Shown: piece by piece, positions 1-64,000 of the stretch
Layout: each line of letters opens with the position of its first letter
How positions within the stretch are numbered: the stretch's first letter is position 1
NCBI RefSeq assembly: GCF_004310325.1
Contig: NZ_SIRT01000001.1
Location: forward strand, 310,001 to 374,000
DNA from: Hyunsoonleella flava
GTDB lineage: Bacteria > Bacteroidota > Bacteroidia > Flavobacteriales > Flavobacteriaceae
DNA: 64,000 bases
Direction: 5' to 3'
Translations under genes and position numbers: made by a program
The notes under the pieces: generated by a model
What the model saw: only the letters and a program-made list of their open reading frames with translations
What the model was told of the DNA's origin: nothing
Database searches by the model: none

Positions 1-2271
1 CTTGCCTTTTTTAAATTAAGGTATACTGCTCCAGAATACAATGCTTATGCGAAAATTATGCTTGTAGATGATAACGGTGTATCTAATCCCGCTGAAGAAG
101 TTCTCCAAGATTTAGGTAAGATACCAAATAAAGACAGTAAAAAAGTTGAAGATGAGATTGAGGTACTGAAGTCAAGAAAAATAATGGAGGGTGTTGTAAA
201 GCGTTTAGGTTTAAACAAAGCATTCTTTGCACAAGGACGTATACATAATACTGAATATTTCCCTATATATAAAGCTCCACTAAAAATTAGTTTTCTTGAA
301 TCTGACACATTAGTTAATTCATCTAGTTTAGATTTTAGCCTTAATGTTATTTCTGAAACAGAATTTGATATTATTTATTTAGTAGATCAACAGGAGATAA
401 ATAAGAAAGGGTATTTTGGAAAAAATGTGAGTTCACCGATAGGAGAAATTTTGATAACTCCAAATGCAAATAATTTAACTAGTTTAATTAATCAAATTTT
501 CTATTTTCGTTTAAGGCCTGTTAATAGTGTTGCAGAAGCCTATAGAAACTCTGTAGAGATAAAGCAAGCTTCTGAATTTTCAATGGTTTTAAATTTATCC
601 CTTAATGACAGGGTAGTTGAAAAGGCCAAAGCAGTCTTAGATACGTTGGTAGATGAGTACAACTTAACTTCAATTGAGGAGAAAAGTGCGAAATCTAATA
701 ATACAGCCGAGTTTATCAATAAAAGGATTAATTTGATAGCTTCTGATTTGGGTGAAGTTGATGATGAAATAGAACAATTTAAAACAGGCAATAAGCTAAC
801 CGATATTTCGTCAGAAGCTAGTCTTTACTTACAATCTAATGCTCAAACAGAACAAAGTTTGGCCGTAGCACGTACGGAATATAGCAAAATCAATTTCATG
901 AAGAATCAACTTGATGTAGACTCTTTTGAAAGAATTCCAGGTAATATTGGTCTAGCAAATGGATCTCTTAACACTATAGCTTCAAAATATAATGAACTTT
1001 TGGATAATCGTAATAGACTTTTAAAAAGTTCAAATGAAAAAAACCCCATAATCGTTAATCTAGATCAGCAACTAATTGCATTAAAAAGCAGTCTACAAAA
1101 TGGATTGAATAATTCAGCTGAAACTGTTGCTCTTCAAATTAAAAGCCTTGAAAACCAGTCTTCTAAGCTAAATTCAAAAATATATGCAGTACCAGGTCAA
1201 GTTAGAAAATCAAGAGATATTGAGCGAGAGCAAGGTATAAAAGAATCATTATACCTTTATCTTTTGCAAAAACGTGAAGAAGCAACTATTTCACTTATAT
1301 CTACTTCACCCAACGCCAAAATAGTTGACTCTGCTCATTCAACATATTTAGCCGTATCTCCCAACCCGACTATTACTTATTTCACCTTTTTTATCTTAGG
1401 TTTAGGTGTGCCTTTTGGTATTGTATATTTAAGGGATTTATTAGATAACAAAATTCATAATAAAGAAGATTTACAAAGAGAATTTAATAATATAAGTATA
1501 TTAGGTGAAATACCAAAATTAAATAGAGGTGATAGGGGGTTAATTAAAAAAAACGATCGTTCAATTCTTTCCGAATCTTTCAGGATAATTAGGACCAATG
1601 CGGATTATATTAGAAAAGGTAGAAATGTTAAGGATTATGATAACGTAATTTTTGTGACGTCAACAATTAACGGTGAGGGAAAATCCTTTTGCAGTATGAA
1701 TACAGCATTAACCATTGCAAATACTGGTAAAAAGGTGTTATTAGTGGGTGCAGATATACGGAATCCACAAATATTTCCGGCTATAAAAGACGTGACTAAA
1801 AATAAAAATCAAAAAAATGGTCTTACTGAGTTTTTAGTAGATAGTTCTATAACTACTAATCAAGTAATAAATAGCTATAAAATTAACGAAATAGAAATAG
1901 ACGTTTTATTATCTGGTAAAGTACCACCTAACCCTGCAGAATTGTTGATGTCTGATCGTATCAAGGAATTATTTGATATTGTATCTAATGAGTATGATTA
2001 CGTTATTGTTGACACAGCACCAGCTATGTTGGTGACAGATACTCTTTTAATTAGCCAATATGCTGGACACACTATGTACCTAACTAGAGCGGACTATACA
2101 GAAAAAGAAGTCTTAAATTTTGCAAAAGAAATTCATGCAGATAATAAGCTAAACGGCATGATGCTCGTCGTTAACGATGTAAAACAGTCCAATTTTGGGT
2201 ATGGAGCCAAGTACGGATACTATGGTGCCCCTGAGAAAAAGGGTTTTTTTAAGAAGTTTAAAAAGGCCTAA
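1..2271 (+). CDS. Wzc-like polysaccharide co-polymerase / tyrosine autokinase, 5' partial
   Basis: An inner-membrane chain-length regulator and tyrosine kinase for capsule or exopolysaccharide export. The frame is open from base 1, so the gene starts before the window; the ATG at 58 is internal, because the codons before it read as normal family sequence (YTAPEYNAYAKI). The visible part is 756 residues. It has a long coiled-coil periplasmic region, a membrane segment near bases 1370-1430, then a BY-kinase domain with Walker A (STINGEGKS, about 1660-1690), Walker A' (LLVGADIRNP, about 1740-1770) and Walker B (YDYVIVDTAP, about 1993-2022). The C-terminus carries a Tyr cluster (YGAKYGYYG), the usual autophosphorylation tail, followed by a basic end. 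Family assignment is secure; the polymer it serves is unknown. Confidence 0.93.
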   Translation, partial: LAFFKLRYTAPEYNAYAKIMLVDDNGVSNPAEEVLQDLGKIPNKDSKKVEDEIEVLKSRKIMEGVVKRLGLNKAFFAQGRIHNTEYFPIYKAPLKISFLESDTLVNSSSLDFSLNVISETEFDIIYLVDQQEINKKGYFGKNVSSPIGEILITPNANNLTSLINQIFYFRLRPVNSVAEAYRNSVEIKQASEFSMVLNLSLNDRVVEKAKAVLDTLVDEYNLTSIEEKSAKSNNTAEFINKRINLIASDLGEVDDEIEQFKTGNKLTDISSEASLYLQSNAQTEQSLAVARTEYSKINFMKNQLDVDSFERIPGNIGLANGSLNTIASKYNELLDNRNRLLKSSNEKNPIIVNLDQQLIALKSSLQNGLNNSAETVALQIKSLENQSSKLNSKIYAVPGQVRKSRDIEREQGIKESLYLYLLQKREEATISLISTSPNAKIVDSAHSTYLAVSPNPTITYFTFFILGLGVPFGIVYLRDLLDNKIHNKEDLQREFNNISILGEIPKLNRGDRGLIKKNDRSILSESFRIIRTNADYIRKGRNVKDYDNVIFVTSTINGEGKSFCSMNTALTIANTGKKVLLVGADIRNPQIFPAIKDVTKNKNQKNGLTEFLVDSSITTNQVINSYKINEIEIDVLLSGKVPPNPAELLMSDRIKELFDIVSNEYDYVIVDTAPAMLVTDTLLISQYAGHTMYLTRADYTEKEVLNFAKEIHADNKLNGMMLVVNDVKQSNFGYGAKYGYYGAPEKKGFFKKFKKA

Positions 2272-2282
2272 AATCATATTAC

Positions 2283-2317
2283 AAAAAAAAGCACCTTTTT
2301 AAGGTGCTTTTTTTTTT
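2283..2317. terminator. Bidirectional intrinsic terminator between the Wzc gene and aroB
   Basis: GCACCTT (2291-2297) pairs with AAGGTGC (2301-2307) around a TTT loop. It is flanked by A8 on the left and T10 on the right, so it can end transcription from both of the convergent genes. Confidence 0.88.
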
Positions 2318-2336
2318 GTCAATAAGTTTAATGTTT

Positions 2337-3404
2337 CTAATTCGAATAGAATTCAAATGCATTTAGTATTAGATCATTATTCACCAAACAATCAATCTTA
2401 CATTTACCTATGGATTCCAAAAGCACAAAATTTATATTCCCATGATTGTTTTTCTTATCATATTTTAATAATTCAACAATTTTCGATAAATCTTCGTCTT
2501 TAAATTCTACTTTGCCATAATAATTAATGAATAGTGTTTTGATGCTTTCCGCTCTTTCTTTAGAAAACTGTAATAGTTCGGTAGAAATATAACTTTCCAA
2601 AATCATTCCTATTGCTATTGCTTCTCCATGTAATAGAGTTGTTTTGTCTTCATTACTTAAAAAATAAGATTCTATAGCATGACCCAGGGTATGACCAAAA
2701 TTTAATGTTTTTCGCAAGCCGTCTTCATAAGGATCTTGTATAATAACATCCCTTTTTATGATGACAGATTCATGAATCAATTCATCTAAATCATTTAGAT
2801 GGAGTTGAGACAAGTCTTGAAACTTATTCCAATAACTTTCACCTGTTATCAACCCGTGTTTCAGCATTTCGGCTAAGCCAGAGCGTATCTGTTCTTTTGG
2901 TAGCGTATTTAGATATTGAGAATCAATCAAAACCAAATTAGGATCTTTAATAACGCCAACTTGATTTTTTATATGTCCTAAGTCTACACCAGTTTTTCCG
3001 CCAACTGAAGCATCTACCATGGATAATAGAGTGGTGGGCACGTTTACAAAAGCTATCCCTCTTTTAAAGGTACAGGCCACAAACCCCCCTAAATCGGTAA
3101 TTACACCACCACCAATATTAATCATTAAACTTTTTCTATCAGCATCAAGTTCAGAAAGTGCATTCCAAACACCTACACAGGTATCTATAGTCTTATTAAC
3201 TTCACCAGACTCAATCTCAATAATCTCAATAATTTTATCTGTATCTAGTTTTTCCAAGAATTTAGGTAGACAGTATTCATGTGTATTTTCGTCAACCAAA
3301 ATGAAAATTTTAGAAAAATTATTCTCCTTAACGTATTGGTTCAAAGAGTTGTAGCTCTTATCATTAAAGTGAATTAAACTATCATTTGCCTTAATAGAGT
3401 CCAT
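2337..3404 (-). CDS. aroB: 3-dehydroquinate synthase
   Basis: Second step of the shikimate pathway: cyclises DAHP to 3-dehydroquinate using NAD and a divalent metal. The protein is 355 residues, normal for the family. The glycine-rich NAD site (GGGVITDLGG, about residue 98) and the signature PTTLLSMVDASVGGKTGVD (about 123-141) are intact, as is the metal-site stretch NFGHTLGHAIE. A longer frame opens with TTG at 3434, but the ATG at 3404 (MDSIKAND) is the more likely start. It is divergent from the proline dehydrogenase gene with 94 bases between the two starts. It has no functional link to the surrounding polysaccharide genes. Confidence 0.95.
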   Translation of the reverse strand: MDSIKANDSLIHFNDKSYNSLNQYVKENNFSKIFILVDENTHEYCLPKFLEKLDTDKIIEIIEIESGEVNKTIDTCVGVWNALSELDADRKSLMINIGGGVITDLGGFVACTFKRGIAFVNVPTTLLSMVDASVGGKTGVDLGHIKNQVGVIKDPNLVLIDSQYLNTLPKEQIRSGLAEMLKHGLITGESYWNKFQDLSQLHLNDLDELIHESVIIKRDVIIQDPYEDGLRKTLNFGHTLGHAIESYFLSNEDKTTLLHGEAIAIGMILESYISTELLQFSKERAESIKTLFINYYGKVEFKDEDLSKIVELLKYDKKNNHGNINFVLLESIGKCKIDCLVNNDLILNAFEFYSN

Positions 3405-3498
3405 TAAAAAATGTTGTTTTTTAGAGGGCCTCAAATTAAGGAGATTTTATATAAAATGATAACTTAGCTATAATTATCTTTACCAAAAAAACTTTTTG

Positions 3499-4674
3499 AT
3501 GAATCCAGATATGATTTTTGATAACACAGAAATCGCCTTTTCGTTAAAAACAGATTCTGAATTAGAGCGCGCATATTTTCTGTTTAAAATGATTTCAGTA
3601 GAACCTTTGGTTAGAATTGGTACCGCCGCAACTAACTTTGCATTAAAGGCTAATTTGCCAATAGAGGGTTTAATCCGCTCTACTGTATTTGATCATTTTT
3701 GCGGTGGAGTAAATGAGGAAGATTGTTTGCCAGTAATAGATAGAATGTTTGAAAAAGGGGTTAGCTCTGTTTTAGACTATTCAGTTGAAGGTAAGGAAAG
3801 CGAGCAAGAATTTGATAATGCATTAAAAACAGTTTTAAACATTATTGAATTTGCTAAGGCTTTAGATGCCATTCCTATTGCTGTTTTTAAACCTTCTGGT
3901 TTTGGACGTTTTAGACTTTATAAAAAGAAAAACGACAATTTAGCGTTGAATGCGGAAGAGAACGAGGAATGGAAAAGGATAGAGGCTAGGTTTCATGCTG
4001 TATGCAAGAAAGCAAAAGCATATGATGTTGCTGTATTGATTGATGCAGAGGAAAGTTGGATTCAAAATGCTGCAGATGCTTTGATAACCAAAATGATGAA
4101 GATTTATAATACCGAAAAGCCAATTGTATACAATACTTTGCAGATGTACCGGCATGATAGAATGACTTTCTTGGAGAGTGAACATGCTAAGGCAAAAAAT
4201 GAGGGCTATTATCTTGGTTATAAAATAGTGCGAGGAGCATATATGGAGAAAGAAAATGATAGGGCTGTAAGGAAAAATTACGAATCACCAATTTGCAAAA
4301 GTAAACAGGCTACTGATGAAAATTTTAATAATGCTCTACGGTACATGACAGACTACTTGGATTGTATGTCGATTTTCGCAGGAACACATAATGAAGAAAG
4401 TTGCTATTTGTTAATGCAATTAATGAATGAAAAGCAGATACTAAATAACGACCCCCGTATTTGGTTTGGACAATTATATGGCATGAGCGATCATATAAGC
4501 TACAATTTAGCGCATTTAGGATATAATGTTGCCAAGTACATGCCATTTGGGCCTGTAAAAGATGTGATGCCTTATTTGATTAGGAGAGCAGAAGAAAACA
4601 CCTCAGTTGCAGGACAGACTGGAAGAGAATTGGCTCTGATAAAAAAGGAGAAACAGAGACGAAAACTACTATAG
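3499..4674 (+). CDS. Proline dehydrogenase (stand-alone PRODH)
   Basis: FAD enzyme that oxidises proline to pyrroline-5-carboxylate, feeding electrons to quinone. The protein is 391 residues and has only the PRODH TIM-barrel domain, not the two-domain PutA form. Visible family stretches are VLIDAEESWIQ, YNTLQMYRHDR, KIVRGAYMEKEND and the C-terminal YMPFGPVKDVMPYLIRRAEEN. A TTG directly before the ATG is in frame, but the ATG at 3499 is taken as the start. Its stop lies one base from the stop of the convergent dehydratase gene, with no terminator between them. Confidence 0.93.
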   Translation: MNPDMIFDNTEIAFSLKTDSELERAYFLFKMISVEPLVRIGTAATNFALKANLPIEGLIRSTVFDHFCGGVNEEDCLPVIDRMFEKGVSSVLDYSVEGKESEQEFDNALKTVLNIIEFAKALDAIPIAVFKPSGFGRFRLYKKKNDNLALNAEENEEWKRIEARFHAVCKKAKAYDVAVLIDAEESWIQNAADALITKMMKIYNTEKPIVYNTLQMYRHDRMTFLESEHAKAKNEGYYLGYKIVRGAYMEKENDRAVRKNYESPICKSKQATDENFNNALRYMTDYLDCMSIFAGTHNEESCYLLMQLMNEKQILNNDPRIWFGQLYGMSDHISYNLAHLGYNVAKYMPFGPVKDVMPYLIRRAEENTSVAGQTGRELALIKKEKQRRKLL

Positions 4675-4675
4675 C

Positions 4676-5743
4676 TTAACACATACCTTTTAAAACCTTT
4701 TTCATCTCCTGCAGGGTAGTTTTGTAATTCACCTTATAAAGTTTTTCCAAGTCTAATTCCATTTTACGCTTAGACTTTTTGACTAAGTAGAATATTTTTT
4801 TGTGTTTTGAAGTAACGAGTATTTCGTCTGTTGTTGTTATGGCTTCATGAAGTTTTTCTCCAGAAGAAAGATTGGTAATGTTTATTGCTATTTTGTTTTC
4901 TGCCTTGAATGTAGAAATTAATACTTCGGCCAAATCCATTATTTTTATCGGTTTTCCCATATCAAAAGACACTTTGTTATAACCATTTACGTCTAGTTTG
5001 GCCAGCTCCAGAATTAAGGTACAGGCCTCATCCATATCAATAAAAAGTCGTGTTGCCTCCTTATTTGTAATTGTAATTGCTTCCCTCTTTTTTATTTGCT
5101 TAATAAACAATGGAACAACTGAGCCATTAGAACCAAAAATATTACCAAATCTAGCAGAAATGAACCTAGTAGATTGTGAGGAGACATTTAGATTAGATAA
5201 AAACCTTTCAGCTATAGCTTTTGCCATACCCATAACTCCAACAGGGGAGACTGCTTTGTCAGTAGAAATAAAAATAAATCTTTTTGAACGATACTCTAGT
5301 GCTAGTTGAGCGAGCAATTGTGTAGCAAAAATATTTGTTTGTATGGCTTCATAAGGGTTTTCTTCTACAAGCGAAACATGCTTGTAAGCTGCTGTATGGA
5401 AAATCAAAGTGGGCTTGTACATCTCAAAAAGATGGGACATATGAACTTTATCCCTTATGTCTCCCAAAACAAATTCTACATTATTTTGAAAATTATTAGA
5501 AATACTCTTTTTTAGGTAAAACAAGGGAGTTTCTGCATTATCCAAAAAAATAACTTTCTTGAATTTCGCATATAACAATTGTTTTGCAAGTCCGCTTCCA
5601 ATAGAGCCCGCAGCTCCAGTAACCAAAATTACTTCTTCTGAGAAGTCATAAGTGCTAGAGTTACCAATTAAAGATTTCTCTTCTGAAATCAATCCAGAGG
5701 ACTTAATTAAACTTTTAATCCTTTCAATAACGGCATTATCCAT
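4676..5743 (-). CDS. NDP-sugar 4,6-dehydratase/epimerase (CapD/FlaA1/PglF family, soluble form)
   Basis: Extended SDR enzyme that modifies a UDP- or NDP-sugar for surface polysaccharide. It is 355 residues with no membrane segments, so it matches the soluble FlaA1/PseB-like form and not the ~600-residue membrane CapD/PglF form. The Rossmann motif VTGAAGSIGSGLAKQL begins near residue 42. The active-site stretch STDKAVSPVGVMGMAK has Met where classical SDRs have Tyr, which is normal in this family. It is followed by the priming transferase (5804-6397, same strand), so the two probably act on one polymer. The exact sugar cannot be told from sequence. Confidence 0.88.
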   Translation of the reverse strand: MDNAVIERIKSLIKSSGLISEEKSLIGNSSTYDFSEEVILVTGAAGSIGSGLAKQLLYAKFKKVIFLDNAETPLFYLKKSISNNFQNNVEFVLGDIRDKVHMSHLFEMYKPTLIFHTAAYKHVSLVEENPYEAIQTNIFATQLLAQLALEYRSKRFIFISTDKAVSPVGVMGMAKAIAERFLSNLNVSSQSTRFISARFGNIFGSNGSVVPLFIKQIKKREAITITNKEATRLFIDMDEACTLILELAKLDVNGYNKVSFDMGKPIKIMDLAEVLISTFKAENKIAINITNLSSGEKLHEAITTTDEILVTSKHKKIFYLVKKSKRKMELDLEKLYKVNYKTTLQEMKKVLKGMC

Positions 5744-5803
5744 TTAAACTAAATGTACTTATGGTGTGAAAGTATTAATAATTAAAGGATATTCCAACAG
5801 TGG

Positions 5804-6397
5804 TTACTTAGCAACAACCCTGTAAACTGTCTTAAAAATTAATTTCAAGTCAAACATGAAACTCTGTTTTTTCAAATAAAGCTTATTGTATCTTAACTTA
5901 TCGGGAATAATGGTCTCAATGAAATATTTCTCGGGATCCTTGGCTTTTTTCAATAATTCTACCTCATTTCGATATTCTAAGGATGCCAATCCAGTTATAC
6001 CTGGTTTCAATTTAAAAATAACCATATCATCTTGACCGTAGAAATTTACATAATATCTAAGTTCTGGTCTTGGACCAACAAAACTCATATCCCCCTTTAT
6101 GATATTGAAAAGTTGTGGAAATTCATCTATCTTATATTTTCTTAAAAAATATCCTATTTTCGTAACTCTGCTATCGTTATCCCCAATAGTTAATAATCCT
6201 TTTTTTTGGGATTTAACGTACATAGTTCTGAATTTGTAGATGTTGAATTCCTTGTTATATTGCCCCACGCGCTCTTGAATAAATAAAATGGGACCTTTGG
6301 AATCAAGTTTTATAATTATGGCGATTATAGCTAGGACAGGAAATAGGATTACCAAACCCAAAAAAGAGAAAACAAGGTCGAATATACGTTTTATCAT
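5804..6397 (-). CDS. Priming sugar-1-phosphate transferase (monotopic phosphoglycosyl transferase)
   Basis: Transfers a sugar-1-phosphate from UDP-sugar to undecaprenyl phosphate, starting polysaccharide or glycan assembly at the inner membrane. It is 197 residues, the minimal PglC-like size, with one N-terminal re-entrant hydrophobic helix (about residues 8-28). Family motifs present are KRIFDLVFS, GPILFIQERVG, YKFRTMY, DEFPQLFNIIKGDMSFVGPRPE and the C-terminal KPGITGLASL. Its ATG overlaps the stop of the upstream gene by four bases (ATGA), so the two are translationally coupled. Confidence 0.93.
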   Translation of the reverse strand: MIKRIFDLVFSFLGLVILFPVLAIIAIIIKLDSKGPILFIQERVGQYNKEFNIYKFRTMYVKSQKKGLLTIGDNDSRVTKIGYFLRKYKIDEFPQLFNIIKGDMSFVGPRPELRYYVNFYGQDDMVIFKLKPGITGLASLEYRNEVELLKKAKDPEKYFIETIIPDKLRYNKLYLKKQSFMFDLKLIFKTVYRVVAK

Positions 6398-6753
6398 TTC
6401 CTAAAAGACAAATTATTCACCTTTACCAGACTATCACAATTCTCAACAGTTATTTCAATAGTTTTATCATTTAGACTACTTTCAATCAAATAGATGCCGC
6501 ATGGTTTTTGCCTTGGAGTACTTTTAGAAAAATTTACATCACCAGTTTTCAATAGCTCTTTTATGGTATTGGCATCAAACTGTTCCAGAACCTCATTGGA
6601 GAACTCTTTAGATTTAGAATTGATATTTTTTAAAACCCGTGCTTCAGGACCATAAGCACAAGATGTTTTTTTTCCACTTAAGAAAAAGGCCAAAATTATG
6701 AGTCCAATTGAAAAACCACCGAGATAGTAGCCTATGCGTTGAATAAGTTTCAT
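6394..6753 (-). CDS. Small membrane-anchored protein of unknown function (DUF4258-like)
   Basis: 119 residues. A short Lys/Arg N-terminus and one hydrophobic segment (about residues 12-27) suggest a membrane-anchored or exported protein. A globular part of ~90 residues follows with scattered Cys (CAYGPEARV, PCGIYLIE, ENCDSL). The pattern recalls the DUF4258 family, but this is from memory of the family and is not certain. The track start is TTG at 6759; the ATG two codons on (6753) is chosen. It overlaps the sugar transferase by four bases and lies 27 bases past the ald start-distal end, so it may belong to the ald transcript. Function unknown. Confidence 0.7.
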   Translation of the reverse strand: MKLIQRIGYYLGGFSIGLIILAFFLSGKKTSCAYGPEARVLKNINSKSKEFSNEVLEQFDANTIKELLKTGDVNFSKSTPRQKPCGIYLIESSLNDKTIEITVENCDSLVKVNNLSFRK

Positions 6754-6780
6754 TTGCAATAATTAAAGTAGTAGCGTGAA

Positions 6781-7980
6781 CTAAAAAATCAAAAGGTTAA
6801 TGTCGCTGTGCTTTAAATCAAACCACTCACCAACAGATTTGTTTGTTAAAATACCGTGGTAAAAGTACAACCCATTTTTTAAACCTTTATCAAATCTTAA
6901 AGAATTTTCTATACCTCCATCTTCAGCAATTTTCATTAGGTAAGGTGTAAAAATATTACTGATTGAGATAGATGCAGTTCTAGAATATCTTGCCGGAATA
7001 TTAGGCACGCAGTAGTGTATAACACCATGCTTAACAAAAGTTGGCTCTATATGTGACGTAACTTCACTAGTTTCAAAACAACCTCCCATATCAATACTTA
7101 CATCAATAATTACAGCACCTTTTTTCATGTGTTGCACCATGGCTTCAGAAACTACAATAGGTGCTCTGTTAATACCTCTCACAGCACCAATTACAATATC
7201 ACATCGTTTTAAAGCCTTTAAAAGGTTTTTGGGCTGAATGGTTGAGGTAAATAATGATCTGCCTAAATTAGTTTGAATACGCCTGAGTTTGGTGATGGAA
7301 TTATCAAAAACTTTTATGCCAGCACCTAAACCAATAGCACTTTTTGCCGCGTATTCACCAACTGTTCCAGCACCTAAAATCACAACTTCAATAGGTGGGA
7401 CTCCACTAATGTTACCAAACATTAAACCGGAACTGTTTTTACCATTTGATAGTAGCTCAGACGCAATTAAAACCGATGCTGTCCCAGCTATTTCACTTAA
7501 GGAGCGAACTGCAGGATATGTGCCATCTTCATCTTTAATAAATTCAAAAGCTAGCGCTGTAATACGTTTTGCTGCTAAAGCCTCAAAATATTTTTTGGTT
7601 TGTGTTTTAAGTTGAAGCGCAGAAATTAAGATGGCTTGTGGATTCATTAATTTAATTTGCTCTAAACTTGGTGGCTCAACCTTTAGTATCATTGGGCAGG
7701 AATACACTTTTGTGGTGTCACTTGATATTTCTGCACCAGCTTCGCTGTAATCCTTGTCACTAAATCTAGCACCTTTACCCGCGCCAGACTCTATTAAAAC
7801 CTTATGCCCATTGCTTATCAAAGCAGACACTGCATCTGGAGTTAAGCAAATTCTATTTTCTTGATAAGTTGTTTCTTTGGGAACTCCTATATAAAGTTGC
7901 CTTTTATGCTTTAAAATTTCTAATTTTTCTTCTTGCGGAAGTAATTGTTGCTTTGTAAAAGGCGACAAGGATTGAGACAT
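6781..7980 (-). CDS. ald: Alanine dehydrogenase (AlaDH/PNT family)
   Basis: NAD-dependent oxidative deamination of alanine to pyruvate. The protein is 399 residues from the ATG at 7980 (MSQSLSPFTKQQLLPQEE); an upstream TTG at 7998 adds six residues and is less likely. The N-terminal catalytic domain shows GVPKETTYQENRICLTP and LISALQLKTQ. The NAD-binding Rossmann stretch VVILGAGTVGEYAAKSAIGLG follows at about residues 200-220. It is longer at the N-terminus than the ~370-residue classical enzyme, as seen in Bacteroidota homologues. Pyridine-nucleotide transhydrogenase alpha is the only alternative; the single-gene context favours alanine dehydrogenase. Confidence 0.9.
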   Translation of the reverse strand: MSQSLSPFTKQQLLPQEEKLEILKHKRQLYIGVPKETTYQENRICLTPDAVSALISNGHKVLIESGAGKGARFSDKDYSEAGAEISSDTTKVYSCPMILKVEPPSLEQIKLMNPQAILISALQLKTQTKKYFEALAAKRITALAFEFIKDEDGTYPAVRSLSEIAGTASVLIASELLSNGKNSSGLMFGNISGVPPIEVVILGAGTVGEYAAKSAIGLGAGIKVFDNSITKLRRIQTNLGRSLFTSTIQPKNLLKALKRCDIVIGAVRGINRAPIVVSEAMVQHMKKGAVIIDVSIDMGGCFETSEVTSHIEPTFVKHGVIHYCVPNIPARYSRTASISISNIFTPYLMKIAEDGGIENSLRFDKGLKNGLYFYHGILTNKSVGEWFDLKHSDINLLIF

Positions 7981-8140
7981 CTTAGTAGTGTTTATCAAAA
8001 TTGAAATTACAAATATTTTTGGTTTTATGAATATTTTATATGCTAATAATTTGGTTGTCCCGCATATTGTTTGAAAATAAGTAGGAATATAAGTTAAACA
8101 ACTTACGGTATTTGCACATTATACTTTAATTTAATTATTC

Positions 8141-8148
8141 TAATTTTG
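8141..8148 (+). promoter_or_regulatory. Bacteroidota -7 promoter box for the outer-membrane barrel gene
   Basis: TAATTTTG matches TAnnTTTG and lies 17 bases before the ATG at 8166. No well-spaced -33 TTTG is seen. Confidence 0.5.
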
Positions 8149-8165
8149 TATAGTAAATTCCATTA

Positions 8166-10592
8166 ATGTTCAACAGAATTACATTCCTATTAATAGTGCT
8201 ATTTTCTTCTTTAGGATTCTCTCAAAATTACAGTATTGAAGGGGTTGTTAAAGACGAGAAGGATTTAGGAATTGCATATGCAAACATAGTACTGGAAGAT
8301 GCACAAAACCCAACGTTGTTATTAGGAACCACTACTAATGAAAAGGGTTTTTTTAAGTTTGATGATTTAAAGCCTAAAGTATATAAACTCACCATTAGTT
8401 TTCTAGGGTTTAATAGTTTTTCAACAAAAATAAAACTCACGGGTAATGTTGATTTTAAAACAATTATTTTAAAAAAAACTGAAGAAGCTCTTGATGAGGT
8501 TGTAGTTACTGCTAAAAGACCCACGGTAAAGCGTTTGGTAGATCGTATTGTCTTTGATGTTGAGAACTCCACGTTATCTAACAGCAATGTTTTAGATGTT
8601 TTGAGACATACTCCCGGAGTTATAGTAAGAGATGGATCTATTTCTGTGAAAAACACGCCACCAGTGGTGTATATAAATGATAGGAGAGTACACCTGTCTA
8701 CTGATGAAGTACAACAACTTTTGGAGGCAACACCTGCAAACAATATTAAATCAATTGAAGTAATCACCAATCCACCAGCAAAATACGATGCTGAGGGAGG
8801 AGCTATTTTAAACATAGAAACTAGTAAAAATATTGTTGTAGGCTATCATGGCAGTATTTTTGGCAATTACAATCAAGGTTTTCAATTCCCTAAGTTTTCT
8901 TTAGGTACAAGTCATTTTTTTAAATCTAAAAAGCTGAGTGCATATATTAACTATAATGTTAGCCCACGCAAAGATTTCAGAAATAATTTGGAGGTCATCA
9001 ATTTTATTGAAAACAATAATATCGAATCTAGTTGGAATACCGATTTTAAACGAGAAAGAGAATCAGATAATCAAAATATTACTGGGACTCTTAATTATGA
9101 TTTTAATGACCGAAACAGTATAAACTTTACTGTTAATACATTAATAGCTCCTAGAGAGAATTCTCGAACTAGGGTAAATAGTTTAACAGAGATATTTGGT
9201 GCGACTCAAGCGCTCGACTCTACTTTTAGAACTTTCAACAATTTAGTTTCTGAAAAATTCAATCTGGCATTTTCCTTAGGATATATACATAAATTTGAAA
9301 GAGATGGCGAGCAACTATCTATAGATTTACACCATACGGATTACGATTTTTCAGAGTTTCAAAATGTAGATACCGGATATTTTTTACCTGGAGCCTCCTC
9401 ATCTTTTAGAGATAACAGATTTCAGACGTTCTCTAGTCAAGAGATAAAACTAATGACAGGGCAAATAGATTATAAACTACCTTCTGAAGATGGTTCAACA
9501 TTTGAAGCAGGTATTAAAGCGGTTAGTATAAATTCTGATAATATTTTAGATCAATTTAATTTTGAAAATGGTATTCGTGAACAAGATCTGGGCAATTCAG
9601 ATGTTTTTATATATGACGAAAAAAACTTTGCGGGTTATGTAAGTTATGAGAAAGATTGGGAACATTGGAGTTTAAAGGCAGGATTAAGGGTTGAAGTTAC
9701 CGAGACGGATGGCGAATCATTATCGACCAATGCAACTAATACGAATGATTATACAAATTTGTTTCCCTCCTTTTACTTATTAAATAGGTTAGATAATGAA
9801 GACGAGATATATTTTAGTTACAATAGACGTATTTACAGACCGAGATACAGAGAGCTGAATCCATTTAGATACTTTTTAAATGATAATACTTTTATAACAG
9901 GAGACCCTAGGTTACTCCCAGAGATAGATGATAGTTTTATTTTAGGTTACACTATAAACGATATTTTTACTTTTGAATTTTACTATCGTTACGAGAGGAA
10001 TCCAACTTTAGAATTGCCGATTCAGGATAATGATAATAGACTCTTGAAATATGTGTTTACTAACATAGATCATAATGAATCTTATGGTTTAGATTTTACC
10101 ACATATACTGGAATTACAAAAGACTGGAATTTATATGTATTATCTTCTTTGTTTTTTTATGAAAACAATTTTTTCGCAGTTGGAACTAATAACGAACTTC
10201 AAAGCAATGAGAGATGGTCAATATATGCTAACGTAGTGAACTACTTTAGTTTTTTAAAAGATAATAGTTTAACGGCTGATATTGGTGTTGATTATATTAG
10301 TTCCATTTTTATTGGGCCAAGTGATATAAGTGAAAGATTGGGAGTAGATATTAATTTAAATAAAACCTTCTGGAATAATAGGGCGTCTCTAAATATAGGT
10401 ATTAGAGACTTATTTAATACTAGAAATTTCACCAATACCACCCGTTATTTAAACCAAGATTGGTTTGTAAATTCAAATTTAGAGAACAGATTATTTGTAT
10501 TAGGTTTTAACTACAAGTTTGGTAACTATAGACTAAACACAAAAAGTAAGAGTATAGACCTTAATGAGCGAGATCGTTTAGAAAAAGAATGA
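8166..10592 (+). CDS. Outer-membrane beta-barrel / TonB-dependent-receptor-like protein
   Basis: 808 residues with a signal peptide (MFNRITFLLIVLFSSLGFSQ). The order is: carboxypeptidase-regulatory-like beta-sandwich (about 22-105), plug-like domain (about 110-200, with VLRHTPGVIVRDGSISVKN and NPPAKYDAEGGAILNI), then a long beta-barrel of the OMP_b-brl_3 type ending KFGNYRLN before a charged tail. It resembles SusC/FecA relatives but has no SusD partner nearby, so a glycan-uptake role is not supported. The substrate is unknown. It is monocistronic: the next gene is convergent with only four bases between the ends. Confidence 0.87.
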   Translation: MFNRITFLLIVLFSSLGFSQNYSIEGVVKDEKDLGIAYANIVLEDAQNPTLLLGTTTNEKGFFKFDDLKPKVYKLTISFLGFNSFSTKIKLTGNVDFKTIILKKTEEALDEVVVTAKRPTVKRLVDRIVFDVENSTLSNSNVLDVLRHTPGVIVRDGSISVKNTPPVVYINDRRVHLSTDEVQQLLEATPANNIKSIEVITNPPAKYDAEGGAILNIETSKNIVVGYHGSIFGNYNQGFQFPKFSLGTSHFFKSKKLSAYINYNVSPRKDFRNNLEVINFIENNNIESSWNTDFKRERESDNQNITGTLNYDFNDRNSINFTVNTLIAPRENSRTRVNSLTEIFGATQALDSTFRTFNNLVSEKFNLAFSLGYIHKFERDGEQLSIDLHHTDYDFSEFQNVDTGYFLPGASSSFRDNRFQTFSSQEIKLMTGQIDYKLPSEDGSTFEAGIKAVSINSDNILDQFNFENGIREQDLGNSDVFIYDEKNFAGYVSYEKDWEHWSLKAGLRVEVTETDGESLSTNATNTNDYTNLFPSFYLLNRLDNEDEIYFSYNRRIYRPRYRELNPFRYFLNDNTFITGDPRLLPEIDDSFILGYTINDIFTFEFYYRYERNPTLELPIQDNDNRLLKYVFTNIDHNESYGLDFTTYTGITKDWNLYVLSSLFFYENNFFAVGTNNELQSNERWSIYANVVNYFSFLKDNSLTADIGVDYISSIFIGPSDISERLGVDINLNKTFWNNRASLNIGIRDLFNTRNFTNTTRYLNQDWFVNSNLENRLFVLGFNYKFGNYRLNTKSKSIDLNERDRLEKE

Positions 10593-10596
10593 TGTT

Positions 10597-11142
10597 CTAA
10601 AAATACTGTCTTATTTTATCCCAGAAATTTTTTGGAGACATTTTAAACTCCTCTTCAAGTTCTTCAAGAGATTTTGTGGCTTCGTTAATTTTATTGAAAA
10701 TCCTAGCTCTGATCAAGTAGATTGATGGAATAACTACTGCCATTACTGGAATCATATACATTAATTGGAGTTCGTCAAAAAACTTTAGTTCATCATTAAA
10801 GAAACCAAATATCTGATATATGTACATGAACATAGGAACGAGTAGCGCATGATACCACCAATGTCTATTTGTGAAAAACCAGATGAATAACAATAATAAA
10901 GGAATGGCCTTACTGCTTAATACCCACATTCCGTAATTAGCGTCTTCCCAAAAACCACTGTCATACGTAAACAAAAAAGTGTCCCAAACCCTTTGTTTTG
11001 GAACACTTTCATATAAAGTAAATAGAAAAGGCGTTATGGCTAAAATGGTTGCTATAACGCTTCCAAGTACTAAGCTTTTTTTACTAGCCTTTGGTTGGAA
11101 TTTTTCTAAGTTTCTTTTCAATTTTGGCTGTTTGTTCTCCAT
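10597..11142 (-). CDS. Membrane protein of unknown function with four predicted helices
   Basis: 181 residues from the ATG at 11142 (MENKQPKLKRNLEKFQ); an ATG at 11166 in the same frame would add eight. A basic N-terminus is followed by hydrophobic helices at about residues 22-42, 75-92, 95-115 and 125-145, then a charged, helical C-terminal tail. No family is recognised. Its 5' end overlaps a 47-codon ORF (11084-11227) in another frame; a -7 box lies upstream of that ORF, so both are probably read from one mRNA. Confidence 0.7.
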   Translation of the reverse strand: MENKQPKLKRNLEKFQPKASKKSLVLGSVIATILAITPFLFTLYESVPKQRVWDTFLFTYDSGFWEDANYGMWVLSSKAIPLLLLFIWFFTNRHWWYHALLVPMFMYIYQIFGFFNDELKFFDELQLMYMIPVMAVVIPSIYLIRARIFNKINEATKSLEELEEEFKMSPKNFWDKIRQYF

Positions 11143-11227
11143 TTTGCTCAAATGAATTAGCTGCATTAGCTAAAAACAACATACCTCCGAAAATTGCGAT
11201 TGCAATTACATACTTTTTTGTTTTCAT
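11084..11227 (-). CDS. Small exported-peptide ORF overlapping the next gene's start
   Basis: 47 codons, ATG at 11227 to TAG at 11084. The product begins MKTKKYVIAIAIFGGMLFLA, a convincing signal peptide or membrane segment. About 24 polar residues follow, ending RKIPTKG. It overlaps the start of the downstream membrane-protein gene by 59 bases in a different frame, which suggests coupling. A TAACTTTG promoter box is placed 34 bases upstream of this ATG, which argues that this is a translated ORF and not a by-product. No homologue is recognised. Confidence 0.55.
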   Translation of the reverse strand: MKTKKYVIAIAIFGGMLFLANAANSFEQNGEQTAKIEKKLRKIPTKG

Positions 11228-11261
11228 TTCTTTAAGGGATTTAATTAATTAATTAATACCT

Positions 11262-11269
11262 CAAAGTTA
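11262..11269 (-). promoter_or_regulatory. -7 promoter box for the small exported ORF and membrane-protein gene
   Basis: On the minus strand this reads TAACTTTG (TAnnTTTG), 34 bases before the ATG at 11227. Confidence 0.5.
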
Positions 11270-11427
11270 TATAAACACTAAGGTTACGGTTTTAGTTAAA
11301 TGTTAAAATTATGTTAAAAACATTGATTTTTAAAATTCTTGCTGTGGGTTTCCCGTAATCTTATAAAAAATATATGAGTTATGTTGGTTTTTCCATGCTG
11401 CGTTTGGGTTTCGGTTAAGTTTATATT

Positions 11428-11844
11428 TTACATTTTCAGCTTAATTTCTCTAAACATTTGATGTTTTTCTTCTAAAAAAACATCGCAATAATTATCTCCT
11501 AAAAGAGGTTTAATTACATCCGGCCACTCGATAATAATCCAATTGTCGGAATATAAATATTCTTCAATACCAAAATTATAAGCTTCTTCAATATCACTTA
11601 TTCTATACAAATCAAAATGATACAATAAGCCATCATCTAATTGGTACTCGTTAATAATTGAAAACGTAGGACTACTTACTTCATCTTTGCTTCCTAAAGC
11701 CTTGGCAATACTTTTTACCAACGTTGTTTTGCCAACTCCCATCTTACCATGAAGTAGGATGGTCTTGGAGTTTATCTTCTTAATTAATTGTTCTGCAACA
11801 TCGTCAGCTTCATCCAGGAGATAAGTAATTTCCAAATCAATCAT
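11428..11844 (-). CDS. tsaE: tRNA threonylcarbamoyladenosine biosynthesis ATPase TsaE
   Basis: ATPase partner of TsaB/TsaD in forming t6A at position 37 of ANN-decoding tRNAs. It is 138 residues, normal for TsaE. The P-loop HGKMGVGKTT is at about residues 32-41; SSPTFSIINEYQ and YHFDLYRI (about 74-97) and IIIEWPDVI (about 118) are the family signatures. It lies 84 bases downstream of porX on the same strand, an arrangement I associate with flavobacteria. Confidence 0.94.
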   Translation of the reverse strand: MIDLEITYLLDEADDVAEQLIKKINSKTILLHGKMGVGKTTLVKSIAKALGSKDEVSSPTFSIINEYQLDDGLLYHFDLYRISDIEEAYNFGIEEYLYSDNWIIIEWPDVIKPLLGDNYCDVFLEEKHQMFREIKLKM

Positions 11845-11928
11845 TCAATTTAAGGCAATATTACGTATAAAAAATCAAAAAAACTAACAAAAAGTGTATT
11901 TCGTCGATGTTTTTTGTATTACAAGGAA

Positions 11929-13476
11929 TTATTTGGGGCTGAAAACTGTAAATGGAATTATCATTTCTTCAAGTGAAACACCACCATGCTGGTAAGTATT
12001 TCTGTAGTAGCTTACATAGTGATTGTAGTTATTTGGGTACGCGAAAAACAAGTCTCCTTTTGCGAAAATAAAAGAGCTACTCATGTTAATTGTGGGTAAG
12101 TGAATGTTCTTAGGCTCATCGGCTAAAAGCACGTCTTTCTTGTCAAAAGTTAAGCTTCGTCCAGTTTTATAGCGTAAGTTTAGGCTAGTGTCTCTATCCC
12201 CGATTACCTTTGATGGATTTTTTACATTAATGGTGCCATGATCTGTAGTTAATATCAGCTTAAATCCAAGCTGTTGTGACTGCTGAATCATTTCCAAAAG
12301 TGGTGAGTTCTTAAACCAGCTAAGTGTCAAGGAACGATATGCTTTATCATTTGATGCCAATTCCTTAACGACTTCCATCTCTGTTTTGGCGTGCGAAAGC
12401 ATATCCACAAAGTTGTAAACAACAACGGTCAAGTCATTATTTTTTAATGACTTAAAGTTCTCAACCAATTTCTTCCCATTTTTTAAGTTGGTAATTTTGT
12501 GGTATTGGTAACTTAAATGGTTTAATCCCAAGCGCTGCATTTGGGCTTCTAAAAAATCAGCTTCGTTTAAATTCTTTCCACCTTCATCAGTATCATTTTT
12601 CCAATATTGCGGATATAATTTTTCCATTTCACTGGGCATCAATCCTGAGAAAATGGCATTTCTTGCATATTGTGTTGCGGTAGGCAGAATGCTGAAAAAA
12701 GCTTCTTCCTGTTCTTTTTTGTAATAACTATTTATAACAGGTTCAAAAACCTTCCATTGATCGTATCTTAAGTTGTCCACAACCACTAGCAGCGTTGGCT
12801 GTTCCTTACTTAGTTCTGGAACAATTTTTTCCTTGAACAACGTGTGGGACATTATTGGGGCGTCCGCATGATTATCAAACCAATTTGGATAATTTTTATC
12901 TATAAACTTGCCAAATTGAATATTGGCTTCCGTTTTTTGAGACTCCAATATTTCAAACATCCCTGCATCTTCAATATCCTCTAATTGAATTTCCCAATAG
13001 ATTAATTTCTGATATAAATTCACCCAATCTTCATACGAATTTACCATAGCTAAATCCATGGATATTTTTCGAAATTCCTGTTGATAATTTGAAGTGGTTT
13101 TTTCAGATACCAATCTTGAATGGTCTAAATTCTTTTTTAACGAAAGTAGAATTTGATTTGGGTTAACGGGCTTTATTAAGTAATCCGCTATCTTATTCCC
13201 AATAGCTTCTTCCATGATATACTCTTCTTCACTTTTGGTAATCATAACAACAGGCACACTATCCTTCTTTTCCTTAATCTCGTTTAAGGTTTCCAAACCG
13301 GTGAGTCCAGGCATATTTTCATCCAAAAAAACAATATCAAAATTGTTTTCATCAATAATATCAATAGCCTCTGTACCACTATTGCAGGTTGTTACTTTAT
13401 AGTTCTTCTTTTCAAGAAATAAAATGTGCGGTTTTAATAAATCAATTTCGTCATCAACCCAAAGTATATTAATCAT
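11929..13476 (-). CDS. porX: PorX: type IX secretion response regulator with PglZ phosphatase-like domain
   Basis: 515 residues. A CheY-like receiver (about 1-120) has acidic pocket D8/D9 and the phospho-acceptor D52 (VFLDENMPG). A helical linker follows, then a PglZ/alkaline-phosphatase-superfamily domain (about 200-515) with LLVVVDNLRYDQWKVFEP, ILPTATQYARNAIFSG and LTTDHGTINV. In Porphyromonas and Flavobacterium this architecture is PorX, which pairs with the sensor PorY to control type IX secretion genes and has nucleotide phosphodiesterase activity. No PorY gene is in the window. The type IX cargo at 45938-46939 shows that the system is used in this genome. Confidence 0.95.
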   Translation of the reverse strand: MINILWVDDEIDLLKPHILFLEKKNYKVTTCNSGTEAIDIIDENNFDIVFLDENMPGLTGLETLNEIKEKKDSVPVVMITKSEEEYIMEEAIGNKIADYLIKPVNPNQILLSLKKNLDHSRLVSEKTTSNYQQEFRKISMDLAMVNSYEDWVNLYQKLIYWEIQLEDIEDAGMFEILESQKTEANIQFGKFIDKNYPNWFDNHADAPIMSHTLFKEKIVPELSKEQPTLLVVVDNLRYDQWKVFEPVINSYYKKEQEEAFFSILPTATQYARNAIFSGLMPSEMEKLYPQYWKNDTDEGGKNLNEADFLEAQMQRLGLNHLSYQYHKITNLKNGKKLVENFKSLKNNDLTVVVYNFVDMLSHAKTEMEVVKELASNDKAYRSLTLSWFKNSPLLEMIQQSQQLGFKLILTTDHGTINVKNPSKVIGDRDTSLNLRYKTGRSLTFDKKDVLLADEPKNIHLPTINMSSSFIFAKGDLFFAYPNNYNHYVSYYRNTYQHGGVSLEEMIIPFTVFSPK

Positions 13477-13524
13477 GTTGTTTCTATTTTATGCAATGTA
13501 GCCCTAAATTGGACTTCATATAAT

Positions 13525-13532
13525 TATATTTG
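13525..13532 (+). promoter_or_regulatory. -7 promoter box for the HD-domain gene
   Basis: TATATTTG (TAnnTTTG) lies 24 bases before the TTG start at 13557, which gives a short leader and supports that start. Confidence 0.5.
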
Positions 13533-13556
13533 TAAAAACTAGTAAAGCTTCAAAGT

Positions 13557-14768
13557 TTGAATAAACTCAAAATATTAAACGACCCAATTTACGGATTTAT
13601 TACTATTCCAAATTCTTTGGTTTTCGATATCATTCAGCATAAATACTTTCAACGGCTTAGAAGAATTACGCAAATGGGCATGTCGTATTTGGTGTATCCC
13701 GGAGCACATCATACAAGATTTCATCATGCTATTGGTTGTATCTATCTCATGCAAAAAGCTGTGAATGTGCTTCGTTATAAGGGAGTTACAATTTCTAAGG
13801 AAGAAGAAGAAGCCTTAAACGTTGCCATTTTATTGCATGATATAGGTCATGGTCCGTTCTCACATGCCATGGAGCATAGTATAGTAAATGGTGTATCCCA
13901 CGAGCAAATTTCGCTGTTGTTTATGGAGCGTTTAAATGAAGAATTTAACGGAAGTTTAACGCTTGCCATTAAAATATTTAAGGGAGAATACCATCGTTCG
14001 TTTATGTGTCAGCTTATTTCTAGTCAATTAGATATAGATCGGGCAGACTATTTAAAACGGGACAGTTTTTATACGGGTGTTGCCGAGGGCAACGTAAATA
14101 GCGAGCGTTTAATTACGATGCTAAACGTAGTTGATGATAATTTGGTGGTTGAAGAAAAAGGGATTTACAGTGTTGAGAAGTTTATTATTGCGCGTCGTTT
14201 TATGTATTGGCAAGTGTATCTGCACAAAACAGGCTTGGTTGCAGAACAATTGTTGATGCGGGTTTTATCAAGAGCAAAGGACTTAACAAAGAAAGGTTGG
14301 GATTTAGAAGCTAGTGCAGCACTTCAATATTTTTTGAAGAATGATATTTCAATTGAAAATTTTACCAGCGAAACCCTAGACGTTTTTTATGAATTGGATG
14401 ATTATGATATTGTATCCGCTATGAAGTTGTGGAAAACCAGTGATGATTTTGTGCTTAGAAATCTATGCAAAATGATAATTAATAGAGAACTGCTTAAGAT
14501 AAAAATAAAGAACAAACCCATTAAGGACAAGGATTTAAAAAAGCATACCAGTAGACTTATTGAAGAGCATAATGTGACAACTGAAGAGGCGGAATACTTT
14601 GTGTTTACAGGAGATATTTTCAATCAAGCATATCAAACCAAAAAGCAGAACATTAACATCTTGTATAAATCTGGAAAAATCCAAGATATTGTAAAGGCTT
14701 CAGATCATTTAAATCTTCAAGCACTGTCAAAACCGGTAACTAAATATTATATCTGCTACCCTAAATAA
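13557..14768 (+). CDS. HD-domain phosphohydrolase (dGTPase/SAMHD1-like superfamily)
   Basis: 403 residues starting at TTG (MNKLKILNDPIYGFI); the next in-frame ATG would cut into the conserved N-terminus. HD metal-site residues are visible in HHTRFHHAIG (about 51-60) and LLHDIGHGPFSHAMEH (about 91-106), with a further Asp in QLDIDRADYLKRD (about 158-170). The family hydrolyses (d)NTPs or nucleotide phosphates; the substrate here is unknown. It is divergent from porX and upstream of lpxD. Confidence 0.87.
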   Translation: MNKLKILNDPIYGFITIPNSLVFDIIQHKYFQRLRRITQMGMSYLVYPGAHHTRFHHAIGCIYLMQKAVNVLRYKGVTISKEEEEALNVAILLHDIGHGPFSHAMEHSIVNGVSHEQISLLFMERLNEEFNGSLTLAIKIFKGEYHRSFMCQLISSQLDIDRADYLKRDSFYTGVAEGNVNSERLITMLNVVDDNLVVEEKGIYSVEKFIIARRFMYWQVYLHKTGLVAEQLLMRVLSRAKDLTKKGWDLEASAALQYFLKNDISIENFTSETLDVFYELDDYDIVSAMKLWKTSDDFVLRNLCKMIINRELLKIKIKNKPIKDKDLKKHTSRLIEEHNVTTEEAEYFVFTGDIFNQAYQTKKQNINILYKSGKIQDIVKASDHLNLQALSKPVTKYYICYPK

Positions 14769-14858
14769 AATTTGATTGCTACATTTGAGATTTTCAAATT
14801 GTTCACAACCATAGAATATCTTAAGAAACAGGGCGTTATAACTTTAGTACATTTTTCC

Positions 14859-14866
14859 TATTTTTG
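14859..14866 (+). promoter_or_regulatory. -7 promoter box for the lpxD-lpxC/fabZ-lpxA operon
   Basis: TATTTTTG (TAnnTTTG), 34 bases before the GTG start of lpxD. Confidence 0.5.
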
Positions 14867-14900
14867 CTCAAATTATTAAAACTCAACTAACTTAAACCGT

Positions 14901-15926
14901 GTGAAATTCACAGCACAACAAATAGCAGATATTTTAGAAGGAGATGTTGTTGGAGATGCAAATGTTGAAGTATCAAAACTTGCAAAAATTGAAGAAGGGG
15001 TTAAAGGTGCTCTAACTTTTTTGGCTAACCCTAAATATACATCTTACATTTATTCTACAAAAGCTTCAATTACTATTGTGAGCAAGGATTTTGAACCTGA
15101 AGAAAACATTACAACCACGTTAATTAAGGTTGATGATGCGTATAAATCATTTTCAAAACTTTTAGAATATTACAATCAAGTAAAGTTGAATAAGTTTGGT
15201 GTCGAGCAACCGTCATTTATTGCAGACTCTTCTTCTCACGGAGAAAATATTTATATAGGAGCGTTCTCATATATTGGAGAAAATGTGGTAATCGGAGAAA
15301 ATGTAAAGATTTTTCCAAACACATATATTGGTGATAATGTAAAAATTGGAGATAATACTATAATTTTTGCCGGAGCCAAAATATATTCAGAATGTGTTAT
15401 AGGAAATAACTGTGTTATTAATTCCGGAGCTATTATTGGAGCTGACGGGTTTGGTTTTGCGCCTAACGAACGAGGAGAATACCAAAAAGTGCCACAAACT
15501 GGTAATGTGATTTTAGAAGATTTTGTAGACATTGGAGCCGCTACGACTATTGACAGGGCTACGTTAGGTTCAACGGTGATACGAAAAGGAGTGAAATTGG
15601 ACAACCAAATTCAAATAGCACATAATGTTGAAATAGGTAAAAACACAGTAATTGCTGCTCAAACAGGTATAGCAGGTTCCACAAAGATTGGAGAAAATTG
15701 TCAAATAGGCGGTCAAGTAGGTATTGTGGGACACATTACTATTGGTAACAATGTAAAGATTCAAGCCCAATCTGGTATTGGCAGAAATGTAAAAGATAAT
15801 GAGGTACTGCAAGGTTCGCCAGCATTAGCTTATGGAGATTATAATAAGTCCTACGTACATTTTAAAAACTTACCTAAAATTGTCAAAAAATTTAACGATA
15901 TAGAAAAAAGCTATGGCAATAGTTAA
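14901..15926 (+). CDS. lpxD: UDP-3-O-acylglucosamine N-acyltransferase LpxD
   Basis: Third step of lipid A synthesis: adds the N-linked hydroxyacyl chain to UDP-3-O-acyl-GlcN. It is 341 residues and starts at GTG. The N-terminal uridine-binding domain (about 1-100, [16 protein letters not shown]) is followed by left-handed beta-helix hexapeptide repeats (about 105-310). Both active-site histidines known from E. coli LpxD (H239, H276) have counterparts, in QIAHNVEIG and in GIVGHITIG. The 3' end overlaps lpxC/fabZ by 14 bases. Confidence 0.95.
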
Positions 15927-17319
15927 TACAGATACTAAACAAAAAACTATAAAAAATGAGGTGTCACTTACCGGCGTTGGTTTACATACTGGTAAAAATG
16001 TCACCTTAACCTTTAAACCGTCAACAGCTAATTCTGGTTTAGCTTTCAAAAGAGTGGATTTAGAGGGTGCACCTGTAATTGAAGCCGATGCAAATTATGT
16101 AACAAATACGCAAAGAGGTACTTGTTTGGAAAAGAATGGAGTTATGATTCAGACTTCAGAACACGTATTGGCTGCTTTGATAGGATTAGATATTGATAAT
16201 GCAATAATAGAGCTTAATGCATCTGAACCACCAATTATGGATGGCTCTTCAAAATTTTTCATTGAAGCTCTTGAGGAAGCGGGTATTGTAGAGTTGGATG
16301 CTACTAGGGAAGAATTTGTAGTTTCTGATGTGATTTCATATACCGATGAAGAAAGTGGAAGTGAGATTTTAGTGATGCCAGCTAAAGATTACCAAATAAC
16401 CACTATGGTGGATTTTGGTACAAAAGTTCTAGGCACCCAAAACGCTACGCTGAATCAGATTTCAGATTTTAAAGAAGAAATAGCAAATTCTCGAACCTTT
16501 AGCTTTTTGCATGAAATAGAAATGCTTTTAGAGCATGGTTTGATAAAAGGAGGGGATTTAAACAATGCCATTGTTTATGTGGATAAGCCCTTATCTCCCG
16601 AAACTATGGAAAAATTGAGAGTTGCTTTTAATAAAGATAATATTGCGGTAAAGCCTAACGGAATTCTTGATAACCTAACATTACATCATCCTAATGAGGC
16701 GGCAAGACATAAATTATTGGATGTTCTTGGCGACTTAGCACTTGTTGGAACGCGAATTCGTGGAAAAATTATTGCCAATAAACCTGGGCACTTCGTTAAT
16801 ACACAATTTGCTAAAAAGCTGTCCAAAATAATAAAGAATGAGAGACGCAATAATGTGCCAAATGTTGATTTGAATCAGGAACCTCTTATGGACGTGACTC
16901 AAATCATGGCTATGTTACCACATCGTCAACCATTTTTACTTTTGGATAAGGTGTTTGAATTGACTGATAAGCATGTAGTAGGGATGAAGAACGTCACTAT
17001 GAACGAAGAGTTCTTCAAAGGACACTTTCCAGGAGCACCAGTTATGCCAGGAGTTTTAATAGTAGAAGCTATGGCACAAACAGGTGGTATTTTGGTATTA
17101 AGTACTGTGCCAGATCCTGAAAATTATTTGACGTTTTTTATGAAAATGGACAACGTTAAATTTAAAAGAAAAGTAAGTCCTGGTGATACGCTTATTTTTA
17201 AGTGTACATTAATTACGCCAATAAGACGAGGAATTTGTCATATGCAAGGTTACGCTTATGCAAATGGAAAGTTATGTGCCGAAGCAGAATTAATGGCACA
17301 AATTTCTAAAGTAAAATAA
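15913..17319 (+). CDS. lpxC/fabZ: Bifunctional LpxC deacetylase / FabZ dehydratase
   Basis: 468 residues. The LpxC part (about 1-300) is the zinc-dependent UDP-3-O-acyl-GlcNAc deacetylase, with the zinc ligand in TSEHVLAAL (H84), EPPIMDGSS and the second site in [17 protein letters not shown]. The FabZ part (about 320-468) is the 3-hydroxyacyl-ACP dehydratase, with [14 protein letters not shown] and [20 protein letters not shown] holding the catalytic His and Glu. This fusion is characteristic of Bacteroidota. LpxC uses and FabZ competes for the hydroxyacyl pool, so the fusion ties lipid A to fatty-acid flux. Confidence 0.97.
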
Positions 17320-17333
17320 TTAAAACGTAAAAC

Positions 17334-18119
17334 ATGAATCAGCCCTTGGCATATGTGCATCCTGGTGCAAAAATTGCAAAAAATGTTGTAATTGAACCCT
17401 TTACTACAATTAATAATAACGTGGTAATTGGCGAAGGTACTTGGATAGGTAGTAATGTTACTATCATGGAAGGTGCACGTATCGGTAAAAATTGTAATAT
17501 TTTCCCAGGCTCGGTTATTTCGGCGGTACCTCAAGATTTAAAATATAATGACGAGGATACCACCGTTGAAATTGGTGATAACGTTACCATAAGGGAATGT
17601 GTTACGATTAACAGAGGTACTGCAGACAGAATGAAAACAGTTATTGGGGATAATTGTTTAATTATGGCATATTGCCATGTAGCTCATGATTGTATTGTTG
17701 GGAATAATTGTATTTTTTCTAATAATAGCACGCTTGCGGGACACATTACAGTAGGCGATTATGTGGTTTTAGCTGGTATGACGGCAGTACATCAATTTGT
17801 TTCTGTTGGAAATCATGCCTTTGTTACAGGAGGTTCATTAGTTAGAAAAGATGTACCGCCTTATGTAAAAGCAGCGCGCGAGCCGCTATCTTATGTAGGT
17901 ATCAATTCAGTTGGGTTAAGGCGAAGAGGTTTTACAACAGAAAAAATTAGGGAAATTCAAGATATATACCGAATTCTATATCAAAAAACGTACAATAACT
18001 CTCAGGCAGCAGATATTATTGAAGCTGAAATGCAAGCGACCCCGGAAAGAGATGAGATTCTTCAGTTTATCAAGAATTCACACAGAGGTATCATGAAAGG
18101 ATACTTCAAATCAAATTAA
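17334..18119 (+). CDS. lpxA: UDP-N-acetylglucosamine O-acyltransferase LpxA
   Basis: First step of lipid A synthesis. It is 261 residues, the usual length. Hexapeptide beta-helix repeats run from about 5 to 185, and a helical C-terminal domain follows. The catalytic His is in MAYCHVAHDCIVGNN; the stretch GNHAFVTGGSLVRKDVPPYV and the end of the helix match the family. It lies 14 bases after lpxC/fabZ and 23 before efp, in one operon. Confidence 0.96.
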   Translation: MNQPLAYVHPGAKIAKNVVIEPFTTINNNVVIGEGTWIGSNVTIMEGARIGKNCNIFPGSVISAVPQDLKYNDEDTTVEIGDNVTIRECVTINRGTADRMKTVIGDNCLIMAYCHVAHDCIVGNNCIFSNNSTLAGHITVGDYVVLAGMTAVHQFVSVGNHAFVTGGSLVRKDVPPYVKAAREPLSYVGINSVGLRRRGFTTEKIREIQDIYRILYQKTYNNSQAADIIEAEMQATPERDEILQFIKNSHRGIMKGYFKSN

Positions 18120-18142
18120 ATCAAAAATTAAAGAAAACATTT

Positions 18143-18709
18143 ATGGTTACGACGAGTGATATCAGAAACGGATTATGTATTAGATATAACAACGATATAT
18201 ATAAAATTGTAGAATTTTTACATGTAAAACCAGGTAAAGGGCCTGCATTTGTAAGAACAAAACTAAAGAGTGTCACTAATGGCAAAGTTATTGACAACAC
18301 GTTCTCTGCGGGACATAAATTAGATGATGTTCGTGTTGAAACGCATAAATTCCAGTTCTTGTATCACGATGGCGAGTATTACCACTTCATGAATACAGAA
18401 GATTACACGCAAATTCAATTATTGGAGGCTGCACTTGATAATCCTGGATTAATGAAGGAAGGAGAGGTTGTAACCGTTTTAATTAACACTGAGGATAATA
18501 TGCCATTATCTGTAGATTTACCTGCAAGTGTTATTTTAGAAGTTACGCACACCGAACCAGGTGTTAAAGGAAATACCGCAACAAATGCAACTAAACCCGC
18601 AACGGTAGAGACTGGGGCAGAGGTAAACGTTCCTTTATTTATTAATGAAGGTGATAAGATTAAGGTTGAAACCGCAAAGGGCACTTACAAAGAACGCGTA
18701 AAAGAATAA
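18143..18709 (+). CDS. efp: Elongation factor P
   Basis: Relieves ribosome stalling at polyproline. It is 188 residues with three beta-barrel domains. The loop HVKPGKGPAFVRTK carries K32, the residue that is modified in other bacteria; no modification gene is visible in the window. The C-terminal GDKIKVETAKGTYKERV signature is intact. It sits inside the lipid A gene string, five bases before the second lpxD-like gene. Confidence 0.97.
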   Translation: MVTTSDIRNGLCIRYNNDIYKIVEFLHVKPGKGPAFVRTKLKSVTNGKVIDNTFSAGHKLDDVRVETHKFQFLYHDGEYYHFMNTEDYTQIQLLEAALDNPGLMKEGEVVTVLINTEDNMPLSVDLPASVILEVTHTEPGVKGNTATNATKPATVETGAEVNVPLFINEGDKIKVETAKGTYKERVKE

Positions 18710-18714
18710 TTTAG

Positions 18715-19659
18715 TTGAAATTTCCAAAACAAGAATCCTTAAAAAATATAGCGCAACTAATTAATTGTGAATTTGTTGGCGACTCAGATTTTCCGGTTCT
18801 GGGAATGAATGAAATCCATGTTGTTGAACCTGGGGATATTGTTTTTGTAGATCATCCAAAATACTACGATAAAGCATTACAATCTGCTGCAACCATCATT
18901 TTAATCAATAAAAAAGTTGATTGTCCTGAAGGTAAAGCACTGTTGATTAGTGATGATCCGTTTAGGGACTTCAATAAGCTTTCTAATCATTTCAAGCCAT
19001 TTCAAAAGGCAAATACATCTATTTCAGATGCTGCGGAAATTGGAGAAGACACTATTGTACAACCAAATACATTTATCGGACATAATGTAAAAATTGGTAA
19101 AAATTGTATCATACATTCAAACGTAAGTATTTATGATGATACCGTAATTGGTGATAATGTCACAATTCACGCAGGTACAATTTTGGGTGCAAACGCCTTC
19201 TACTATAAAAATAGACCTGAAGGTTTTGATAGATTATTGTCATGTGGGCGCGTGGTAATTGAGGATAATGTTGATATTGGTGCTTCATGCACAATTGATA
19301 AAGGGGTTACAGGAGATACTACCATAAAAAAAGGAACCAAAATTGATAATTTGGTTCAAATTGGTCATGACACCATTATAGGCGAGAAGTGTCTTATAGC
19401 ATCACAAGTTGGTGTTGCTGGTTGCGTTGTAGTGGAAGATGAGGTTACCATTTGGGGGCAAGTAGGCATCACAAGTGGTATTACCATTGGGAAAAAGGCT
19501 GTTATTTCTGCTAAATCTGGAGTAAGTAAATCTTTAGAGGGAGGAAAAGGATATTTTGGAATTCCTGCCGATGATTTTCGCTCCAAATACAAAGAAATTG
19601 CCTCTATTAGAAAAATTCCAGAAATCTTAGAGACTTTAAAAAAACAAGGGAAGAAGTAG
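18715..19659 (+). CDS. LpxD-like acyltransferase paralogue
   Basis: 314 residues from a TTG start (MKFPKQESLKNIAQ) five bases after efp. It has an LpxD-type N-terminal domain (GDIVFVDHPKYYDKALQSA, about 42-60) and hexapeptide repeats (about 100-290). It keeps the first active-site His (VQIGHDTIIG). Where LpxD has a second His in a GHITIG-like turn, this protein reads GITSGITIG. It ends without the C-terminal helices of LpxD. It may acylate a different sugar nucleotide or lipid A position, or be a partner subunit. The function is not known from sequence. Confidence 0.8.
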   Translation: MKFPKQESLKNIAQLINCEFVGDSDFPVLGMNEIHVVEPGDIVFVDHPKYYDKALQSAATIILINKKVDCPEGKALLISDDPFRDFNKLSNHFKPFQKANTSISDAAEIGEDTIVQPNTFIGHNVKIGKNCIIHSNVSIYDDTVIGDNVTIHAGTILGANAFYYKNRPEGFDRLLSCGRVVIEDNVDIGASCTIDKGVTGDTTIKKGTKIDNLVQIGHDTIIGEKCLIASQVGVAGCVVVEDEVTIWGQVGITSGITIGKKAVISAKSGVSKSLEGGKGYFGIPADDFRSKYKEIASIRKIPEILETLKKQGKK

Positions 19660-19682
19660 TTTTCTTTTTGTCGAAAATAAAG

Positions 19683-19690
19683 TACTTTTG
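19683..19690 (+). promoter_or_regulatory. -7 promoter box for sucD
   Basis: TACTTTTG (TAnnTTTG), 34 bases before the sucD ATG. Confidence 0.5.
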
Positions 19691-19724
19691 CTTGACTTAA
19701 AATAAATACGAAAAATTATCACTT

Positions 19725-20597
19725 ATGAGTGTATTAGTAAATAAAAATTCAAAAATAATAGTTCAAGGTTTTACTGGTAGTGAAGGTACATTTCATGCAA
19801 GTCAAATGATTGAGTACGGTACCAATGTTGTAGGTGGAGTTACTCCTGGTAAAGGAGGGCAAACACATTTGGATAAACCTGTTTTTAACACAGTTGAAGA
19901 AGCTGTGAAACAAGTAGGAGCTGATACAACCATTATTTTTGTTCCTCCTGCATTTGCTGCTGATGCTATAATGGAAGCTGCTGACGCAGGAATAAAGGTT
20001 ATTATTACCATCACAGAAGGTATTCCTGTTGCAGATATGATTACTGCTTCAAATTACATAAAAGATAAAGGCTCAAGATTAATTGGCCCTAATTGTCCAG
20101 GTGTCATCACTCCTGGGGAAGCAAAAGTTGGTATCATGCCAGGGTTTGTATTCAAAGAAGGAAAGGTAGGTATTGTATCTAAATCAGGGACGTTAACTTA
20201 CGAAGCTGCAGATCAGGTTGTAAAACAAGGTCTGGGAATTACCACAGCTATTGGGATTGGAGGAGATCCAATAATAGGAACCACAACCAAAGAGGCTGTT
20301 GAGCTTTTGATTAATGATCCAGAGACTGAAGCTGTAGTGATGATTGGAGAAATTGGTGGTCAATTAGAAGCAGATGCTGCTAATTGGTACAAAGAAAGTG
20401 GTAGCAAGAAACCTATTGTCGGTTTTATTGCTGGTGAAACGGCACCTGCGGGACGAACCATGGGACATGCAGGAGCAATTGTTGGGGGAAGCGATGATAC
20501 TGCGCAAGCCAAAAAGAAAATTATGAGGGCATGCGGCATACATGTAGTAGATTCTCCGGCTGAAATTGGTAAAAAAGTTGCCGAAGTATTGGCTTAA
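19725..20597 (+). CDS. sucD: Succinyl-CoA ligase (ADP-forming) alpha subunit
   Basis: TCA-cycle enzyme subunit that carries the phosphohistidine. It is 290 residues. The CoA site is in [14 protein letters not shown], the nucleotide-loop stretch is [15 protein letters not shown], and the phosphorylated His is in [11 protein letters not shown] (about residue 248). The beta subunit gene sucC is not adjacent. It is bounded by its own promoter box and a terminator, so it is monocistronic. Confidence 0.97.
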
Positions 20598-20616
20598 GTA
20601 TAAATTAAAACTGCTG

Positions 20617-20647
20617 AAAACCTTACAAATATTGTGAGGTTTTTTTA
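20617..20647 (+). terminator. Intrinsic terminator after sucD
   Basis: AAAACCTTAC (20617-20626) pairs with GTGAGGTTTT (20634-20643) with one G-U pair and a 7-base loop, followed by a T-run to 20647. Confidence 0.8.
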
Positions 20648-20723
20648 TTTGAAGCAACTTCTATTTATTATATTTGAATAACTTGTTTACATAAAATCAA
20701 TTATTATAAACTAACTATAACTA

Positions 20724-21470
20724 ATGAAATTATTAGAAGGAAAAACAGTCATAATTACAGGTGCCAGTCGAGGAATAGGAAGAGGAATAGCAAAAGTTTT
20801 CGCAGAACATGGTGCAAATGTAGCGTTCACTTACAGTTCTTCTGTTGAAGCTGCAAATGAGCTGGAAAAGGAATTGAAGGCTTCAGGTGTAAATGCAAAA
20901 GGATATCAAAGTAATGCTGCAAGTTTTGAGGAGGCTCAAAAACTGGCTGCTGATGTTGTAAACGATTTTGGAAGCATTGATGTATTAATCAATAATGCGG
21001 GCATTACAAAGGATAATCTGCTAATGAGAATTAGCGAGGAGGATTTTGATAAAGTTATTGAAGTAAACCTTAAATCGGTTTTCAATATGACTAAAGCGGT
21101 TCAACGCACAATGCTTAAACAACGTAAAGGCTCAATTATCAATATGAGTTCTGTTGTTGGTGTCAAGGGTAACGCTGGACAGACTAATTATGCAGCTTCA
21201 AAGGCTGGAATTATAGGTTTTTCTAAATCTGTCGCACTAGAATTAGGTTCTAGAAACATACGAAGTAACGTGATAGCTCCTGGTTTTATTGAAACTGAAA
21301 TGACAGCAAAGTTAGATGAAGAAGTTGTAAAAGGATGGAGGGCAGGTATTCCTTTAAAACGCGGTGGTACGCCTGAAGATGTTGCCAATGCATGTGTGTT
21401 TTTAGCTAGCGACATGAGTGCATACGTTACCGGACAAACGCTGAATGTGGATGGAGGAATGCTTACCTAG
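20724..21470 (+). CDS. fabG: 3-oxoacyl-ACP reductase FabG
   Basis: NADPH-dependent reduction of 3-oxoacyl-ACP in fatty-acid elongation. It is 248 residues, a classical SDR. The cofactor motif GASRGIGRG is at about residues 13-21, NNAG at 90-93, and the triad is S142/S143, Y156 and K160 (NYAASKAG). The C-terminus ends TLNVDGGMLT as in true FabG. Twelve bases separate it from the downstream VWA gene. Confidence 0.94.
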   Translation: MKLLEGKTVIITGASRGIGRGIAKVFAEHGANVAFTYSSSVEAANELEKELKASGVNAKGYQSNAASFEEAQKLAADVVNDFGSIDVLINNAGITKDNLLMRISEEDFDKVIEVNLKSVFNMTKAVQRTMLKQRKGSIINMSSVVGVKGNAGQTNYAASKAGIIGFSKSVALELGSRNIRSNVIAPGFIETEMTAKLDEEVVKGWRAGIPLKRGGTPEDVANACVFLASDMSAYVTGQTLNVDGGMLT

Positions 21471-21482
21471 GGTTTTTATTTA

Positions 21483-23513
21483 ATGCAAACAGAAACTGTT
21501 TTATACATAATACTATCTGGAATTATAGCGCTACTTGTAGCGCTTTTTCAGTACAAGTATAAAACGAAACATCGACGAACACTATCCATTGCATTTTCTT
21601 TTTTAAGGTTTTTATCTGTTTTTGCAATGTTATTACTATTGGTGAACCCCAAGTTTGATCAAATCAAGGTCTTTACCGAAAAACCAAATCTTATTGTTGC
21701 TGTTGACAATTCCAACTCAATTAAACATTTAAGTCAAGTTGAAAATGTCAATAAAACTCTCGAGTCAATTAAGAATAATGTTGAGCTTACTAAAAAATTT
21801 GATATTGAGTACTTCAGATTTAATGAGGATATTGAAAACTCTACAATTTTAGATTTTGAATCTAGGGGAACAGATATCGATAAAGCGTTAAATCAGATTT
21901 CTGATATTTACAAAAATGATATTGCGCCAGTTGTTTTAATTTCAGATGGAAATCAAACATTTGGTAATGATTATGCGGTTTCTAATACATATTCTCAACC
22001 TGTTTACCCCATAATTTTAGGAGATACGATAACATATACCGATCTACAAGTAAAACAACTTAATGTTAATAAATACGCGTTTTTAAAAAACAGGTTCCCC
22101 GTTGAAGCTATTTTATTATATCAAGGTAATGTAGATGTTACTTCGAGGTTAACCGTAATTGCAAATGGTAAAAGTGTATTTAATAAAACTATAAATTTTT
22201 CAAAGGAAAATAATTCTGAGATAATCCAGTTTACGTTGCCAGCTAATAAGGTCGGTGTTAGAAGTTATACTGCAAGATTAGAACCGATTCAAACAGAGAA
22301 AAACACCATAAATAATTCAAAGAAGTTTGCTGTTGAAGCGATTGATCAGAAAACAAAAATTGCTTTGGTAAGCGATATGATCCATCCAGATATTGGAGCC
22401 CTTAAAAAAAGTATAGAAAGTAATGAGCAGCGTTCTGTTTCAATTTTAAACCCATATGAAATTTTAAATCAAATAAATGATTTTCAATTAATTATACTTT
22501 ATCAGCCTAACAATAAATTTAAAAGGTTATATCAAAATTTAGAAAAAGAATCGGTAAACACATTTACTATAATTGGAACTAAAACCGCATTAGGTTTTTT
22601 AAATAATACAGTTGAAGTTTTTAGTCAAGAGTCCACAGGACAAACAGAAGATTTTCAACCTAAGGTCAATCTAAACTTTTCACCGTTTTTAGTGGAAGAC
22701 ATTAGCTTTGAAACTTTTCCGCCTTTGTTAGGACCATTTGGTGCTTCTAAATTTTCTGTGCCCTATGAAACTTTGCTAGAAAAAACAGTTTTGGGGATTG
22801 ATAAAAATGAGCCGTTGTTGGCAACATTAGAACATAATTCTAGAAGAGAAGCAGTCTTATTTGGAGAGAATATTTGGAGATGGCGTGCCCAGAGTTTTAT
22901 GAACGAAAAATCTTTTTCAGACTTTGATAACTTCATGGGGAAACTGGTGCAGTATTTAGCTTCAAATAAAAGAAAATCGAGGCTAACGGTTGAGTATGAA
23001 TCGTTTTATACAGGTAGCTCTAATATTATTTTGAAAGCCCAAATTTTTGATAAAAACTACGAATTTGATGCACGTCAATCTTTAGACCTTATTCTTGAAA
23101 ATATAGTTTCAAAAGAAAAACAAGTACTTCCTTTTGTACTCAAAAACAATAACTATCAAGTTGATTTGAGCGGATTAAACCCTTCCAAATATAATTTCAC
23201 AGTACGTTCAAAAGGAGAAAATATTTCAAAATCGGGTAGTTTTGAAGTATTGGAATACAACATTGAGCAACAATTTTTAAATGCGGATGTAACTAAACTA
23301 CAACAACTGGCTACTAATACAAATGGTAAGGCTTACTTTTCAAATGCTGTTGATGCTTTAATTTCAGATTTATTATCTAATGAAAGCTATAAAACAATTC
23401 AAAAAAGCAATAAAAATACCATACCTTTGATAGACTGGAAATTTCTGCTTGGGATCATACTTTTATCACTTTCAGCAGAGTGGTTTTTAAGAAAATATAA
23501 CGGATTAATTTAA
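21483..23513 (+). CDS. Membrane-anchored VWA-like protein
   Basis: 676 residues with two N-terminal hydrophobic segments (about 5-24 and 36-58) and one near the C-terminus (about 648-666). The soluble part begins with a von Willebrand A-like domain whose metal site reads IVAVDNSNSI (DxSxS pattern, about 78-87) and later PVVLISDGNQTFGN. It resembles Bacteroidota BatA/B-type or gliding-associated VWA proteins with a long extracytoplasmic part. It probably forms an operon with fabG and the following prohibitin. The role is unknown. Confidence 0.75.
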   Translation: MQTETVLYIILSGIIALLVALFQYKYKTKHRRTLSIAFSFLRFLSVFAMLLLLVNPKFDQIKVFTEKPNLIVAVDNSNSIKHLSQVENVNKTLESIKNNVELTKKFDIEYFRFNEDIENSTILDFESRGTDIDKALNQISDIYKNDIAPVVLISDGNQTFGNDYAVSNTYSQPVYPIILGDTITYTDLQVKQLNVNKYAFLKNRFPVEAILLYQGNVDVTSRLTVIANGKSVFNKTINFSKENNSEIIQFTLPANKVGVRSYTARLEPIQTEKNTINNSKKFAVEAIDQKTKIALVSDMIHPDIGALKKSIESNEQRSVSILNPYEILNQINDFQLIILYQPNNKFKRLYQNLEKESVNTFTIIGTKTALGFLNNTVEVFSQESTGQTEDFQPKVNLNFSPFLVEDISFETFPPLLGPFGASKFSVPYETLLEKTVLGIDKNEPLLATLEHNSRREAVLFGENIWRWRAQSFMNEKSFSDFDNFMGKLVQYLASNKRKSRLTVEYESFYTGSSNIILKAQIFDKNYEFDARQSLDLILENIVSKEKQVLPFVLKNNNYQVDLSGLNPSKYNFTVRSKGENISKSGSFEVLEYNIEQQFLNADVTKLQQLATNTNGKAYFSNAVDALISDLLSNESYKTIQKSNKNTIPLIDWKFLLGIILLSLSAEWFLRKYNGLI

Positions 23514-23523
23514 ATACATAACT

Positions 23524-24339
23524 ATGGAAAGATTACCAAAAATTGCATTCCCAATAATAGTGGTGGCAATTATATTATTTGTTTTACTTGCTAAATCTGC
23601 AGTAACGATTGGCTCTGGTGAAGCAGGTGTTTTATACAAAACATTTGGTGGCGGTGTTGTTACAGATGAAGCCCCAATGGGAGAGGGATTTCATATCGTT
23701 GCACCTTGGAATAAGGTATACATTTACGAAGTGCGTCAGCAGGAATTATTTGAGAAGATGAGAGTATTATCATCAAATGGTTTGGAAATTCAAATTGATG
23801 GTTCTGCATGGTACCAGCCTGTTTATAAAGACTTAGGGAAATTGCACCAAACTTTAGGTGAGAATTATTTGCAACGGGTAATACAACCTGCAATTAGAAG
23901 TGCAGCTAGGAGTGTGGTTGGTCGTTATACGCCAGAACAATTGTATTCTACAAAGAGAGATGCGATTCAAGATGAGATTTTCGCCGAAACAAAAAAGATT
24001 TTGGATAAGCAATATGTGCAACTAAATGAGGTTTTAGTACGTGATGTAACTTTACCAAATACAATTAAGGAAGCTATTGAACGTAAATTACGTCAAGAAC
24101 AAGAGTCTTTGGAATATGAGTTTAGACTAGTTACTGCCGAAAAAGAAGCGCAAAAACAAATTATTGAAGCTGAAGGTAAGGCTAAGTCCAATAAAATTTT
24201 AAGTGCATCGCTAACAGATAAAATATTACAAGATAAAGGTATTGAGGCTACAATGAAACTATCAGAATCTCCAAATAGTAAAGTAATCGTAATTGGTTCT
24301 GGAGACAGTGGTTTACCTATTATCTTAGGAAATCAGTAA
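23524..24339 (+). CDS. Prohibitin-family SPFH/Band 7 membrane protein
   Basis: 271 residues. One N-terminal membrane helix (about 7-25) is followed by a Band 7 domain (GSGEAGVLYKTFGGGV, then NGLEIQIDGSAWYQP and RSAARSVVGRYTPEQLYSTKR). A charged coiled coil (about 180-230, EAQKQIIEAEGKAKSNKIL) follows. Such proteins form ring assemblies in the membrane and often bind the FtsH protease. It is ten bases downstream of the VWA gene. Confidence 0.9.
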   Translation: MERLPKIAFPIIVVAIILFVLLAKSAVTIGSGEAGVLYKTFGGGVVTDEAPMGEGFHIVAPWNKVYIYEVRQQELFEKMRVLSSNGLEIQIDGSAWYQPVYKDLGKLHQTLGENYLQRVIQPAIRSAARSVVGRYTPEQLYSTKRDAIQDEIFAETKKILDKQYVQLNEVLVRDVTLPNTIKEAIERKLRQEQESLEYEFRLVTAEKEAQKQIIEAEGKAKSNKILSASLTDKILQDKGIEATMKLSESPNSKVIVIGSGDSGLPIILGNQ

Positions 24340-24439
24340 CCCAATAATTTTAGGATTTAAAGACTAATCTTGAATTTTAAGCAAGAATACCTTGCTATTA
24401 TTGATGAAACCTAAATTGTTTCAAAATTTAAACAGATAA

Positions 24440-24472
24440 TTTGGAGTTTTAATTAGAATTTTTTGATATTTG
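24440..24472 (+). promoter_or_regulatory. Promoter of the his operon
   Basis: A -33 TTTG (24440-24443) is followed after 21 bases by GATATTTG (24465-24472), one mismatch from TAnnTTTG. Transcription would start around 24479, just before the leader peptide ATG. Confidence 0.6.
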
Positions 24473-24487
24473 TATCAAATAAAAGAC

Positions 24488-24541
24488 ATGACTTTTACTC
24501 AAACACATCATCATTTTTACATTTGCTCTCAAGCGAAGTAA
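24488..24541 (+). CDS. hisL: His operon leader peptide with three consecutive His codons
   Basis: A 17-residue ORF, MTFTQTHHHFYICSQAK, lies just after the predicted transcription start and 110 bases before hisG. The three CAT codons are at 24506-24514. Its position, its His run, and the mutually exclusive hairpins that follow it fit a ribosome-stalling leader for histidine attenuation. The enteric hisL has seven His in a row; this one has three. Confidence 0.85.
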   Translation: MTFTQTHHHFYICSQAK

Positions 24542-24603
24542 AGATGTATTGAGTAAAATCAACATATATTTAAACCCGTTTGAGACTTTCAAGCGGGTTT
24601 TTT
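24493..24603 (+). promoter_or_regulatory. Histidine attenuator (alternative RNA pairings)
   Basis: Four segments can be paired by eye. TTTTACTCAA (24493-24502) is a perfect complement of TTGAGTAAAA (24549-24558). TCTCAAGCG (24527-24535) complements CGTTTGAGA (24577-24585) with one G-U, which would be the antiterminator. The terminator itself uses 24572-24583 with 24589-24600. A ribosome stalled at the His codons frees 24527-24535 to block the terminator; one that reaches the stop at 24539 covers that segment and lets the terminator form. The pairing model is inferred from complementarity only. Confidence 0.8.
24572..24603 (+). terminator. Terminator arm of the his attenuator
   Basis: AAACCCGTTTGA pairs with TCAAGCGGGTTT (12 bp, one G-U) around a GACTT loop, ending in six T. 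It lies 49 bases before hisG. Confidence 0.85.
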
Positions 24604-24651
24604 AATTGAAATAAAAACGCTTAATAGTTTCAAACTCATAAAAAAGATAAC

Positions 24652-25509
24652 ATGAGTAAATTAAGAATTGCAGTACAGAAATCAGGCAGATTGAATGAAG
24701 ATTCAATGCGGTTGTTAAAAGATATTGGTATTTCTATTGATAACGGAAAAGACCAACTAAAAGCTTCGGCTAAAGGTTTTCCGGTTGAAGTGTTCTACCT
24801 GAGAAATGGAGATATTCCTCAATATTTAAAGGATGGCGTTGTGGATGCGGCCATTATCGGAGAGAATGTATTAATCGAAAAAGGAGAGGGTATTGGTGTT
24901 GTTGAAAAACTAGGCTTTTCTTCCTGCCGCGTGTGTATTGCTGTACCAAAAGCTTATAACTATAATAGTATAAAGGATCTCGAAGGGAAGCGTATTGCCA
25001 CTTCCTATCCAAATACAGTTAAAACGTACTTAGATGAAAATGGGGTGAATGCTAATTTGCATATAATAAACGGTTCAGTTGAAATAGCGCCAAACATAGG
25101 TTTAGCAGATGCCATTTGCGACATTGTTTCCAGCGGAAGCACCTTATTTAAAAACAATTTAAAAGAGGTGGATACCATTTTAAAATCTGAAGCAGTTTTG
25201 GCGGTGTCTCCAAAGTTAAATGAAGAAAGGAAGGCTATTTTAGAAATCATCCAATTTAGAATTCAGTCCGTTTTAAAAGGGAGACAGTCAAAATACGTGT
25301 TGTTAAATGCACCAAATGATAAGGTACAGGATATCATAGATATTTTACCAGGGATGAAAAGCCCAACAGTATTGCCATTGGCAGAAAAAGGGTGGAGTTC
25401 GATACATTCGGTAATAAGTAAAAATGAATTTTGGAGCGTAATTGATGAATTAAAGGCTAATGGTGCTCAAGGTATTTTAGTTTGTCCAATCGAAAAAATG
25501 GTACTGTAA
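24652..25509 (+). CDS. hisG: ATP phosphoribosyltransferase (long form)
   Basis: First, feedback-regulated step of histidine synthesis: joins PRPP and ATP. It is 285 residues, the long HisG form with its own C-terminal regulatory domain (about 210-285), so no hisZ is expected and none is seen. Family stretches are LRIAVQKSGRLNEDSMRLL, RIATSYPNTVKTYLDENG and the PRPP-site DAICDIVSSGSTLFKNNL. First structural gene after the attenuator; one base separates it from hisD. Confidence 0.96.
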   Translation: MSKLRIAVQKSGRLNEDSMRLLKDIGISIDNGKDQLKASAKGFPVEVFYLRNGDIPQYLKDGVVDAAIIGENVLIEKGEGIGVVEKLGFSSCRVCIAVPKAYNYNSIKDLEGKRIATSYPNTVKTYLDENGVNANLHIINGSVEIAPNIGLADAICDIVSSGSTLFKNNLKEVDTILKSEAVLAVSPKLNEERKAILEIIQFRIQSVLKGRQSKYVLLNAPNDKVQDIIDILPGMKSPTVLPLAEKGWSSIHSVISKNEFWSVIDELKANGAQGILVCPIEKMVL

Positions 25510-25510
25510 T

Positions 25511-26794
25511 ATGCAAATTGTAATAAATCCAAATAGAAGTGAATGGAATGATATTTTAATGCGTCCTACACAAACTGTGGATGATATTGAAGGTACGGTG
25601 AACGGTATTTTTGAGGATGTATCCCAAAATGGCGATGCTGCAATTGCTAAGTACACCAATAAATTTGATGGCGTTGCGTTGGAGTCAAACATCGCGACAA
25701 TAAATGAGATTGAAGAATCTTTACAACTAGTACCGGAAAAACTTAAAAATGCAATAAAACAAGCAAAAGCTAATATTGAAGCGTTTCACAAAGCACAAAA
25801 AACATCAAAAGTATCTGTAGAAACCACTGGCGGTGTGGATTGCTGGCAAGAGAAACGGCCAATACAGAAGGTTGGACTATACATTCCTGGAGGAACAGCG
25901 CCTTTATTCTCAACAGTGCTGATGTTAGCGGTTCCAGCTCAAATCGCGGGTTGTAGCGACATTGTGTTGTGTTCCCCACCAAATAAGGAAGGAAAGTTGG
26001 CACCTGAGATTTTGTTTGCAGCACAGTTGTGTGGTGTAACTAAGATTATAAAAGTAGGAGGGATACAAGCTATTGCAGGATTAACTTTTGGAACAAAGAG
26101 CATCCCAAAAGTCTATAAAATTTTCGGTCCAGGAAATCAATATGTAACGGTTGCAAAACAAATTGCTACTAAATACGGCGTCGCTATAGATATGCCTGCT
26201 GGCCCAAGCGAGCTATTGGTTATGGCAGATGATACTGCTAATGCTGCGTATGTGGCTTCAGATTTATTAAGTCAAGCAGAACATGGTACCGATAGTCAGG
26301 TAATTCTGGTGTCAACCTCAAAACGTTTAATCTATGACGTTTATAAAGAAGTAGAAAAACAATTAGAAGTGTTACCGCGTAAAGCTATTGCAGAAAAGGC
26401 GATAGCGAATTCAAAATTAATTTATGTTGAAGATGATGCTACAGCGTTAGAAATGATTGATGAATATGGGCCAGAGCATTATATTATTTGCTGTAAAAAC
26501 GAAGACCTATATGTTGATAACATCAACAATGCAGGCTCAGTTTTTATTGGCGATTACACGCCTGAAAGCGCAGGAGATTACGCTTCTGGAACTAATCATA
26601 CCTTACCAACTAACGGATTTTCTAAAGCCTATTCTGGTGTGAATTTGGATAGTTTTATGAAGCAAATGACGTTTCAAAAAATATCTAAAGAAGGACTTTT
26701 AAATATTGGAGAAACCATCGAGCTTATGGCGGAAGCAGAGGGCTTACAAGCACACAAAAATGCAGTAAGTATTAGATTAAAGGATTTAAAGTAA
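25511..26794 (+). CDS. hisD: Histidinol dehydrogenase
   Basis: Last two oxidations of the pathway, histidinol to histidine, with zinc and NAD. It is 427 residues. Signatures include GGVDCWQEKRPIQKVGLYIP, AGPSELLVMADDTANA, SQAEHGTDSQ (zinc and catalytic region) and SAGDYASGTNHTLPTNG. The stop overlaps the hisC ATG by one base. Confidence 0.97.
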   Translation: MQIVINPNRSEWNDILMRPTQTVDDIEGTVNGIFEDVSQNGDAAIAKYTNKFDGVALESNIATINEIEESLQLVPEKLKNAIKQAKANIEAFHKAQKTSKVSVETTGGVDCWQEKRPIQKVGLYIPGGTAPLFSTVLMLAVPAQIAGCSDIVLCSPPNKEGKLAPEILFAAQLCGVTKIIKVGGIQAIAGLTFGTKSIPKVYKIFGPGNQYVTVAKQIATKYGVAIDMPAGPSELLVMADDTANAAYVASDLLSQAEHGTDSQVILVSTSKRLIYDVYKEVEKQLEVLPRKAIAEKAIANSKLIYVEDDATALEMIDEYGPEHYIICCKNEDLYVDNINNAGSVFIGDYTPESAGDYASGTNHTLPTNGFSKAYSGVNLDSFMKQMTFQKISKEGLLNIGETIELMAEAEGLQAHKNAVSIRLKDLK

Positions 26795-27828
26795 TGAACA
26801 TTCAAGATTTGATAAGACCAATCGTTAAGGCACTAAAACCGTATTCATCCGCAAGAGATGAATATCAAGGTAATAGTGATGCTATGGTGTTTTTGGATGC
26901 GAATGAAAATCCTTTTGAGAATGGCGTGAATAGGTATCCAGACCCGCAACAGCGCACTGTAAAATCATTATTATCTAAAATTAAATCTATTCCTCAAAAA
27001 AATATTCTTTTAGGAAATGGTAGTGATGAGGTTTTAGATTTAATTTACAGAGCATTTTGTGAGCCTAATCAAGATAACATCATCACTTTACCGCCAACTT
27101 ATGGTATGTACAGTGTACTAGCAAATATCAACGCTATAACAATAAAAAGTGTGCAGCTGAATAATAGCTTTCAGCCTAAAGTTGATGAAATTCTAGAAAT
27201 ATCAGATGCTAACTCAAAATTATTGTTTTTATGTTCACCAAATAATCCAACAGGGAATAGTTTTGAAGCTAAATCAATTGAGCGTTTAATAAAAGAATTT
27301 AAAGGTGTTGTTGTTATTGATGAAGCTTACATTGATTTTTCAAAAGAAGAAAGTTGGGTGAGAAGATTAAAAGAATTCCCAAACCTAATAGTCACCCAAA
27401 CGCTTTCAAAGGCTTATGGGATGGCTGGAATTCGTTTAGGTATTTGTTATGCTTCAGAGGAAATTATTTCTGTTTTAAATCGGATAAAACCACCGTATAA
27501 TGTTAACGAGTTAACGCAACAAAAAGCAATTACGCAACTAGAACAAAACGAGTTAACACAACAGCAAGTAGCAGCAATATTAAGTGAGCGTGATGTTTTA
27601 GTAAAACAATTAGATGCTATTGATTTTGTTTCAAAAATATACCCTTCAGATGCTAATTTTATATTAGTAAAGGTTGATGATGCTACAAAGCGTTATAATC
27701 AATTGATAGAAAAAGGTATAGTAGTAAGAAATAGAACCACGCAACCAGGATGTGAAAATTGCTTGCGATTTACAGTTGGAACAAAAGACGAAAATGAGAA
27801 ATTAATTAAAGTGATGAAAACATTATAG
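26794..27828 (+). CDS. hisC: Histidinol-phosphate aminotransferase
   Basis: PLP-dependent transamination of imidazole-acetol phosphate. It is 344 residues. The PLP lysine is in TQTLSKAYGMAGIRLG (about residue 205); FLDANENPFENG, SPNNPTGN and VIDEAYIDF are present. The end of the gene (TAG at 27826-27828) lies in the first unit of a heptanucleotide repeat array. Confidence 0.96.
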   Translation: MNIQDLIRPIVKALKPYSSARDEYQGNSDAMVFLDANENPFENGVNRYPDPQQRTVKSLLSKIKSIPQKNILLGNGSDEVLDLIYRAFCEPNQDNIITLPPTYGMYSVLANINAITIKSVQLNNSFQPKVDEILEISDANSKLLFLCSPNNPTGNSFEAKSIERLIKEFKGVVVIDEAYIDFSKEESWVRRLKEFPNLIVTQTLSKAYGMAGIRLGICYASEEIISVLNRIKPPYNVNELTQQKAITQLEQNELTQQQVAAILSERDVLVKQLDAIDFVSKIYPSDANFILVKVDDATKRYNQLIEKGIVVRNRTTQPGCENCLRFTVGTKDENEKLIKVMKTL

Positions 27829-27887
27829 CTGTTAGCCATTAGCCGTTAGCCCTTTGCTAGTAGCTAAAAGCCAATAGCCAAAAGCTA
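27825..27887 (+). repeat. Heptanucleotide repeat array before hisB (nine units)
   Basis: Nine consecutive 7-base units, each with GC at positions 4-5 (consensus near WWAGCYA), starting in the hisC stop codon. The array stops five bases before the hisB ATG. Confidence 0.85.
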
Positions 27888-27892
27888 TAGAA

Positions 27893-29029
27893 ATGAAGAA
27901 AGTACTTTTTATCGATAGAGACGGAACATTGGTGCTAGAGCCACCTGTAGATTATCAATTAGATAGTTTAGAAAAATTAGAGTTCTACCCAAAAGTATTT
28001 CAATACATGGCTAAAATAGCCAGCGAATTGGATTATGAGTTGGTAATGGTAACCAATCAAGACGGTTTAGGAACAGATAGTTTTCCTGAAGACACGTTTT
28101 GGCCAGCTCAAAACAAAATTATTGATGCTTTTAAAAAAGAAGGTGTTGAGTTTTCGGCTATTCATATTGATAAAACGTTTCCGCATGAAAATGCAGATAC
28201 GCGTAAACCAAGAACAGGGCTTTTGACTCAGTATTTTTCAGAAGACTACGATTTACAAAACTCATTTGTTTTAGGTGATAGAATTACCGATATGGAATTA
28301 GCAAAAAACCTAGGAGCTAAAGGTATTTATTTATCTGAAGATCCAAATTTAGGAGCTGATGAGATTGAATCTTCACAACAAGAAATATTTGATTGTATAG
28401 CTCTAACAAGCACGGATTGGTCTGAGATATATGCATTTTTAAAAGCAGATGAACGCTCAGGAGGTCTAATTAGAAACACGAATGAAACTAAAATTGCTAT
28501 TCAATTAAACCTTGATGGTACTGGTAAAAGTAATATTGATACTGGACTCGCTTTTTTTGACCATATGTTAGATCAAATTGCGCGTCACGGACAATTAGAT
28601 TTAACTATTAAGGTAGATGGTGATTTAGAAGTTGATGAACACCATACTATAGAAGACACTGCTATTGCACTAGGAGAATTATTCAATAAAACTTTAGGAA
28701 ATAAATTAGGAATAGAACGTTACGGTTTTTGTTTGCCAATGGATGATTGTTATGCGCAAGCTGCAATAGATTTTGGAGGTAGAAACTGGTTAGTGTGGGA
28801 GGCTGATTTTAAACGTGAAATGATTGGTAAAATGCCAACAGAAATGTTTTATCACTTTTTTAAGTCTTTTACAGATGGTGCAAAATGTAATCTTAACATA
28901 AAAGCTGAGGGTACAAACGAACATCATAAAATTGAAGCGATTTTTAAAGTGTTTGCAAAAGCGATTAAAATGGCTGTGAAGCGAGATATTGAAAAAATGA
29001 TTTTGCCATCAACAAAAGGAATGCTATAA
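27893..29029 (+). CDS. hisB: Bifunctional histidinol-phosphatase / imidazoleglycerol-phosphate dehydratase
   Basis: 378 residues. The N-terminal HAD phosphatase (about 1-165) has FIDRDGTLV and the metal-binding [12 protein letters not shown]. The C-terminal dehydratase (about 190-378) has [28 protein letters not shown] and [18 protein letters not shown], whose His and Glu residues bind manganese. This is the fused form of enterics and many Bacteroidota. Confidence 0.97.
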
Positions 29030-29030
29030 A

Positions 29031-29086
29031 ATTGCTATTGGCCTTTCGCTGCTTGCTATAGGCTAAAGGCAAAAAGCTAAAAGCTT
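29031..29086 (+). repeat. Heptanucleotide repeat array before hisH (eight units)
   Basis: Eight units in exact 7-base register; GC occurs at 29034, 29041, 29048, 29055, 29062, 29069, 29076 and 29083. The array ends six bases before the hisH ATG. Confidence 0.85.
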
Positions 29087-29092
29087 TTAAAA

Positions 29093-29692
29093 ATGAAATT
29101 AGTTATAATAAATTACGGAGCTGGAAACATAAAGAGTATTCAGTTTGCTTTTAATCGTCTAGGATATGAGGCTATTTTATCAAATGATCCAGAGGAAATA
29201 AAAGCGGCCGATAAAGTAATATTTCCTGGAGTAGGCGAAGCAAGTTCAGCAATGAAAATGCTTAAGGAAAGTGGGTTGGATACGTTAATTCCAACACTTA
29301 AACAACCAGTATTAGGTATTTGTTTGGGGATGCAACTCATGTGTTTACATACCGAAGAAGGCGATACCGAAGGTTTAGGAATATTTCAAACCAAAGTAAA
29401 ACGCTTTTCAAATGATGTAAAAGTGCCGCAAATGGGGTGGAATATTATAAAGGAATTGAAATCTGATTTGTTTAAAGGCATAAAAGAAAACGAATACATG
29501 TATTTAGTGCATAGTTATTATGCTGAACATTGTAATGAAACCATAGCAGCAACGGATTATGAAATTAATTACGCTTCGGCATTACAACATAATAATTTTT
29601 ACGGCACCCAATTTCATCCAGAAAAAAGTGGAAACGAAGGGGCTAAAATATTAAGAAACTTTATAAATATGAAGCCTTTAGCATTAAGCTAA
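29093..29692 (+). CDS. hisH: Imidazole glycerol phosphate synthase, glutaminase subunit
   Basis: Class I glutamine amidotransferase that supplies ammonia to HisF. It is 199 residues. The nucleophile C77 is in [10 protein letters not shown], and the His-Glu pair is in [14 protein letters not shown]. The last residues, KPLALS, are encoded by heptanucleotide repeat units that run across the stop codon, so the C-terminus seems to have been extended by repeat growth. Confidence 0.96.
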
Positions 29693-29719
29693 TGGCCAAA
29701 GGCTAAAAGCCAAAAGTTA
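29671..29719 (+). repeat. Heptanucleotide repeat array across the hisH end, before hisA
   Basis: Seven units in 7-base register: GC at 29674, 29681, 29688, 29695, 29702 and 29709, and GT at 29716. The first three units are coding. The array ends four bases before the hisA ATG. Confidence 0.8.
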
Positions 29720-29723
29720 TAAA

Positions 29724-30452
29724 ATGAGAATAATACCAGCAATAGATATCATAGATGGAAAATGTGTAAGATTGTCGAAAGGCGATTATAGCACAAAGAA
29801 AATATACAACGAGAATCCACTGGAAATTGCAAAACAATATGAAGCTCATGGTATAGAGTATTTACATTTAGTGGATTTGGATGGCGCAAAGGCGAGTCAT
29901 ATCGTGAATCATAAGGTTTTGGAAACCATAGCTACTAAAACCAATTTAAAGATTGATTTTGGCGGTGGTTTAAAAACAGATGAAGATTTGCATATTGCTT
30001 TCGAATCTGGTGCAGGTCAAATTACAGGAGGAAGTATTGCTGTCAAAAAGCCTGAAGTATTTAAAAGTTGGTTGTCAAAATTTGGAGCAGACAAAATCAT
30101 TCTGGGGGCAGATGCTAATAATGAAAAAATAGCGATAAGCGGTTGGTTGGAAGAATCTGATGAAGAATTGATTCCGTTCGTTCAGAATTATATGAAAGAA
30201 GGTGTGCAATATGTGATTTGTACTGATATAGCAAAGGACGGTATGCTCGAGGGGCCTTCATTTGACTTATACAAGAAGATGTTAGGGGAATTGGATGGCG
30301 TAAAACTCATAGCTTCTGGAGGAATTTCTCAATTTAGTGAACTTCCAAAGCTAGCTGAATTAGGTTGCGAAGGAACAATAATCGGGAAGGCCATTTATGA
30401 GAATAAAATTAGTTTGAAACAACTTGAAAATTATATAGTAGATGCTAACTAA
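29724..30452 (+). CDS. hisA: ProFAR isomerase
   Basis: Opens the ribose of ProFAR to PRFAR. It is a 242-residue (beta-alpha)8 barrel. The catalytic acid is D8 ([14 protein letters not shown]); the second Asp is in [16 protein letters not shown]; phosphate loops are [11 protein letters not shown] and LIASGGISQ. The 3' end overlaps hisF by 11 bases. Confidence 0.96.
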
Positions 30453-31197
30453 GCGAATTATACCTTGTTTAGATATCAAAAATGGACGCACCGTAAAAGG
30501 GGTTAACTTTGTTGACTTAAGAGACGCTGGAGATCCAGTAGAATTAGCCAAACAATATGCCGATCAAGGCGCTGACGAATTAGTGTTCTTAGATATTACT
30601 GCTACTCTTGAAGCGCGTGCCACGACTTTAGAAATGGTATTGCATGTGGCAGAACAGGTAAACATACCCTTTACAGTAGGCGGTGGTATTTCTTCGGTAG
30701 AACACGTAGACGCTCTACTAAAAAATGGCGCTGATAAAGTATCTGTTAACTCTTCAGCGGTAAAAAGGCCAGAACTTGTAAATGAATTGGCGGATAAATT
30801 TGGAAGTCAATGTGTAGTTGTTGCTATTGACGCAAAAAAAATAGATAATGATTGGTTTGTACATCTTGCTGGAGGCACAATCCCTACAGATATTAAACTG
30901 TTTGAATGGGCTAAAGAAGTTGAGAAACGAGGTGCTGGCGAAATATTATTCACATCCATGAATCATGACGGTACCAAAAATGGTTTTGCTAATGAAGCTT
31001 TAGCTAAATTATCAGACATATTAAATATTCCAATTATTGCATCTGGAGGCGCAGGAAATGTGCAACATTTTGTAGATACCTTTAAAGAAGGTAAATCAGA
31101 TGCAGCATTGGCGGCTAGTGTTTTTCACTTTGGTGAAATTCCAATACCTGAGTTGAAAAAAGAATTAAAGAAACAAGATATAGTGGTACGACTATGA
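30442..31197 (+). CDS. hisF: Imidazole glycerol phosphate synthase, cyclase subunit
   Basis: Condenses PRFAR with ammonia from HisH to form the imidazole ring and AICAR. It is 251 residues. Catalytic D11 is in [15 protein letters not shown]; the second Asp (about 129) is in VVVAIDAKK; phosphate loops are TVGGGISS and ASGGAGN. The stop overlaps the next start as ATGA. Confidence 0.97.
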
Positions 31198-31529
31198 AAA
31201 AATTATTTCTAGATGATGTCAGAGAAATAGAGATGGTTTACGATAAATCTATGGAGAGTGAATTTGATATTGTCAGAACTTATGAGGCTTTTGTTGAATA
31301 CATTAAAAAAAATGGTTTGCCTGATTTTATAAGTTTTGATAATGATTTAGGTCTTGATCGTGCTAATAATTTAGCCCCAGATGGATATGCCGCTGCGAAA
31401 TGGTTAGTATATGAATCAGGTCTGGATTTGACTAACCTTAAGTTTAAAGTACATTCTGCAAACCCAGTAGCAGCTGAACAAATAAAAGGGCTTTTAAATA
31501 ACTATATGAACTATCTTAATAAAAAATAA
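31194..31529 (+). CDS. Small receiver-like protein inside the his operon (cREC family)
   Basis: 111 residues that look like the cyclic-phosphate-processing receiver (cREC) family: FLDDVREIE at the N-terminus, then [13 protein letters not shown] (about 43-55), [13 protein letters not shown] and [13 protein letters not shown]. The receiver-like Asp positions are kept. It overlaps hisF by four bases and is one base before hisIE, so it is certainly co-translated with the his genes. No known role in histidine synthesis. The family call is from motif memory. Confidence 0.72.
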
Positions 31530-31530
31530 G

Positions 31531-32124
31531 ATGACTATAAAATACGACGATAACGGATTAGTCCCAGCTATCATTCAAGATGCCACAACAAAAAATGTAT
31601 TGATGTTGGGCTATATGAATGAAGAAGCCTATCAGAAAACATTAGATACCAAAAAAGTAACGTTTTTTAGCAGAAGCAAGCAGCGTTTGTGGACAAAGGG
31701 AGAAGAAAGCGGTAATTTTTTAAACCTATTAGATATTAAAAATGATTGTGATAATGATTCATTGTTAATTCAAGTAAATCCAGTTGGCCCCACTTGTCAT
31801 ACTGGTACAGATACTTGTTGGAAGGAGGAAAATAACTCGTCTTACGGATTCTTTTCAACCTTAGAAGATGTGATTGCAGAGCGTGTAGCCAATAAAGATA
31901 CTACAAAATCATATGTAGCAAGTTTGTTTTCAAAAGGTATTAATAAAATTGCGCAAAAAGTAGGTGAGGAGGCAGTTGAAACAGTTATTGAGGCTATGGA
32001 CAATAATGATGAGCTGTTCTTGTATGAGTCGGCAGATTTACTATTTCACTACTTAATGCTACTACAAGCTAAAGGTTTTACATTAAAGGATATTGAAAAA
32101 GAACTTAAAGGACGACACAAATAA
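31531..32124 (+). CDS. hisIE: Bifunctional phosphoribosyl-AMP cyclohydrolase / phosphoribosyl-ATP pyrophosphatase
   Basis: Steps two and three of the pathway. It is 197 residues. The HisI domain (about 1-105) has VLMLGYMNEEAY, FFSRSKQRLWTKGE, DNDSLLIQVNPVGPTCHTG and the zinc Cys in DTCW. The HisE domain (about 110-197) has KVGEEAVETVIEA and ESADLLFHYLMLL. Last gene of the operon, followed by a terminator. Confidence 0.97.
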   Translation: MTIKYDDNGLVPAIIQDATTKNVLMLGYMNEEAYQKTLDTKKVTFFSRSKQRLWTKGEESGNFLNLLDIKNDCDNDSLLIQVNPVGPTCHTGTDTCWKEENNSSYGFFSTLEDVIAERVANKDTTKSYVASLFSKGINKIAQKVGEEAVETVIEAMDNNDELFLYESADLLFHYLMLLQAKGFTLKDIEKELKGRHK

Positions 32125-32127
32125 TCA

Positions 32128-32159
32128 AAAAAGGCTTTAGGATTTTCTAAAGCCTTTTT
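32128..32159. terminator. Bidirectional terminator after hisIE
   Basis: AAAAAGGCTTTAG (32128-32140) is the perfect complement of CTAAAGCCTTTTT (32147-32159) around a 6-base loop. It serves hisIE and the convergent membrane-protein gene. Confidence 0.9.
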
Positions 32160-32177
32160 AATTGGGTTTAACTGTAT

Positions 32178-32597
32178 CTACGATAACCAGCCATTTGCCT
32201 CAGATTTTCTAGCAAACCACACAAAGAAAAAGGCCAGAACAAGAATCATGATAGTCATACCAATGCTAGACGCGTAACCATTTATTAAAATGTATCCCAT
32301 TTGCACAATTACGGCTAATAGAGATAATAACCATAGTTTAACCGACCATGATTTTCTGAGTAATAATCCAATGGCAGCTAGTGTACCAGCAAAAACGGCA
32401 ATAGCAAATGCAGCGGTGACCCAAGCTGGCATATTCGCAGCAATTTCCAATTGCTCTGGACTGTACATGGCGCGGTAACTTTCGGTATCGTATGCTTGTT
32501 GTAGATATTGGTTAACACCTATACCGTTCCATACTAAAGCAATAACGCTCACTATCCAAAACCATATTGGGGCTTTGTTTGATGTAGAATTCGACAT
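32178..32597 (-). CDS. Small four-helix membrane protein of unknown function
   Basis: 139 residues with hydrophobic segments at about 11-29, 60-80, 86-105 and 111-129. A soluble loop between the first two reads DTESYRAMYSPEQLEIAANMP. Proteins of this shape are common in Bacteroidota and are sometimes labelled sugar transporter without evidence. No function is assigned. Confidence 0.7.
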   Translation of the reverse strand: MSNSTSNKAPIWFWIVSVIALVWNGIGVNQYLQQAYDTESYRAMYSPEQLEIAANMPAWVTAAFAIAVFAGTLAAIGLLLRKSWSVKLWLLSLLAVIVQMGYILINGYASSIGMTIMILVLAFFFVWFARKSEANGWLS

Positions 32598-32692
32598 ATT
32601 TTAAAGTATTTAGTTAGTAAATAGGTATACAAGTTATAAATTTTTTGACACTATAGATAAATAGATTACTTTCCAATTTCTTTTTACACTAA

Positions 32693-33478
32693 ATGAAAAA
32701 ATATTTTTACGTTATAAATATTCAGTATTTAGGGTATCGTTTTCATGGTTGGCAAAAGCAACCAAATTTAAAAACGCTGCATTTAATGATAGATCGTACC
32801 CTTAATTACATCTTGGAAGGCAAATATTTTAAAACCTTAACTTCTGGAAGAACAGACGCTATGGTTTCGGCAGAACAAGCTGCTTTTGAGCTATTCCTGC
32901 AAGAACCACTAGTGGATGAGAAAGCGTTTTTAGCCTTGTTTAACTATAATTTACCACAGGATATTCGCGCTTTAAGCATCAGAGAGGTAGCGGCTGATTT
33001 TAATATTATCCAGCACTCCAAGATTAAAGAATATTTGTATCTATTCACTTTTGGTGAAAAATGTCACCCGTTTTGCGCACCTATTATGACAACTATTTTG
33101 GACGATTTGGATGTTAACATCATGAAGCAAGGAGCAAAACTGTTTGAAGGTGAACATTATTTATGGTCCTATTGCTATAAGCCTACCGAAAATGGTGTTT
33201 ACACTAGGGAAATTTTGCAATGCGAACTAGTAGAAAATGATATTTATACCGCCAATTATTTTCCGAAACACTCGTATTTACTGCGTATTAAAGGTAAGGG
33301 CTTTATGCGAAATCAGATTCGATTGATGATGGGAACTTTGATTGATTTAGGGAAAGGGAAATTAACGCTTCAAGATATTAAGGATAGTTTGGTTCCTGAG
33401 AGCAGAATTAAGATGGATTATATTGCGCCTGCTTCGGGGTTGATATTGAATTCTGTGGAGTTTGAAAGCGCCTCTTAA
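32693..33478 (+). CDS. TruA-family tRNA pseudouridine synthase, divergent
   Basis: 261 residues. The TruA fold shows in YLGYRFHGWQKQPNLKTL and RNQIRLMMGTLIDLGKGKL. The catalytic Asp is kept in TSGRTDAMVSA, but the residues after it differ from the GRTDAGVHA of E. coli TruA (Gly and His replaced by Met and Ser). It may be the main TruA or a paralogue with another site preference; this cannot be decided without the rest of the genome. The gene ends inside a GC-richer intergenic stretch. Confidence 0.82.
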   Translation: MKKYFYVINIQYLGYRFHGWQKQPNLKTLHLMIDRTLNYILEGKYFKTLTSGRTDAMVSAEQAAFELFLQEPLVDEKAFLALFNYNLPQDIRALSIREVAADFNIIQHSKIKEYLYLFTFGEKCHPFCAPIMTTILDDLDVNIMKQGAKLFEGEHYLWSYCYKPTENGVYTREILQCELVENDIYTANYFPKHSYLLRIKGKGFMRNQIRLMMGTLIDLGKGKLTLQDIKDSLVPESRIKMDYIAPASGLILNSVEFESAS

Positions 33479-33576
33479 TCTCCCCAAAAAAGGAGAAACA
33501 CTTTCCTTGAAAAATAATTTAGAGTTAGGTTCCTTCCCTTTTGGGAGTAAAGGTAGGGGCTCCAATTGAGTGAGTT

Positions 33577-33668
33577 GCGCTAGGGATAGTAGCGGCAGCT
33601 TTTGGCGAGGCGTGCATCGAGCCAAAACTATTAGCGGATAGCCTGACCCCTTGTGGGTAGCGCCCAAA
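33577..33668 (+). repeat. Dispersed intergenic element, copy A
   Basis: Begins GCGCTAGGGATAGTAGCGGC and ends TGGGTAGCGCCCAAA, with CCTGACCCC inside. It is one of three copies in the window (others at 35811-35904 and 61023-61130). The whole 33479-33834 gap has no gene: before this element is a short hairpin-rich stretch (CCTTCCCTTTTGGGAG near 33531-33546), and after it AT-rich DNA leading to the dps gene. Confidence 0.75.
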
Positions 33669-33834
33669 TTAATTAACACCTAATTCTCTTAAAATCCTTT
33701 AACATCTATAATTTTATTTAACATAATTTAAGTTAAATAAATCTTAATGCTGTTAAACCCTGTTAAAGCGCTTGACAAAACGTGTTTTTCCTATAGTTTA
33801 TTAATGAGTTTAATTTAAAACACAAAAAAATATT

Positions 33835-34338
33835 ATGAGCTATTTGAACATGAATGATGATGAATTAATGCCAGTGGTGGTTGAATTAAATGTTTTATTA
33901 GCTGACTACCACGTGTATTATCAAAAATTAAGAAGTAAGCATTGGAATATAATCGGGAAGAATTTTTTCGATTTGCACGAAAAGTTTGAGGAGATGTACA
34001 ACGATGCAAAAGTTAAAATTGATGAAATTGCAGAACGTATTTTAACATTACGTTTTCATCCGATGAGTAAATTGGAAGATTACCTAAAAACGTCTGCTAT
34101 TATAGAAGAAGCACCGTTAAAAGAAGATCAAGATATGGTTGAAGATACCTTGAACGACCACAAATTATTACTGGCTCAGATGAGTAAAGTAATCGAAAAA
34201 GCAGAAACTATTTCTGATGAGGGAACCATTGACTTGATGGGGGCATACATTAGAGAACTTGAAAAAACAAGTTGGATGCTAAATGCATGGACCAAAAAGA
34301 CTTCAGAGAATTTAAAGGAAAGTGTTGTTGAGGCATAA
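33835..34338 (+). CDS. dps: Dps-family DNA-binding ferritin-like protein
   Basis: Dodecameric iron-storage and DNA-protection protein. It is 167 residues of four-helix bundle. The inter-subunit ferroxidase residues are in KLRSKHWNIIGKNFFDLHEKFEEMY (His, His, Asp/Glu pattern) and DEIAERI. The N-terminal tail is short and only weakly charged, so DNA binding is not certain. It is followed by the MscS gene on the same strand. Confidence 0.9.
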   Translation: MSYLNMNDDELMPVVVELNVLLADYHVYYQKLRSKHWNIIGKNFFDLHEKFEEMYNDAKVKIDEIAERILTLRFHPMSKLEDYLKTSAIIEEAPLKEDQDMVEDTLNDHKLLLAQMSKVIEKAETISDEGTIDLMGAYIRELEKTSWMLNAWTKKTSENLKESVVEA

Positions 34339-34393
34339 CAATTTATGCTAATTCTGAACTCGAAACAATAGTAACCTTTAAAATTTAAAGACT

Positions 34394-35296
34394 ATGGAAA
34401 GTACAATGTCTACGGCATTTGATAACTTAATAGATAAACTTCAAGGCTGGGTAAGTGCCGTAATAGAAAACATACCAAATTTAATTCTGGCCATTTTGGT
34501 AATGACAGCCTCTTATTTTGTAGCCAGATATACCAGAAAACTAATATTAAAACTTGTTGAGAGCAGAGTGCCTCAAAAATCTATTGCTACTATTATTGCT
34601 AAAATTTCAGCAGTTGTAGTGGTAGTCGCAGGATTATTTCTAGCATTAGGAATTATGAACCTGAGTAAAATGCTTACCTCATTGCTAGCAGGTGCCGGTG
34701 TTGCTGGTTTAGCTGTTGGTTTGGCACTTCAAGGTACATTGTCAAACACGTTTGCAGGTGTAGTAATATCGTTTAGAAAGCGTATACAGCTTGGAAATTG
34801 GGTAGAAACCAATGGGTATTCAGGTGAAGTTATTGACGTGAATTTAAAAGAATTTGTTTTGAAGGAAGCTGACAACAATATTGTTGTGATTCCAAATAAA
34901 ATGATTCTTGAAAATCCTTTAAAAAATTATTCACTGACCACCAGAATGCGTGTGTTTTTAGAATGCGGTGTTGGGTACGAATCTGATCTAGAAGAAGTAA
35001 AGCGTCTTACTAAAGAAGTGATTGCTAATACTTTTGACCAAGTAGAAGATTCAGATGATGTTGAGTTCTATTATACCGAATTTGGCGATAGTTCCATCAA
35101 CTATCTATGTAGATTTTGGATTGACGCCGAAAGTATGTTGGAAAAGTTAAATGCTAAAACTAAGGCTATTATTGAAATAAAGAAAGCCTACGACAAAGCA
35201 GGAATTAATATTCCGTTCCCTATCCGCACTTTGGAATTTAACAACAAACTAGCGTTTGATGATGCTGTTATGGAAAATCAATTCTCTAATAACTAG
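34394..35296 (+). CDS. MscS-type small-conductance mechanosensitive channel
   Basis: 300 residues. Three N-terminal helices (about 22-44, 62-84 and 88-112) include the pore-lining glycine/alanine-rich TM3 (LLAGAGVAGLAVGLALQGTLSNTFAGVV). The beta domain (RIQLGNWVETNGYSGEVIDVNL) and the C-terminal vestibule follow. Protects cells from hypo-osmotic shock. It is part of a stress-type cluster with dps and two small genes. Confidence 0.93.
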   Translation: MESTMSTAFDNLIDKLQGWVSAVIENIPNLILAILVMTASYFVARYTRKLILKLVESRVPQKSIATIIAKISAVVVVVAGLFLALGIMNLSKMLTSLLAGAGVAGLAVGLALQGTLSNTFAGVVISFRKRIQLGNWVETNGYSGEVIDVNLKEFVLKEADNNIVVIPNKMILENPLKNYSLTTRMRVFLECGVGYESDLEEVKRLTKEVIANTFDQVEDSDDVEFYYTEFGDSSINYLCRFWIDAESMLEKLNAKTKAIIEIKKAYDKAGINIPFPIRTLEFNNKLAFDDAVMENQFSNN

Positions 35297-35351
35297 AGTA
35301 GATTTATCTAGCCAGATAAATTATTTAGTCGAATCTTTAAAAAAATAAATT

Positions 35352-35513
35352 ATGCTACGTTGGACAATAACGTTTGTAATAATCGCTTTAATTGCTGGAG
35401 TACTAGGTTTTGGTGGTATTGCAGGAGCATCAGCTGGAATAGCTAAAATATGTTTCTATATATTCATTATACTCTTTGTATTATCGTTATTAAAGGGATT
35501 ACTCAAGAAATAA
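35352..35513 (+). CDS. Small DUF1328-like membrane protein
   Basis: 53 residues, [20 protein letters not shown] at the start, then a [12 protein letters not shown] turn and a second hydrophobic helix ending LKGLLKK. Length and pattern match the DUF1328 (YtjA-like) family of two-helix inner-membrane proteins. It lies 55 bases after the MscS gene. Function unknown; often in stress-related neighbourhoods. Confidence 0.82.
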
Positions 35514-35544
35514 AAATTATAATTAACCATAAAATTTAAAAATC

Positions 35545-35718
35545 ATGAAAAAAATCATATTAGCCTTAGCCTTGTTATTTACGGTATCAACAGTATTTAC
35601 AAGTTGTAGGGAAAAGAAAACCGAAGACAAAATTGAAGAAGCAGTAAAAGAGGTGAAAGATGAAACAAAAGATGCTGTTGAAGAAGTGAAAGATGAAGTT
35701 GATGACGCCACACACTAA
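35545..35718 (+). CDS. Small lipoprotein with a charged coiled-coil tail
   Basis: 57 residues. A lipoprotein signal peptide ends at a lipobox (VFTSC, Cys21). A Lys/Glu/Asp-rich helix follows, with repeats of the EAVKEVKDETKDAVEEVKDE type. It is 31 bases after the DUF1328 gene and before a terminator, so it closes the mscS operon. It looks like the small entericidin- or YtxH-like envelope stress proteins, but no firm family can be named. Confidence 0.72.
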   Translation: MKKIILALALLFTVSTVFTSCREKKTEDKIEEAVKEVKDETKDAVEEVKDEVDDATH

Positions 35719-35757
35719 TACGCGGAATAATTTATAATTCTTCGTGTTAAGATAATT

Positions 35758-35787
35758 AAAAAGTCTCGAGGCAACTCGGGGCTTTTT
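35758..35787 (+). terminator. Intrinsic terminator after the mscS operon
   Basis: AAAAAGTCTCGAG (35758-35770) pairs with CTCGGGGCTTTTT (35775-35787) with two G-U pairs and a GCAA tetraloop. Confidence 0.85.
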
Positions 35788-35810
35788 GCATTTTATTTCA
35801 TTAGAGGTTT

Positions 35811-35904
35811 TTTTGGGCGTGCCCCCTTCTTAGGTCGGGGTCGGGCTTTCCGCTATATCTTTTTCTCGTGGCTCAAAAAAGGATGCCGCTGCAATCCCTC
35901 ACGC
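35811..35904 (-). repeat. Dispersed intergenic element, copy B
   Basis: On the minus strand it begins GCGTGAGGGATTGCAGCGGC and ends GGGGGCACGCCCAAA, with GGAAAGCCCGACCCC inside, matching copies A and C. It follows the mscS-operon terminator. The rest of the 35719-36024 gap holds nothing else recognisable. Confidence 0.78.
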
Positions 35905-36024
35905 GGGCAAGTTTGCTTAGGTCATAGCTCAAACTTTAAATTAGGTTTAAATCTACAAATACAAATCACTAAAACAATAACCTACTTTTTGTATTTTAGA
36001 ACAATATTAATTCAGATAGCAATC

Positions 36025-36708
36025 ATGAGCGTAACTGTACCAAAATCCGTTTTTACATTTTTTAAAAAATTAGAAAAAAATAACAATCGAGATTGGTTTA
36101 ATGAGCGAAAGCCAGAATTTAAAGCTATCGAAGCCCAAGTAAAACAGTTTTACAACGCCATTTTTGAAAACCTTAACAAACATGACGAGATCGATAAATT
36201 AAAAATCTTTAGAATTTATCGGGATGTGCGTTTTTCTAAAAATAAGCTACCTTACAAAACGCATTTTGGTGGCTCATTTCACAGAACTAAACCACGATTA
36301 AGAGGTGGGTATTATTTGCATATTCAACCCAATAATGAAAGTTTTATCGCCACAGGGTTTTGGGAGCCAGCACCAGCAGATTTATTGCGCATCAGAAAGG
36401 AATTTGAAATGGATGATTCTGAAATTCGTGAGATTTTGGCGGATAAAAAATTCAACTCGGTTTGGGGAGATGCCTTTGTAGGCGATGAAGTAAAAACGGC
36501 ACCAAAAGGGTTTAGTAAAGAGCATAAAGCCATAGACTTAATAAAGAAGAAACAATATATCTTTACAAAAAAGTATACTGATAAAGAAGTGTTGGACGCT
36601 AACTTTTTAGAAGAAGTAGATAGGTCCTTTAAAGCCATCCGCCCATTTTTTGATTATATGAGCGATGTGCTGACCACGGATTTGAATGGGGTGTCTTTGA
36701 TTGATTGA
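36025..36708 (+). CDS. DUF2461 family protein
   Basis: 227 residues from the ATG at 36025 (MSVTVPKSVFTFFKKLEKNN); an in-frame TTG at 35989 is rejected. Signatures are NRDWFNERKPEFKAIEAQ, FRIYRDVRFSKNKLPYKTH and GGYYLHIQPNNESFIATGFW. The family is widespread and structurally uncharacterised in function. It stands alone before the SUKH gene. Confidence 0.88.
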   Translation: MSVTVPKSVFTFFKKLEKNNNRDWFNERKPEFKAIEAQVKQFYNAIFENLNKHDEIDKLKIFRIYRDVRFSKNKLPYKTHFGGSFHRTKPRLRGGYYLHIQPNNESFIATGFWEPAPADLLRIRKEFEMDDSEIREILADKKFNSVWGDAFVGDEVKTAPKGFSKEHKAIDLIKKKQYIFTKKYTDKEVLDANFLEEVDRSFKAIRPFFDYMSDVLTTDLNGVSLID

Positions 36709-36730
36709 TTGATATTATAATTTATTAGAT

Positions 36731-37109
36731 ATGTTTGATGAACTAAAACAACATTCTGCAGACAATTTAGGACAAGGGACTGATGAAAATTTGATTCTTC
36801 AACTTGAAGCCGTTTTAGATATTAAGATACCTGATCAATTTAGGGTGTATTTACTTGAAGTTGGATATGCAGAGATATTTGGAGATGAAATATACTCTAT
36901 TTATGAAGTTCCTGACTTAATTCCATGCAATGGTTTACATTGGATGAATAAAGATAATCCTCATATTTCAAGAGGTTTTTTGGAGTTTTTCTCTAATGAT
37001 ATCGACGGCACATTTTATATTAACTGTTCAACCGGTCAAGTATAATTCAATAGAAGATATGTATTCTAAGAGCTTTATTGAGTTTTATGAGAAATTACTA
37101 AATCCTTAG
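36731..37109 (+). pseudogene. SUKH (SMI1/KNR4-like) protein with an apparent frameshift
   Basis: The first frame gives 104 residues (36731-37045), with EAVLDIKIPDQFRVYLLEVG at the start of the SUKH fold, and stops at STGQV. The +1 frame from 37041 continues as YNSIEDMYSKSFIEFYEKLL and stops at 37109, which matches the usual SUKH ending (a helix of the SFxEFxEKLL kind). The joint at about 37040 is therefore likely an indel. SUKH proteins are often immunity proteins, but no toxin gene is nearby. A natural short protein or a sequencing error are the alternatives. Confidence 0.6.
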
Positions 37110-37117
37110 TTAGGGAA

Positions 37118-37534
37118 TTACACCGCCACCAAAACCTCAGGCTTCTCAAACAACTGCATATTACTAATTAAACGTTGCTTTACAATATTCATCATGCGTT
37201 TATTTAAAGCCGATGAATTTTGAATGTATATCTCGTATTCTTCAACTGTAAACAAACCTATTAGCATGCCTTTCATTGAGTTGCGCAATTTCATATCCTT
37301 TTGAATAGCATTTTCAATGTAATCAATGCGTTTTTCTACAGATAAATCATAAAAAACCGATTTATGTTTTGCTATGTAATTTCTAAAAACAGCAATCAGT
37401 AAATCATTCTGAAATTTGATGATAGGGCGCAATACTAAATTCTGAAAACGCTCATCAGCACTCATACTATCATTAATTGTAGCTGTTGTAATTTCAGGTC
37501 TAATACTTTTTAGGTTGAATTGTCTGGAGTCCAT
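37118..37534 (-). CDS. Conserved-looking helical protein of unknown function
   Basis: 138 residues, almost all predicted helix, no signal peptide or membrane segment. It has charged stretches such as SVEKRIDYIENAIQKDMKLR and a C-terminal KQRLISNMQLFEKPEVLVAV. I recognise no family with confidence. It is convergent with the SUKH gene and stands alone. Good codon pattern and an ATG at 37534 support it as real. Confidence 0.65.
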   Translation of the reverse strand: MDSRQFNLKSIRPEITTATINDSMSADERFQNLVLRPIIKFQNDLLIAVFRNYIAKHKSVFYDLSVEKRIDYIENAIQKDMKLRNSMKGMLIGLFTVEEYEIYIQNSSALNKRMMNIVKQRLISNMQLFEKPEVLVAV

Positions 37535-37654
37535 GAGAAGTAGATTTGGACTAAAAATATTGAAATATGATAATTGAATTTAATATGCGGTTTTATAGTT
37601 GTTAACGAGTTTATTAACATCACTCTTTTTTTTATCTTTATTAAAAATTAACTT

Positions 37655-38545
37655 ATGAAATTCGGAAGTGTTGACAACCCTCAAAATGTAGATTTTACTT
37701 TACCAAAAGATCATCCTGATACAAAGCGTGTTCTAAACGCCGTAAAGGATGATAACATGCCCGAAATTTACGTGGGTTGTGCCAAATGGAATAGGGCAGA
37801 CCTTAAAGGGTTCTACCCTAGAGGCACAAAAGATGAATTGGGATATTACGCCTCTCAATTCAACTCTATCGAGTTAAATGCGACCTTTTACAGAATTTTT
37901 CCAGCTGAACAATTCTCGAGGTGGTATGATAAAACGCCAGAAGGCTTCAAGTTTTTCCCAAAACTGAATCAAGAAATTAGCCATTGGAAACGACTTAATG
38001 GCACAAGGGAAGTGGTTGACAGTTATTTATACAATGCATCAAACTTAAAGGAAAAATTAGGCACCATTTTTTTGCAAATGCACAGTAATTTTGCTCCAAA
38101 AGATTTTGACAGGGTAATAACTTTTGTTGAAGAATGGCCCAAGGAAATTCCGTTAGCTATTGAATTTAGGCATACCAATTGGTACAACGACAAAGCAATC
38201 GCAACAGATTTATATCAGCTTTTGGAAGCTAATAATATATCAAACGTTATTGTTGATACTGCTGGAAGACGTGATTTAATGCACATGCGCTTAACCAATG
38301 CTACAGCTTTTGTGCGTTACGTTGGTGCCAATCATGAAAGCGATTATACTCGTTTAGATGATTGGGTTGAGCGCTTAAAATTATGGAAAGCACAAGGTAT
38401 TAAGGAAATAGATTTTTTTATTCATCAAAATATTGAAAAGGAATCACCTTTATTGTCAGCTTATTTTATCAAAAAGCTAAACTTAGAACTAGGGTATTCA
38501 CTTAAAGTGCCTAATGAGGATGACGAACAGCAATCGCTTTTCTAA
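37655..38545 (+). CDS. DUF72 (YecE-like) TIM-barrel protein
   Basis: 296 residues. DUF72 signatures: IYVGCAKWNRADLKGFYP, LGYYASQFNSIELNATFYR, FFPKLNQEISHWKRL, GTIFLQMHSNFAPKDFDR and LAIEFRHTNWYND. The family has a TIM-barrel fold and unknown enzymatic role. Transcribed alone, ahead of the leu promoter. Confidence 0.9.
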   Translation: MKFGSVDNPQNVDFTLPKDHPDTKRVLNAVKDDNMPEIYVGCAKWNRADLKGFYPRGTKDELGYYASQFNSIELNATFYRIFPAEQFSRWYDKTPEGFKFFPKLNQEISHWKRLNGTREVVDSYLYNASNLKEKLGTIFLQMHSNFAPKDFDRVITFVEEWPKEIPLAIEFRHTNWYNDKAIATDLYQLLEANNISNVIVDTAGRRDLMHMRLTNATAFVRYVGANHESDYTRLDDWVERLKLWKAQGIKEIDFFIHQNIEKESPLLSAYFIKKLNLELGYSLKVPNEDDEQQSLF

Positions 38546-38663
38546 AAGCAAAAAATATCACTTTAAAAATTATAACCAATTTTTTGTTTTCGTTGCATAA
38601 AATGCAAATAAAGTACGCTCCATTATGTTTTTTGTAAAAATAAAATAACAATAGGGTCTAAAC

Positions 38664-38694
38664 TTTCGATTAAATGTAATTAAATATAACTTTG
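38664..38694 (+). promoter_or_regulatory. Promoter of the leuCD operon
   Basis: TTTC (38664-38667, one off TTTG), 19 bases, then TAACTTTG (38687-38694). Spacing fits the Bacteroidota consensus; transcription would begin near 38701. Confidence 0.6.
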
Positions 38695-38714
38695 TATGCA
38701 GTTATAATTTCAGT

Positions 38715-38753
38715 ATGTGGAATTTGCTAAGTATTGAAGTTATTTCAAAATAA
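38715..38753 (+). CDS. Putative branched-chain leader peptide before leuC
   Basis: A 12-codon [15 protein letters not shown], starts about 14 bases after the predicted transcription start and ends 13 bases before the leuC ATG. Five of 12 codons are Leu, Leu, Ile, Val, Ile. No terminator hairpin is seen between it and leuC, so if it controls leuC it would be by translation coupling or another route. Short length means chance cannot be excluded. Confidence 0.45.
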
Positions 38754-38766
38754 ACCTTTATTATTT

Positions 38767-40176
38767 ATGAGTAAGACATTATTTGACAAGGTGTGGGATT
38801 CACATGTTGTTAGAAAAATAGAAGATGGACCAGACGTGTTTTTTATAGACCGTCATTTTATACACGAAGTAACAAGCCCTGTGGCTTTTGTTGGGTTAAA
38901 ACAACGTGGAATTGGTGTGATGTATCCAGAACGAACATTCGCTACTGCCGACCACAACACGCCAACGTGGAACCAACATTTACCGGTTGCCGATCCTCTG
39001 TCTGCAAATCAGTTAGAGGCTTTGGCGAATAATGCTGCTGAATATGGTATTTCGCACTGGGGCTTAGGACATAGAAACAATGGTATTGTTCACATTGTAG
39101 GGCCGGAAAACGGAATAACACTTCCAGGTTCAACTATCGTTTGTGGAGACTCACATACATCTACACACGGTGCTTTTGGCGCTATTGCATTTGGTATTGG
39201 TACTTCGGAGGTAGAAATGGTATTGTCTACACAGTGTATTATGCAGCCTAAGCCAAAAAAAATGCGTATTAATGTGAACGGTGAACTTGGTTTTGGAGTA
39301 ACGCCTAAAGATGTAGCATTATATATTATTTCCCAACAAACTACTTCTGGTGCTACTGGATATTTCGTTGAGTATGCAGGTGATGTGTTTGAAAACATGT
39401 CTATGGAGGGCCGTATGACAGTTTGTAACCTTTCTATTGAAATGGGTGCTCGTGGAGGTATGATTGCTCCAGATGAAAAAACATTCGAGTATATCAAAGG
39501 CAGAAAACATACACCAAAGGGAGCTGATTGGGATAAAGCGATGGACTATTGGAAAACGCTTAAAACCGATGATGATGCAGAATTTGATATAGAATTTAAC
39601 TACAATGCCGCAGATATTGAGCCTATGATTACTTATGGTACCAATCCTGGAATGGGAATGGGAGTAACACAATCTATTCCACTAGCAGAAGAGGTTCAGG
39701 GTGGCGTTGCAACATATAAGAAATCATTAGGCTATATGAAGTTTAATGAAGGTGATGATATGATTGGAAAACAAGTGGATTACGTATTCCTAGGATCTTG
39801 TACAAATGGACGTATTGAAGATTTTAGAGCATTTTGTTCTATAATTGAAGGTCGTAAAAAAGCGGATAATATCACCGCTTGGTTAGTGCCAGGATCTCAT
39901 AAAGTTGTAGATCAGATCAAAGAAGAAGGTTTAGATAGAATATTAGATGAAGCTGGTTTTGTGTTAAGGGAACCAGGATGTTCTGCATGTTTGGCAATGA
40001 ATGATGATAAAGTACCTGCAGGAAAATTGGCAGTATCTACATCTAATAGAAACTTTGAAGGACGTCAAGGCCCAGGTTCAAGAACCTTACTAGCGTCTCC
40101 ACTTGTGGCGGCGGCTACAGCAGTTACAGGTGTAGTTACAGACCCAAGAACGTTACTAGAAACAGTAACAGCATAA
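38767..40176 (+). CDS. leuC: 3-isopropylmalate dehydratase large subunit
   Basis: Isomerises 2- to 3-isopropylmalate with LeuD. It is 469 residues from the ATG at 38767 ([15 protein letters not shown]); a TTG frame start at 38734 is rejected. The [4Fe-4S] Cys residues are in [30 protein letters not shown] and [13 protein letters not shown]. Followed by leuD across a heptanucleotide repeat array. Confidence 0.96.
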
Positions 40177-40191
40177 AAATAAATTAAAGAT

Positions 40192-40226
40192 TTTGCCAAC
40201 AGCTAAAAGCTAGAGGCTAAAAGCAA
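40192..40226 (+). repeat. Heptanucleotide repeat array before leuD (five units)
   Basis: Five units with GC at 40195, 40202, 40209, 40216 and 40223, ending seven bases before the leuD ATG. Same unit type as the arrays in the his operon. Confidence 0.8.
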
Positions 40227-40233
40227 AAATATT

Positions 40234-40833
40234 ATGGCTTACGATAAATTTGAAGTATTAACAAGTTCAGCATATCCATTACCAATCGAGAATGTGGATA
40301 CAGATCAAATTATACCAGCTCGTTTCTTAAAAGCGACGGAGCGTAAAGGGTTTGGAGATAATTTTTTCCGTGATTGGAGATATGATTCTGAAGGAAACCC
40401 TATTGCGGATTTCCCACTAAATGACAAGAAATACGAAGGTTCTAAAATTTTGGTAGGAGGTAAGAACTTTGGTTCTGGATCTTCTAGAGAACATGCCGCT
40501 TGGTCTGTTTACGATTTTGGGTTACGTTGTGTAATTTCTTCGTTCTTTGCAGATATTTTTAGAAACAACTGTTTGAATATCGGAGTATTGCCAGTGCAAG
40601 TGTCTACAGATTTTGCTCAAAAACTATTTGATGCAATTGAAGCGGATCCAAAAACAGAGATAAAAGTAGATTTACCAAACCAAACAGTTACTTTATTGTC
40701 AACTGGAGAATCAGAATCTTTTGATATCAATGGATACAAAAAGGGAAATATGCTAAACGGTTTTGATGATATAGATTATCTTCAAAACATGAAAGATGAA
40801 GTAAAGGCGTTTGCTGAAACAAGACCATTTTAA
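40234..40833 (+). CDS. leuD: 3-isopropylmalate dehydratase small subunit
   Basis: Partner of LeuC. It is 199 residues, the usual size. Signatures: NVDTDQIIPARFLKATERKG, LVGGKNFGSGSSREHAAWSV and SSFFADIFRNNCLNIG. A terminator-like hairpin follows before leuA. Confidence 0.96.
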   Translation: MAYDKFEVLTSSAYPLPIENVDTDQIIPARFLKATERKGFGDNFFRDWRYDSEGNPIADFPLNDKKYEGSKILVGGKNFGSGSSREHAAWSVYDFGLRCVISSFFADIFRNNCLNIGVLPVQVSTDFAQKLFDAIEADPKTEIKVDLPNQTVTLLSTGESESFDINGYKKGNMLNGFDDIDYLQNMKDEVKAFAETRPF

Positions 40834-40870
40834 TTATATTAGCACTATAGATCATCAAACTAAAAATTAG

Positions 40871-40903
40871 AAAGCATTCCATTAATTTAATGAAATGCTT
40901 TTT
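40871..40903 (+). terminator. Probable terminator between leuD and leuA
   Basis: AAAGCATT (40871-40878) pairs with AATGCTTT (40894-40901); inside it ATTAA pairs with TTAAT across a 2-base bulge; a T-run follows to 40903. The ATG at 40895 lies inside this hairpin, which argues for the later leuA start. Confidence 0.65.
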
Positions 40904-40921
40904 GTGAATATAAAACCCTCG

Positions 40922-42442
40922 ATGCCTAAGAGAAGAATAGAAATAATGGATACGACCCTGAGAGATGGTGAACAAACCTCCACAGTGTCGTTTTCTGCTT
41001 CGGAAAAATTAACCATTGCAAAACTTTTACTAGAAGAATTAAAGGTTGATCGCATTGAAATTGCCTCAGCAAGAGTTTCAGAAGGCGAGTTTGAAGCCGT
41101 TAAAAATGTAACGGATTGGGCTTCAGAAAATGGGTATTTAGAGAAAGTTGAGGTGTTGACTTTTGTGGATAAGGGTGTATCCATTGACTGGATGGTTGAA
41201 GCTGGCGCTAAGGTTCAAAATTTACTCACCAAAGGATCATTAAATCATCTTACCCACCAACTGAAAAAGACACCAAAACAGCATTTTGAAGAAGTTAAGC
41301 AAGCTATTGATTTAGCTTACGGAAAAGATATCATTACTAATGTATATCTTGAGGATTGGAGTAATGGGATGCGCAGTTCTAAAGACTACGTTTACGATTT
41401 TTTGGAGTTTTTAAGCACGCAAAACGTTGCGAGAATAATGCTTCCCGACACTTTAGGTATTTTAACTCCTGAAGAATCTTACGGTTTTGTAAAAGAGATA
41501 AAAGATAAATATCCTGATTTACATATAGATTTTCATGCACATAACGACTATGACTTGGGCGTTTCAAATGCCATGGAAGGTTTAAAAGCGGGTGCTGATG
41601 GTTTACACTTAACGGTAAATGGTATGGGTGAGCGTGCTGGTAATGCACCAATGAGCAGTACCATTGCGGTTATTAATGATTTTATGCCCGATATTGAAAT
41701 GGGTGTGAATGAAAAAGTATTGTACACAGTAAGCAAATTGGTAGAGAACTTTTCTGGTGTTATGATTCCAGCAAACAAACCAATTGTTGGTGCAAATGTT
41801 TTTACACAGACTGCTGGAATACATGCAGATGGTGATAATAAAAAGAATCTTTATTTCAGTGATTTGATGCCTGAGCGTTTTGGAAGAAAACGACAATATG
41901 CTCTGGGTAAGGCTTCTGGTAAAGCAAATATCCAAAAGAATTTACAGCAATTAGGTTTACAACTTGATGATGAAGATTTAAAAAAAGTTACCCAACGCAT
42001 TATTGAGTTAGGCGATAAAAAACAAGTGGTTACCAGAGAAGATTTACCATATATTATTTCGGATGTTTTGGATAGAACATACGAAGAAAAGGTAAAGGTA
42101 AACTCCTATGTTTTAACGCACTCTAAAGGATTAAAACCTTCTACAACGGTATCTATTACTATAGAAGATGAAACGTTTGAAGAAAATGCGCAAGGAGACG
42201 GACAGTATGATGCGTTTATGAATGCTGTTAAAACGATTTTTAAAAGAAAAAAAATAGAGCTACCAAATTTAATTGATTACGCTGTGAGAATTCCTCCAGG
42301 AAGTAACTCTGATGCTTTGTGTGAAACTATCATTACTTGGAAGAGTACTGATAAGGAGTTCAAAACTCGGGGTTTAGATAGTGACCAGACGGTTTCGGCA
42401 ATTAAAGCCACCGAAAAAATGTTAAATATTATTGTTAATTAA
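40922..42442 (+). CDS. leuA: 2-isopropylmalate synthase (LeuA family)
   Basis: Condenses ketoisovalerate with acetyl-CoA, the committed step to leucine. It is 506 residues from the ATG at 40922 (MPKRRIEIMDTTLRDGEQ). The catalytic barrel has the metal ligands in TTLRDGEQ and HAHNDYDLGVSNAM, plus HLTVNGMGERAGN. The C-terminal LeuA-dimer regulatory domain (about 370-506) has PSTTVSITIEDETFEENAQG. Citramalate synthases share this architecture; the leuCDAB context favours the leucine enzyme. Confidence 0.88.
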   Translation: MPKRRIEIMDTTLRDGEQTSTVSFSASEKLTIAKLLLEELKVDRIEIASARVSEGEFEAVKNVTDWASENGYLEKVEVLTFVDKGVSIDWMVEAGAKVQNLLTKGSLNHLTHQLKKTPKQHFEEVKQAIDLAYGKDIITNVYLEDWSNGMRSSKDYVYDFLEFLSTQNVARIMLPDTLGILTPEESYGFVKEIKDKYPDLHIDFHAHNDYDLGVSNAMEGLKAGADGLHLTVNGMGERAGNAPMSSTIAVINDFMPDIEMGVNEKVLYTVSKLVENFSGVMIPANKPIVGANVFTQTAGIHADGDNKKNLYFSDLMPERFGRKRQYALGKASGKANIQKNLQQLGLQLDDEDLKKVTQRIIELGDKKQVVTREDLPYIISDVLDRTYEEKVKVNSYVLTHSKGLKPSTTVSITIEDETFEENAQGDGQYDAFMNAVKTIFKRKKIELPNLIDYAVRIPPGSNSDALCETIITWKSTDKEFKTRGLDSDQTVSAIKATEKMLNIIVN

Positions 42443-42459
42443 GAATACAAACGAAACAA

Positions 42460-43515
42460 ATGAAATTAAATATAGCCCTTTTAGCGGGAGATGGTATTGG
42501 ACCTGAAGTTATTGACCAAGCTGTAAAAGTAAGTGATGCGGTTGCAGCAAAATTTGGACACGAGATTAATTGGAAACCAGCATTAACAGGTGCTGCGGCC
42601 ATTGATGCAGTAGGGGAGCCATATCCAGATGAAACACATGATATTTGTAAAAGTAGTGATGCCGTACTATTTGGTGCTATTGGGCATCCAAAATTTGACA
42701 ATGATCCGTCTGCGAAGGTAAGACCAGAGCAAGGCTTATTAAAAATGAGAAAGGCTTTAGGATTATTTGCTAATGTTAGGCCTACATTTACGTTTCCATC
42801 GTTATTGGATAAATCACCATTGAAGAAAGAACGCATTGAAGGTACTGATTTGGTATTTCTAAGAGAATTGACCGGAGGTATTTACTTTGGTGAAAAAGGT
42901 AGAAGAGAAGAAGGTGAGACGGCTTATGATAATTGTGTATACACTAGAGCTGAAGTGCAGCGATTAGCTAAAAAAGGTTTTGAATTGGCTATGACGCGCG
43001 GTAAGAAATTATGCTGTGTAGACAAAGCTAATGTTTTAGAAACGTCTAGACTTTGGAGAGAGACTGTACAAGCTATGGAAAAGGATTATCCAGAAGTTGA
43101 GGTATCCTATGAGTTTGTGGATGCTGTAGCGATGCGTTTGGTACAATGGCCTAATAGTTATGATGTGCTAATCACTGAAAACCTGTTTGGAGATATTTTA
43201 ACAGATGAGGCTTCTGTAATTTCAGGGTCTATGGGATTAATGCCTTCTGCTTCTTTAGGATCAGATATTGGTTTATTTGAGCCTATTCATGGGTCATATC
43301 CACAAGCAGCAGGTAAAAATATCGCTAATCCTATGGCTACCGTATTATCCGCAGCTATGATGTTTGAAAACTTTGGCTTACAGGACGAAGGAAAAGCAAT
43401 AAGAGATGTTGTAAATAAAGCTTTAAATGAAGGTATGGTAACTGAAGACTTAGCAGATGGAGGTGCTTCTTATGGTACTTCTGAAGTTGGAGATTGGTTA
43501 GCTGCTAATATCTAG
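42460..43515 (+). CDS. leuB: 3-isopropylmalate dehydrogenase
   Basis: Oxidative decarboxylation of 3-isopropylmalate with NAD. It is 351 residues. Signatures: ALLAGDGIGPEVIDQAVK at the start, FGAIGHPKFD, LRELTGGIYFGEKGRR, KANVLETSRLWRE and SDIGLFEPIHGSYPQAAGKN. Seventeen bases after leuA, and followed by a strong terminator. Confidence 0.97.
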   Translation: MKLNIALLAGDGIGPEVIDQAVKVSDAVAAKFGHEINWKPALTGAAAIDAVGEPYPDETHDICKSSDAVLFGAIGHPKFDNDPSAKVRPEQGLLKMRKALGLFANVRPTFTFPSLLDKSPLKKERIEGTDLVFLRELTGGIYFGEKGRREEGETAYDNCVYTRAEVQRLAKKGFELAMTRGKKLCCVDKANVLETSRLWRETVQAMEKDYPEVEVSYEFVDAVAMRLVQWPNSYDVLITENLFGDILTDEASVISGSMGLMPSASLGSDIGLFEPIHGSYPQAAGKNIANPMATVLSAAMMFENFGLQDEGKAIRDVVNKALNEGMVTEDLADGGASYGTSEVGDWLAANI

Positions 43516-43538
43516 TTTTAATAAGATAATAATAATAG

Positions 43539-43574
43539 ACCTGTCAGGTTTTAAAAACCTGACAGGTTTTTTTT
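43539..43574. terminator. Strong terminator after leuB
   Basis: ACCTGTCAGGTTT (43539-43551) is the perfect complement of AAACCTGACAGGT (43555-43567), with a 3-base loop and T8. The T-run overlaps the stop codon of the convergent MscS gene. Confidence 0.92.
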
Positions 43575-44859
43575 ATGCTTTCAAACTAAGATTTGAAGGA
43601 TATTCAAAAATCTCTAAATCAAAATAGGGTACCGCAGCCAAAACATGGTCAAAAATATCAGCCATGATGTATTCGTAGTTTACCCAACGCTTATCGCTAC
43701 TGAACGCATAAATTTCAATAGGTAGCCCTTGAGCAGTTGGAGCCAATTGACGCACCATAATGGTCATGTCCTTATTTATGGCTGAATGGTTTTCAATATA
43801 CGTTTGCACATATTTTCTAAATACACCAATATTGGTCAGATTTCTACCATTTAAAAGTAACTCCTTATCTATAGTGTTTTCTACATTGTAGGCTTCAACA
43901 TCTTTTTGTTTATCTTCTAAGTAAGGTTTTATAAGTTGAATCTTCTTCAATTTTTCAATATCAGATGTTGTTAAACACTTAATACTATCCTGCTTAATAT
44001 TCAGTGCCCGTTTTATACGTCTGCCACCAGCAGTCATCATACCTCGCCAGTTTTTAAAAGAATCTGATATTAATGCATAAGTAGGAATGGTGGTAATCGT
44101 TTTATCCCAGTTTTGCACTTTTACAGTAGCTAAGGTTATTTCAATAACATCTCCATCGGCTCCGTATTTTTCAAATGTAATCCAATCTCCGATGCGCACC
44201 ATATCATTTATCGATACTTGTATACTAGCTACAAAACCAAGAATTGTATCCTTAAACACCAGAATAATTACGGCAGATATAGCACCTAATCCTGTAAGGA
44301 ATTGGAGAAATGGAATGTTTGTAATGATTGCAATGGCGGACATAATTCCAGCCAACCAAGCAAAAATCATAAATACCTGAATATAGCTATCAATAGGCTT
44401 GTCCTTTAACCTAGGCAACGTTTTTAAGAAGTCTCTAACGGTGTTTAATAAGCTTCTCGCAATCCACAAAGTCAAAATAATAGCGAATACTTTCAAACCC
44501 TTTTCTATGATGATTTCAAAGTTTCCGAAATCTGAAAATACATCGGGTACAAATTCAAGCGCAATTAAAAGCGGAATGATGTGAGCTATATTTCTAGGGA
44601 CTTTATTTGAAATTAAAAGGTCGTCAAAATTGGTTTTAGAACGTTTGGCAAATTGGGTAAATGCACCAATGAGTACTTTTCTTATTACAATGTCAACTAT
44701 AAAGATTATAATCAGTAACCCAACCAAAAGAATTAGCATATTTAGATATTGCGCTACTTGTTCTGAAACACCATAATCTATCAGCTTATCAAAAACCCAG
44801 TGTTTTAAGGTTGATGTGCCTTTCACTATAACTTCAGTATTGTTTTCAGTTTGAATCAT
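43573..44859 (-). CDS. MscS-family mechanosensitive channel, long form
   Basis: 428 residues, larger than the MscS at 34394-35296 and like the YbdG/MscK-type channels of Bacteroidota. About five hydrophobic helices lie in residues 30-220. The pore and beta domain include FLTGLGAISAVIILVFKDTILGFV and RIGDWITFEKYGADGDVIEI. The long soluble C-terminal domain follows. The gene start overlaps the DUF3817 stop by four bases (ATGA). Confidence 0.9.
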   Translation of the reverse strand: MIQTENNTEVIVKGTSTLKHWVFDKLIDYGVSEQVAQYLNMLILLVGLLIIIFIVDIVIRKVLIGAFTQFAKRSKTNFDDLLISNKVPRNIAHIIPLLIALEFVPDVFSDFGNFEIIIEKGLKVFAIILTLWIARSLLNTVRDFLKTLPRLKDKPIDSYIQVFMIFAWLAGIMSAIAIITNIPFLQFLTGLGAISAVIILVFKDTILGFVASIQVSINDMVRIGDWITFEKYGADGDVIEITLATVKVQNWDKTITTIPTYALISDSFKNWRGMMTAGGRRIKRALNIKQDSIKCLTTSDIEKLKKIQLIKPYLEDKQKDVEAYNVENTIDKELLLNGRNLTNIGVFRKYVQTYIENHSAINKDMTIMVRQLAPTAQGLPIEIYAFSSDKRWVNYEYIMADIFDHVLAAVPYFDLEIFEYPSNLSLKA

Positions 44860-45146
44860 TTAGCTGTCTTTAAATATTTTCTATCGATATAAAATGTTCC
44901 AAAAGGAATAATTGCTGCCAGTAACACGGTTGCAAATGTCTTATTATTCCACTTAAAGTCGTTTTTAATAACAAACGCCATAGCAATGTACGCTACAAAT
45001 AATAAGCCATGGGGCATGCCCAATAATTTTACGTATTGTGGATCGTTAGCTAGATATTTAATAGGTGTTGCAATAAACAATAAAAGTATATATGACACAC
45101 CTTCTAAAAAGGCTACAACTCTAAAAATATTAATAAAAGAAACCAT
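44856..45146 (-). CDS. DUF3817 small membrane protein
   Basis: 96 residues, three to four hydrophobic helices. Family stretches FRVVAFLEGVSYILLLFIATP and KLLGMPHGLLFVAYI match DUF3817. Coupled to the downstream MscS gene by an ATGA overlap. Function unknown. Confidence 0.85.
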   Translation of the reverse strand: MVSFINIFRVVAFLEGVSYILLLFIATPIKYLANDPQYVKLLGMPHGLLFVAYIAMAFVIKNDFKWNNKTFATVLLAAIIPFGTFYIDRKYLKTAK

Positions 45147-45209
45147 CGTTGTTAATTTTCTGCAAAAGTAGAACAGAAGAACAACATAGCACTACGATTT
45201 AAGTTTTTT

Positions 45210-45827
45210 TTATAACGCGTTAAAAATAACGAGGCCATAAATTACAAAACGTAATAAACGTAATGCTCCGAATAGCACAACAATTTTGAAAGGAAATTTA
45301 ATAATGCCGGCCGCTATACATGAAATTGAAAATGGAAGTGGTAGTAAAGCACCTACGATGATTAAAAACCCTCCCCATTTTCTGGAGTTTTTTAGCTGTT
45401 TTTGCATTTTCACCTCTAAATAGGTGTGGACAGATGGAATTTTGGTAATCATACGGCCCAAGTGATACGCCAATAACCCTGCCGAATAAGACAAAATGGC
45501 TAAAATGCTTAAGTACCCCCAAGGATTTGGCATTTTACCAGACCACGCAATAAATATTTCTGGAGGAATCAACCCTAAAAGTGTTTCGGATACAAAAAAG
45601 AAACTTAGTACACCATGAGATGGCAATATCTCGGTTAATTTTATCAAGGCATCATTAATATTGAAAAAATGGTTTGCGACATAAATTACAGCTATGGCAC
45701 CCAAAATATAAGGTAGGGCCTTTTTTACTGCTTGCCATACAAACGTATAAAAACCAGTATAACTGTAATACTGGTGAAGAAGTCGAATACGTGATTTACC
45801 GCTTTTTTCTTTTGGTTTTGATTTCAT
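45210..45827 (-). CDS. VTT/DedA-like membrane protein (YqaA type)
   Basis: 205 residues with a basic N-terminus and several hydrophobic helices. The VTT pattern is seen in FVSETLLGLIPPEIFIAWSG and GGFLIIVGALLPLPFSISCI, with the Gly/Pro turns and charged residues of the family. Such proteins act in membrane lipid or undecaprenyl-phosphate recycling; the substrate here is unknown. Sixty-three bases upstream of the DUF3817 gene, same strand. Confidence 0.82.
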   Translation of the reverse strand: MKSKPKEKSGKSRIRLLHQYYSYTGFYTFVWQAVKKALPYILGAIAVIYVANHFFNINDALIKLTEILPSHGVLSFFFVSETLLGLIPPEIFIAWSGKMPNPWGYLSILAILSYSAGLLAYHLGRMITKIPSVHTYLEVKMQKQLKNSRKWGGFLIIVGALLPLPFSISCIAAGIIKFPFKIVVLFGALRLLRFVIYGLVIFNAL

Positions 45828-45937
45828 GATAACAATTAGAGGCTAGCAAATATAATTACCAGTCATTAAAGCAAGAAATTATTAATGTTAATTAGGGATT
45901 ATTTAACCTTTAAAATCGATGTGTCGCAAACTAAAAT

Positions 45938-46939
45938 TTAGATTTTAATAATCTTTTTCACAAAGTAGTTGCTAGTATCAGAATTAGAGATAAAATAAAC
46001 GCCAGCCTGCAAATCACTTATGTCAATCGTCTTATTTGTAGATTTATAATTAACCTTCTTTACAGTGATACCGTGAATGTTTTTTAATAAAAATGTTCCA
46101 GTGTTTGGCAAGTTGCTAATTTTGATATTACCTGCGGTAGGGTTGGGATACAGTTGTATATCATTTCTCTTTGTTGCTTCGCTCAATGACAAAACAGCAC
46201 AAGACGATTCGCTATTATTTAAATTGAACGCTACAGAATCGCTAACATCTGTTCTACGAAGTACCATTTTATCCATAAAAAAGAAGCTCGACCTTGCATC
46301 TACGATTATAGAGTAGTTGCCAGAGGTATTAAAAGTAGCCCATATAAATCTTTGTGAAACAAGGTTAAACCTCGAATTGGTAACAAATCCCCAGCGACTT
46401 TCAATTGTGCCTGTAGGGTCCCTATTCATAAATGCTTTGATCCAATTGTTAACTTTGGCATCGTCAGGACAGCCCCTATCCGGATTTGAGTTACAGCTAG
46501 GTATGGGCTCTATAGCAGCATTATTAGGATTGCCATTTTGTGTCATAAACCAATCGTCTGCAATAATTCTTAACCAGGCGTCATTGTGCTCTCCTCTAGA
46601 GGTACCGGTGCCAATTCTGCCTCTCCAAGCAAAGCGATAGGTTCCAGGGTTATTAATTTTTATATTATATGTTATTTGAGCGTTTGAGAGCGCATTGAAG
46701 GATTGTGGACCATCCCAATATATATAGTCTACCATTTCACCAGATAAATTAGGGTCTGCTTCACTTCCGGTTTTCCAATTGGAACCAGCTGGCAAAATGC
46801 CTGATTCCATTTCAATGGTCAGCAATCCATTTTGCTCTTCAAATACACCATCGCAAGTTGAAGTTTGTGAAAATAATTGAAAATTAACTAATGAAAATAA
46901 GGATATGGCTACTAGTGCTTTGAGAGTAATTTTTATCAT
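45938..46939 (-). CDS. Secreted protein with type IX secretion sorting domain
   Basis: 333 residues. A signal peptide (about 1-24, ending FQLFSQ) is followed by a beta-rich jelly-roll or carbohydrate-binding-like domain (about 35-230, with NPGTYRFAWRGRIGTGTSRGE and SGNYSIIVDARSS). The C-terminal sorting domain (about 255-333) has LYPNPTAGNIKISN, LQAGVYFISN and the end VKKIIKI, the type A CTD pattern. It should be exported by the type IX system that PorX regulates and be attached to or released from the cell surface. No catalytic domain is recognised. Confidence 0.87.
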   Translation of the reverse strand: MIKITLKALVAISLFSLVNFQLFSQTSTCDGVFEEQNGLLTIEMESGILPAGSNWKTGSEADPNLSGEMVDYIYWDGPQSFNALSNAQITYNIKINNPGTYRFAWRGRIGTGTSRGEHNDAWLRIIADDWFMTQNGNPNNAAIEPIPSCNSNPDRGCPDDAKVNNWIKAFMNRDPTGTIESRWGFVTNSRFNLVSQRFIWATFNTSGNYSIIVDARSSFFFMDKMVLRRTDVSDSVAFNLNNSESSCAVLSLSEATKRNDIQLYPNPTAGNIKISNLPNTGTFLLKNIHGITVKKVNYKSTNKTIDISDLQAGVYFISNSDTSNYFVKKIIKI

Positions 46940-47051
46940 TGCTATTTTTTATAGTTGCAATTTCTAAAAAAATAAACATTAAACCATCATGAACTATCCT
47001 GTTGATTGTATTCTACATTTACTTAGAAAAAGTTTTGTTACTAAGGAATTA

Positions 47052-48347
47052 TTATTTTGATAACAAAAAGCTTTTCAAATCCTCATAAATGGAAATACTA
47101 CTAGCTTCTTTAGCTTTACCCATTACCGATTGAATTTGTTTTGGTAAAGGTTGTTTCTCTTTAATAACATCTTCAACTACATCTAAGAACTTCGTTGGAT
47201 GAGCAGTTTCTAAAAACACACAATGCGCATTAGGGTTGTCCTTTAAGTAAGATTTGGAGCCTAAATAGCCCACTGCACCATGAGGATCTGCCACATAATT
47301 GAAATTATTATATATTTCTAACATGGCTTCTTTGGTTTCTTCGTCTGTAAAACTGTAAGAAGACAAGTTGTTCTTTAAATCCTCAAACCGGTTTTTATAA
47401 ATCTCCTGAATACGAATAAAATTACTGGGTGCACCAACATCCATAGCATTGCTTATGGTTTGTATGGATGGTTTTGGTTCGTATAGCTGAGATATTAAAT
47501 AACGGGTTACTACATTGTTTAAGTTGTTAGATGCTATAAAGTGCTTTATCGGCAGGCCTAATTGTTGGGCCATCATACCAGCACAAATATTTCCAAAATT
47601 TCCGCTTGGAACAGAAAACACAATATTATCATATTGTTTATGTAACTGCTTGTAGGCAAACAGAAAATAAAATAATTGTGGTAGCCAACGTGCTACATTT
47701 ATGGAGTTGGCAGAAGTCAATTGCATTTTACTTGTCAATTCTTCATCAAGAAATGCAGTTTTTACCATGGCTTGACAATCGTCAAATGTGCCATTAACTT
47801 CAAGCGCCTTAATGTTTTGTCCAAGCGTCGTCAACTGTTTTTCTTGGATATCACTTACTTTTCCTCTAGGATATAAAATTACCACATTCACACCTTTTAC
47901 ACCTAAGAACCCGTTGGCTACGGCACCTCCAGTATCTCCAGAAGTCGCTACTAAAACGGTCACTTCTTTGTCGTTATCTCGGTTGAAATGGCCCAAACAT
48001 CTTGCCATAAACCGTGCGCCAACATCTTTAAATGCCATTGTAGGACCATGAAATAATTCTAAACTGGAAATGCTATCGTTTAACTTGACTACAGGAAAAT
48101 CAAAGGATAGAGTGTCGCTAACTATTTTTTTTAAAATCTCCTCGGGAATTTCTGGAAGCACAAACTGTTTTATAGCTTCGTACGCCATTTCGGGATAAGA
48201 CAAACTATCAAAACTATCCCAAAATGATTGAGGTAAAGGCGTAATGTTTTCAGGAAAATACAAACCCTTGTCGGGCGCTAAACCTTTAATTACGGCATTT
48301 TTGAAGGTTGAACTTGGTGCTTTTTTATTTAGAGAGTAGTAATTCAT
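47052..48347 (-). CDS. thrC: Threonine synthase
   Basis: PLP enzyme converting phosphohomoserine to threonine. It is 431 residues. The PLP Lys is in HGPTMAFKDVGARFMAR (about residue 107); TSGDTGGAVANGF and the phosphate loop SGNFGNICAGM are intact. One base separates its start from the thrB stop; last gene of the thrABC operon. Confidence 0.96.
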   Translation of the reverse strand: MNYYSLNKKAPSSTFKNAVIKGLAPDKGLYFPENITPLPQSFWDSFDSLSYPEMAYEAIKQFVLPEIPEEILKKIVSDTLSFDFPVVKLNDSISSLELFHGPTMAFKDVGARFMARCLGHFNRDNDKEVTVLVATSGDTGGAVANGFLGVKGVNVVILYPRGKVSDIQEKQLTTLGQNIKALEVNGTFDDCQAMVKTAFLDEELTSKMQLTSANSINVARWLPQLFYFLFAYKQLHKQYDNIVFSVPSGNFGNICAGMMAQQLGLPIKHFIASNNLNNVVTRYLISQLYEPKPSIQTISNAMDVGAPSNFIRIQEIYKNRFEDLKNNLSSYSFTDEETKEAMLEIYNNFNYVADPHGAVGYLGSKSYLKDNPNAHCVFLETAHPTKFLDVVEDVIKEKQPLPKQIQSVMGKAKEASSISIYEDLKSFLLSK

Positions 48348-48348
48348 T

Positions 48349-49272
48349 TTAACCTATGATTTTTACACCTTTGGTATTAATCTTTGAGATATGGATATCG
48401 TAATCAATTACAAGATCCGCATATACATTTTCGAAATTTGCTTTTACATTATTAGCTACATCCAAACCTTTGCTTAATGAAAAAATTGAAGGACCAGAAC
48501 CTGAAATACCGCACCCCAAGGCACCAGCATCAATAGCAGAACTTTTGGCTTCATTAAAAAGCGGTATCAGTTTGCTTCTGTGTGGTTCAATAATCACATC
48601 TTTTAAAGCACTTTTTATCAAATCGTAATCACTGGTATGCAGCGCATGGACTAGACTGCCTAGGTTTGCCCATTGTTCAATGGCGTTGCTTAGCTTAACT
48701 TCTTTTGGAAGCACTGCTCTAGATTCTGATGTTTTAATTTCTATTTGTGGATGAATAATTGTCGCATACAAGTCCTCTGGTGTGGGGATTTCTAACACTT
48801 GTAAGGGTGAGACACTTTTCACTAAAGTGAATCCTCCAAAAAGGGCAGGAGCTAGGTTATCTGCATGTTCGCATTTACTTGCTAACGCTTCCCCTTTTAT
48901 GGCAAACTCGGTCAATTGTGTTTTGTTGAAAGGTCTCCCCAATAGCTCATTCATACCAAAAACACTACCAACTGCACTAGCTGCGCTACTGCCAATACCG
49001 CTTCCAGGTTTTATGTTCTTGTAGATTTCAATTTCAAAACCAAAATCAACTTCTATAGCATTGTACATGGCTATAGCAGAAACTCCAGCAACGTTCAGTT
49101 CGGTTTCAAGTGGTAAATCAAAGCCTTCTACTTTGGTAATGACAATCCCTTTCTTATCAACTTTTCTTATTACCATTTCATCGCCAACTGTATCCAAACA
49201 AAATCCCATAACGTCGAAACCACAGGATACATTGGCTACAGTGGCTGGAGAGAATATTTTTATTTCGTTCAT
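48349..49272 (-). CDS. thrB: Homoserine kinase
   Basis: GHMP kinase that phosphorylates homoserine. It is 307 residues from the ATG at 49272 (MNEIKIFSPATVANVSCGFD), the length expected for the family; an ATG at 49338 adds 22 residues not seen in relatives. The ATP loop is KPGSGIGSSAASAVGSVFG, and the C-terminal GISGSGPSIFSL motif is present. Between thrA and thrC. Confidence 0.95.
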   Translation of the reverse strand: MNEIKIFSPATVANVSCGFDVMGFCLDTVGDEMVIRKVDKKGIVITKVEGFDLPLETELNVAGVSAIAMYNAIEVDFGFEIEIYKNIKPGSGIGSSAASAVGSVFGMNELLGRPFNKTQLTEFAIKGEALASKCEHADNLAPALFGGFTLVKSVSPLQVLEIPTPEDLYATIIHPQIEIKTSESRAVLPKEVKLSNAIEQWANLGSLVHALHTSDYDLIKSALKDVIIEPHRSKLIPLFNEAKSSAIDAGALGCGISGSGPSIFSLSKGLDVANNVKANFENVYADLVIDYDIHISKINTKGVKIIG

Positions 49273-49343
49273 TTTTTCTATTAAATAGTTTTCTGCTGCA
49301 CTAGAGCAGGAAATAGAACTTTCTTTGTGTAACTCCATTTCAA

Positions 49344-51788
49344 TTAATCGTTGCCCAATCTTATAATGTCCGCAAATAGTCCAGAGGCTGTAACATCAGC
49401 ACCAGCGCCAGCACCTTTAACAATCATGGGTTGTTGTGAGTAGCGTTCTGTATAGAACATCACAATGTTATCACTGCCTTCAAGATTATAAAACGGATGT
49501 CCTTCAGGAATTTCCTGTAAACCTACACTTGCTTTCCCATTATCAAATTTGGCTACATATTTTAACTGCGCATTTTTCGTTTTTGCGGATGCATATAACG
49601 CTTGGTAATGGGTTTCGTCGGCAATGAGTGTTTTGTAAAACTCTTCAACTGTGCCACTTTCTTGACCAGAAGGCGATAAAAATGATGTGTTTTCTATGTC
49701 CTCTAAATTCATTTCAACCCCACTTTCCCTGGCAAGAATTAGGATCTTACGTGCTACATCAACACCACTTAAATCAATTCTTGGGTCTGGTTCTGTATAA
49801 CCTTCAGCACCAGCTTGCTTTACTACGTCGTAAAACTTAGTGGAATCATTAAAATTATTGAAAACAAAGTTTAAACTACCAGACAATACGGCTTGAATTG
49901 AAGTAACTTTATCTCCTGAGGCCACCAAATTATTCAATGTGTCAATAATAGGTAAACCTGCGCCAACATTGGTTTCAAATAAAAATGGCGCATTGTATTT
50001 TAATGACAAACGTTTCAACTCTTTATAATTAGCAAAATCACTAGAACATGCAATTTTGTTACATGCCACTACAGCGATACTTTCTCTTAAGTAATTGGCA
50101 TATAAACTAGCCACATCTGCGTTTGCAGTAACATCTACAAAAATACTATTGCGCAGATTTAATGCTTTTGATTTTTCGAAAAACCCTTGCAATGATGCTT
50201 TTTCTCCATCTGCCAACAAAGATTTCCAATGTTTTAAAGGAATACCACTTTCATCAAAAACCATCGTTCTAGAGTTAGATAGTCCCGTAACACGGAGATT
50301 GATTTTAAGGTTTTCCTTGAGGTATTTTTTTTGTTGTCTTATTTGTTCGACCAAGCGTTCTCCAACATTTCCAACACCTGTAATGAAGACGTTGAGTTGC
50401 TTTGTGATGCTTTCAAAAAACACTTCATGCAAGGTGTTTAATGCTTTTTTCACGTCGCTATCTTCAATAACTATAGATATATTTCGCTCTGAAGCACCTT
50501 GGGCAATAGCTCTAATATTGATATTATTTTTTCCTAAAGAAGAGAACATTTTACCACTAATACCTTGATGGTTCTTCATATTATCGCCAACAAGTGCTAC
50601 AATGGACAAACCGGTTTCAACGGTTAGAGGTTCTATTTTGTGCAAAGCGATTTCATTTTCAAAAGTAATATCGATGGCGGTTTTTGCAATTTCAACATCT
50701 TTTTCTTCAATACCCAAACAAATGGAATGTTCTGAAGAGGCTTGAGTAATTAAAATCACATTTATTTTTTCATTGGAAAGTGTTTCAAATAAACGTTTTG
50801 AAAACCCAGGAATTCCAACCATACCGCTACCTTCAAGCGTCAGTAAAGCTATATTTGAGATATTACTAATGCCTTTCACTGGTGAACTGGTGCCGTTTGC
50901 ATCTTTGGAAATTATTGTACCCACAGCTTCAGGTGCCATAGTATTTTTAATGTGAATAGGAATCTCTAAATCCAACACAGGTTGTACCGTTGGAGGATAT
51001 AATACCTTAGCCCCAAAATGAGACAGTTCCATAGCTTCTTGATACGAAATAGTCTTGATTGGATATGCTTGTTTTACCATTTTTGGGTTTGTTGTAAACA
51101 TACCGCTAACATCCGTCCAAATCTCTAACTGTTCTACCTTTAGAGCAGCAGCCACAATTGCCGCAGTAAAATCTGAACCGCCTCTGCCTAAAGTGGTTTG
51201 CTCCCCAAGGGCAGAATTTGCAATGAATCCTGGAAGAATCGTTATACTTTCTTCAGCTGATTCAAAATAACGCTTAATATTGCTATTGGTTACTTTATAA
51301 TCTACTTCGGCTTTTGTGAAATTTGAATTGGTAACGACTAGCTCTTGCGAATTCTTTCTAGTTGCTGACAAACCTCTGTTTTTCATTGTTTCAGCAATAA
51401 TGTAAGATGACAATAACTCTCCAAAGCTCACCAATTTATCTGATGTTTTTGGGGATACTTCGTTTATAAGAAAGATACCCTCCAATAAACTATGAAGCGC
51501 ACCTAATTTTTCTTCAGCGTAAGCTAAAATCCCCTCATTGTTTTCGGGGTTTAATTCTTTAATTATTGAAAAATGGGTAGACTTGATAGTCTCAAAAGTA
51601 TCATTAAAACTTGCATCTTTTGCCTGTGCTTGTCTTCCTGCAAGCAGCAGTTTGTCAGTGATACCACCAACAGCCGAAACTACGCATGCTACTTTACCTT
51701 CTTTTGAATAAGTATCGAGAATACTTATGACTTTATTTATGTTTTTTGAGGAACCTACTGAAGTTCCACCGAATTTTAAAACCTTCAT
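49344..51788 (-). CDS. thrA: Bifunctional aspartokinase / homoserine dehydrogenase
   Basis: First and third steps from aspartate to homoserine. It is 814 residues. The kinase (about 1-290) has VLKFGGTSVGSSKNI and TTLGRGGSDFTAAIVA. Two ACT-type regulatory repeats (about 310-460) read VMVG-like GSGMVGIPGFSKRLFE and ALVGDNMKNHQGISGKMF. The dehydrogenase (about 465-814) has ITGVGNVGERLVEQI and ETNVGAGLPIIDTLNNL. The ACT pair predicts threonine feedback. Expression is probably under a Thr-rich leader (51871-51978). Confidence 0.97.
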   Translation of the reverse strand: MKVLKFGGTSVGSSKNINKVISILDTYSKEGKVACVVSAVGGITDKLLLAGRQAQAKDASFNDTFETIKSTHFSIIKELNPENNEGILAYAEEKLGALHSLLEGIFLINEVSPKTSDKLVSFGELLSSYIIAETMKNRGLSATRKNSQELVVTNSNFTKAEVDYKVTNSNIKRYFESAEESITILPGFIANSALGEQTTLGRGGSDFTAAIVAAALKVEQLEIWTDVSGMFTTNPKMVKQAYPIKTISYQEAMELSHFGAKVLYPPTVQPVLDLEIPIHIKNTMAPEAVGTIISKDANGTSSPVKGISNISNIALLTLEGSGMVGIPGFSKRLFETLSNEKINVILITQASSEHSICLGIEEKDVEIAKTAIDITFENEIALHKIEPLTVETGLSIVALVGDNMKNHQGISGKMFSSLGKNNINIRAIAQGASERNISIVIEDSDVKKALNTLHEVFFESITKQLNVFITGVGNVGERLVEQIRQQKKYLKENLKINLRVTGLSNSRTMVFDESGIPLKHWKSLLADGEKASLQGFFEKSKALNLRNSIFVDVTANADVASLYANYLRESIAVVACNKIACSSDFANYKELKRLSLKYNAPFLFETNVGAGLPIIDTLNNLVASGDKVTSIQAVLSGSLNFVFNNFNDSTKFYDVVKQAGAEGYTEPDPRIDLSGVDVARKILILARESGVEMNLEDIENTSFLSPSGQESGTVEEFYKTLIADETHYQALYASAKTKNAQLKYVAKFDNGKASVGLQEIPEGHPFYNLEGSDNIVMFYTERYSQQPMIVKGAGAGADVTASGLFADIIRLGND

Positions 51789-51870
51789 TATGTAATGAAT
51801 TGATATTTAAATGTAAAATTTGAAAGGGATGTAATTGTAAAATTACATGAAAAGCCGGAATAATATATAA

Positions 51871-51978
51871 CTAATAACCCCAAAGGGTTGTTGTATTTGT
51901 AGTTGTAGCTAAAATAGAAACAGTGCTTGCAGATATTGAAAACACAGTTGGATAATTATTTTGGCTTAAATGAATCAT
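51871..51978 (-). CDS. thrL: Threonine-rich leader peptide of the thr operon
   Basis: A 35-codon ORF 82 bases before thrA, just after a TACTTTTG promoter box. Eight of 35 residues are Thr, six of them in the run ATTTNTTTLWGY near the end; three are Ile. The layout matches the enteric thrL, where stalling at Thr/Ile codons controls termination. A small hairpin AACCC/GGGTT overlaps the last codons. A classical T-rich terminator is not evident downstream, so the mechanism is unproven. Confidence 0.75.
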   Translation of the reverse strand: MIHLSQNNYPTVFSISASTVSILATTTNTTTLWGY

Positions 51979-51998
51979 TTTCGTTATATAAAACACCT

Positions 51999-52006
51999 CA
52001 AAAGTA
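51999..52006 (-). promoter_or_regulatory. -7 promoter box of the thr operon
   Basis: On the minus strand TACTTTTG (TAnnTTTG), 20 bases before the leader ATG. A TTTG lies 23 bases further upstream, slightly beyond the usual spacing. The remainder of the 51789-52128 gap is the thr leader and, from 52007 on, AT-rich DNA with nothing else seen. Confidence 0.5.
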
Positions 52007-52128
52007 TTACTTTTAGCCTAATAAAAAAACAAAACACAGTTTTTTACAATATTCTTATAATCATGAATTTTTCGTTTAAAAAAAATGACTAATTATGATT
52101 AGAATTGAAAATTCAATAAAATAGTTTT

Positions 52129-53691
52129 ATGAAGATTTTTTCTAAGGAACAGATATACGCTGGCGATAAACTAACTGCAGAACGCCAAAACATTACATCC
52201 ACAGAGCTTATGGAGCGCGCTGGTACCCAAATTTTTAATTGGATGCATATGCGTATGCAAGGTGCTCAAGTACCTGTACATGTTTTTTGTGGTATAGGTA
52301 ATAATGGTGGTGATGGTCTGGTTTTAGCACGACATTTGGTAACGCACGGCTATAACGTGCATACTTATGTTGTAAACTATAGCGATAAGCGCTCCAAGGA
52401 TTTTTTAGTTAATTATGATCGTATAAAAAACGTTACTAAAAAATGGCCAACGCTTTTAAAATGTGCAGAGGATTTTCCAGAAATGCATCCAGATGATATT
52501 ATTGTTGATGCTGTTTTTGGTATTGGTTTAAATCGGCCAGTAGATGATTGGGTAAAGCAATTATTTCAACATTTTAGGGCTTCAAAAGCGTTTACACTAT
52601 CTATTGATATTCCTTCAGGGTTATATCCGGATAAAGCATTGGAAGATACGGATGCTGCAGTTTATGCAGGGTTTACGTTAAGTTTTGCGTCTCCTAAATT
52701 GGTATTCTTCTTGCCCGAAACTGCTAAATACACCGTGCAATGGGAGATTTTAGATATTGGTTTGGATCCTGAATATTTATATACCACAGAAACCGAAGCT
52801 CAACTTATAGGGAAACATGAAGTATTACCCAACTATATCCCCAGAGACAAGTTTTCCCATAAAGGACAATTTGGACACGCCCTCATCATTGGTGGAAGCT
52901 ATGGCAAGATTGGCGCTGTAACTCTCGCCGGTAGAGCAGCTTTATCAGCAGGAGCAGGTTTGATAACTACGTATATACCAAAATGTGGTTATGTGCCAAT
53001 ACAATCCTCTTTTCCTGAAGCTATGGTGATTACTGATACTGATAACGATAAAATTACTTCCATAAATTTTGACATCGAACCGACTGTTATAGGTTTTGGC
53101 GTAGGGGCAGGAACTGATGCGAAAACCATATCCGCTTTTGAAGCATTTTTGAAGACAAACAAAAGCCGTCTAGTAATCGACGCAGATGGTTTAAATATGC
53201 TTGCAAAGAAAAAGACACTATTAAAACTATTGCCAGAACTAACAGTTTTAACACCACACCCCAAAGAATTGGAGCGACTTGTGGGGGCATGGACTGATGA
53301 TTTTGATAAACTTGCAAAAGTGAAAGCATTTGCTAAAAAGCACAAGGTAATTGTAGTTATTAAAGGAGCAAATACTATCACCGTTTTTAACGATAAACTT
53401 TTTGTAAATACTACCGGCAATCCAGGATTGGCTACAGCAGGCAGTGGGGATGTTTTAACGGGGATTATAACTGGATTACTTGCACAGGGTTACCATCCAT
53501 CGGTTGCTGCTATTTTTGGAGTGTATTTACATGGTAAATCAGCAGATATTGCGGTGGAGGACTTCGGTTATCAAAGTTTGATTGCTGGTCATGTAATTGA
53601 CTATTTAGGAGAGGCCTTTATAGACCTATTTAAGCAGCCAGAGCAACCACCGCAGCAAGACCAGGAAGAACATAGGGAAGAAAAACAGTAA
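52129..53691 (+). CDS. nnr: Bifunctional NAD(P)H-hydrate epimerase / dehydratase
   Basis: Repairs hydrated NADH and NADPH. It is 520 residues. The N-terminal YjeF_N epimerase (about 1-215) has STELMERAGTQIFNWM, FCGIGNNGGDGLVLARHL and DAVFGIGLNRP. The C-terminal ribokinase-like dehydratase (about 225-505) has HKGQFGHALIIGGSYGKIG, TPHPKELERL and NPGLATAGSGDVLTGIITGL. It ends in a Gln/Glu/Pro-rich tail (QPEQPPQQDQEEHREEKQ) beyond the fold, unusual but harmless. Confidence 0.95.
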   Translation: MKIFSKEQIYAGDKLTAERQNITSTELMERAGTQIFNWMHMRMQGAQVPVHVFCGIGNNGGDGLVLARHLVTHGYNVHTYVVNYSDKRSKDFLVNYDRIKNVTKKWPTLLKCAEDFPEMHPDDIIVDAVFGIGLNRPVDDWVKQLFQHFRASKAFTLSIDIPSGLYPDKALEDTDAAVYAGFTLSFASPKLVFFLPETAKYTVQWEILDIGLDPEYLYTTETEAQLIGKHEVLPNYIPRDKFSHKGQFGHALIIGGSYGKIGAVTLAGRAALSAGAGLITTYIPKCGYVPIQSSFPEAMVITDTDNDKITSINFDIEPTVIGFGVGAGTDAKTISAFEAFLKTNKSRLVIDADGLNMLAKKKTLLKLLPELTVLTPHPKELERLVGAWTDDFDKLAKVKAFAKKHKVIVVIKGANTITVFNDKLFVNTTGNPGLATAGSGDVLTGIITGLLAQGYHPSVAAIFGVYLHGKSADIAVEDFGYQSLIAGHVIDYLGEAFIDLFKQPEQPPQQDQEEHREEKQ

Positions 53692-53721
53692 AAAAAAAGC
53701 CGCTATCTGCGGCTTTTTTTT
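53691..53721. terminator. Bidirectional terminator after nnr
   Basis: GCCGC (53699-53703) pairs with GCGGC (53709-53713) around TATCT, extended by A and T runs on the two sides. Shared with the convergent TlpA-like gene. Confidence 0.88.
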
Positions 53722-53731
53722 ATCAAAATTT

Positions 53732-54778
53732 TTAGATGTTTAACGATTTGAAAACATCCCGTAACTTTGGGTTTGAAGGCCTAGGAGCATCAGGGCTTAC
53801 TATGCTTCCATTTGGGTCGAGTAAAATAAACCTTGGGATGCCGTTGATTTTATATTCCTGAATAAATTGAGATTGCCATCCCTTTGGCGCTATGATTTGG
53901 ATGCCTCCTAGCTCTTTTTCTGCAATCATATTTTTCCACCCTTCTTTAGCTAATTTAGATGATTCCTCTTTTGTCTTACCTCTGTAGCCTCTGCCATCAT
54001 CTACTGAAAGACTTACAAATTGAATATTCTTATCATGATATTCTTTCTCTAATTTTTTTAAGGATGGTATTTCAGCTTTACATGGTCCGCACCATGTTGC
54101 CCAGATATCAATATACACATATTTTCCTTTTAGGTCTGATAAAGACGTTTTTCCACCTTTATAATTTTCATAATTTGTAAATGAAGGAGAAGGCGACCCT
54201 TTTGGAAGTACTGATTTCAAGCCAATACTTTGGCTAAAATATCTTTCATAAGACCTCAGCATAGGCTTTAATTGATTCTTGAAACTGTTAGTTATCGAAG
54301 TGTCAATTTTAGGATTAGAATTATAAAATGTTGTAAGCTCATTTTCTATACTACTTAACTTTGTCTTTAACCCTTCCATATCGAGATTGTCGAAAGCACT
54401 TGGGTTTAAGAGTTTTTCATGAAGCAAATTACTCTTTGCTAAATAATTACTATGTTCGGCACCATTGCCACTATATGAAATGGTTTCATCAAATTCAGCA
54501 GCATCAAAAGTTAAATTGATATCAAATCCATTTTTTAAGAAAACAGATGTTATTTCTTTGCCGTCATATAAATTATACATTCCTGTTTCTGTTTTTAAAG
54601 TATCGCTAAAACTTCCATCTTCTGAGAGAGGGATTGTTTTAGAATAAGAACGGGAACGTATGGTAAGGGAATCACTATTTTTATTTGCTATTTTACCAGA
54701 TAACGAAACATAGTCTTTTGGTTCTGTTTTACAGCCAAAAATGCTAAGTATCACCATTAAACTAAGTAGCTTTTTCAT
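53732..54778 (-). CDS. TlpA-like thioredoxin-domain lipoprotein
   Basis: 348 residues. A lipoprotein signal peptide ends at Cys16 (ILSIFGC). An N-terminal beta-rich DUF4369-like domain (about 20-130) and a helical linker precede a thioredoxin-like domain (about 205-348) with the redox motif ATWCGPC and a cis-Pro in NGIPRFILLD. Probably a periplasmic or outer-membrane disulfide reductase. Bacteroidota carry many paralogues, so the client is unknown. Confidence 0.88.
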   Translation of the reverse strand: MKKLLSLMVILSIFGCKTEPKDYVSLSGKIANKNSDSLTIRSRSYSKTIPLSEDGSFSDTLKTETGMYNLYDGKEITSVFLKNGFDINLTFDAAEFDETISYSGNGAEHSNYLAKSNLLHEKLLNPSAFDNLDMEGLKTKLSSIENELTTFYNSNPKIDTSITNSFKNQLKPMLRSYERYFSQSIGLKSVLPKGSPSPSFTNYENYKGGKTSLSDLKGKYVYIDIWATWCGPCKAEIPSLKKLEKEYHDKNIQFVSLSVDDGRGYRGKTKEESSKLAKEGWKNMIAEKELGGIQIIAPKGWQSQFIQEYKINGIPRFILLDPNGSIVSPDAPRPSNPKLRDVFKSLNI

Positions 54779-54847
54779 AATTGTAATATTTGGTTAAGTT
54801 TCGAAAATAAATAAACCGCTAAAGAAAGCTAAAACTTTAACAATTGT

Positions 54848-55708
54848 TTAGGGGTTTAATTTGTGTATGAGTCTTTCGTAAGGAACAATTTCAGGGATAA
54901 TATCTAAAGCCCTAAGTTCTTTCTGAACATTCATAATAGTAGGCTCATCAATAATTTCTTGAGACCATTCAGTAATTGTCAACCAATCTTGTACATCTTC
55001 AAGTTGTTGTTCATACCTGTTTGCAATCATACGATCAATACTCGGTATATGTTTGAATTCTGAAGTGGTTGCATTGATTATATTTAAAATGGTTCGCAGG
55101 TCGTTTTGGTCGTTTTCGATAAACTCTTCGCGAACCGCAATCACAAAACAAGGCCAAGGGGAAGGGCATTCACCGATACGTCTAAAAACACCGTCGTCAA
55201 CTATTGGTTTTGTAGTATATTTTTCCCATAAAAAGTAATCGGCAGCTCTGTTGGTTAAGCCTTCAACAGCACCATTAAGATTTTTTATCACTTCAAAATT
55301 TAAATCTTTATCTAAATCCCAATCATTATTTTGTGCATTTATGTAGGCCATCAAGTGCGAACCAGAACCATATCTGCTTATCGCTGCTTTAGTGCCCTTT
55401 AAATCCTCAACAGATTTATATTTTGAATGATGTGCTACATGAACGCCCCAAATAAGAGGCGTTTCAACAAAGGTTTGAACAATCTTACTAGGATTTCCAG
55501 CGATTATATCTTTTATAATGCCTTCAGTTAAAATTACCGCAATATCTATGTCGCCCTCACGAAGCGCTTTACACATCGCTCCTGTACCACCATGATAATC
55601 GTGCCAGCGAAGATTTATACCTTCATTTTTATATTCACCATTTTTAAGTGTTAGATACCAAGCTAAATTGAAATGTTCTGGTACACCGCCAATCTTTACT
55701 TCCTTCAT
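54848..55708 (-). CDS. Periplasmic-binding-protein-like protein without signal peptide (NMT1/SsuA-type fold)
   Basis: 286 residues with the two-lobed SBP pattern of NMT1/ThiY-like proteins: FNLAWYLTLKNGEYKNEGI, GGTGAMCKALREGDIDIAV, SVEDLKGTKAAISRYGSGSH. It starts MKEVKIGGVPEH with no signal peptide or lipobox, and no ABC permease or ATPase is nearby, so it may be a cytoplasmic ligand-binding protein or enzyme. Two bases separate its start from the stop of the nucleoside phosphorylase gene. The ligand is unknown. Confidence 0.75.
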   Translation of the reverse strand: MKEVKIGGVPEHFNLAWYLTLKNGEYKNEGINLRWHDYHGGTGAMCKALREGDIDIAVILTEGIIKDIIAGNPSKIVQTFVETPLIWGVHVAHHSKYKSVEDLKGTKAAISRYGSGSHLMAYINAQNNDWDLDKDLNFEVIKNLNGAVEGLTNRAADYFLWEKYTTKPIVDDGVFRRIGECPSPWPCFVIAVREEFIENDQNDLRTILNIINATTSEFKHIPSIDRMIANRYEQQLEDVQDWLTITEWSQEIIDEPTIMNVQKELRALDIIPEIVPYERLIHKLNP

Positions 55709-55710
55709 TT

Positions 55711-56574
55711 TTAAATTCTATCTAAAGTATAAGTGATTAAATTTTCTACTGTTTTCCGCGGATTATTACTAAACGTGCCATTTGCTCTGTTGGCAATTAT
55801 GGCATTAAGTGACATTGCGTGATGTCCTAAAAGTTTTGAAAGCCCGTAAATGGCAGAGGTTTCCATTTCAAAGTTTGTAACTTTTACGCCCTCAAAATTA
55901 AAACTATCTATCTTTTTGTTTAGGCCAGCATCCATTAGTGGTAATCGTAATATACGCCCTTGTGGACCATAAAATCCGTTTGCTGTCGCTGTTAACCCTT
56001 TTATTGTAGAAACACTATCAAATTTAGATAAAAGTGTCTTGGAGCCATCAACTATAATGGGTCTGGCCTTATTAGCATTCCAGTTGGTATGCTTTATAAA
56101 GGCTTTTTCAATTTTTTGGTTAGAAATAGGCTCTGTTTGGTAGGCGTGTAGCATTCCTGTTAAATCTAAGCCACTTTCGCTAACTACAAATGAATCAATT
56201 GGAATATCGGGTTGTAATCCTCCAGAAGTGCCAATCCTTATTATGTTTAAACTTTTAAGGTGTTGTTTAATAGTTCTGGTTTCAAAATCGATATTGGCTA
56301 AAGCATCCAATTCATTCAGTACAATATCAATGTTATCTGGACCGATACCTGTTGATATTACAGAGATTTTTTTACCGTTGATTGTTCCAGTATGAGTTTT
56401 AAACTCGCGTTTTTGAGTTTCAAAGATTATCTTATCAAAATGCTTGGATACCAAAGCAACTCTATCTTGATCGCCAACCAAAATGATGGTGTCCGCAATA
56501 TGTTCTGGTTTTAAATTTAGATGGTATATGCTACCGTCCGGATTTAGAATAAGTTCGGAATTTTTAATAGGCAT
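55711..56574 (-). CDS. Nucleoside phosphorylase (uridine phosphorylase-like)
   Basis: 287 residues of the PNP/UDP family-1 fold. Phosphate-site Arg and Gly residues are in ILVGDQDRVALVSKHFD and IRIGTSGGLQPDI; ISTGIGPDNIDIVLNEL and EMETSAIYGLSKLLG (ribose-binding Met-Glu) are intact. Cleaves a purine or pyrimidine nucleoside with phosphate; the base is not determined. Between the SBP-like gene and DUF1835. Confidence 0.87.
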   Translation of the reverse strand: MPIKNSELILNPDGSIYHLNLKPEHIADTIILVGDQDRVALVSKHFDKIIFETQKREFKTHTGTINGKKISVISTGIGPDNIDIVLNELDALANIDFETRTIKQHLKSLNIIRIGTSGGLQPDIPIDSFVVSESGLDLTGMLHAYQTEPISNQKIEKAFIKHTNWNANKARPIIVDGSKTLLSKFDSVSTIKGLTATANGFYGPQGRILRLPLMDAGLNKKIDSFNFEGVKVTNFEMETSAIYGLSKLLGHHAMSLNAIIANRANGTFSNNPRKTVENLITYTLDRI

Positions 56575-56575
56575 T

Positions 56576-57508
56576 TTACGGGGACTTAACGAGTTTGTTT
56601 TCTGATATACTAAATTGGAAATCTAGTTTTTTTACACCACCAAATACCATATCGTTTTTAAATTCCTTGGAAGCGTTATACTGACCGTAAAGTGTTTCAT
56701 GCCCTTTCCTATTTAATTCGACTTTATCATCTACTACTGTATAAAATGGATGTAAATAATCTATAATACGTTGCAGTTGTAAATCACCATAACCATAATA
56801 CCCTTGATAATTAAGTGCATATCCCAACAAATGGTGTTTCGATTTTATATTGTTTTCTTTAATAAGTTTTAAAATATTGGTCTCCAAAGTGTTGAGTCCT
56901 GTTATGGTATCTGGAAAACGTTTTAAATGCGCTTTTAAACAACTGTTCAAATATTTAAATGAAGAGGACTGTACGATGTACGGTTTCAACAGGTTATGGT
57001 CAACGCCACAATATATTTGCCAAAGCGTACTGGCCAACTCTAAGTCATTGTCAGTTAGTTTGACTTTTTCTTTATAATGTTTCATTAGTTGGCTAACACT
57101 GAGCTCTGATAAGCCTTTAAGTTCTTTACTCCCTGGAATTCTACCGCTACAAACCAGATATGTAGGAAGATCTATTTTTTTTTGCAGCAATAAATTAATT
57201 ACAGCGAGCATGTTTATATGGCAGAAAAGGTCGTACTCAAACCAAAGCACAACCTCAGAGTAGCGTTCATTGGCGTTGTTTAGTTGTGTAAGTGCAAAGC
57301 CTACTTTGTCCATGTCCAAGTCGATGTTATAAAATTCACCAAGGAAATCTCTTCTTGCTTGAATCAATTCATCCGAATGCACCATTATTTTCGTTGGGCC
57401 TTCACACAGCATTTCTTGCCATGTTACAATTTCTCCTTCAATTTGTAATTCGTTTAGGTAAGATGTTAAGCTACCACCGTTGGTAATATGTAAAATTTGT
57501 TTGCCCAT
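56576..57508 (-). CDS. DUF1835 family protein
   Basis: 310 residues. The N-terminal DUF1835 signature is HITNGGSLTSYLNELQIEGEIVTWQE... broken here as HITNGGSLTSYL followed by EGEIVTWQEMLCEGPT; ERYSEVVLWFEYDLFCHINM follows. No signal peptide. The family is uncharacterised. One base separates it from the nucleoside phosphorylase start, so the two are co-translated. Confidence 0.83.
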   Translation of the reverse strand: MGKQILHITNGGSLTSYLNELQIEGEIVTWQEMLCEGPTKIMVHSDELIQARRDFLGEFYNIDLDMDKVGFALTQLNNANERYSEVVLWFEYDLFCHINMLAVINLLLQKKIDLPTYLVCSGRIPGSKELKGLSELSVSQLMKHYKEKVKLTDNDLELASTLWQIYCGVDHNLLKPYIVQSSSFKYLNSCLKAHLKRFPDTITGLNTLETNILKLIKENNIKSKHHLLGYALNYQGYYGYGDLQLQRIIDYLHPFYTVVDDKVELNRKGHETLYGQYNASKEFKNDMVFGGVKKLDFQFSISENKLVKSP

Positions 57509-57511
57509 AAA

Positions 57512-57841
57512 TTATCCACCTACACGTTTTACACTAAACCCTTTTTCTTTTAATAGCTGCATGATTTTATCTCTGTAGTCGCCTTGAATTATAATTTTAT
57601 CATCCTTAAAACTACCACCTACGCTTAACTTCTTTTTTAACTCTTTAGCTAGAATTTTAAAATCTTCAGTGGCACCTGTATAGCCTTCCAAAATTGTTAT
57701 GGGCTTGCCTTTTCGTTTTTCATATTTACAGATTATCGGATCATCTTGCATCCAAATATCTGAGGTTTCTGAAGCATCTGTTTTAGTTTCTTCTGGTTTA
57801 TGGTCTGGAAAAAGGTTTTTTAATTGATCTTGTAAATCCAT
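57512..57841 (-). CDS. SUI1/eIF1-like translation factor (YciH family)
   Basis: 109 residues. The SUI1 domain (about 38-109) has KRKGKPITILEGYTGATED, LAKELKKKLSVGGSFKDDK and IIIQGDYRDKIMQLLKEKGF. Bacterial YciH can act in start-codon selection fidelity. It lies three bases before DUF1835. A short 7-base repeat run abuts its ATG. Confidence 0.92.
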   Translation of the reverse strand: MDLQDQLKNLFPDHKPEETKTDASETSDIWMQDDPIICKYEKRKGKPITILEGYTGATEDFKILAKELKKKLSVGGSFKDDKIIIQGDYRDKIMQLLKEKGFSVKRVGG

Positions 57842-57842
57842 G

Positions 57843-57870
57843 TTTTCAGTTCGCCGTTTGCAGTGTTCAG
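57843..57870 (-). repeat. Heptanucleotide repeat run before the SUI1 gene (four units)
   Basis: Read on the minus strand, units of the ACTGCAA / ACTGAAA type repeat with a 7-base period and end at the SUI1 ATG. The unit differs from the his/leu arrays but the period and position are the same. Shorter and less regular than those, so less certain. Confidence 0.5.
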
Positions 57871-57908
57871 TAGCATAAAATACTGCTAACTGAAGACTTA
57901 TTAACTGT

Positions 57909-58859
57909 TTACTTTTTTATAAGTCCTAATTCAATTAAACGTTCGGTTAGAAATTCCCCTGCAGTAATATCCTCAAATTGTTTAGGGTTATTTTCATCGA
58001 TACAATCCTCGAGTACATCAAGTTTCATGTCGCTTACTGGATGCATAAAAAATGGAATAGAATATCTTGAAGTCCCCCAAAGTTCTTTAGGAGGGTTTAC
58101 CACGCGGTGTATGGTTGATTTTAATTTGTTGTTGGTATGTCTTGAGAGCATATCTCCAACATTAACCATCAATTCATCTGGTTGGGCGATGGCATCTAGC
58201 CATTCACCTTTATGATTTTGAACTTGTAAACCACGGCCTTGTGCACCCATTAATAATGTAATTAAATTGATATCGCCATGTGCCGCGGCACGAACAGCTT
58301 CCTTAGGCTCTTCCTTTATAGGTGGGTAATGAATTGGACGCAAAATAGAATTTCCATTTTTAATATAATCGTCAAAATATGTTTCTTCCAAACCAAGATG
58401 CAATGCTAGTGCTCGTAAAACATACTTTGCAGTTTTCTCAAGCATTTGATATGTTTGTTTTCCTATTTTATTGAATTCCGGTAATTCGTCAACAATCACA
58501 TTATCAGGGTATCCGTACTTTTCCTTTTCATTTTCATCAATGTATTGTCCAAAATGCCAAAATTCCTTTAAATCTCCTTCTTTTTTACCTTTTGCACTTT
58601 CCTTTCCGAACGATACATAACCACGTTGTCCTGCAATTTCAGGAATTTCGTATTTCTGTTTTACTTCAAGAGGTAAATCAAAAAAGTTTTTTACTTCGCT
58701 GTAAAGGTTATTCACTAAGGTGTCATCTAAAAAATGACCTTTTAAAGCTACAAACCCGATGTCTTCGTAAGCTTTTCCTATAGATTTTACAAAATGCTGT
58801 TTTCTTTCAGGATTTTCAGAAATAAAATCATTCAAATCTACGCTTGGGATACTATTCAT
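57909..58859 (-). CDS. 2-oxoglutarate/Fe(II) oxygenase of the isopenicillin N synthase family
   Basis: 316 residues. The Fe-binding HxD...H triad is in AAHGDINLITLLMG and STIHRVVNPP, and the 2-oxoglutarate Arg-Ser pair is in TSRYSIPFF. The N-terminal DIOX_N part reads SVDLNDF and DIGFVALKGH. Substrate unknown; the family includes many hydroxylases and desaturases. Divergent from the E1 gene. Confidence 0.88.
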   Translation of the reverse strand: MNSIPSVDLNDFISENPERKQHFVKSIGKAYEDIGFVALKGHFLDDTLVNNLYSEVKNFFDLPLEVKQKYEIPEIAGQRGYVSFGKESAKGKKEGDLKEFWHFGQYIDENEKEKYGYPDNVIVDELPEFNKIGKQTYQMLEKTAKYVLRALALHLGLEETYFDDYIKNGNSILRPIHYPPIKEEPKEAVRAAAHGDINLITLLMGAQGRGLQVQNHKGEWLDAIAQPDELMVNVGDMLSRHTNNKLKSTIHRVVNPPKELWGTSRYSIPFFMHPVSDMKLDVLEDCIDENNPKQFEDITAGEFLTERLIELGLIKK

Positions 58860-58950
58860 GACTTAAGTACAATAATGTGATGTCAACAAATGTACAAAAA
58901 CATTCTATTGAATTATATGCAATTTATCTATTCATATATTGAAATTACAG

Positions 58951-58958
58951 TATATTTG
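58951..58958 (+). promoter_or_regulatory. -7 promoter box for the fused E1 gene
   Basis: TATATTTG (TAnnTTTG), 22 bases before the ATG at 58981. Confidence 0.5.
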
Positions 58959-58980
58959 ATAGTAGATTAAGAGTTATTTT

Positions 58981-60984
58981 ATGAAAACCTCAAAAATGCA
59001 GCCTCAGATAGACTTTAATACTGAGGGCTTAGACTCTGAAGTTTTACTGGAGCTTTATAAAAGTATGCTCAAGCCCAGACTTATTGAGGAAAAAATGCTG
59101 GTGCTGTTGAGACAGGGGAAAATTAGTAAATGGTTTTCGGGAATAGGGCAAGAAGCTATCGCAGTTGGGGTTACTTCAGCACTTAATTTAGATGAATATA
59201 TCTTGCCAATGCATCGCAATTTAGGCGTGTTTACTACAAGAAAAATTCCGTTATACAGACTTTTTGCACAGTGGCAGGGAAAAGCTTCTGGATTTACAAA
59301 GGGTAGAGATCGTTCGTTTCATTTTGGTACACAACAGTACCATATCGTTGGTATGATTTCGCATTTAGGGCCTCAACTGGGAGTTGCAGATGGTATTGCA
59401 TTGGCTTCAAAATTGCGACAAGAAAAAAAAGTAACTGCTGTTTTTACAGGCGAAGGCGGTACTAGCGAAGGTGATTTTCATGAAGCCCTAAACGTAGCGT
59501 CCGTATGGCAATTGCCGATTTTATTTTGTATTGAAAACAATGGTTACGGGTTGTCTACACCAACGTCAGAACAATATCATTGCAAGGATTTAGCTGATAG
59601 AGGCTTAGGTTATGGCATAGAATCCCATATTGTTGAAGGAAATAATGTTTTAGAGGTTTATACGAAAGTTACTGAAATCGTAAAGAGTATACGAGAAAAT
59701 CCACGTCCTGTGTTGATAGAGTTTAAAACCTTTAGGATGCGCGGACATGAAGAGGCTAGTGGCACCAAATATGTTCCGCAAGAGTTAATGGATGCTTGGG
59801 CAAAAAAAGACCCTATTGAAAATTATCAGAATTTTTTAAAAGAAGAAGGTATTATAGATGAGCCTTTAGAGGTTGAAATTAAAACAAAAATAGTTCATGA
59901 AATCAATGAACATTTGGAGGTTGCTTTTAATGAGGAGGCTGTACATTCAAGTTTAACCGACGAATTAGATGATGTCTTTAAAAATTTTGATTATCAAGAG
60001 TTTAAATCGAAATCTAATAAAAAAGAAATACGGTTAATTGATGCTATTTCAGAAGGCCTTTATCAAAGTATGGATCGACATGAAGAGCTCGTCATTATGG
60101 GGCAGGACATCGCAGAATATGGTGGTGTTTTTAAAATCACGGAAGGTTTTGTTGAAAAATTTGGCAAAAACCGCGTTAGAAATACACCTATTTGTGAATC
60201 CGCTATTGTAGAAGCTGCAATGGGTTTATCCATTGCAGGAATGAAAAGCGTTATGGAAATGCAGTTTGCAGATTTTGTAGCCTCTGGATTTAATCCGATT
60301 GTGAATTACCTAGCAAAATCGCATTATCGATGGGGACAAGCTGCTGATGTAGTTATCAGAATGCCTTGTGGTGGTGGCGTAGGTGCTGGTCCGTTTCATT
60401 CACAAACCAACGAGGCTTGGTTTACTAAAACGCCAGGACTGAAAGTGATTTATCCCGCTTTTCCTTATGATGCAAAGGGCTTATTGAATACAGCAATTAA
60501 CGACCCCAATCCAGTCCTATTTTTTGAACATAAGGGCTTATACAGAAGTATTCGACAGGATGTACCAACAGACTATTACACACTGCCATTTGGAAAAGCC
60601 AGCTTTATAACATCGGGTAATGAAATTACAATTATTAGTTATGGTGCTGGTGTACATTGGGCTATAGAAACTCTTGATAAGCACCCCGATATTTCGGCAG
60701 ATGTTATTGATTTAAGATCGCTTCAACCTTTGGATACGGATACTATTTTTACATCGGTAAAGAAGACTGGAAGAGCAATAATACTCCAAGAAGATTCCTT
60801 ATTTGGTGGTATTGCGAGTGATATTTCGGCGTTGATAATGGAACATTGTTTTGAGTTTTTAGATGCTCCTGTAAGGCGTGTGGCGAGTTTGGAAACACCA
60901 ATTCCGTTTGCTAAAACTTTAGAAGAGCAATATTTACCCAAAGAAAGGTTTGAAAGTGAATTAATAGCTTTGTTGGCATACTAG
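58981..60984 (+). CDS. Fused E1 alpha/beta 2-oxoacid dehydrogenase (branched-chain type)
   Basis: ThDP-dependent decarboxylase of a 2-oxoacid dehydrogenase complex. It is 667 residues. The alpha half (about 1-330) has the ThDP motif FTGEGGTSEGDFHEALN ... NNGYGLST and FRMRGHEEASG. The beta half (about 345-667) has MGQDIAEYGGVFKITEGF, ESAIVEAAMGLSIAG and the C-terminal transketolase domain. The order matches the branched-chain or acetoin-type E1; pyruvate cannot be excluded. No E2 or E3 gene is adjacent. Confidence 0.9.
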   Translation: MKTSKMQPQIDFNTEGLDSEVLLELYKSMLKPRLIEEKMLVLLRQGKISKWFSGIGQEAIAVGVTSALNLDEYILPMHRNLGVFTTRKIPLYRLFAQWQGKASGFTKGRDRSFHFGTQQYHIVGMISHLGPQLGVADGIALASKLRQEKKVTAVFTGEGGTSEGDFHEALNVASVWQLPILFCIENNGYGLSTPTSEQYHCKDLADRGLGYGIESHIVEGNNVLEVYTKVTEIVKSIRENPRPVLIEFKTFRMRGHEEASGTKYVPQELMDAWAKKDPIENYQNFLKEEGIIDEPLEVEIKTKIVHEINEHLEVAFNEEAVHSSLTDELDDVFKNFDYQEFKSKSNKKEIRLIDAISEGLYQSMDRHEELVIMGQDIAEYGGVFKITEGFVEKFGKNRVRNTPICESAIVEAAMGLSIAGMKSVMEMQFADFVASGFNPIVNYLAKSHYRWGQAADVVIRMPCGGGVGAGPFHSQTNEAWFTKTPGLKVIYPAFPYDAKGLLNTAINDPNPVLFFEHKGLYRSIRQDVPTDYYTLPFGKASFITSGNEITIISYGAGVHWAIETLDKHPDISADVIDLRSLQPLDTDTIFTSVKKTGRAIILQEDSLFGGIASDISALIMEHCFEFLDAPVRRVASLETPIPFAKTLEEQYLPKERFESELIALLAY

Positions 60985-61022
60985 CCATAAGTTTAGTGTG
61001 GCACAGGTTTAGGCGGATGGTT

Positions 61023-61130
61023 GCGTTAGGGATTGAACGGTATGTTGGAGCTCCCGACGCAGGAGGAGCGACTAGTGAAAGCCCGACCCCACTTGCCCTG
61101 AGGTTCTCGAAGGGTGGGGTAACGCCCAAA
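61023..61130 (+). repeat. Dispersed intergenic element, copy C
   Basis: Begins GCGTTAGGGATTGAACGG, contains GTGAAAGCCCGACCCC and ends GGGGTAACGCCCAAA. Longest of the three copies, with extra sequence in the middle. Between the E1 gene and the 3D-domain gene. Confidence 0.78.
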
Positions 61131-61146
61131 AATAAAACAGGTTACT

Positions 61147-61551
61147 TTGAAACGTTTTTACTTTTTAATGATTTTATGGATATTTAGCTGTAAAAATACA
61201 GTTGAGACTGTTCCTGATGGCTATAACTGGCATTCTAGAACGGTAACGGCTACGGCATATAACTCCCTGGCGAATCAAACAGATGCCAATCCAAATATCA
61301 CAGCCTTTGGCGATAGCTTGCAACCAGGATTAAAATACATTGCGGTGTCTAGAGATTTGCTGGCACTAGGTTTAAAGCACAATACACCTGTAATTATTGA
61401 GGGTTTGGAAGGGATTTACTTGGTAAAGGATAAAATGCATTCGCGCTGGAGAAACCGTATTGATGTTTACATGGGCGAAGATATAAAACGCGCTAAAAAA
61501 TGGGGCAGAAAGCGCGTTTGTATAGATTATGGTATACCGATTGATGAATAA
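61147..61551 (+). CDS. 3D-domain lipoprotein (RlpA/double-psi barrel fold)
   Basis: 134 residues starting at TTG; this start keeps the Lys-Arg n-region of a lipoprotein signal whose lipobox is WIFSC (Cys15). The 3D domain shows VTATAYNSLANQTDAN, TAFGDSLQPGLKYIAVSRD, VKDKMHSRWRNRIDVYMG and KKWGRKRV, with the Asp residues of the family. Such proteins bind or cleave peptidoglycan in other bacteria. The start lies only 17 bases after dispersed element C. Confidence 0.82.
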   Translation: MKRFYFLMILWIFSCKNTVETVPDGYNWHSRTVTATAYNSLANQTDANPNITAFGDSLQPGLKYIAVSRDLLALGLKHNTPVIIEGLEGIYLVKDKMHSRWRNRIDVYMGEDIKRAKKWGRKRVCIDYGIPIDE

Positions 61552-62109
61552 TTATCTCGTCTCAGCTTCAGAAAGAATGAAAGGGTAGGCTCCTTTAACG
61601 TGTTGCAATTCTTCTTTGGATAATTTATCTATTGGACGTTTTAAAACACTTTCACAATAAGTTTTTCTTAGCTCGAAATATGCTTGTGTGAGTTCGTCTT
61701 GAACTTCAATGAACCGATTGTAATTGGCATTTCTATCCGATTGCAAAGAAATTACCGCTTTTGATGGATTGTCTGATAATGTCTCGGATTTATCACCGTT
61801 GCAATAGGTACAGCTTCCGTCTCCGTTATTGTCAATAAAGTTCTTAGTAAGGTCTTTAACTTCAGAAATTGTAACGATTTCATCATCTAACATTATTTCG
61901 TTTTTTGAATTAATAGCGATTTTCAAAATATTTCTCTCCGGAATTGGGACATTACAAATTTCTCCTGGTGGACATGGTCTAGGTAACTTTCTGTTTATAC
62001 CTTGATCTTTCGGGATTACCGCAGTTACTAGGAAAAAGATTAATAATAAAAATGCGATATCTGCCATAGATCCCGCATTTACTTCTGGTCTTGATGATGT
62101 TCGTCTCAT
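61552..62109 (-). CDS. ExbD/TolR-like biopolymer transport protein
   Basis: 185 residues with one N-terminal membrane helix. The proton-path Asp is D17 in [18 protein letters not shown]. The periplasmic domain has two Cys-bearing inserts, PCPPGEIC and CTYCNGD, that typical ExbD lacks. No exbB or tonB is in the window, so this is an orphan or works with distant partners. Preceded on the same strand by three micro-ORFs; ends next to the 3D-domain gene. Confidence 0.85.
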
Positions 62110-62173
62110 GATTTTTCTATTATTGTTAATGCCTTTTTAGCACAAAAACAATACCATAAAAATTCAAAAGCTT

Positions 62174-62305
62174 TTAACGCATGTTGTGGTGTAGGCGTTT
62201 CCAAGAGATTTGTTCAGAAGGAAAACTTAAAATTCGCTTGTTTGAATGCAAATTTTCTTCTGTAATGCCTTTAATGTGCTTTGATATGTTGATTACTGTT
62301 CGCAT
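62174..62305 (-). CDS. Micro-ORF C (43 residues) upstream of the exbD-like gene
   Basis: 43 codons, starting MRTVINISKHIKGIT and ending ISWKRLHHNMR. It shares with micro-ORFs A and B the MRT start and a Trp followed by a basic, Arg-terminated tail, but is longer and otherwise different. It ends 64 bases before the exbD-like ATG. No known homologue is recognised. Confidence 0.45.
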   Translation of the reverse strand: MRTVINISKHIKGITEENLHSNKRILSFPSEQISWKRLHHNMR

Positions 62306-62330
62306 GATTTTTGATTGATAGTTAGAAAAC

Positions 62331-62357
62331 AGAGACGTTATTATCTATAACGTCTCT
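62331..62357 (-). other. Hairpin over the stop codon of micro-ORF A
   Basis: AGAGACGTTA (62331-62340) and TAACGTCTCT (62348-62357) are perfect complements with a 7-base loop holding the stop codon. On the minus strand a short T-run follows. Confidence 0.65.
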
Positions 62358-62427
62358 TGCTGTTCCATGTGTTAGTTTTTGTGCCACTTAAGGTTTCTGA
62401 TACTTGGTTTGTGTTTAAAGTTCTCAT
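62341..62427 (-). CDS. Micro-ORF A (28 residues)
   Basis: 28 codons, MRTLNTNQVSETL at the start and TWNSKRRYR at the end. It is 75% identical (21/28) to micro-ORF B in tandem upstream, with eight synonymous codon differences and only conservative replacements. Its last codons and stop lie in a perfect 10-bp hairpin. Strongly basic C-terminus. Too short for standard gene callers. Confidence 0.65.
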   Translation of the reverse strand: MRTLNTNQVSETLSGTKTNTWNSKRRYR

Positions 62428-62465
62428 GTTTTTCGTTTTTTGATTAATGATTGAATTGATGAAAT

Positions 62466-62485
62466 TATAGATATAACTATCTATA
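62466..62485 (-). other. Hairpin over the stop codon of micro-ORF B
   Basis: TATAGATA (62466-62473) and TATCTATA (62478-62485) pair around a 4-base loop that lies on the stop codon, the same place as in micro-ORF A but with different sequence. Confidence 0.55.
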
Positions 62486-62563
62486 GCGTCTTTTGCTATT
62501 CCATGCATTAGACTTAGTACTGTTTAAAGTTTCTGTTAATTGGTTACTATTTAAAGTTCTCAT
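62477..62563 (-). CDS. Micro-ORF B (28 residues)
   Basis: 28 codons, MRTLNSNQLTETL at the start and AWNSKRRYR at the end. Tandem paralogue of micro-ORF A; the A-rich bases before the two ATGs are also alike (AAAAAACRAAAAC). From 62564 to 62830 no further copy or gene was found, only AT-rich DNA between divergent genes. Confidence 0.65.
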   Translation of the reverse strand: MRTLNSNQLTETLNSTKSNAWNSKRRYR

Positions 62564-62830
62564 GTTTTTGTTTTTTAATTGATTATACTGAATAGACGAC
62601 GCAGAACTATTTTTGTTACAGTACTATGTATAACAAAGTAATAAATTAACAAATTTTAACAGATTTTGAGCTTAAATGAAAGGGAAGAGGGTTTGTAAAG
62701 ACTATTTAGGTATAGTTATTGTTAAATAGTTATAAAATGTGAAGTAATATGGCAATGTAATGAGATATTAAATATCTTTGAAGCATATTTCTAAGCTGTA
62801 TTACATTGTATTAAAGCTAATTGAGCCCAA

Positions 62831-63505
62831 ATGAGATTTTTAGTTACTTGTATTTTAGTTTTTGTTTTTGCTACATCAGCAGAAGCCCAGATTGATTCTA
62901 GAAAAAAATCTGGAGCTATTATTCCTGCTATAGAAGCACCTAAAGATTCAACGGATAGCAAAAAAATTGCTCCTAAAAAGTTGGATAAGAATGATCAGTT
63001 TAGTGGTGTGAAGTCTCCAAAAATAGTAGGAAAACTAGAATTACCTAAAAAAGAGTTTTCAATGTTTCCGCAAGAGGAATTCGGTAACCCTGGAGAATTA
63101 TACACTAAAAAACTTGATAAGATTGAAAAAACCTTATTGCCTGAAGGTCATGGCGAAACAGCTGGCTTAAAAAAAGATGCCTATTGGGGCGATTATAAAA
63201 CTACCTCAAAATCTATTCGTGTGCTTTACAGGGATTATTCTGCTATTGACGGCGATTTGCTTCGCGTGTATGTAAATGGCGACATTATACAGCCTAGAGC
63301 TTATTTAACTCAGGGTTTTGGTGGGTTTAAATTAGACTTAAAGGATGGTTTTAATGAAGTTGTATTTCAAGCCATAAATACAGGTTCGTCTGGACCCAAT
63401 ACTGCCGAATATCGCATTGTGGACGAGAATGATAAAAGAATTACCAGTAAAGTTTGGGCGCTTGAAGCTGGTATAAAGGTTACTGTTGTTATTGTAAAAG
63501 AGTAA
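62831..63505 (+). CDS. Exported protein of unknown function
   Basis: 224 residues. A signal peptide (MRFLVTCILVFVFATSAEAQ) is followed by a Lys-rich low-complexity stretch (about 22-75) and a beta-rich C-terminal domain (about 120-224) with RVYVNGDIIQPRAYL, GFNEVVFQAINTGSSGPNTAE and VDENDKRI. This end looks like a conserved flavobacterial surface or periplasmic domain, but I cannot name a family. Divergent from the micro-ORF/exbD group. Confidence 0.75.
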   Translation: MRFLVTCILVFVFATSAEAQIDSRKKSGAIIPAIEAPKDSTDSKKIAPKKLDKNDQFSGVKSPKIVGKLELPKKEFSMFPQEEFGNPGELYTKKLDKIEKTLLPEGHGETAGLKKDAYWGDYKTTSKSIRVLYRDYSAIDGDLLRVYVNGDIIQPRAYLTQGFGGFKLDLKDGFNEVVFQAINTGSSGPNTAEYRIVDENDKRITSKVWALEAGIKVTVVIVKE

Positions 63506-63547
63506 TTTTATATATATCTTGTAGTATGGTATTACTTTTTTGTTAAT

Positions 63548-64000
63548 ATGAAATTCATACATCTCTTTTTTTTGTGTTTTATGCTTAACCTATTAAACGG
63601 TCAAGATATAGATAACAGTTCGTGGATTTTATCCGATTTTAATATTAATTCTGAAAGTCATGCATCTCTTATTAGTGATTTTGCTACACCTATAAAGGCT
63701 AATTTTCAAACTAATTCAGACAAATACTTTTTTAGTACTAGTCCTTGTGATACATCTAGTGGAGAAATCATTCTAGATAAAGAAAACGCAACATTTACTT
63801 TTTTAATCATTGGAACAACATTAGGAGGTTGCAATGAGGAAAGCGGAGACAAATCGCAATTGCTTCAAGAAATAGTGACTAAGCATAACGACTTTTATAA
63901 TTTTTACAACTCTGGTACAAGTTTTAGGTATCAGATACTAGAAGAAAATGAGAATGCTCCAAAAACTTTAGTACTAATTAATAGCAATAACGATTCTGCT
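63548..64000 (+). CDS. Exported protein, 3' partial
   Basis: ATG at 63548 and open to the window end (151 codons). A signal peptide (MKFIHLFFLCFMLNLLNGQ) and a folded domain begin: TFTFLIIGTTLGGCNEESGD and HNDFYNFYNSGTSFRYQI. The pattern is a little like META/HslJ-type domains of secreted Bacteroidota proteins, but the piece is too short for a firm call. Forty-two bases after the preceding exported-protein gene, same strand. Confidence 0.7.
   Translation, partial: MKFIHLFFLCFMLNLLNGQDIDNSSWILSDFNINSESHASLISDFATPIKANFQTNSDKYFFSTSPCDTSSGEIILDKENATFTFLIIGTTLGGCNEESGDKSQLLQEIVTKHNDFYNFYNSGTSFRYQILEENENAPKTLVLINSNNDSA

Follow-up and report, generated by a model that had tools for sequence, protein, structure and literature searches.

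In enteric bacteria, thrABC is directly preceded by thrL, a short leader ORF with many Thr and Ile codons that senses Thr plus Ile. The element described here resembles thrL in being a short Thr/Ile-rich leader before thrABC, with its regulatory codons near the end of the peptide. It differs in that it has no GC hairpin with a U-run, that no alternative antiterminator was found, and that the leader stop codon falls in or beside its GC hairpin. Vitreschak and co-workers reportedly predicted attenuators in some Bacteroidetes in 2004. The survey of Naville and Gautheret (2010; PMC2965389), in the portion accessible, began from Rho-independent terminators; to those authors' knowledge, leader peptide systems had previously been shown only in Proteobacteria and Actinobacteria, the ermC leader aside, before their Firmicutes case.

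For Flavobacterium psychrophilum, the accessible part of Guerin et al. (2021; PMC9723704) finds "strong clues" that operons for amino acids are attenuated through leader peptides encoded ahead of them, and describes structured 5′ elements at several genes, pheA and hisG among them. That organism shares a TAnnTTTG-type promoter and the Flavo-1 RNA with the DNA studied here, two features that point to an origin of this DNA in or near the Flavobacteriaceae. The report concerns transcriptional elongation, and thrA, thrB, thrC and threonine are absent from its main text as accessible. The toiL uORF upstream of topAI in E. coli is also a ribosome-stalling leader ORF that controls the next gene with Rho involved, but from the accessible part of its description (PMC12121999) it senses antibiotics, controls translation of the next gene directly, and has Rho acting inside that gene. 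Our literature search for a Bacteroidetes thr leader, with subscription papers mostly outside its scope, returned no title or abstract opening that describes the present element.

The window (the whole stretch of 64,000 nucleotides of Hyunsoonleella flava DNA that was analysed) carries the thr operon on its minus strand: thrA, encoding bifunctional aspartate kinase/homoserine dehydrogenase I (49344-51788; NF006959, 1031 bits), thrB, encoding homoserine kinase (48349-49338; TIGR00191, the family match beginning at ORF residue 27), and thrC, encoding threonine synthase (47052-48347; TIGR00260). Upstream, also on the minus strand, lies a leader ORF of 35 codons plus stop (51871-51978), with its ATG at 51978 and its stop at 51873-51871. 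It encodes MIHLSQNNYPTVFSISASTVSILATTTNTTTLWGY, which has eight Thr and ends in TTTNTTTLWGY. The leader ATG is 20 nt downstream of a TAnnTTTG-type promoter −7 box, TACTTTTG (51999-52006, minus strand), which is kept in the alignment of close relatives. Between the leader and the thrA ATG at 51788 there are 82 nt, which is also the median among the leaders analysed. An earlier note on this DNA had placed a 35-codon ORF with eight Thr between the TACTTTTG box and thrABC, and this description is confirmed, with all of its coordinates.

With the first 200 residues of ThrA as query, matches were found in 117 of 149 genomes of the family and 11 of 12 of the genus. Regions upstream of 99 thrA loci were taken, the window's own included. 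A script recovered a leader in 83 of the 99, and removal of three spurious or off-pattern cases (L071, L080, L084) left 80. These were joined by 30 close relatives from a pattern search (58 of 397 genomes, partly overlapping), giving 110 leaders for analysis; a second pattern search matched 10 of 397 genomes. Five further leaders recognised by eye (L063, L073, L076, L086, L094) were added for a terminator census of 115. The near set of 64 close relatives excludes L128, L134, L149 and L150, which were duplicates or not thr leaders of the window's type, and a distant set of 43 loci leaves out L070 and rows without the promoter box.

Threonine makes up 36.9% of the last 12 codons of the 110 leaders, against 12.9% of the rest of the peptide, and its share in the other two frames is 1.6% and 0.08%. 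At least three of the last 12 codons are Thr in 99 of the 110, with a median of five, while shuffled bases give 0.81 per 12 codons. The leader is exactly 35 codons long in 55 of the 64 close relatives. Codons 25-31 of the window's leader (TTTNTTT; 51886-51906, minus strand) are Thr or Ile in relatives: among the 55 leaders of 35 codons, Thr plus Ile account for codon 25 in 49, codon 26 in 47, codon 27 in 53, codon 29 in 52, codon 30 in 54 and codon 31 in all 55. ACA, ACT, ACC and ACG all occur in this run. The C-terminal run is held at the amino-acid level, as Thr or Ile, via synonymous changes. The alignment of related genomes that the earlier note had called for thus found the Thr codons conserved, as Thr or Ile, in 47 to 55 of the 55 leaders at codons 25-27 and 29-31. 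On this comparative evidence the thr leader is real and is conserved over much of the family; we infer its translation from the conservation of its frame. As in ribosome-mediated attenuators of the thrL/hisL class, a short conserved ORF with cognate codons precedes the cognate operon. Four loci (L025, L049, L053, L056) seem to have lost the whole leader and kept a promoter-like box, which counts against an attenuator.

No U-run terminator was found in the 82 nt between the window's leader and thrA. Our scan covered 200 nt before thrA and looked for a stem of at least five pairs, at least three of them G-C, with at least six T in eight. It was passed at four of the 99 thrA loci (L060, L065, L086, L094), at none of the 64 close relatives and not in the window. 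L086 and L094 have textbook U-run terminators, and L060 and L065 have hairpin A (described below) followed by a T-rich stretch. The same four pass in the leader-based census of 115, where 27, the window among them via hairpin A, pass at five T of eight, and 11 pass when two G-C pairs are allowed. Leaders were partly recognised by hairpin A, so this census is biased against the classical kind; the scan of all 99 loci repeated it without hairpin-A selection. As the window passes the relaxed five-T scan through hairpin A, A may act as a weak intrinsic stop.

The same scan detects the terminators of the his and Phe/Tyr leaders in the window's genome, both with strong U-runs, so the missing terminator at thr is not trivial. 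The claim that no classical terminator follows the thr leader is therefore upheld: the U-run is missing at 95 of the 99 thrA loci and present at the his and Phe/Tyr leaders, and the intrinsic terminator of the thrL/hisL class is absent from the window's thr leader. Those two leaders are likewise short ORFs that precede the cognate gene and carry codons for its amino acid, but they have strong terminators and fold far better than shuffles (z −7.7 for his and −5.6 for Phe/Tyr, well beyond the thr values given below). Within the family, the thr operon appears to have two kinds of attenuator, the classical U-run kind of L086 and L094 and that of the window. Their occurrence at the same place points to a shared function.

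A GC hairpin lies in the last codons of the leader. Hairpin A (AACCC UUUG GGGUU; 51876-51889, minus strand) was missed by the earlier note; as DNA it reads AACCC-TTTG-GGGTT (51889-51876), and with five T in the eight bases of its tail it looks terminator-like in a simple scan. Four of its six pairs are invariant in the 64 relatives, and two of six have changed on both sides. The 5′ arm includes an ACC Thr codon in the leader frame, and in 58 of 58 aligned loci the first codon of A is ACC in that frame. The stop codon follows the first base of A by 6 nt (12 loci), 12 nt (19), 15 nt (21), 18 nt (2), 24 nt (3) or 27 nt (1), the shortest spacings putting it within the hairpin loop. Judged by the size of a ribosome footprint, A would therefore lie at least partly under the ribosome both during termination and during a stall on the last Thr codons. 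The ubiquity of A is not independent evidence, since A near the stop formed part of the leader-recognition pattern; neither the ACC frame nor the motif downstream of A was part of that pattern. That motif is TCCG, about 17 nt after A, represented in the window by UUAUUCCGG after the stop (51855-51863, minus strand). Of 58 loci, 27 have a TCCG 8-30 nt beyond A, most commonly at 16-18 nt, whereas shuffling would give 1.9; for relaxed forms the count is 50 of 58, with 16.1 expected. Pairing of the 3′ arm of A with this motif was rejected (−3.22 for own partners, −3.47 for shuffled).

RNA helices of the leader were sought with a swap test, which sets the duplex energy of two segments of the same genome against the energies obtained when the partner comes from a different one. 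For the near set, with 2850 window pairs, the highest positive z was 4.1; relatedness inflates these values, so the positive tail served as the yardstick. Two helices lie inside the leader ORF. Helix E joins AGCCAAAAUA (51957-51966) to UAUUUUAGCU (51907-51916; swap z −7.4), with changes on both sides at six of nine pairs, in small numbers. Hairpin C joins GUGUUU (51940-51945) to AAGCAC (51923-51928; swap z −10.2), with changes on both sides at all eight of eight pairs. Between leader and thrA is hairpin B, AUGUAAUU UUAC AAUUACAU (51829-51848), with arms ATGTAATT (51848-51841) and AATTACAT (51836-51829), −4.2 kcal/mol and z −7.5 against shuffles. Its swap z is −10.3 in the near set, and five of eight pairs have changed on both sides. 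In the 43 distant loci it is the strongest pair (z −6.5; opposite tail 3.8). The 8-bp hairpin that the earlier note had drawn between 51829-51836 and 51841-51848 is thus present, and its two arms pair in 63 of the 64 close relatives. All of these arms are on the minus strand.

A fourth helix, D1, joins UAUAUAAC in the leader 5′UTR (51983-51990, minus strand) to GUUAUAUA directly after the stop (51864-51871, minus strand; swap z −5.9). It reaches at least 8 bp in 24 of 64 relatives, against 15.0 (sd 2.3) with swapped partners and a swapped maximum of 22 in 2000. At the 6-bp level there is no enrichment (45 of 64 against 42.7 swapped), many close relatives have no D1, and it was not recovered as a group among the 43 distant loci. 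In our alignment A1, five of its eight pairs have changed on both sides. We keep D1 as a partial, clade-limited candidate. Over the helix pairs counted on A1 together, 84.4% of cells are paired, against 79.1% when shuffled and 40-47% when slid. Two further window pairs in the distant loci exceed the opposite tail of 3.8 and may be the counterpart of helix E: one joins the leader start to positions 24-10 nt ahead of A (z −4.3), the other joins the early codons to the final ones ahead of A (z −4.4). Three other candidates were set aside: the 5′ arm of helix E with the invariant hairpin A (z −4.7, an energy difference of only 0.05 kcal/mol), a hairpin in the leader 5′UTR (z −2.3 at best), and, in the distant set, the early codons with sequence downstream of A (z −3.7 against an opposite tail of 3.8).

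The window's minimum-energy fold holds D1, E, C, A and B. The covarying helices are mutually compatible, and hairpin A is so nearly invariant that covariation cannot assess it. No mutually exclusive second partner that could serve as an antiterminator was found among the covarying helices, which counts against a classical two-state switch. The whole leader RNA folds with z −1.45 against shuffles, and the stretch closed by D1 with −2.0, and these low values also count against an attenuator.

The comparison brought out the 35-codon leader, its Thr/Ile run, helix E, hairpins C, A and B, and the lack of a U-run. What we would build on them is a masking switch with an off state that needs no U-run. 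We see an even chance that the element is a Thr- (probably also Ile-) sensing leader-peptide attenuator of thrABC, in which the ribosome masks hairpin A and the off step works without a normal U-run. When charged tRNA-Thr is ample, the ribosome would clear the run, halt at the stop codon, which lies within or beside A, and depart, and A would fold. When it is scarce, the ribosome would stall on the Thr codons that abut and include the 5′ arm of A, and A would be blocked. Folded A, together with the conserved AU-rich/TCCG tail, might then cause early release of RNA polymerase without a normal U-run, through a weak intrinsic stop where the polymerase pauses, possibly with help from Rho. The candidates for the off step are weak intrinsic, Rho or translational. 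As a stalled ribosome would prevent A from folding, stalling should raise thrABC expression. Footprint arithmetic counts against masking, since a ribosome halted as early as codon 25 or 26, the first of the Thr codons, would leave A free to fold. A broader and more doubtful proposal is that a U-run-independent attenuator of this kind is used across the family, with the stop codon in or beside a short GC hairpin, the ribosome as antiterminator and the polymerase paused or released at TCCG about 17 nt downstream, in a genome that has classical U-run attenuators for other amino acids.

The earlier note had proposed that stalling controls translation of thrA, because the upstream arm of hairpin B could instead pair with ATTACAT just before the thrA ATG. 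ATTACAT is present in the window (51796-51790), but it stands before thrA in only 2 of 64 close relatives. The upstream arm of B forms at least 6 bp with the 15 nt before thrA in 9 of 64, near the 6.7 (sd 1.3) obtained with swapped partners, and the B arms keep pairing with each other in 63 of 64. We therefore reject this particular switch; of the proposal, the leader with Thr codons and the lack of a classical terminator stand, and the pairing, which is neither conserved nor covarying, falls. Translational control of thrA might instead use another pairing: the leader ribosome would alter access to the thrA start through any partner, perhaps with secondary Rho polarity inside thrA, as in toiL-topAI. 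The missing U-run terminator in the window would suit such control, as would the conservation of hairpin B between leader and thrA, and the accessible part of the toiL report (PMC12121999) offers a precedent in which a leader ORF, Rho and the translation of the downstream gene are tied together. Over 61 loci and 596 window pairs, neither the thrA start nor the codons that open the gene covaried with any upstream window (z no lower than −2.7, with an opposite tail of +3.8). A start region sequestered by a leader-RNA helix, as in erm/cat-type systems, was accordingly not seen, in a covariation test to which an invariant partner is invisible. On balance we consider translational control unlikely.

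Attenuation might instead depend on Rho, with hairpin A not the decision point: Rho would load on the linker RNA from leader to thrA, which is rich in C and poor in G, at a moment set by the ribosome on the leader. The stretch from stop to thrA has a C/G ratio of 2.32 against a background of 1.01, and C exceeds G at 105 of the 108 loci, compared with 15 of 28 stretches upstream of ORFs in the window, a background taken from one window and unmatched for being transcribed. The likeness to tna/toiL-type leaders, where a C-rich, G-poor stretch precedes the gene, is weak and one of composition only, and G-poverty may merely keep the linker unfolded. Moreover, this stretch is equally bare whether the ribosome has finished the leader or has halted on the Thr run, so the sign of the response would go unexplained; we find Rho without a role for A rather improbable. 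One might also suppose that there is no switch at all, that the leader is translated for another reason, such as ribosome supply to thrA or RNA stability, and that the Thr run is incidental. Leader genes near structural genes have been proposed to boost translation by reinitiation, with a Bacteroidetes peak at 11-14 bp (PMC4833913, as far as its text was accessible). The 82-nt spacing here is far from that peak, the Thr/Ile identity is strongly kept and frame-specific, and the leader precedes its cognate operon, all of which make an incidental run very improbable.

If the masking attenuator is real, leader-peptide attenuation needs no hairpin plus U-run, the feature by which such elements are searched for, and surveys based on terminators would miss them. 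One genome would also offer a clean test of what makes the thr design differ from that of his and Phe/Tyr. The his operon attenuator is a textbook one (24488-24654, plus strand), with the leader MTFTQTHHHFYICSQAK at 24488-24541, a 10-bp helix (TTTTACTCAA/TTGAGTAAAA) around the His codons, a U-run terminator at 24573-24603 and hisG at 24652. The Phe/Tyr leader, MRTTTYYTYFNFFYFFFSREIETLCV, lies elsewhere in the genome (L163, about 1354-1495), upstream of the prephenate dehydratase gene and with a U-run terminator. No leader was seen at ilvD of this genome in the region examined.

A second TAnnTTTG box lies over hairpin B in 30 of 64 close relatives (A1 columns about 166-200) and is absent from the window; it occurs in 1 of 11 loci of the window's genus and is possibly an internal thrA promoter. 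At five loci (L068, L071, L074, L082, L084), the thrA matches have GTG or TTG starts and no such leader, and thrA directly follows another ORF ending in ..ELFQFLV or similar, presumably ilvA-like. A covariance model of the leader, R1, matched 9 of 148 genomes of the order, all within the window's own family and with one match each; it has little structure (two pairs) and low sensitivity, and cannot demonstrate absence elsewhere. With the Rfam covariance models over the window, the thr operon leader (which we take to be RF00506) was not matched, and only Flavo-1 reached its gathering score: a Flavo-1 RNA (RF01705) lies at 35835-35913 on the minus strand, with 52.2 bits.
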